Assembly (NCBI GenBank): GCA_021157815.1
Contig: JAGGVT010000045.1
Location: forward strand, 1-20,376
From: a bacterium
GTDB taxonomy: Bacteria > JAJVIF01 > JAGGVT01
Direction: 5' to 3'
Length of the DNA: 20,376 bases
The notes below the pieces were generated by a model that worked only from the letters and a program-made list of their open reading frames with translations, was not told the origin of the DNA and did no database searches. The translations under genes and the position numbers were made by a program. Shown here piece by piece: positions 1 to 20,376 of the stretch; the stretch's first letter is position 1; each line of letters opens with the position of its first letter.

Positions 1-317
1 ATCGATCGGACAATTGTTTGCAAATGTAAAAAATACTTCCCCCCGCTCGCGGGGGGATTAAGGGGGGGACAAGATGTAAACCCAATTATCCAAGAAGTGA
101 ATCAGGCATGCCAGGAAAGGTATAGCAAACAAGTTCTCCCCCACCCCGGCCCTCCCCGCGAGCGTGGAGGGAGCATACTGTCTTTTCCCTTCGCAAGTGT
201 ATCGATCGGACAATTGTTTGCAAATGTAAAAAATACTTCCCCCCGCTCGCGGGGGGATTAAGGGGGGGACAAGATGTAAACCCAATTATCCAAGAAGTGA
301 ATCAGGCATGCCAGGAA
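1..317. repeat. Direct repeat, 200-bp period, with GC-rich hairpins
   Basis: Bases 1-117 recur identically at 201-317. The first copy may extend left beyond the window. Each copy holds a hairpin with a C6/G6 stem (39-56 and 239-256) followed by a G-rich tail. The spacer 118-200 carries a related hairpin in opposite orientation (stem CCCTCC at 150-155, GGAGGG at 166-171), so the unit can also fold back on itself. The copies end in a motif (AAGTGAATCAGGCATGCC, about 97-114 and 297-314) that recurs in diverged form near 5554-5630. No gene is visible here. An assembly artefact at a contig edge is possible, because the copies are identical and begin at base 1. Confidence 0.9.
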
Positions 318-362
318 TGTGGCTATGCCTTTATTGATGTCCGTGTTTCTGGTAAAATCAAA

Positions 363-386
363 TCGCCAAATAAAAGGCGAATTTTT
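363..386 (+). terminator. Rho-independent terminator of an upstream gene
   Basis: A TCGCC/GGCGA stem (363-367 and 376-380) with an 8-base A-rich loop is followed by A, five T, C and five T. It lies upstream of the mutase gene on the plus strand. It would end transcription coming from the left, or from the repeat region, so the mutase needs its own promoter. No complete gene in the window feeds into it. Confidence 0.6.
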
Positions 387-436
387 CTTTTTGTGAATTC
401 AAAACCTTGTTCATAAACACATCGGAGAATTAAATC

Positions 437-2113
437 ATGGGTAAAAGCGGCAAAAAAATGGAAGCGGAGATAAAAAAACAAAAGGATGGCGGGAAAAAAT
501 CCGCAAGCGTTCCAGAAGAGGTCGGCAAGAATCGTATTTTCGACACCATCAGCGGACGTAAAACAAAAGAGTTATATAAACCCGAGGATTTGGGCGATTG
601 GAACTATGACGAAAAACTGGGCAATCCGGGCGAATACCCCTTCACTCGCGGCGTTCATCCGACCATGTACCGCGGACGGTTATGGACCATGCGCCAGTTT
701 GCCGGATTCGGAAGCGCATTTGATTCAAACGAACGATATAAATTCCTGATTAACAACGGACAAACCGGGCTTTCAGTCGCATTCGACATTCCAACCTTAA
801 TGGGAATTGATTCTGACGCCCAACTGGCAAATGGTGAAGTTGGCAAATGTGGCGTGGCTATTGCATCTCTGGATGACATGGAGGTTCTTTTCGACGGAAT
901 CGACCAGGGTAAAATCACAACCTCGATGACCATCAACGCTCCAGCAGCGATAATTTGGGCAATGTACCTTGCAGCTGGTGAGAAAAAGGGAATTCCTCTT
1001 GAGAAAATGGGCGGAACAATCCAGAACGATATTCTAAAGGAATTCATCGCCCAGAAGGAATGGGTGTATCCGCCGGAACCTCACATGAAATTAATCGTGG
1101 ATACAATCGAATTCGGCACGAAATACGTTCCACGCTGGAATACAATTTCAATCAGCGGATACCATATTAGAGAAGCGGGTTCAACCGCGGGGCAGGAACT
1201 GGCATTCACGCTGTCCGATGGGCTTGAATATGTCAGATGGGCGGTCAAACGTGGAATTGATGTGGATGATTTCGCTCCAAGGCTAAGCTACTTCTTCAAT
1301 TCGCATCTTGAGTTTTTCGAGGAGATCGCGAAAATGCGCGCTGCCAGACGTATCTGGGCGCGTGAAATGAAAGAAACTTTCGGCGCAAAAAATCCAAGAA
1401 GCCTCTACATGCGATTCCACACACAGACAGCCGGGTGCTCGCTTACCGGTGAACAGCCATTGAATAACATAATCCGATCGACTCATGAGGCTATGGCTGC
1501 TATTTTAGGCGGAACTCAGAGCCTGCACGTTAATTCATACGATGAGGTCCTTGCTCTTCCCAGTGAACACGCCGCTCAGATGTCTCTTCGAACACAACAG
1601 ATTCTCGCGTTTGAAAGCGGAATTACAAATACGGTTGATCCTCTCGCGGGTTCATACTATGTGGAAAAACTTACGGATGAACTGGAGGAAGAGGCATACG
1701 ATTACTTCAGGCGTATCGAGGAAAACGGCGGCATGCTGGCATCAATAGACCAGGGATTCCAGCAGCGTGAAATTGCCGAGGCGGCTTTCAGATACCAGCG
1801 CGAAATCGAAAAGGATGAAAGAGTAATCGTCGGAGTTAACGGTTATGTAACCGAGGAAGCCCTTCCAATTGAAATCCTTCAAATTGATGAGGAAGTCGAA
1901 AAACTTCAACGTAAACGTCTGAAAGAACTTAGAAATCGTCGAAATGAAAAGGAGGCATTGGATTCACTCAAAGAACTAAAGCAAACGTGCATTGATGAAA
2001 CGAACTCGATGCCGGCATTGATTCGAGCGTCCAAAGCGGGATGCTCACTCGGTGAAATGGTCGATTGCATGAAAGAGGTTTACGGCGAATACGAAGAACC
2101 ACCAATCTTTTGA
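437..2113 (+). CDS. Acyl-CoA mutase large subunit (methylmalonyl/isobutyryl-CoA mutase type)
   Basis: This is the catalytic TIM-barrel subunit of an adenosylcobalamin-dependent acyl-CoA mutase, which moves a thioester group between adjacent carbons of a short acyl-CoA. At 558 residues it matches the separate large-subunit form. There is no C-terminal B12-binding domain, so a small B12-binding partner is required and is not in this window. Family motifs are clear: [17 protein letters not shown] (76-92), GTIQND (193-198), SGYH with His243, and SLHVNSYDE. By recalled alignment to Propionibacterium methylmalonyl-CoA mutase, its Tyr89 and Arg207 correspond here to Phe88 and Gln206. That is the pair reported for isobutyryl-CoA mutase, so annotation as methylmalonyl-CoA mutase would be risky. 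The Lys-rich first 30 residues are a short extension. The start follows GGAGA at 424-428. The next feature downstream is a repeat array, not a partner gene. Confidence 0.93.
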
Positions 2114-2120
2114 AAGACGG

Positions 2121-2416
2121 TTAGCAGGTTAGCAGGTTAGTAAGTTAGCAGGTTAGTAGGTTAGTAGGTTAGAAAGTTAGCAGGTTAGTAGGTTAGCAAG
2201 TTAGTAAGTTAGTAGGTTAGTAAGTTAGCAGGTTAGTAAGTTAGTAAGTTAGCAGGTTAGTAAGTTAGCAAGTTAGTAAGTTAGCAGGTTAGTAAGTTAG
2301 CAAGTTAGCAGGTTAGCAAGTTAGCAGGTTAGTAAGTTAGCAGGTTAGCAAGTTAGCAGGTTAGTAAGTTAGCAAGTTAGTAAGTTAGCAGGTTAGTAAG
2401 TTAGTAGGTTAAAAAG
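2121..2416 (+). repeat. 8-bp tandem array, 36 units of TTAG[C/T]A[G/A]G
   Basis: From 2121 to 2408 the sequence is 36 consecutive 8-base units without one indel, followed by a decayed unit (TTAAAAAG). Only positions 5 and 7 vary. My unit counts are TTAGCAGG 12, TTAGTAAG 12, TTAGCAAG 6, TTAGTAGG 5 and TTAGAAAG 1. Units 17-22 (2249-2296) equal units 30-35 (2353-2400), and units 24-27 equal units 28-31, so the array grew by block duplication. The period is not a multiple of three and TAG occurs in every unit, so it does not code. The plus strand has almost no C. It starts 7 bases after the mutase stop codon. Confidence 0.97.
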
Positions 2417-2451
2417 AAAAGAACACTCAACTGTCATTCCGTACTAAATTC

Positions 2452-2497
2452 GTAACCCGGTGTCCCTTCATCGGGGTCCCGGCGTTACATATTTTTT
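2452..2497 (+). terminator. Hairpin plus T-run between the two repeat arrays
   Basis: GTAACCCGG (2452-2460) pairs with CCGGCGTTAC (about 2479-2488) with one bulged base, and a run of T follows at 2492-2497. It could be the terminator of the mutase transcript, in which case the 8-bp array is transcribed as its 3' tail. The stem shares GTAACCCGG with the foldback element at 5506-5659, so it may instead be a mobile palindrome relic. Confidence 0.4.
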
Positions 2498-2508
2498 CCC
2501 GTGCTTAA

Positions 2509-2540
2509 CCTGCTAAACTGCTAACCTACTAACTTTCTAA
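2509..2540 (-). repeat. Short inverted array of the same 8-bp unit
   Basis: Four in-phase units on the minus strand read TTAGAAAG, TTAGTAGG, TTAGCAGT, TTAGCAGG, with decayed copies on both sides. The unit is the same as in the main array 100 bases to the left but in opposite orientation, including the rare TTAGAAAG variant. A transcript or single strand through both could pair around the hairpin at 2452-2488. Confidence 0.9.
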
Positions 2541-2784
2541 CTTATTCTTAAAGTCTGTGATATAATCTTCCAGATTTGAATTGCTTTAATAAGAACGAAC
2601 CTGCCTTGATTTTGGGTTGTCTTATTTGGCAAATACATATAAAATATGAATGGTTCCCGGACTCGGTGAGTGCGAGTAAGGGAAATTGTATTTTTATGTG
2701 TGAATGATAGATTGATTCGCGGTAAGCGTATATCAAGGCATTTATAGTTTTTATAATCCAACATTATCCTCAGGGAGGATAGAG
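2541..2784 (+). promoter_or_regulatory. Leader of the 500-aa lipoprotein: two -10-like sites and a hairpin
   Basis: TATAAT occurs at 2561-2566 and again at 2752-2757, neither with a convincing -35. Between them lies a hairpin at 2654-2684 (TTCCC/GGGAA outer, ACTCG/CGAGT inner). A start from the first site gives a leader of about 210 bases containing this hairpin; the second gives a short leader. A strong Shine-Dalgarno GGGAGG is at 2773-2778. I recognise no riboswitch family. Confidence 0.35.
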
Positions 2785-4287
2785 ATGTTCTTAAGAAACC
2801 AAATCATGTTCGTACTCGTGGTGCTGCTTGCAATTTCAATGGCAGCTTGTTCAAGCGGAGGAACAACACCGGCGCAGGATGGCGGTAATCCTGATAACAA
2901 TGATGAACCCGACAGAATTTCAGGTACTGTAACTGATGATGGCGTTCCGGTTGAGGGTGTCGAGGTTGTCGCTTACGATGTTACGAACGGTTCCCTTATT
3001 GCTAATGATACAACCGATGTGGATGGTGTTTACAAACTGAACCCGTTCGGTGGGCAGTATATTATTGTCGCGGTTGGTGAAACCGTTTACGCTGAGCCGG
3101 AGCATATAAATCTTGCCAATGATGGCTCCACGCACCGGCTGGATCTTCACATGAAACGTTTTCAAAACCAGAATATGAACGGATTCATTTTCTGCCGTAT
3201 CATGAATGAGGACAATGACACACCGATTCCAAACGCCAGAGTGAAATTTGGCCATCATGAAGGCTTCTCGGATGCATGGGGATTCTGCTTTATGGTTGGA
3301 TTCGCTGTTCAGGACACATATAAATTTGAGGTCAGCGCTGGTGGTTTTAATGCCAGAATTCACGAAGTCAGAAGAAATCAGTTTGATAGAAACCTGATTC
3401 TAAAAGCTGACCTTTTCCAACTGACGCCAACCAGTGATATTGGAGCATCAATCGGTGGTGTTGTAAGGGATATCGCCTCAGGCAGCGACCTTGGCGGCGT
3501 CTTTGTTACAATTGAGAAACCAAACACCGAATTCGTTCCCATAACATACATGACCAATCTTGGCGGTGTTTACAGGTTCTATAATCTGGAAAAGGGAACT
3601 TATGTTCTTACCTCCCAAAGAACCGGTTATTTGGATGATACAACCCAGCTGATAATCAATGATGAAGAGGGTTATTTCACTATCTTCCTGACTCCGAATG
3701 TCGAGGAAATGGCGACAATCACCGGCTTCGTTTATGACAGAACCGGCTCAATGCCGATACCGAACGTGGTTGTAACAATCAGCAATCCGATTTTCGGCGA
3801 AAAAGAGGAAAGTATCTCGGATGGTCTTGGACGATTCAGTTTTGCCGGACTGGTTTATGGTGATTACTATATCTTCGCGAATCCAATTAACCCTCTTTTT
3901 GTGCCGCAGGGGGCGGCAGTTACGCTCAACGAGGAACTTCACGAAATGCAGTTCAACATGAAGTTCAACGAGGCGGGAGCTATCATGGGGAAAGCGTTGA
4001 CTGTTGAGAACGCGTCAGTTGATCCGCCAATTCCACCTCAGCCGGTGTCCGGAGCAAAGATAATTGCGGAGAAAATGGGCGCTCCGATGAGTGGTTTAAG
4101 ATTTGAAACCAATACTGATGGCCGTGGCGAATTTGCAATCAACGGAGTACTACCCGGCACATACCTTTTAAAACTGGAGTATAAATACGCCGGTGACAAA
4201 AAACATTTAGAAACTGAAGAGAATGTACCTGTAAACGCCGGTGCGGCAACCAGCGTTGATTTCATCGATTTACCCTGGCTTGAATAA
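2785..4287 (+). CDS. Lipoprotein with five carboxypeptidase-regulatory-like domains
   Basis: A 500-residue secreted lipoprotein of unknown function. The N-terminus is a type II signal peptide: hydrophobic stretch 8-19 and lipobox MAAC with the lipidated Cys22, then a Ser/Gly/Asp/Asn-rich linker (23-42). The rest divides into about five beta-sandwich repeats of the carboxypeptidase regulatory-like type, roughly 43-124, 131-214, 221-305, 311-396 and 398-497. Each begins with a GxV-like strand, has a 'proline-ixgaxV' turn, and a Gly-rich DGxGxF-like turn (VDGVYKL, NLGGVYRF, DGLGRFSF, DGRGEFAI) followed by a GxY strand. The second repeat is most diverged (DAWGFCF). Such domains are usually structural or carbohydrate- or protein-binding; there is no catalytic domain. 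The start is fixed by GGGAGG seven bases upstream. It is monocistronic, closed by a strong terminator. Cys22 matches the lipidation position of the two small lipoproteins at 15552 and 16088. Confidence 0.9.
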   Translation: MFLRNQIMFVLVVLLAISMAACSSGGTTPAQDGGNPDNNDEPDRISGTVTDDGVPVEGVEVVAYDVTNGSLIANDTTDVDGVYKLNPFGGQYIIVAVGETVYAEPEHINLANDGSTHRLDLHMKRFQNQNMNGFIFCRIMNEDNDTPIPNARVKFGHHEGFSDAWGFCFMVGFAVQDTYKFEVSAGGFNARIHEVRRNQFDRNLILKADLFQLTPTSDIGASIGGVVRDIASGSDLGGVFVTIEKPNTEFVPITYMTNLGGVYRFYNLEKGTYVLTSQRTGYLDDTTQLIINDEEGYFTIFLTPNVEEMATITGFVYDRTGSMPIPNVVVTISNPIFGEKEESISDGLGRFSFAGLVYGDYYIFANPINPLFVPQGAAVTLNEELHEMQFNMKFNEAGAIMGKALTVENASVDPPIPPQPVSGAKIIAEKMGAPMSGLRFETNTDGRGEFAINGVLPGTYLLKLEYKYAGDKKHLETEENVPVNAGAATSVDFIDLPWLE

Positions 4288-4311
4288 TCAAAACAGGAAT
4301 AATAAAATATC

Positions 4312-4339
4312 AAAACCCGGACAAGATGTCCGGGTTTTT
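4312..4339 (+). terminator. Rho-independent terminator of the lipoprotein gene
   Basis: A perfect 11-bp stem (4312-4322 with 4328-4338, core ACCCGGAC/GTCCGGGT), a 5-base loop and a T-run ending at 4339. It lies 25 bases after the stop codon. The A-run on the other side of the stem would also let it work on the minus strand. Confidence 0.92.
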
Positions 4340-4405
4340 GTTTGCTTGCTTGAAAAATACTCTTATACCAATTTGAAATCAAAATATATGAAGTCATACG
4401 TAATG

Positions 4406-4632
4406 TCATTCCCGCGAAACTCGACTTTCGACATTTCAGGCTACTTAAATACTATTAAACCATGTGCCGCCCATACAGCCGTCCCGGCTTTATGGGTGTT
4501 TGCAGCGAGGTTACGCATTTCACCCACAAATCACAAAAAGACGTGAGGTGCGGGCGGCACCCGAGAGTTGACAGAAAAATGGTATGTTTGAAAATCAACT
4601 TGCTTTCCCGACAACCCCTTTCGCGGGAATGA
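4406..4632. repeat. Nested inverted repeat (foldback element)
   Basis: Outer arms of 14 bases are exact inverses (4406-4419 TCATTCCCGCGAAA and 4619-4632). Inside them GTGCCGCCC (4464-4472) pairs with GGGCGGCAC (4552-4560), next to a small hairpin at 4470-4496. No coding frame fits the whole element. It sits between two convergent genes and looks like a non-autonomous palindromic insertion. The surrounding spacer (4340-4729) holds nothing else I can support. Confidence 0.8.
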
Positions 4633-4729
4633 AGGACTCTTAATCTTTTTGAAATGTACCAACAAAACTGATGTTTTCAGAGCTATCTATAATGCAAATC
4701 GCATGCCGGGGTTCTGCATAAACACGCAA

Positions 4730-5392
4730 TTATCGCTTCTTACCTGATGGCTTCCCGGTTTTCTTCGTCTTTTTAACCAACTGAATTTTCTGTTTCCTTG
4801 TGGTTGTATATTGAATAAGTCCACCAAAAACAGCAAGAACGGGAAAAAGAACATAAAGGTGAAATGCGTAGGCGATTATAAAACTACCAACCAGCGACAT
4901 TGTCATGACTATAAGAAGATGCGATGACAGCATATACATTATTCCGCCAATTATCATTACGAAAGCATCAAGCTGACAGGTTGGTCTAATCAACTCATAG
5001 AATTCAGAAATATTATCAATGTTATGAAAAATTTCAGGAGTGATAAGCCCCTGCGCGAACATTTTGAAAAGAATAATCCCAATTATCGCGCCTGCGATGA
5101 AGAAAATAACATGATGAAATACCATTGCAAGCGTGCTTCCGAGAACAGCGCCAATAATTCCACAAAGAATGAAAAGGAGGGTCAATGACAAACCGGATAT
5201 GGAACCATCCATCGTTACATTTTGGCAAACAAATATGCCGGCAATAGTGCCAATTACTGTACCGAACAACCGGATTGCTGAATAATACATGCTTGTGCCG
5301 AAAAACAGGAATATAACGCCGATTATCACAAGAATCCAGCGTAAGACTTCATGATCCTTCGAAATGATTCCCAAGATGATTTCCGGTTCCAT
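4730..5392 (-). CDS. Multi-pass membrane protein, DUF4203/TMEM198-like
   Basis: A 220-residue integral membrane protein of unknown function. I see about seven hydrophobic segments (roughly 16-34, 37-56, 66-86, 92-112, 141-157, 158-178, 178-196), rich in Gly and small residues (IGTIAGIF, GIIGAVLGS, GAIIGIILF). A Lys-rich cytoplasmic tail (199-220) ends the protein, and there is no cleavable signal. The paired Gly-rich hairpins and length fit DUF4203/TMEM198-type proteins, but this is a resemblance only. The Shine-Dalgarno is weak (AGGA about 10 bases upstream). It is alone on the minus strand, facing the 500-residue lipoprotein, with no partner that hints at a role. Confidence 0.72.
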   Translation of the reverse strand: MEPEIILGIISKDHEVLRWILVIIGVIFLFFGTSMYYSAIRLFGTVIGTIAGIFVCQNVTMDGSISGLSLTLLFILCGIIGAVLGSTLAMVFHHVIFFIAGAIIGIILFKMFAQGLITPEIFHNIDNISEFYELIRPTCQLDAFVMIIGGIMYMLSSHLLIVMTMSLVGSFIIAYAFHLYVLFPVLAVFGGLIQYTTTRKQKIQLVKKTKKTGKPSGKKR

Positions 5393-5505
5393 GATATATG
5401 TCCTGAGTTAAATCTGATTAAACTCAAAGATATTTTAATTCTATCAAAAGATGATAATTAGGCAAGCAATGGTTATTGAAAACGCCAAATAAAAAATGAT
5501 GAATT

Positions 5506-5659
5506 GTAACCCGGTCATGCTGTCTTGTGCACAGTTGACAATTTTCTATGATGTAAATCAGGCATGCCGGGGAGGTGGTTATTTATGCGGGACCCCGGCA
5601 TGCTTAATTCACTTAATAGGTAATTGTTGATTTTATTCGGGACTGCATGACCGGGTTAC
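5506..5659. repeat. 154-bp nested palindrome (MITE-like foldback)
   Basis: The ends GTAACCCGGTCATGC (5506-5520) and GCATGACCGGGTTAC (5645-5659) are exact inverses. Inside, GCATGCCGGGG (5562-5572) and CCCCGGCATGC (5593-5603) are again exact inverses, and the AT-rich parts between are loosely inverted too. Read on the minus strand, the right half (5593-5630) resembles the tail of the direct repeat at 78-114 and 278-314. No ORF is present. Confidence 0.85.
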
Positions 5660-5734
5660 AGCGAAAATCTATCTTTTCAAACAACCCTTATAGATTTAAA
5701 CAGTAATTATATTTAAAAAATATCAAAATAATTT

Positions 5735-5764
5735 TTGACACCATATAAGATTCAAGGGTATCCT
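5735..5764 (+). promoter_or_regulatory. Candidate sigma-70 promoter upstream of ABC operon
   Basis: A consensus TTGACA (5735-5740) is followed after 18 bases by TATCCT (5759-5764, 4 of 6). A start near 5771 would give the ABC operon a leader of about 220 bases, or mark a small RNA. In the gene-free stretch 5660-5992 I see no other clear structure. Confidence 0.4.
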
Positions 5765-5951
5765 ACTCTGCTGTACGCTCGTTTAGCTTCTGGTAAAGAA
5801 TGTCTGCACAAGGATGTTTCCATCATGAGGATTTGGTAGTTAGGCGCATATGTCGTAATTGAATATCTGGGTAGCATGATGACAAGCCTGATTTACCGGG
5901 TCTGTGTTCCCATAGTTGTTTTCAATTTATTTGTTTTATTATGTTTTGGAT

Positions 5952-5957
5952 TATAAT
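5952..5957 (+). promoter_or_regulatory. -10-like site near ABC operon start
   Basis: TATAAT at 5952-5957 lies 35 bases before the first ABC gene. The -35 region is poor (TTGTTT at 15-base spacing). The ATG at 5993 is preceded by TGAGGA about nine bases upstream. Confidence 0.3.
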
Positions 5958-5992
5958 TGGGCTGGATACCTTAATGTCCTGAGGATAAAGTC

Positions 5993-7789
5993 ATGTGGCA
6001 TCATGATGATGGCGAGGAAGCTAAACGGGAAATATCCAACTTTGTGATCCTTGCCTGGATAATACAGTTTTTAAAGCCTCACTGGAAACTTCTTTCAATT
6101 GTGGTTATTCCCATGATCCTTGGAATATACCTGCAATTGCAGATTCCGCAGATTCTGCGCCACATAATTGACGACAACATCATGACCGGCGAAATGCGGG
6201 ATGTCTATGTGTCGCTTGCAAGGTACATAACATTTATGCTGTCATCTCTTGTGCTTGGATATACATTCCAGGTGCTTCTCGCGCGTATGGGATTGAGAAT
6301 CATCATGACTCTCAAAAGGCAATTACTCCGGCATGTTCTAAGTCTCGATTTGAAATTTTTCGGTGAGTACACACCGGGTACGCTGATAGCGCGTGTGGAA
6401 AGCGATACGGAACGCTTAAGGCAGCTATTCACGGAAGTTACTTTCAGTATGCTGCGAACTCTTTTCGTCGTTGGGTTCGTTGTTTTCTATATGATAAGAG
6501 AAAACAGGGAAGTCGCCCTGACCATTTTGACTGTTGTTCCTGTTCTGCTTGTCCTAACTTTAATCTTCCTGCGTTTCATTCGAAAGTACTACCGTAACAT
6601 TAGAGAGAAATACGCGCAGGTTCTGAGTTTCATAACTGAATATGTTCAGGGCGTCGATGTTATCCAGCTTTACAACTACGACAAACGCGCCAAAGAACGC
6701 CTGCAGGAAAGGAACATAGCGAAATATCGAGTTGAAAAAGCGGCTGCGTTTTTCGAGTACGGCTTCTGGGGATTTTTCTGGACAGCGGAGATTATCGCAA
6801 TCATGATTGCGCTGTCAACCGGGACATCGCGAATCCTGAACGGCGCGATGACTATCGGTACGCTTGTCATGTTCATGGAATATATCAGGCAGGTTTTCTT
6901 CCCGCTCATGATGTTCTCCGAGCAGCTTAATTTTATACAGAGAGCGTTAGTCAGCGCGGAGAGAGTCTATAAAATAATTCATAAGACATCGTCTGTGAAG
7001 GATCCGGCCAAAAGTGATAAAAAGCCAACTCTTGAAAAGGAAATCCGATTTGAGAATGTATCGTTTGGTTATGAAAAGGACAATAATGTTCTTCACGATG
7101 TCAGTTTCAAAATAAGCGCTGGTGAAAAAGTTGCGCTTGTTGGCGCTAGCGGTGGCGGTAAATCTACAGTTGTAAATCTACTGTGCCGATTCTATGACCC
7201 TATCGAGGGGCGAATCCTGGCGGATGGTGTCGATATTCGTGAGTTCAACCAGAAAGACTGGCGCGAATTAATCGGTCTTGTGCTGCAGGACGTTTACCTG
7301 TTTCCCGGATCAATTGCTGACAACCTTCGTGTAATGGACCCGAACATTCCTCTGGAGCGCGTTGAAAAAGCCGCTGGGATTGTACGGGCTGATGAATTTA
7401 TCCGCAAAATGCGTGAGGGATACCAGAGTGAACTAGCAGAACGCGGCGCCAACCTGTCAGTGGGAGAACGCCAATTGTTGAGCTTCGCTCGCGCGTTGTC
7501 ATTCGACCCGCCGTTGTTAATCCTTGATGAGGCAACCAGTTCAGTTGACCCATACACGGAACGCCTGATTCAGGAAGGTATCGACAAACTGCTAAAAGGG
7601 AGAACATCCCTTGTGGTGGCACATCGATTATCCACCATTCTTAATTCAGACAGGATAATCGTCGTTGATGGCGGCCGTATAGTCGAGAAGGGAACTCACG
7701 AGGAACTACTCAAAAAAGGCGGATTGTATAAGCATCTGTATGAATTGCAGTTTTCATCCTCCATTATTGATGAGGGAGGTGAAGTATGA
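5993..7789 (+). CDS. ABC exporter half-transporter, catalytic-Glu subunit
   Basis: A 598-residue membrane-bound ATP-driven exporter half: type I exporter membrane domain (about 20-320, six segments), then a nucleotide-binding domain. Visible motifs are A-loop Tyr360, Walker A GASGGGKST (384-392), Q-loop Gln432, signature LSVGERQ (488-494), Walker B LLILDE with catalytic Glu513, and H-loop His544. The signature departs from LSGGQ (Val in place of the first Gly, Glu in place of Gln), while the catalytic Glu is intact. The next gene shows the opposite pattern, so the two make a heterodimer. The gene overlaps the next by four bases (ATGA at 7786-7789), indicating translational coupling. The substrate cannot be told; relatives export drugs, lipids or peptides. 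Confidence 0.96.
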   Translation: MWHHDDGEEAKREISNFVILAWIIQFLKPHWKLLSIVVIPMILGIYLQLQIPQILRHIIDDNIMTGEMRDVYVSLARYITFMLSSLVLGYTFQVLLARMGLRIIMTLKRQLLRHVLSLDLKFFGEYTPGTLIARVESDTERLRQLFTEVTFSMLRTLFVVGFVVFYMIRENREVALTILTVVPVLLVLTLIFLRFIRKYYRNIREKYAQVLSFITEYVQGVDVIQLYNYDKRAKERLQERNIAKYRVEKAAAFFEYGFWGFFWTAEIIAIMIALSTGTSRILNGAMTIGTLVMFMEYIRQVFFPLMMFSEQLNFIQRALVSAERVYKIIHKTSSVKDPAKSDKKPTLEKEIRFENVSFGYEKDNNVLHDVSFKISAGEKVALVGASGGGKSTVVNLLCRFYDPIEGRILADGVDIREFNQKDWRELIGLVLQDVYLFPGSIADNLRVMDPNIPLERVEKAAGIVRADEFIRKMREGYQSELAERGANLSVGERQLLSFARALSFDPPLLILDEATSSVDPYTERLIQEGIDKLLKGRTSLVVAHRLSTILNSDRIIVVDGGRIVEKGTHEELLKKGGLYKHLYELQFSSSIIDEGGEV

Positions 7790-9705
7790 AAAACAATGAT
7801 AAAAACGACACAAAGAAAATAACATTCAAAGATGAATGGGAATATAACAAAAGCCGTATTAAATGGGTTTTCAAACGCTGGAGACACCACTCTGTCTGGT
7901 TGATTGTTCTGTTATTTATGACAGTTATCTCAACACTAGGCGCATTGGCATATCCGTTTTTGTTTGGTCGCATTGTCAACCTGTTGAAGGGTTCAGAGGA
8001 AACCGGATTATCGGACGAGGTTGTTCGCCAGGTCAGAAACCTTGTGATTATATTCGGTCTGGTTGGAGTACTCAGGGTTATCTCGGCTTTCTACCCAAGC
8101 TTCCGCGCGATGATAAACCTGAAAATCGACATGGATGTCCGCAACAACGCGTTTGCGCATATCCTTCGTAAATCGCATCGCTATTTCCTCCGATTCAGAA
8201 CCGGCGACCTTGTTATGCGTCTGACGGACGATATCTACGACTATCCTAAAATCGCGTGGTTCTGCTGCAGCGGCATTTTCAGGGCGGTTGAATCGGCATC
8301 TAAAGTGATTTTCTGTCTCGCGTATATGTTCACGCAAAGCACGATTTTGACCGTAATCGCTTTCATGCCGCTTCCTTTCATGCTGGCTGTGTTCGGACGT
8401 TACCAGCGCTCTCTGCGCGATTCCTATTTTGATGTCAGGCAGGCTGCCAGTGAAACCAACAATTCGCTAGAGTCATGCTTCAGCGGAATTAGAATCCTGA
8501 AAGCCTACAACGGAGAGGAAAATCAGGCAAAACTTTTTGATGAAGTCCTTGAAGACAGATTCAAAAAGGAAATGAAAGTTGTCTATCTCTGGACATTCAT
8601 CTGGCATCTTTATCCTGCAATCAACATGATTGGACAGGTAATTGTGCTTGGAATGGGAAGCTGGATGATTTTCCAGGAGCAGTTTCAGGTTGGCACGATG
8701 TATATGTTCTACGTTTACATGGACATGCTCCTTCACCCGCTTCTGGACATTCCAAACCTGTTCACGACCAGCCGTGATGCTTTCGCCTGCATCGACAGGC
8801 AGATTGAACTTCACGAATTCGACAGGAAGAACGATGAGCATCCCGATGTCGGTGGAGAACATATAGAAGAGATTAAGACAATCGAATTCAATAATGTTCA
8901 TTTTGCTTATGAGAAATTACTTTCTGATGAAAAAGAAGAGGTTTTAAGCACAGCTGAGAAATTGCAGAAAACCCGTATGCAGGCAATGGATGGCATAATT
9001 GAAGTCGATGGCGAAATGATCCCCATTCTTCATGATATAAACATGAAAATTGAAAAGGGAACAAAAATCGCAATAATCGGATCAGTCGGTTCAGGCAAGA
9101 CAACACTCGTTAAGCTTGTCACCAGAATCCTGAAACCAACTGAGGGGCAGATAAGGATAAATGGGAAGCCTGTTGAGGATTATGATATCCGTAAGTTAAG
9201 AAAACTAATCGGGTATGTTCCTCAGGAGGTAGTTCTGTTCAGCGATTCAATATCCGATAATATCAGTTTTGGTCGAGATATCGATGAAAGCGACATTCTG
9301 CGAGTTTTGGAACTGGCACAGGTTAAAGATGAAGTCATGGAGTTCGAGAATTCACTCGATACTGTACTGGGACAGCGTGGACAAACAGTCAGCGGCGGAC
9401 AGAAACAAAGGCTGGCAATCGCGAGAGCGTTGGCAGGCAAACCTGATCTGCTGATTCTTGATGACTGCACTGCCGCACTCGATGCAGAGAACGAGGAGAA
9501 ATTCTGGGATGACATGAGGAAATTCTATCCTGAAACAACTTGCGTGATTGTTACTCACAGAATCTCAACCGCTCAGCGCGCTGATGTCATTTACGTAATC
9601 GAGAACGGCACAATTACACACTCCGGCACACACGCTGAATTGCTGAGAGACAGCGATCTATACAAGGCTTACCAGACAAAGGAACCAGTGTCTGAGAATT
9701 TATGA
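7786..9705 (+). CDS. ABC exporter half-transporter, degenerate-site subunit
   Basis: A 639-residue partner of the preceding exporter half. The membrane domain spans about 30-330. The nucleotide-binding domain has A-loop Tyr375, Walker A GSVGSGKTT (432-440), Gln480, a canonical signature VSGGQ (535-539), Walker B LLILDD and His591. The position of the catalytic Glu is Asp560, as in the degenerate halves of heterodimeric exporters such as TM287. Its Walker A/B would pair with the partner's degenerate LSVGE signature, while its own good signature completes the partner's catalytic site. Between the A-loop and Walker A there are 57 residues, against 24 in the partner. The extra 33 or so (about 377-409, charged, probably helical then a beta turn) form an insertion into the first beta-sheet. 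The start shares bases with the upstream stop codon. Confidence 0.96.
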   Translation: MKNNDKNDTKKITFKDEWEYNKSRIKWVFKRWRHHSVWLIVLLFMTVISTLGALAYPFLFGRIVNLLKGSEETGLSDEVVRQVRNLVIIFGLVGVLRVISAFYPSFRAMINLKIDMDVRNNAFAHILRKSHRYFLRFRTGDLVMRLTDDIYDYPKIAWFCCSGIFRAVESASKVIFCLAYMFTQSTILTVIAFMPLPFMLAVFGRYQRSLRDSYFDVRQAASETNNSLESCFSGIRILKAYNGEENQAKLFDEVLEDRFKKEMKVVYLWTFIWHLYPAINMIGQVIVLGMGSWMIFQEQFQVGTMYMFYVYMDMLLHPLLDIPNLFTTSRDAFACIDRQIELHEFDRKNDEHPDVGGEHIEEIKTIEFNNVHFAYEKLLSDEKEEVLSTAEKLQKTRMQAMDGIIEVDGEMIPILHDINMKIEKGTKIAIIGSVGSGKTTLVKLVTRILKPTEGQIRINGKPVEDYDIRKLRKLIGYVPQEVVLFSDSISDNISFGRDIDESDILRVLELAQVKDEVMEFENSLDTVLGQRGQTVSGGQKQRLAIARALAGKPDLLILDDCTAALDAENEEKFWDDMRKFYPETTCVIVTHRISTAQRADVIYVIENGTITHSGTHAELLRDSDLYKAYQTKEPVSENL

Positions 9706-9739
9706 TTAATATTTGTATATCATATTGATAAATATATAC

Positions 9740-9766
9740 TTGGCTTTAGCATGGTGCGTTGATAAT
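9740..9766 (+). promoter_or_regulatory. Candidate promoter of metH operon
   Basis: GATAAT (9761-9766) with TTGGCT (9740-9745) at a short 15-base spacing, in the 87-base gap after the ABC operon. No S-box or cobalamin riboswitch can be seen in this short gap. The Shine-Dalgarno before the ATG at 9793 is weak (GGAAC at 9781-9785). Confidence 0.3.
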
Positions 9767-9792
9767 TAAGACATGATGCTGGAACAAAAGCA

Positions 9793-12700
9793 ATGAATCT
9801 ACGCAAAGCACTGAAAGACCGCATTATTCTAAAGGATGGCTCAATCGGAATCAGCCTCTCTAAAACCGATGCTGGAAAAAATGTTCCTTTCTATGAACTC
9901 CTGAACATCGAATCACCGCAAACAGTCCTTGAACTTCACAAAAACTACCTTTCTGTTTCAGCCGAAATTATCACCACAAATTCATTCTCTGCTCATCCGT
10001 ATTCATTAAGTGAATGGGGATTCGAGGAAAAAGCGTATGAAATAAATTTCGAAGCGGCAAATCTTGCGCGTAAAGCGGTGGATGAATCGAAACAAAACGC
10101 GTGGATTGCCGGTTCAATGGGCCCTACCGCCGCAAGCCTGACTCTGTTAAAGGATAAAATCGATTTTGATGAATTAAAAAATGGCTACAAACTGCAGGCA
10201 AAAGCGCTTATAGAGGGCGGAGCGGATTTCCTCCTGATTGAAACAATTCACGACCCTCTTAACGCCAAAGCTGCGTGGATTGCAATATTGGAACTAATCG
10301 ATGACGGCTTCAAAACCGATATCGCGCTTTCAATGACTGTCGAACTAACCGGAGTTTCACTAGCAGGCCAGTCAATAACATCGTTTGTAGTTTCAACAAA
10401 ACATCTTAATCCTCTCTACCTGGGACTTAACTGCTCACTTGGACCGCAGAGCCTTTTCAATCCTTTAACAGAGCTTGCAGAAAAAAGCCCGTTTCCTGTC
10501 GCGCTTGTGCCAAATGCCGGACTTCCCGATGAAAAGGGCAACTACACTCTCACACCTGAAATATTCGCAAGCCAGATGCGTGTATTCCTTGAAAAACAGC
10601 AGCTGAATGTAATTGGGGGATGCTGCGGAACGACGCATGAACATATTGAAATACTCGCTGGCATGATAAAGGATGCAAAACCTCGTCAATCGCGTGGCGA
10701 AGTAAACGGAATGATTGCAGGGCTTGATGCCGTTTTCCTTAAACAGGAACCCGCTCCGATGCTTGTTGGCGAGCGCGCGAACACTCTCGGAAGTAAAATA
10801 TTCAAAAAGCATGTGTCAGCCGGTAATGCTGATAAAATTATAGACGTTTTACGAAACCAATCCTTAAGCGGCGCGCATGCTCTCGATATCTGCTTTGCAT
10901 CAATCGAGCAGGATGAGATTCAGCTGTGGCAGACATACGCGCCAAAGTTTTCAGGTTTGGTTAAACAGCCTGTTTTTATCGACTCTGCACGCATTGACGT
11001 TATTCAAAACGTTTTAAAACTGATACCCGGAAAACCTGTAATTAATTCAGTCAATCTAGAGGATGGCGGTCAATACATAAGTGAAATTGCAAAACTGCTT
11101 CGATTTAATCCGCTCGCTGTTGTCGCCGGATTAATTGATGAAAACGGAATGGCTCGCACTTTCGATGAAAAACTTGCGATTGCTGAAAAACTTTTTAAAC
11201 TGCTTGTTGATAACGGATTCAATCACGATGAAATAATCATTGACCCGCTTGTATTCCCCCTCACAGCTGATATTAATCCGTACGAGAGCATTCGCGCGAT
11301 AACTGAATTAAAAAAGAAATATCCGCAATCACCAACGATTCTGGGAATCTCAAACGTATCATTCGGGCTTCCAAAGAAAACACGTTCGATTCTGAATTCC
11401 GTTTACCTTCAGCTCGCACTTGATGCCGGACTCGATATCGCTATCATCAACGTGAACGACCTCGCTCGCCAGGGAACGATAAACGAGGATGACCATAATC
11501 TTGCTGTAAATATACTCAAGGAATTCGATAAGAAATCGCTTCATGAACTGGTTGAGAAATATCGCGGCGTTAAAATTGAATCGCCTGTTGATAAACTTGA
11601 AAAGCTAAGTCTGGAGGAGAGGCTCATAACAAGAATTGTCACAGGGATTCGAGACGGCCTTGATTTTGATATGAAATCCATGCTTGAGTCGAAAGAACCG
11701 GTTGAAATTATTAATGAGTTACTAATGGCAGGCATGGATAGAGTAGGGGAGATGTTCGGCGACGGCAGTATGATTATTTCCGAGGTCCTTCTAAGCGCGG
11801 CGGTTTTCAAATCCGCAATGAACATCCTTGTTCCCAAAATTAAAAAGGAATCGCTTCCAAAAGCGGGGAAAGTGATTCTCGCGACTGTCAAAGGGGATGT
11901 TCACGACATCGGGCGCAATCTTGTTGGAATGATTCTTGAATCACACGGATTCGAGATAATCGATTTGGGAACCAAAGTTACACCGGAAGTAATCATTGAA
12001 GCGGTTAAGCGCGAAAAACCGATTGCTGTCGGCTTGTCGGGATTGCTTATACGCTCGGCATATATCATGCGTGAAACCGCCGAGGCGCTCACTCATGCGC
12101 AAATCGATGTTCCAATTGTAGTAGGCGGAGCAGCTCTAACCAGAGAATTCACAGCTGCTGAAATTGCTCCGGCATACCCGATGGGAAGTGTCAGATACGC
12201 TAATAACGCCATGGATGCTCTAAGTATTTTCAAGGATATAGCAAGTGGGATAATATCAACTGAAAAAGCAGTTGAATTAAAAAAAACGCCATCACTGGAA
12301 ATTACAAAATCATATCTTGTTGAGGAACCTGTAACTCCCCCCCAAGTGCCGGATTACATCACACATGTAATTAACCCCGCAATGGATGATCTTATCCCCC
12401 TCATTAACTGGAAAATGCTAATCCACAAGTTCATGGGAGCGAAACTTGTTAAAAAAGATGAGTCCAGAGCTCAGCTGGAGAAAGTTCTAAAAAAGATTAT
12501 AAGCAGGGACATTCTAAAACCGGCGGGTATCTTCAGGTTCGTTAATGCTATTTCACAGGATGACAACATAATACTTTCATCACAAACTGAATCAGAGATA
12601 ACAAAAATCTCGTTTACACGCTCAAAGGATGACATCTGCGCATCAGACTGGATTATTAATGATTCAGATATTTCCGATTCCGTTGCGATATTCGTTGTAA

Positions 12701-13038
12701 CATCAGGGGATATTAAAGAAGCGGCGAAAGAAGCCAGAATTGAAAACGATTTATTCTTTGCTTATGCAATTGAGGTATATTCGCTGGCGATTGTAGAGGC
12801 TGCGGCTGCCTGCACTCACGACATTATCCGCACGCTCTGGGGTTTGGATGATAAAACAAGGGGCGTACGCCTGTCGCCGGGATATTCCTGCTGCCCGGAT
12901 TTAGAAATTCAGAAAGATATCTTTAGTTTGCTAAAACCGGAATCTATAAATGTACGGCTTACTGATGAAATGATGATGGAACCTGAGGCTTCGATTTCAG
13001 CGATTGTATTTCACCATCCGGATGGGAGATACTATTAA
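9793..13038 (+). CDS. metH: Cobalamin-dependent methionine synthase
   Basis: Transfers a methyl group from methyl-tetrahydrofolate to homocysteine by way of cobalamin, in the cytoplasm. All four MetH modules are visible in 1081 residues. The homocysteine methyltransferase barrel (about 1-295) has zinc ligands Cys214 (GLNCSLGP) and Cys277/Cys278 (GGCCGTTHEH). The pterin-binding barrel (about 320-585) resembles the compact Thermotoga type (GISNVSFGLPKK). The B12 cap and Rossmann domain (about 600-825) has the cobalt ligand His704 in DVHDIG. A shortened activation domain (about 860-1081) keeps the AdoMet motif RLSPGY (1026-1031). Oddities: the N-terminal loop reads DGSIGISL instead of the usual DGAMGT, and the pterin motif usually read as LDxNxx is LDICFA (364-369), with Cys367 where Asn is expected. 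The stop overlaps the next start by one base (TAATG), so the two genes are coupled. Confidence 0.95.
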   Translation: MNLRKALKDRIILKDGSIGISLSKTDAGKNVPFYELLNIESPQTVLELHKNYLSVSAEIITTNSFSAHPYSLSEWGFEEKAYEINFEAANLARKAVDESKQNAWIAGSMGPTAASLTLLKDKIDFDELKNGYKLQAKALIEGGADFLLIETIHDPLNAKAAWIAILELIDDGFKTDIALSMTVELTGVSLAGQSITSFVVSTKHLNPLYLGLNCSLGPQSLFNPLTELAEKSPFPVALVPNAGLPDEKGNYTLTPEIFASQMRVFLEKQQLNVIGGCCGTTHEHIEILAGMIKDAKPRQSRGEVNGMIAGLDAVFLKQEPAPMLVGERANTLGSKIFKKHVSAGNADKIIDVLRNQSLSGAHALDICFASIEQDEIQLWQTYAPKFSGLVKQPVFIDSARIDVIQNVLKLIPGKPVINSVNLEDGGQYISEIAKLLRFNPLAVVAGLIDENGMARTFDEKLAIAEKLFKLLVDNGFNHDEIIIDPLVFPLTADINPYESIRAITELKKKYPQSPTILGISNVSFGLPKKTRSILNSVYLQLALDAGLDIAIINVNDLARQGTINEDDHNLAVNILKEFDKKSLHELVEKYRGVKIESPVDKLEKLSLEERLITRIVTGIRDGLDFDMKSMLESKEPVEIINELLMAGMDRVGEMFGDGSMIISEVLLSAAVFKSAMNILVPKIKKESLPKAGKVILATVKGDVHDIGRNLVGMILESHGFEIIDLGTKVTPEVIIEAVKREKPIAVGLSGLLIRSAYIMRETAEALTHAQIDVPIVVGGAALTREFTAAEIAPAYPMGSVRYANNAMDALSIFKDIASGIISTEKAVELKKTPSLEITKSYLVEEPVTPPQVPDYITHVINPAMDDLIPLINWKMLIHKFMGAKLVKKDESRAQLEKVLKKIISRDILKPAGIFRFVNAISQDDNIILSSQTESEITKISFTRSKDDICASDWIINDSDISDSVAIFVVTSGDIKEAAKEARIENDLFFAYAIEVYSLAIVEAAAACTHDIIRTLWGLDDKTRGVRLSPGYSCCPDLEIQKDIFSLLKPESINVRLTDEMMMEPEASISAIVFHHPDGRYY

Positions 13039-14849
13039 TGCCAACACTGCAGGAACTTGCCGATAAAAGGATTATTGTTGGTGACGGAGCGACTGGAACG
13101 GTTCTTCATAACAGGCTTCCCAAAGGTGCGTCAATTGACCTTGCGGTTATAGAACATCCAGAAGAACTCCTAAAACTGTATATTGAATATATCAAAGCAG
13201 GCTCGATGGTCATCCAGACTCACACGTTCGGAACATCAAAATCGAAACTTGACCGGAAAAACGCGCTGGATTTGTTTGAGGAGATTAACAGCAAAGCTGT
13301 TAAAATCGCGCGTGAGGCAAGGGATGTCGCCGGAAATGATGTTCTTATCGCCGGTTCGATTGGCCCATCATTCAGGATTTCAGATAAGGAATACGAAATA
13401 AAATGCGAAAACTATGGTGAACAGGCTGTAATCCTTGAGGAGCGCGGCTGCGATTTCTTCCTACTAGAAACATTTTCTTCGATAGATGAATTATCATGCG
13501 CGATTCGGGCAATAAAGAATATTTCATCCCTTCCAATTGTGGCTCAATTAACCATTTCGGATGAGTGGTCGCCAACGCCGGAGGGTTCTCGAAAATACAT
13601 ACTGGATGATCTTCTAAAACTGCCTGTTTTGTTCGTCGGAATAAACTGCGGAGCGGGTCCGGATGAATATCTGGAAATCCTGGAGGAGTGGGGCGCTGTC
13701 GATGAACATTACATTGTCGTTCAGCCAAACGCCGGAGTTCCTGTACGCAGGGATGGGCGTTTTATCTATCCATCAGCTACTCCGGAGTACTTTGAATATT
13801 TCGCAAAACTGGCGGCAAGCCATGGAGTCAAGTATATCGGTGGATGCTGCGGAACAACTCCCGACCATATAAAGGCGATAGCGAAAGCTGTTAAGAACAT
13901 TTCACCAAAGGAATCAAAACGAGTTATCGAGGTTGTACCACCGATTGAAAGAGAGGAAGAGGTTGTACATGCTGAATCCGGATTTCTGGATATGATCGAG
14001 AGCGGCAAATTTACAGTTATCGTTCAGCTCGACCCGCCAAAAGGAACAAATGTTCAAAACCTGCTTGATTTATCACGGCAGATAAAAGCGAATCCAAAAA
14101 TATGCGCGGTTGATATTAATGCGAATCCTCTCGGACGATTGCATTTCGATTCACTCTGGCTTGCAGGTATTATTGAGCAGGAGGTGGGCATTGATACAAT
14201 TCCCCATATTACTCCTCGCGATGCGTCCCTGATGGGGCTTGAAGCACAGTTGTTGGGCGCATGGTATTCAGGTGTACAAAACCTGCTGATTATCACCGGC
14301 GACCCGTCACAGAAAGGGGATTATCCCGGTGCGTCAGATGTTTACCAAACCGACAGTGTGGGTTTGGTCAAAACAATCAACCGGTTAAACCACGCGAAAG
14401 ACTGGGGCGGAAACAGAGTAGGGGACCCGCCATCGTTTGTATTGGGTGTTGCCATAAACCCCGGAGCTGATGACAGAAAAAGGGAAATCGAGAAATTCAA
14501 GCAGAAAATAGATGCCGGCGCGAAATTCGTGATGTCTCAGGTGTTTTTCTCCTGGGATGTTTGGGAATCATTCTGGACTGACTACGGCGAGGAATCTCCC
14601 ATTCCTGTCCTTGTAGGAATATGGCCTCTAACCAGCCTAAGGCTGGCGTTGAGAATCCACAACGAGATTCCGGGAATCAATATCCATAATTCAGTTTTAA
14701 AAAAACTTGAGGATGCCGGTTCATCCGCGCGTGAGGCAGGCTGGGAAATTGCAAAAGAAATCTACAATCAATCCCCGAAATACGCCAGCGGTGTTTATCT
14801 AATCGCGCCATATAAAAGAGGGGAAACTATTCTCCACCTTGTCGATTGA
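13038..14849 (+). CDS. Bifunctional homocysteine S-methyltransferase / methylenetetrahydrofolate reductase
   Basis: A 603-residue YitJ-type fusion. Residues 1-290 are a homocysteine methyltransferase barrel with an ordinary DGATGT loop and zinc ligands Cys204 (GINCGAGP) and Cys270/Cys271 (GGCCGTTPDH). Residues about 322-603 are a flavin-dependent methylenetetrahydrofolate reductase, recognised by IPHITPRD, ITGDPSQKGDYPGASDVY and the closing SGVYLIAPY. It would make methyl-THF for MetH, whose gene is directly upstream and overlaps. In Bacillus YitJ, as I recall it, the first strand reads VELDPP; here it is VQLDPP, placing Gln330 at the position of the catalytic Glu28 of E. coli MetF. Replacement of that Glu by Gln in E. 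coli is reported to abolish methylene-THF reduction. A usual QPVF motif also reads QVFF. The reductase half may therefore be weak, reprogrammed or inactive. Confidence 0.92.
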   Translation: MPTLQELADKRIIVGDGATGTVLHNRLPKGASIDLAVIEHPEELLKLYIEYIKAGSMVIQTHTFGTSKSKLDRKNALDLFEEINSKAVKIAREARDVAGNDVLIAGSIGPSFRISDKEYEIKCENYGEQAVILEERGCDFFLLETFSSIDELSCAIRAIKNISSLPIVAQLTISDEWSPTPEGSRKYILDDLLKLPVLFVGINCGAGPDEYLEILEEWGAVDEHYIVVQPNAGVPVRRDGRFIYPSATPEYFEYFAKLAASHGVKYIGGCCGTTPDHIKAIAKAVKNISPKESKRVIEVVPPIEREEEVVHAESGFLDMIESGKFTVIVQLDPPKGTNVQNLLDLSRQIKANPKICAVDINANPLGRLHFDSLWLAGIIEQEVGIDTIPHITPRDASLMGLEAQLLGAWYSGVQNLLIITGDPSQKGDYPGASDVYQTDSVGLVKTINRLNHAKDWGGNRVGDPPSFVLGVAINPGADDRKREIEKFKQKIDAGAKFVMSQVFFSWDVWESFWTDYGEESPIPVLVGIWPLTSLRLALRIHNEIPGINIHNSVLKKLEDAGSSAREAGWEIAKEIYNQSPKYASGVYLIAPYKRGETILHLVD

Positions 14850-14872
14850 TTATGTAGAATTAACCATAGATT

Positions 14873-14951
14873 GTAGCGCTGATGTCTCGGGGGCATTGAA
14901 AGCGGGACGCTTTTATACACAGCCTGCGGGACGCAAGCGCTACGAGTTTTT
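14873..14951 (+). terminator. Palindrome with T-run after the metH operon
   Basis: GTAGCGCT (14873-14880) and AGCGCTAC (14936-14943) are exact inverses, and five T follow at 14947-14951. Inside, GCGGGACGC occurs twice in direct orientation (14902-14910, 14926-14934). It can serve as a terminator for the operon, but its arms and internal duplication look more like a dispersed palindromic repeat. Confidence 0.5.
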
Positions 14952-14983
14952 AACAGTACCGTGCTGACTGAAGAATGCCTCTT

Positions 14984-15011
14984 TTAACTCACGATACCAA
15001 AGTGCTATAAT
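14984..15011 (+). promoter_or_regulatory. Promoter of the DUF3467 gene
   Basis: A consensus TATAAT (15006-15011) with TTAACT (14984-14989, 4 of 6) at 16-base spacing. Transcription would begin near 15018, which argues against the GTG at 15018 as the start codon and favours the ATG at 15129. Confidence 0.5.
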
Positions 15012-15128
15012 CAATTCGTGACGGTTGATAAAAAAACCAATGCAATCTCTCGAATCAACGACTGGCTTTTAGAGAAAATTGTCAACGTTGCAGTATTTAT
15101 TTATCGCATATTCAGAAGGGAAAAAACA

Positions 15129-15449
15129 ATGGTAGAACAAAATCCATCAGGCAATGGCAAGAAGGAACAAGGTGCATCAGGTCAGGTACGAAAGGGCAAG
15201 ATAACCATGTCGCCAACATCCCATGAGGTAAGGTTCGCTGATTTTGCCCAGATAGTGCTTACCCCCACGCATGGCATAATCAAATTCGGGCTTCATCAGG
15301 CGGGATCGGATGAGTTTGTTGTTCATACACAGATAGCCATGCCTCCGCAGGCGCTGACAGGATTCGCTGAGGGTTTGAAACAACAGATCGAGAAAATCAA
15401 AGAACAGCAGAAAAAACAAAAAGAGAATCCTCCTGAATTTGAGGAATGA
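15129..15449 (+). CDS. DUF3467 family protein
   Basis: A small soluble protein of 106 residues. Its middle (about residues 27-92) fits my memory of DUF3467: HEVRFADFAQIVLTPTHGI, an FGLHQAG turn, a VHTQIAMPP strand and a closing amphipathic helix. The role of this family is not known. The ends are low-complexity and charged (Gly/Lys/Gln-rich N-terminus, Lys/Gln-rich C-terminus). I chose the ATG at 15129 because GAAGGG (15115-15120) lies eight bases upstream. The frame is open back to a GTG at 15018, but that codon coincides with the predicted transcription start and would add a hydrophobic-basic segment not needed by the family. The next gene has its own promoter-like site. Confidence 0.78.
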   Translation: MVEQNPSGNGKKEQGASGQVRKGKITMSPTSHEVRFADFAQIVLTPTHGIIKFGLHQAGSDEFVVHTQIAMPPQALTGFAEGLKQQIEKIKEQQKKQKENPPEFEE

Positions 15450-15458
15450 GACGAACTC

Positions 15459-15486
15459 TTGCCTTGAATTCTCAATCTGCTATAAT
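15459..15486 (+). promoter_or_regulatory. Promoter of first small lipoprotein
   Basis: A consensus TATAAT (15481-15486) with TTGCCT (15459-15464, 4 of 6) at 16-base spacing. The context CTGCTATAAT resembles GTGCTATAAT upstream of the DUF3467 gene. A Shine-Dalgarno AGGAG at 15540-15544 precedes the ATG. Confidence 0.5.
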
Positions 15487-15551
15487 TTAAATCGGAATCC
15501 GAGTTAAATCGGATAATTAATATTATTTATTATTATATCAGGAGATAAATT

Positions 15552-15977
15552 ATGAAATTTTCACATTTGCTTCTTCTTACAGCTGTGATTATGGTTGTTT
15601 CACAATTGACAGCTTGTTCGGCGCTCGCAAAGATCAAAAGCTCAGTATCAGGCACAGTGTACAACAATGGTCGCCCGATGATGGGACAGATTCAACTGAT
15701 TGACCCAAAATCAAATGGATCAATGAAAACTGAACCGGTTAATAATCAGGGACATTTCATTATTTCGGATGTTCCTTCTGGTGAGTGGCTTCTTGCATTT
15801 CTTGGACCCTCCAGCGCGCCACTAGGTAACTATAAATATGTAAAAGTGGCATTGGGACGTCCAGTAACCGACATAGCTTTTGAAATACAGGAAGTTGATC
15901 CGCTCGTGCAGGAACTATTGGACAAAATCGCTGCAGAGAAAACTGGCGGAACTGAAAAAACTGAAGAGGGAAAATAA
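15552..15977 (+). CDS. Small lipoprotein, paralogue of the next gene
   Basis: A 141-residue predicted lipoprotein. The signal peptide has a hydrophobic core (6-18) and lipobox LTAC with Cys22. The mature part is one compact beta-sandwich of the transthyretin/carboxypeptidase-regulatory type: VSGTVYNNGRPMMGQIQLID (32-51), then DVPSGEWLLAF (strand and turn), GNYKYVKV, and a charged helical tail. It shares its whole layout with the protein at 16088: VSG...G(R/K)P, ILDP/LIDP, DVP(S/T)GEWL, GNY(K/Q)YV, and the D.P..Q.L(L/I)DK tail. The pair therefore arose by duplication. Function is unknown; an envelope structural or binding role is inference. A terminator separates it from its paralogue. Confidence 0.85.
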   Translation: MKFSHLLLLTAVIMVVSQLTACSALAKIKSSVSGTVYNNGRPMMGQIQLIDPKSNGSMKTEPVNNQGHFIISDVPSGEWLLAFLGPSSAPLGNYKYVKVALGRPVTDIAFEIQEVDPLVQELLDKIAAEKTGGTEKTEEGK

Positions 15978-16011
15978 TCAGGTTTATATTAGTTTCAATT
16001 CGAGGAACAAT

Positions 16012-16034
16012 CGCCGGTCTGACCGGCGTTTTTT
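16012..16034 (+). terminator. Rho-independent terminator between paralogous lipoproteins
   Basis: Stem CGCCGGT (16012-16018) / ACCGGCG (16022-16028), loop CTG, then six T. It lies 34 bases after the first lipoprotein stop. The right half overlaps a possible -35 (CTGACC, 16019-16024) for a TAAAAT at 16041-16046 that would serve the second gene. Confidence 0.92.
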
Positions 16035-16087
16035 ATATGTTAAAATGCTTATCATGATAAACAGTAATTTGGAACAAGGTGAATAAT

Positions 16088-16495
16088 ATGAAACATCGAA
16101 CAGTAAAATTAACTCTGGCAGTAATTCTGGTATTGCTTTTTATGGTTTCATGCGCTAAAGCGGCAAAAGGCGCGGTATCAGGAGTTGCTCTTAGGGATGG
16201 CAAGCCGGCATCAGGCACAATCAGGATACTTGACCCTTCCACTTTAAATCCAATAGCTGAAAATAAAATCTATAAAGACGGCAAGTTTTTCATAAAGGAT
16301 GTTCCGACAGGGGAATGGCTGATTGCTCTTACCGGAAGAACAGGCGGTGTTATCGGGAATTATCAATATGTCATCGTTCGTGGAATTGGAATGACACCTG
16401 ATCTGGAATTCGATGTTATGGTTGAAGACCCCAAAGCGCAGAAGTTGATTGACAAAGCAAGTGGAAGTGAGGATTCAGAGGAGCCACAGGAGTAA
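16088..16495 (+). CDS. Small lipoprotein, paralogue of the previous gene
   Basis: A 135-residue predicted lipoprotein. The signal peptide has a basic start (MKHRTVK), hydrophobic core 8-20 and lipobox MVSC with Cys22. The mature domain (about 30-115) is a beta-sandwich closely matching the upstream paralogue, with DVPTGEWLIAL and GNYQYVIV. The tail is acidic (EDSEEPQE), where the paralogue's is mixed. I chose the ATG at 16088 over an in-frame GTG at 16079, because that GTG forms part of the Shine-Dalgarno AAGGTG (16076-16081). The gene has its own -10-like site (TAAAAT, 16041-16046) after the intervening terminator. Function is unknown. Confidence 0.85.
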   Translation: MKHRTVKLTLAVILVLLFMVSCAKAAKGAVSGVALRDGKPASGTIRILDPSTLNPIAENKIYKDGKFFIKDVPTGEWLIALTGRTGGVIGNYQYVIVRGIGMTPDLEFDVMVEDPKAQKLIDKASGSEDSEEPQE

Positions 16496-16528
16496 AATCC
16501 TGTGTTTGATGAAATATTACTTAATTTT

Positions 16529-16601
16529 GTGCTGCAGGCATCCTGCCTGCATATATTTAAAAATTAAGTTACATATCAAGATGCAGGCAGGATGCCAGCA
16601 C
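16529..16601. repeat. Palindromic element between convergent genes
   Basis: The 24-base left arm (16529-16552, core CAGGCATCCTGCCTGCAT) and the right arm (16581-16601) are inverse copies with one or two unpaired bases, separated by 28 AT-rich bases. Each arm is itself partly palindromic. It ends eight bases from the stop of the minus-strand enzyme gene and may act as a bidirectional terminator. Confidence 0.85.
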
Positions 16602-16608
16602 CACAACA

Positions 16609-18003
16609 TTAATAACCCCGCTTTTGCCCAATGAGCAGTGCGAGTTCCACAAGACGATCCTCGTTTATCCCAAGCATGTCCATCACCTTATAATAACGCG
16701 CGATGATTGTCTGGGAGGATTTTTCTTCCTGGTTCTTCTCGCGTATTGCCTTAACCATCTTGACAACACGATGCACAAGATCATCATCAAGGCTGATGTC
16801 GTGCTTTTGAAATGCATCGATGTTTTTTTCCAGAACAAATTTAACAGCATGGCGTCCTGAATGTTTGCCGAAGATAAATCGGCTGGAACCGCCGAATGTC
16901 TCAGGTTTGCAATGCCCGTAAATCCGTGGATCTATTGTGATACCAGCCGCATGAATGCCTGATTCATGCGTGAATACATTTCGCCCGACCACAGGCTGGT
17001 TCACGCTAAGGGGAATGCCACTGTAATTCTCAACCAATCTTGACAGTGCGTTTAATTTTTCATATTTGAATCCTGGAAGTGTGATTCCATACAGTGCGTG
17101 AAGAGCGCCCATTAACGAATGGAGCGCTGCGTTTCCCGCGCGTTCGCCAATTCCATTAACTGTGCACGTGGCGATATTCGCGCCGTGGGTCAAAGCTGTA
17201 ATTGTGTTTACAGTCGCAAGGTCATAGTCGTTGTGGCAATGTGCGACAAGAGGTACATCCCCGATCCCTTCCCGCAGTTTCGAAAAGTAAAACGCGGTTG
17301 ATTGTGGAGTCAAAACGCCGACAGTATCCGCAAATGCGATTCTCGTGGCTCCGGCATCAATTGCGGCTTTGGATAATTCGACAAGGTAATCGACATCAGA
17401 CCGACTGCCATCCTCAGCGCATCCAGCCTCAATTTTTTCCGCTCCCCTCGATTTGAGTATTTCAATTGTCTCAACAAGCATTTTGATATTGGCGTCGCGA
17501 TAGAACTCCATCGATGTTTCATGCCAGTCAGATTCGCTCTTTCCTTCTCTTTTTAAAAGCGTTTTGCCAATCTTGTATTTAATATGAAGATCGCTTCCGG
17601 CGGTAAATACAAAAAAAGTCACATCAGATGGATGCGCCGCGTTTTCAATTAAAACTTTCAGGACATGATCAATATCCTCTTTTTTCGCCCTCGCTGTCAG
17701 CATTAATTCAGTTGATTTCGAAATCGCGCCATTTCTTCGCGCATTAAGTATGAGCTCGAATGCCTTTTGTTCCGATTCAGACGCCGCTGGAAATCCAAGG
17801 TCGATTATATGAACGCCAATCTCATCCAGCGATTCCGCTATGGATAATTTCTGCTCAGGAGTAAAAGCGACACCCGGACACTGCTCACCGTCACGAAGCG
17901 TAGTATCCAGAATTTTAATCTTTTCAACTGGCGGAAAAGACAAATCCTTCGTGAATTCATAAGGAGATATAACAAGATTATCAAAGCCTTCAGGGAAATC
18001 CAT
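16609..18003 (-). CDS. Homocitrate/2-isopropylmalate synthase family enzyme
   Basis: An acetyl-CoA-dependent condensing enzyme of the HMGL-like family, 464 residues. Motifs: DTTLRDGEQ (33-41) with metal and catalytic Arg37/Asp38, AEDGSRSD (196-203), AHCHND with metal ligands His255 and His257, NGIGERAGN (283-291), and FTHESGIHAAG (344-354). The C-terminus (about 370-464) is helical. It lacks the LeuA feedback domain, so it is not a leucine-regulated LeuA and fits the homocitrate synthase (NifV/AksA) or LeuA2-like groups. Odd points are a 28-residue N-terminal extension and Asp261 in HCHNDYDLA, where Gly is usual (HCHNDxGxA). The substrate (2-oxoglutarate, 2-oxoisovalerate or pyruvate) cannot be fixed from sequence. 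A strong Shine-Dalgarno (AAGGAGT) precedes the start. It stands alone; no aconitase-like or dehydrogenase partner is in the window. Confidence 0.88.
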   Translation of the reverse strand: MDFPEGFDNLVISPYEFTKDLSFPPVEKIKILDTTLRDGEQCPGVAFTPEQKLSIAESLDEIGVHIIDLGFPAASESEQKAFELILNARRNGAISKSTELMLTARAKKEDIDHVLKVLIENAAHPSDVTFFVFTAGSDLHIKYKIGKTLLKREGKSESDWHETSMEFYRDANIKMLVETIEILKSRGAEKIEAGCAEDGSRSDVDYLVELSKAAIDAGATRIAFADTVGVLTPQSTAFYFSKLREGIGDVPLVAHCHNDYDLATVNTITALTHGANIATCTVNGIGERAGNAALHSLMGALHALYGITLPGFKYEKLNALSRLVENYSGIPLSVNQPVVGRNVFTHESGIHAAGITIDPRIYGHCKPETFGGSSRFIFGKHSGRHAVKFVLEKNIDAFQKHDISLDDDLVHRVVKMVKAIREKNQEEKSSQTIIARYYKVMDMLGINEDRLVELALLIGQKRGY

Positions 18004-18012
18004 CTGATTTAC

Positions 18013-18057
18013 TCCTTATGTGTTGGTTTGAAACCATAATTGAAAAAAACTATTATA
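18013..18057 (-). promoter_or_regulatory. 5' region of the synthase: Shine-Dalgarno and -10-like site
   Basis: On the minus strand, AAGGAGT ends about six bases before the ATG and decides the start. A TATAAT lies further up (plus coordinates 18052-18057), without a good -35 at the expected distance. Confidence 0.4.
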
Positions 18058-18084
18058 ACTGTCGTAGGAGCACTGCTTGGAAAG

Positions 18085-18248
18085 TGTCTCAGAACCTGTC
18101 TTTTTCTGTCATTCTGAACGAAGTGAAGAATCTATTCTCGACAGTGCGGATTAATTTCGTCTGGATTAATCATCAACACAGCAACTTATAGATTCTTCGC
18201 TGCGCTCAGAATGACAATGTTTCGAGCATAATTCTATGTTCTGAGACA
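18085..18248. repeat. Nested inverted repeat with a CATTCTGAACG-type core
   Basis: Outer arms TGTCTCAGAAC (18085-18095) and GTTCTGAGACA (18238-18248) are exact inverses. Inner arms at 18107-18135 and 18188-18216 are inverse copies of about 28 bases with few mismatches (core GTCATTCTGAACGAAGTGAA). The inner motif resembles a palindrome common between genes in many bacteria. It lies between divergent genes, upstream of rpoN. Bases 18249-18373 hold nothing else I can support. Confidence 0.85.
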
Positions 18249-18373
18249 TCTTCCTTTCTACGCCCCTGCACATAATAGTATATACGCATCTCCTTGTTTT
18301 AGTCAGTATATCAAATACTGGATAATTTGTATCCTGAGATTGCTTCTTTATCGTAAATTTAAACAATTAGGAG

Positions 18374-18402
18374 TTGTATAGCAAGTATCATGCCATTATA
18401 AT
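18374..18402 (+). promoter_or_regulatory. Promoter of rpoN
   Basis: TATAAT (18397-18402) with TTGTAT (18374-18379, 3 of 6) at ideal 17-base spacing, giving a start near 18409 and a leader of about 16 bases. A short AAAGGA lies nine bases before the ATG, so the Shine-Dalgarno would be almost at the transcript end. Confidence 0.45.
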
Positions 18403-18424
18403 GATAGTGTAAAGGATATTTATT

Positions 18425-19972
18425 ATGGGAATGAGGATTGAACATAGGCTCCAGCCAAAACTGAGCCAGGAATTGAAGGTCACCCCGCAGATGATCCTCA
18501 TTAACCGTATCCTCCAACTCCAAAGACTGGACCTTCATCAGGAAGTCGAATTGCATCTAAGGGAGAATCCCGCACTGGAACTGGTCGAGGAAATCCGATG
18601 CCCCAGATGCGGCGAGCCTCTTTCAGAGGGCGGCATATGCAGGATTTGTGAATCGAATATCGAATATAAAAATCAGGATGCCTATGAATTCAAAAAGCGC
18701 GGCTTTGATGATCTCGTTTCAAACTGGGATTCAGGCCATTACGAGGATGCGACCACGTATGAGAGAAAATCACCTGAGGATGAATTCGATCCCATAAGCA
18801 ATACACCCGCGGTTGTAAATATACATGCCGAAATCAGGCGTAATTTCCTGATTAGCTATAATGGCTTAACAGAACTGGAAATATCAACTGCGGAATACAT
18901 GGTTGACCTGATTGACGATAAGGGATTGATTGATGTATCTGATAACGATATCGCCGAAGAGATTGGCGTATTGGTTGATGTTGTCGAATCCGCCCGAGAC
19001 CGCATAATGCACCTTGACCCGATAGGCCTTGGTGCGCAGAATCCAAATCAGGCTATGATTGTCCAGATTGAAATGCTTGCACAGACGATGAAGCGCAATC
19101 TTGACCTGGAAAAACTGATTGTTCTCAAATACAGGGATATGCTGGCTAGAGAAAAACTCGAGGAGATTGCACAGGGGACACAGCATGATATAAGCAAGGT
19201 GCAGGAGGCGTGCGATTTTATCCGTGAAAAACTATACGCGTACCCAGGCGATTTCCTCGAAAAACAATCCACGCGTGAATATGATCCTGATTTTTATCCT
19301 GTAGCCGATGTTATCTTTCGTGAAGTTGATGGTGAATATTATCCTGAGATAGTTGATGGTGGCATGCCTCATTTCAGGATTTCCGCTTTTTACCTCGATG
19401 CATACAACAAAATTAAAGCCGGAAACGCGAAAAATTTCACGGAAGAAGAAAAGAAGCATATCAGAAACTACTTTGAAAGGGCGAAATTCTTTCTCGACTG
19501 CATTAATCAGCGCCGTGAAACAATAACCCGAATATGCAATTTTCTTATCAAGTATCAGAAGGACTTCCTAAAGCGCGGTATCAGAAAGCTAAAGGACCTT
19601 ACACGGGAAAAAGTGGCGGAGGAAATAGGCTTTCATCCATCGACTATTTCACGCGCGTTGAAGGGCAAGTATGTTCAACTGCCGGACAGGTCGATTAAAT
19701 CGTTCAGCATTTTCTTCGACTACCAGAAGGTACTGATTCTTGTTATCAAAGAGATACTTGAAAGTGAGGAGACTCCTCTTAAAGCCTTGTCCGATGATGA
19801 TATCGCGATGCGGATGAAGGAACTCGGTTTTAGTGTCGCTAGAAGAACTGTCGCTAAATACAGGGAACGAGGTAAAATCCCACCAAAGAACATTCGCAAG
19901 CGTAGATTAATCAGGAAATGGAAAAAAGAGGGAATTCCCTTTAATAAACCAGATGATGACAATGAATTATAA
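18425..19972 (+). CDS. rpoN: RNA polymerase sigma-54 factor with inserted zinc ribbon
   Basis: Sigma-54, 515 residues, which directs RNA polymerase to -24/-12 promoters that need an ATP-using activator. Region I is present (about 5-55: LSQELKVTPQMIL, LQRLDL, LRENPALEL). The core-binding domain follows (about 130-310), then a helix-turn-helix (VAEEIGFHPSTISRALKGKYVQ), and an exact RpoN box ARRTVAKYRE (472-481). Directly after region I is CPRCG...CRIC, with Cys59, Cys62, Cys72 and Cys75 spaced as a zinc ribbon, in the acidic region II that is normally variable and metal-free. The protein also runs about 34 residues past the RpoN box with a basic patch and an acidic end, longer than usual. The gene is monocistronic. 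None of the usual neighbours (lptB, hpf, ptsN) follows within the 400 bases in view. Confidence 0.96.
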   Translation: MGMRIEHRLQPKLSQELKVTPQMILINRILQLQRLDLHQEVELHLRENPALELVEEIRCPRCGEPLSEGGICRICESNIEYKNQDAYEFKKRGFDDLVSNWDSGHYEDATTYERKSPEDEFDPISNTPAVVNIHAEIRRNFLISYNGLTELEISTAEYMVDLIDDKGLIDVSDNDIAEEIGVLVDVVESARDRIMHLDPIGLGAQNPNQAMIVQIEMLAQTMKRNLDLEKLIVLKYRDMLAREKLEEIAQGTQHDISKVQEACDFIREKLYAYPGDFLEKQSTREYDPDFYPVADVIFREVDGEYYPEIVDGGMPHFRISAFYLDAYNKIKAGNAKNFTEEEKKHIRNYFERAKFFLDCINQRRETITRICNFLIKYQKDFLKRGIRKLKDLTREKVAEEIGFHPSTISRALKGKYVQLPDRSIKSFSIFFDYQKVLILVIKEILESEETPLKALSDDDIAMRMKELGFSVARRTVAKYRERGKIPPKNIRKRRLIRKWKKEGIPFNKPDDDNEL

Positions 19973-20376
19973 ATTCGATAAGTAATTAAGTGATGGCTAT
20001 TCAATAAATTGACTGGGTTAAGTATGGTGAAAAGTTTGGATTGAGTAAAAAAGGGGAATGTCCCAACAACGTTTATAAATATGATAAACAGTGGGATTTA
20101 CTACTGTCCGGTTAAATTTGAAGATAAGTAAAAATATAAGAATACTCCATGATGGTAGTAAAAAGGAGACTGTCCCAACAAAGCAAATAAACTCAGTATA
20201 AATGCGGGTTCGCGGTGTAGTTTATTGATAACGTAAGATTTGAAGCCTTATGTGGACGTACCCCATTATTGGGGAATGCTCCTTTTTGCGGATAGAACGA
20301 TTCGGTATTCACCCTAAATCCGCGATGGGATATTTTCGTATCACCTACGGCTCGCAGGTTATGTGGGAAGCTCTCG
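19973..20376. other. Gene-free end with repeat motifs
   Basis: No supported gene. AAAAAAGGGGAATGTCCCAA (from 20047) and AAAAAGGAGACTGTCCCAAC (from 20160) are direct near-copies 113 bases apart. A diverged inverse (GGGGAATGCTCCTTTTT, 20271-20287) follows a small CCCCA/TGGGG hairpin at 20261-20274. Such GGGGAxTGTCCC motifs resemble REP-like sequences or ends of small mobile elements. The last 85 bases may belong to a feature continuing to the right. Confidence 0.5.

Follow-up and report, generated by a model that had tools for sequence, protein, structure and literature searches.

Introduction

Mechanistic work on sigma-54 has used proteins of the E. coli/Klebsiella type, which carry no zinc ribbon. 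In complexes of the E. coli type the N-terminus of the sigma factor passes through the melted DNA and is drawn into the pore of the activator hexamer, and ATP hydrolysis by the activator unfolds the first helix of region I, in part only; how this pulling is regulated and how it ends are stated to be unknown (PMC9770992, PMC12054792). Structures of the open and initial transcribing complexes leave some 110 residues, namely region I and the first part of region II, unresolved and flexible, and they show region II entering the polymerase on the beta side (PMC10786286). Published descriptions present region II of sigma-54 as variable, and the RpoN of Rhodobacter capsulatus, which is cited in PMC10786286 for its short region II, shows that this region is free to vary, although there it is shortened and has no added fold.

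A zinc ribbon that is functionally tied to sigma-54 has been described in Helicobacter pylori, where the zinc-ribbon protein FlgZ (HP0958, DUF164, PF02591) is required for RpoN accumulation and prevents RpoN turnover (PMC3372290). Like the sigma-54 studied here, FlgZ has two CxxC pairs, but it is a separate protein acting in trans, and its pairs are spaced CxxC-x18-26-CxxC whereas the spacing is 9 in our protein, which PF02591 does not match at E <= 1 in a Pfam search. The small structural zinc ribbons of Nop10, bL32, RecR and Spt4 and the Pfam models DZR and Zn_ribbon share with it the CPxCG-type knuckles and a similar spacing and give weak sequence matches, but at E values of 0.006 to 1 this is similarity of motif, and homology is not shown. 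The earlier note on this DNA knew of no characterised sigma-54 with such an element, and we likewise found no description of a zinc ribbon inside a sigma-54 in the open-access literature, outside which a report may exist.

Results

The rpoN gene of the window

The window, that is the whole stretch of 20,376 nucleotides analysed here, carries a gene (Table 1) whose product shares with the classical sigma-54 of E. coli, Klebsiella and Aquifex region I, the core-binding and DNA-binding domains, the RpoN box and the order of these parts. The open reading frame, with a translation that includes ...ENPALELVEEIRCPRCGEPLSEGGICRICESN... and an alternative start at the ATG at 18431, encodes a complete sigma-54. 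The three Pfam domains follow in order, each above its gathering score, solved sigma-54 chains align over residues 2-493 with 141 bits, and a fold search with a full-length model of the protein also led to sigma-54. The NCBIfam equivalog TIGR02395 matches over its full length (1-434) with 245.7 bits against a cut-off of 277.35, which is a naming threshold and not a functional feature, indicating that the protein is a diverged member of the family. One RpoN was found in the genome, together with seven strong PF00158 (AAA+ activator) matches having the loops GAFTGA, GAFTDA or GSFTGA. With all domains present, a sole RpoN and seven activators, the protein looks by its sequence features like a functional sigma-54 in a genome equipped for its use.

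Table 1. Features of the sigma-54 gene and its product, in positions of the window.
Feature	Position	Strand	Evidence
rpoN, sigma-54 with predicted zinc ribbon	18425..19972	+	515 aa ORF; Pfam domains; nearest solved folds are sigma-54 chains
Region I / activator-interacting domain (AID), residues 8-53, NPALE at its end	18446..18583	+	PF00309, 38.5 bits, E 1e-09
Zinc ribbon (predicted), Cys59-Pro-Arg-Cys62-Gly ... Cys72-Arg-Ile-Cys75	18599..18649	+	translation; weak Pfam zinc-ribbon matches; four-Cys conservation
Acidic P-E-D-E-F-D-P stretch, residues 117-123	18773..18793	+	lies, in the alignment with solved chains, close to the region II finger (residues 104-112) of classical sigma-54
Core-binding domain (CBD), residues 146-323	18860..19393	+	PF04963, 88.7 bits, E 5.1e-25
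DNA-binding domain (DBD), residues 344-493	19454..19903	+	PF04552, 113 bits, E 1.5e-32
RpoN box ARRTVAKYRE, residues 472-481	19838-19867	+	read in translation; intact

Upstream of rpoN, at 18079-18254 of the window, a 29-nt inverted repeat (90%: TGTCATTCTGAACGAAGTGAAGAATCTAT) is nested in a second one of 17 nt, and together they look like a REP- or MITE-type palindrome. Downstream, at 20048-20287, a 32-nt sequence occurs twice in direct orientation (81%, ...TGTCCCAACAA...), together with an inverted arm. At 9793-14849 a MetH-type methionine synthase is followed by a gene in which methylenetetrahydrofolate reductase is fused with a second homocysteine S-methyltransferase domain.

Position of the four cysteines

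Directly after region I the protein shows the motif CPRC-x9-CRIC, with the codons of Cys59, Cys62, Cys72 and Cys75 starting at 18599, 18608, 18638 and 18647; the span 18599-18652 given in the earlier note corresponds to residues 59-76. The placing of the four cysteines between region I and the core-binding domain, as claimed there, is borne out by the Pfam boundaries. The same note had put the ribbon where classical sigma-54 has an acidic linker, and this holds for the N-terminal part of that linker; replacement of the entire linker was dropped, since the acidic DEFDP stretch is still present ahead of the core-binding domain. The aspartate and proline of this stretch are conserved in 73-80% of the ribbon rows of the alignment, and by its place in the alignment the stretch is probably equivalent to the classical region II finger. 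The predicted ribbon thus takes the place of the N-terminal part of region II.

The spacing from NPxLE to the first cysteine is 5 or 6 residues in 46 of the 49 ribbon rows, and the loop from the second to the third cysteine, 9 in the protein of the window, is 8 in 46 of 49; in a larger sequence set the loops run from 7 to 10 and the NPxLE spacers up to 9, two mis-anchored matches aside. From the last cysteine to the acidic motif, where this motif was found, there are 19 to 42 residues in the ribbon rows. A near-constant spacing to region I followed by a variable linker indicates that the ribbon keeps its place with respect to region I and not to the core-binding domain. Between the cysteines conservation is poor except for the proline and the glycine.

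Evidence for a probable zinc site

Knuckles of the CPxCG kind with short loops usually point to structural zinc. The Pfam zinc-ribbon models DZR and Zn_ribbon match residues 52-77 weakly, with E values of 0.006 to 0.013 that are not proof alone. In an AlphaFold model from the single sequence, residues 61-80 belong to the blocks with the best scores (pLDDT 75-76), and single bridge residues at 58, 65, 71 and 78 give the pattern expected of a ribbon; with a few ribbon-less relatives in the alignment the pLDDT of the block went down to about 50. When a profile of the ribbon branch (A6) was compared with solved structures, the match to sigma-54 ended at profile position 52-53, before the first cysteine, and the ribbon part gave weak matches to the known zinc ribbons of Nop10, bL32, RecR and Spt4; this search of solved structures found no sigma-54 with the ribbon element. 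The metal site proposed in the earlier note is strongly supported by an all-or-none conservation over several phyla, and zinc as the metal is predicted from the sequence. The four cysteines very likely hold one structural zinc ion, Zn(Cys)4, and would so form a small rigid knob.

Distribution of the ribbon

Direct reading found the same four cysteines at the same place in some 115 sigma-54 sequences, drawn from about 100 genomes, 42 families and at least five phylum-level groups, and 50 further sigma-54 sequences have zero cysteines in the linker. With a single altered copy seen, the pattern over these roughly 165 sequences is all or none. In the alignment of 96 sequences the four columns are cysteine in 49 of 49 ribbon rows and 0 of 47 others, where the ribbon rows were picked by the four-cysteine pattern and the informative part of the count is the absence of partial cases.

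The phylum of the window is represented by four genomes in the search set. Conservation in close relatives, on which the earlier note had made its claim depend, held with one exception: within the class of the window two relatives (G002 and G003) keep all four cysteines, and a third (G001) has lost all four, its linker being charged and free of cysteine. In a second phylum (G018, G059 and G060) CPNC-x8-CEHC is found at the same place. A survey with a profile of the N-terminus against 385 genomes over the Bacteria, with phylum-level searches and a repeat with a broader profile, added three phyla, namely those of G124/G260, of G222 and the large one of G334, and the pair G146/G282 was also found to bear the ribbon. 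All 7 genomes of the G124/G260 phylum match the ribbon profile. In the G334 phylum RpoN is above the cut-off in 101 of 301 genomes and the ribbon N-terminal profile matches 96; of the copies read directly almost every one has the ribbon, the exceptions being G513, with none, and one altered copy in G468. This altered copy (L385) is a second ribbon-type paralogue, in which CPIC is followed past a longer loop by CDC; its ribbon may be decaying or have changed its spacing. Several genomes have two or three ribbon-type paralogues each, such as L052/L099 in G222, L054/L098 in G350 and L126 and L360 in G511, and the paralogues of one genome are sometimes in separate subgroups of the tree.

A single-protein query of genome contigs gave one match, a ribbon-less protein of Tissierellia. 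Among plasmid records only distant matches were obtained, the best 20 listed being all from Proteobacteria, and a search of viral contigs for the ribbon pattern gave 170 stretches with no RpoN among those examined. About twenty IMG/VR contigs (L133-L156) encode sigma-54-like proteins, about 435 aa long, that have an NPCVE...EEEI linker in common, as if some phages encoded a sigma-54 of their own.

No common partner gene was found beside the ribbon-type rpoN, the neighbours differing among the loci examined. In G018 (L406:5094-10297) the ribbon-type rpoN overlaps the gene of a REC-AAA+ (NtrC-type) activator by 4 bp, and a GAF/PAS histidine kinase adjoins the activator gene upstream, so that sigma factor, activator and sensor are apparently in one operon.

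Phylogeny of the ribbon branch

Trees were built without the motif columns, and the tree of 96 sequences used only the core-binding and DNA-binding columns. In this tree the 49 ribbon rows and 8 ribbon-less rows form one supported group apart from the 39 classical rows, and four changes suffice for the ribbon against 32 in shuffles. A slower tree with more lineages and 88 rows requires five changes against 30 in shuffles. At one node of it the G146/G282 pair joins the classical group of 35 rows and the main ribbon group, which has 51 rows and support 93/92. The solved classical chains, which have no ribbon, thus differ from the sigma-54 of the window also in belonging to a separate branch of the tree; the latter is a member of a distinct and apparently undescribed branch of the family, with CxxC-x(8-10)-CxxC located 5-9 residues past region I.

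One gain and about four losses account best for the history of the ribbon, the ribbon-less lineages within the branch that are read as losses being G001, G007/G157, family f263 and G513. Depending on the root of the sigma-54 tree, the ribbon may instead be ancestral and have been lost in the classical branch. The four loss lineages keep an apparently intact sigma-54, indicating that the ribbon is not indispensable.

Discussion

By its position right after region I the ribbon would lie in the first part of region II. The reading we prefer, tentatively and at somewhat less than an even chance, is that sigma-54 of the ribbon branch has a structural zinc knob working with region I when the activator drives promoter opening. 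Locked by zinc at the point where region I ends, the knob would delimit the segment that can be extracted, and it would act as a mechanical stop for activator threading, as an anchor on the polymerase beside the cleft, or as both, with the outcome that region I is freed and region II held in place. The link to the activator step is proposed from position alone. Among the roles suggested in the earlier note, contact with the activator or the polymerase is thus the one we favour, and such a contact is possible. The bolder form, in which the knob is a hard stop that limits threading and unfolding by the AAA+ activator in a major undescribed branch of sigma-54, is doubtful. Against the preferred mechanism stand the ordinary look of the activators in the genome of the window, the partial unfolding that classical sigma-54 achieves without a ribbon, and the persistence of sigma-54 in the loss lineages.

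The best rival, which we hold to be fairly unlikely, is by analogy to FlgZ that the ribbon is a built-in stabiliser, which would shield sigma-54 from proteolysis or aid it in the competition for core polymerase, as a DUF164 function in cis. Cysteine mutants of the FlgZ zinc ribbon lower RpoN levels in H. pylori (PMC3372290), and in our sample DUF164 is present in 25 of 26 genomes with classical sigma-54 against 17 of 34 ribbon genomes; no DUF164 was found in the genome of the window. This contrast may however be an effect of lineage, since independent pairs on the tree show no association, although these are 3 to 5 pairs and too few to inform. Half of the ribbon genomes carry both ribbon and DUF164, G001, G007, G157 and G513 have neither, and both the spacing of DUF164 (PMC3372290) and the lack of a PF02591 match set it apart from the ribbon. 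The idea that the ribbon displaced FlgZ/DUF164 as a partner, with striking raw counts and no support from the independent pairs, was therefore set aside and kept as a lead.

Binding to nucleic acid or protein is common among zinc ribbons, and the ribbon might be where promoter DNA, core polymerase or a partner specific to the lineage docks, in a role separate from the activator step. This is unlikely in our view: the predicted location, at the entry of region II into the polymerase cleft (PMC10786286), would suit such a role, but the poor conservation between the cysteines argues against a sequence-specific contact common to all. Four-cysteine zinc sites are oxidised or demetallated in some regulators, and the earlier note had considered a response to redox state or zinc, in which the thiols would raise or lower sigma-54 activity with zinc supply or oxidants. 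We regard such a switch as improbable; nothing in the analysis supports it, no common metal or redox gene stands beside rpoN in the few loci examined, and the structural type of the knuckles and loops also speaks against it. That the cysteines arose by chance in a fast-evolving linker and form no metal site, as their absence from G001 of the same class might suggest, has hardly any probability left and is in practice refuted by the all-or-none conservation in about 165 sequences and the clustering on the tree.

In a branch spanning several phyla, the extra element sits exactly at the junction between the segment that is pulled by the activator and the segment that blocks the polymerase cleft. 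The ribbon is therefore a natural handle on how the unfolding of region I ends and on the role of the disordered start of region II, and the lineages that have lost it, such as G001 in the class of the window, are ready-made comparisons.
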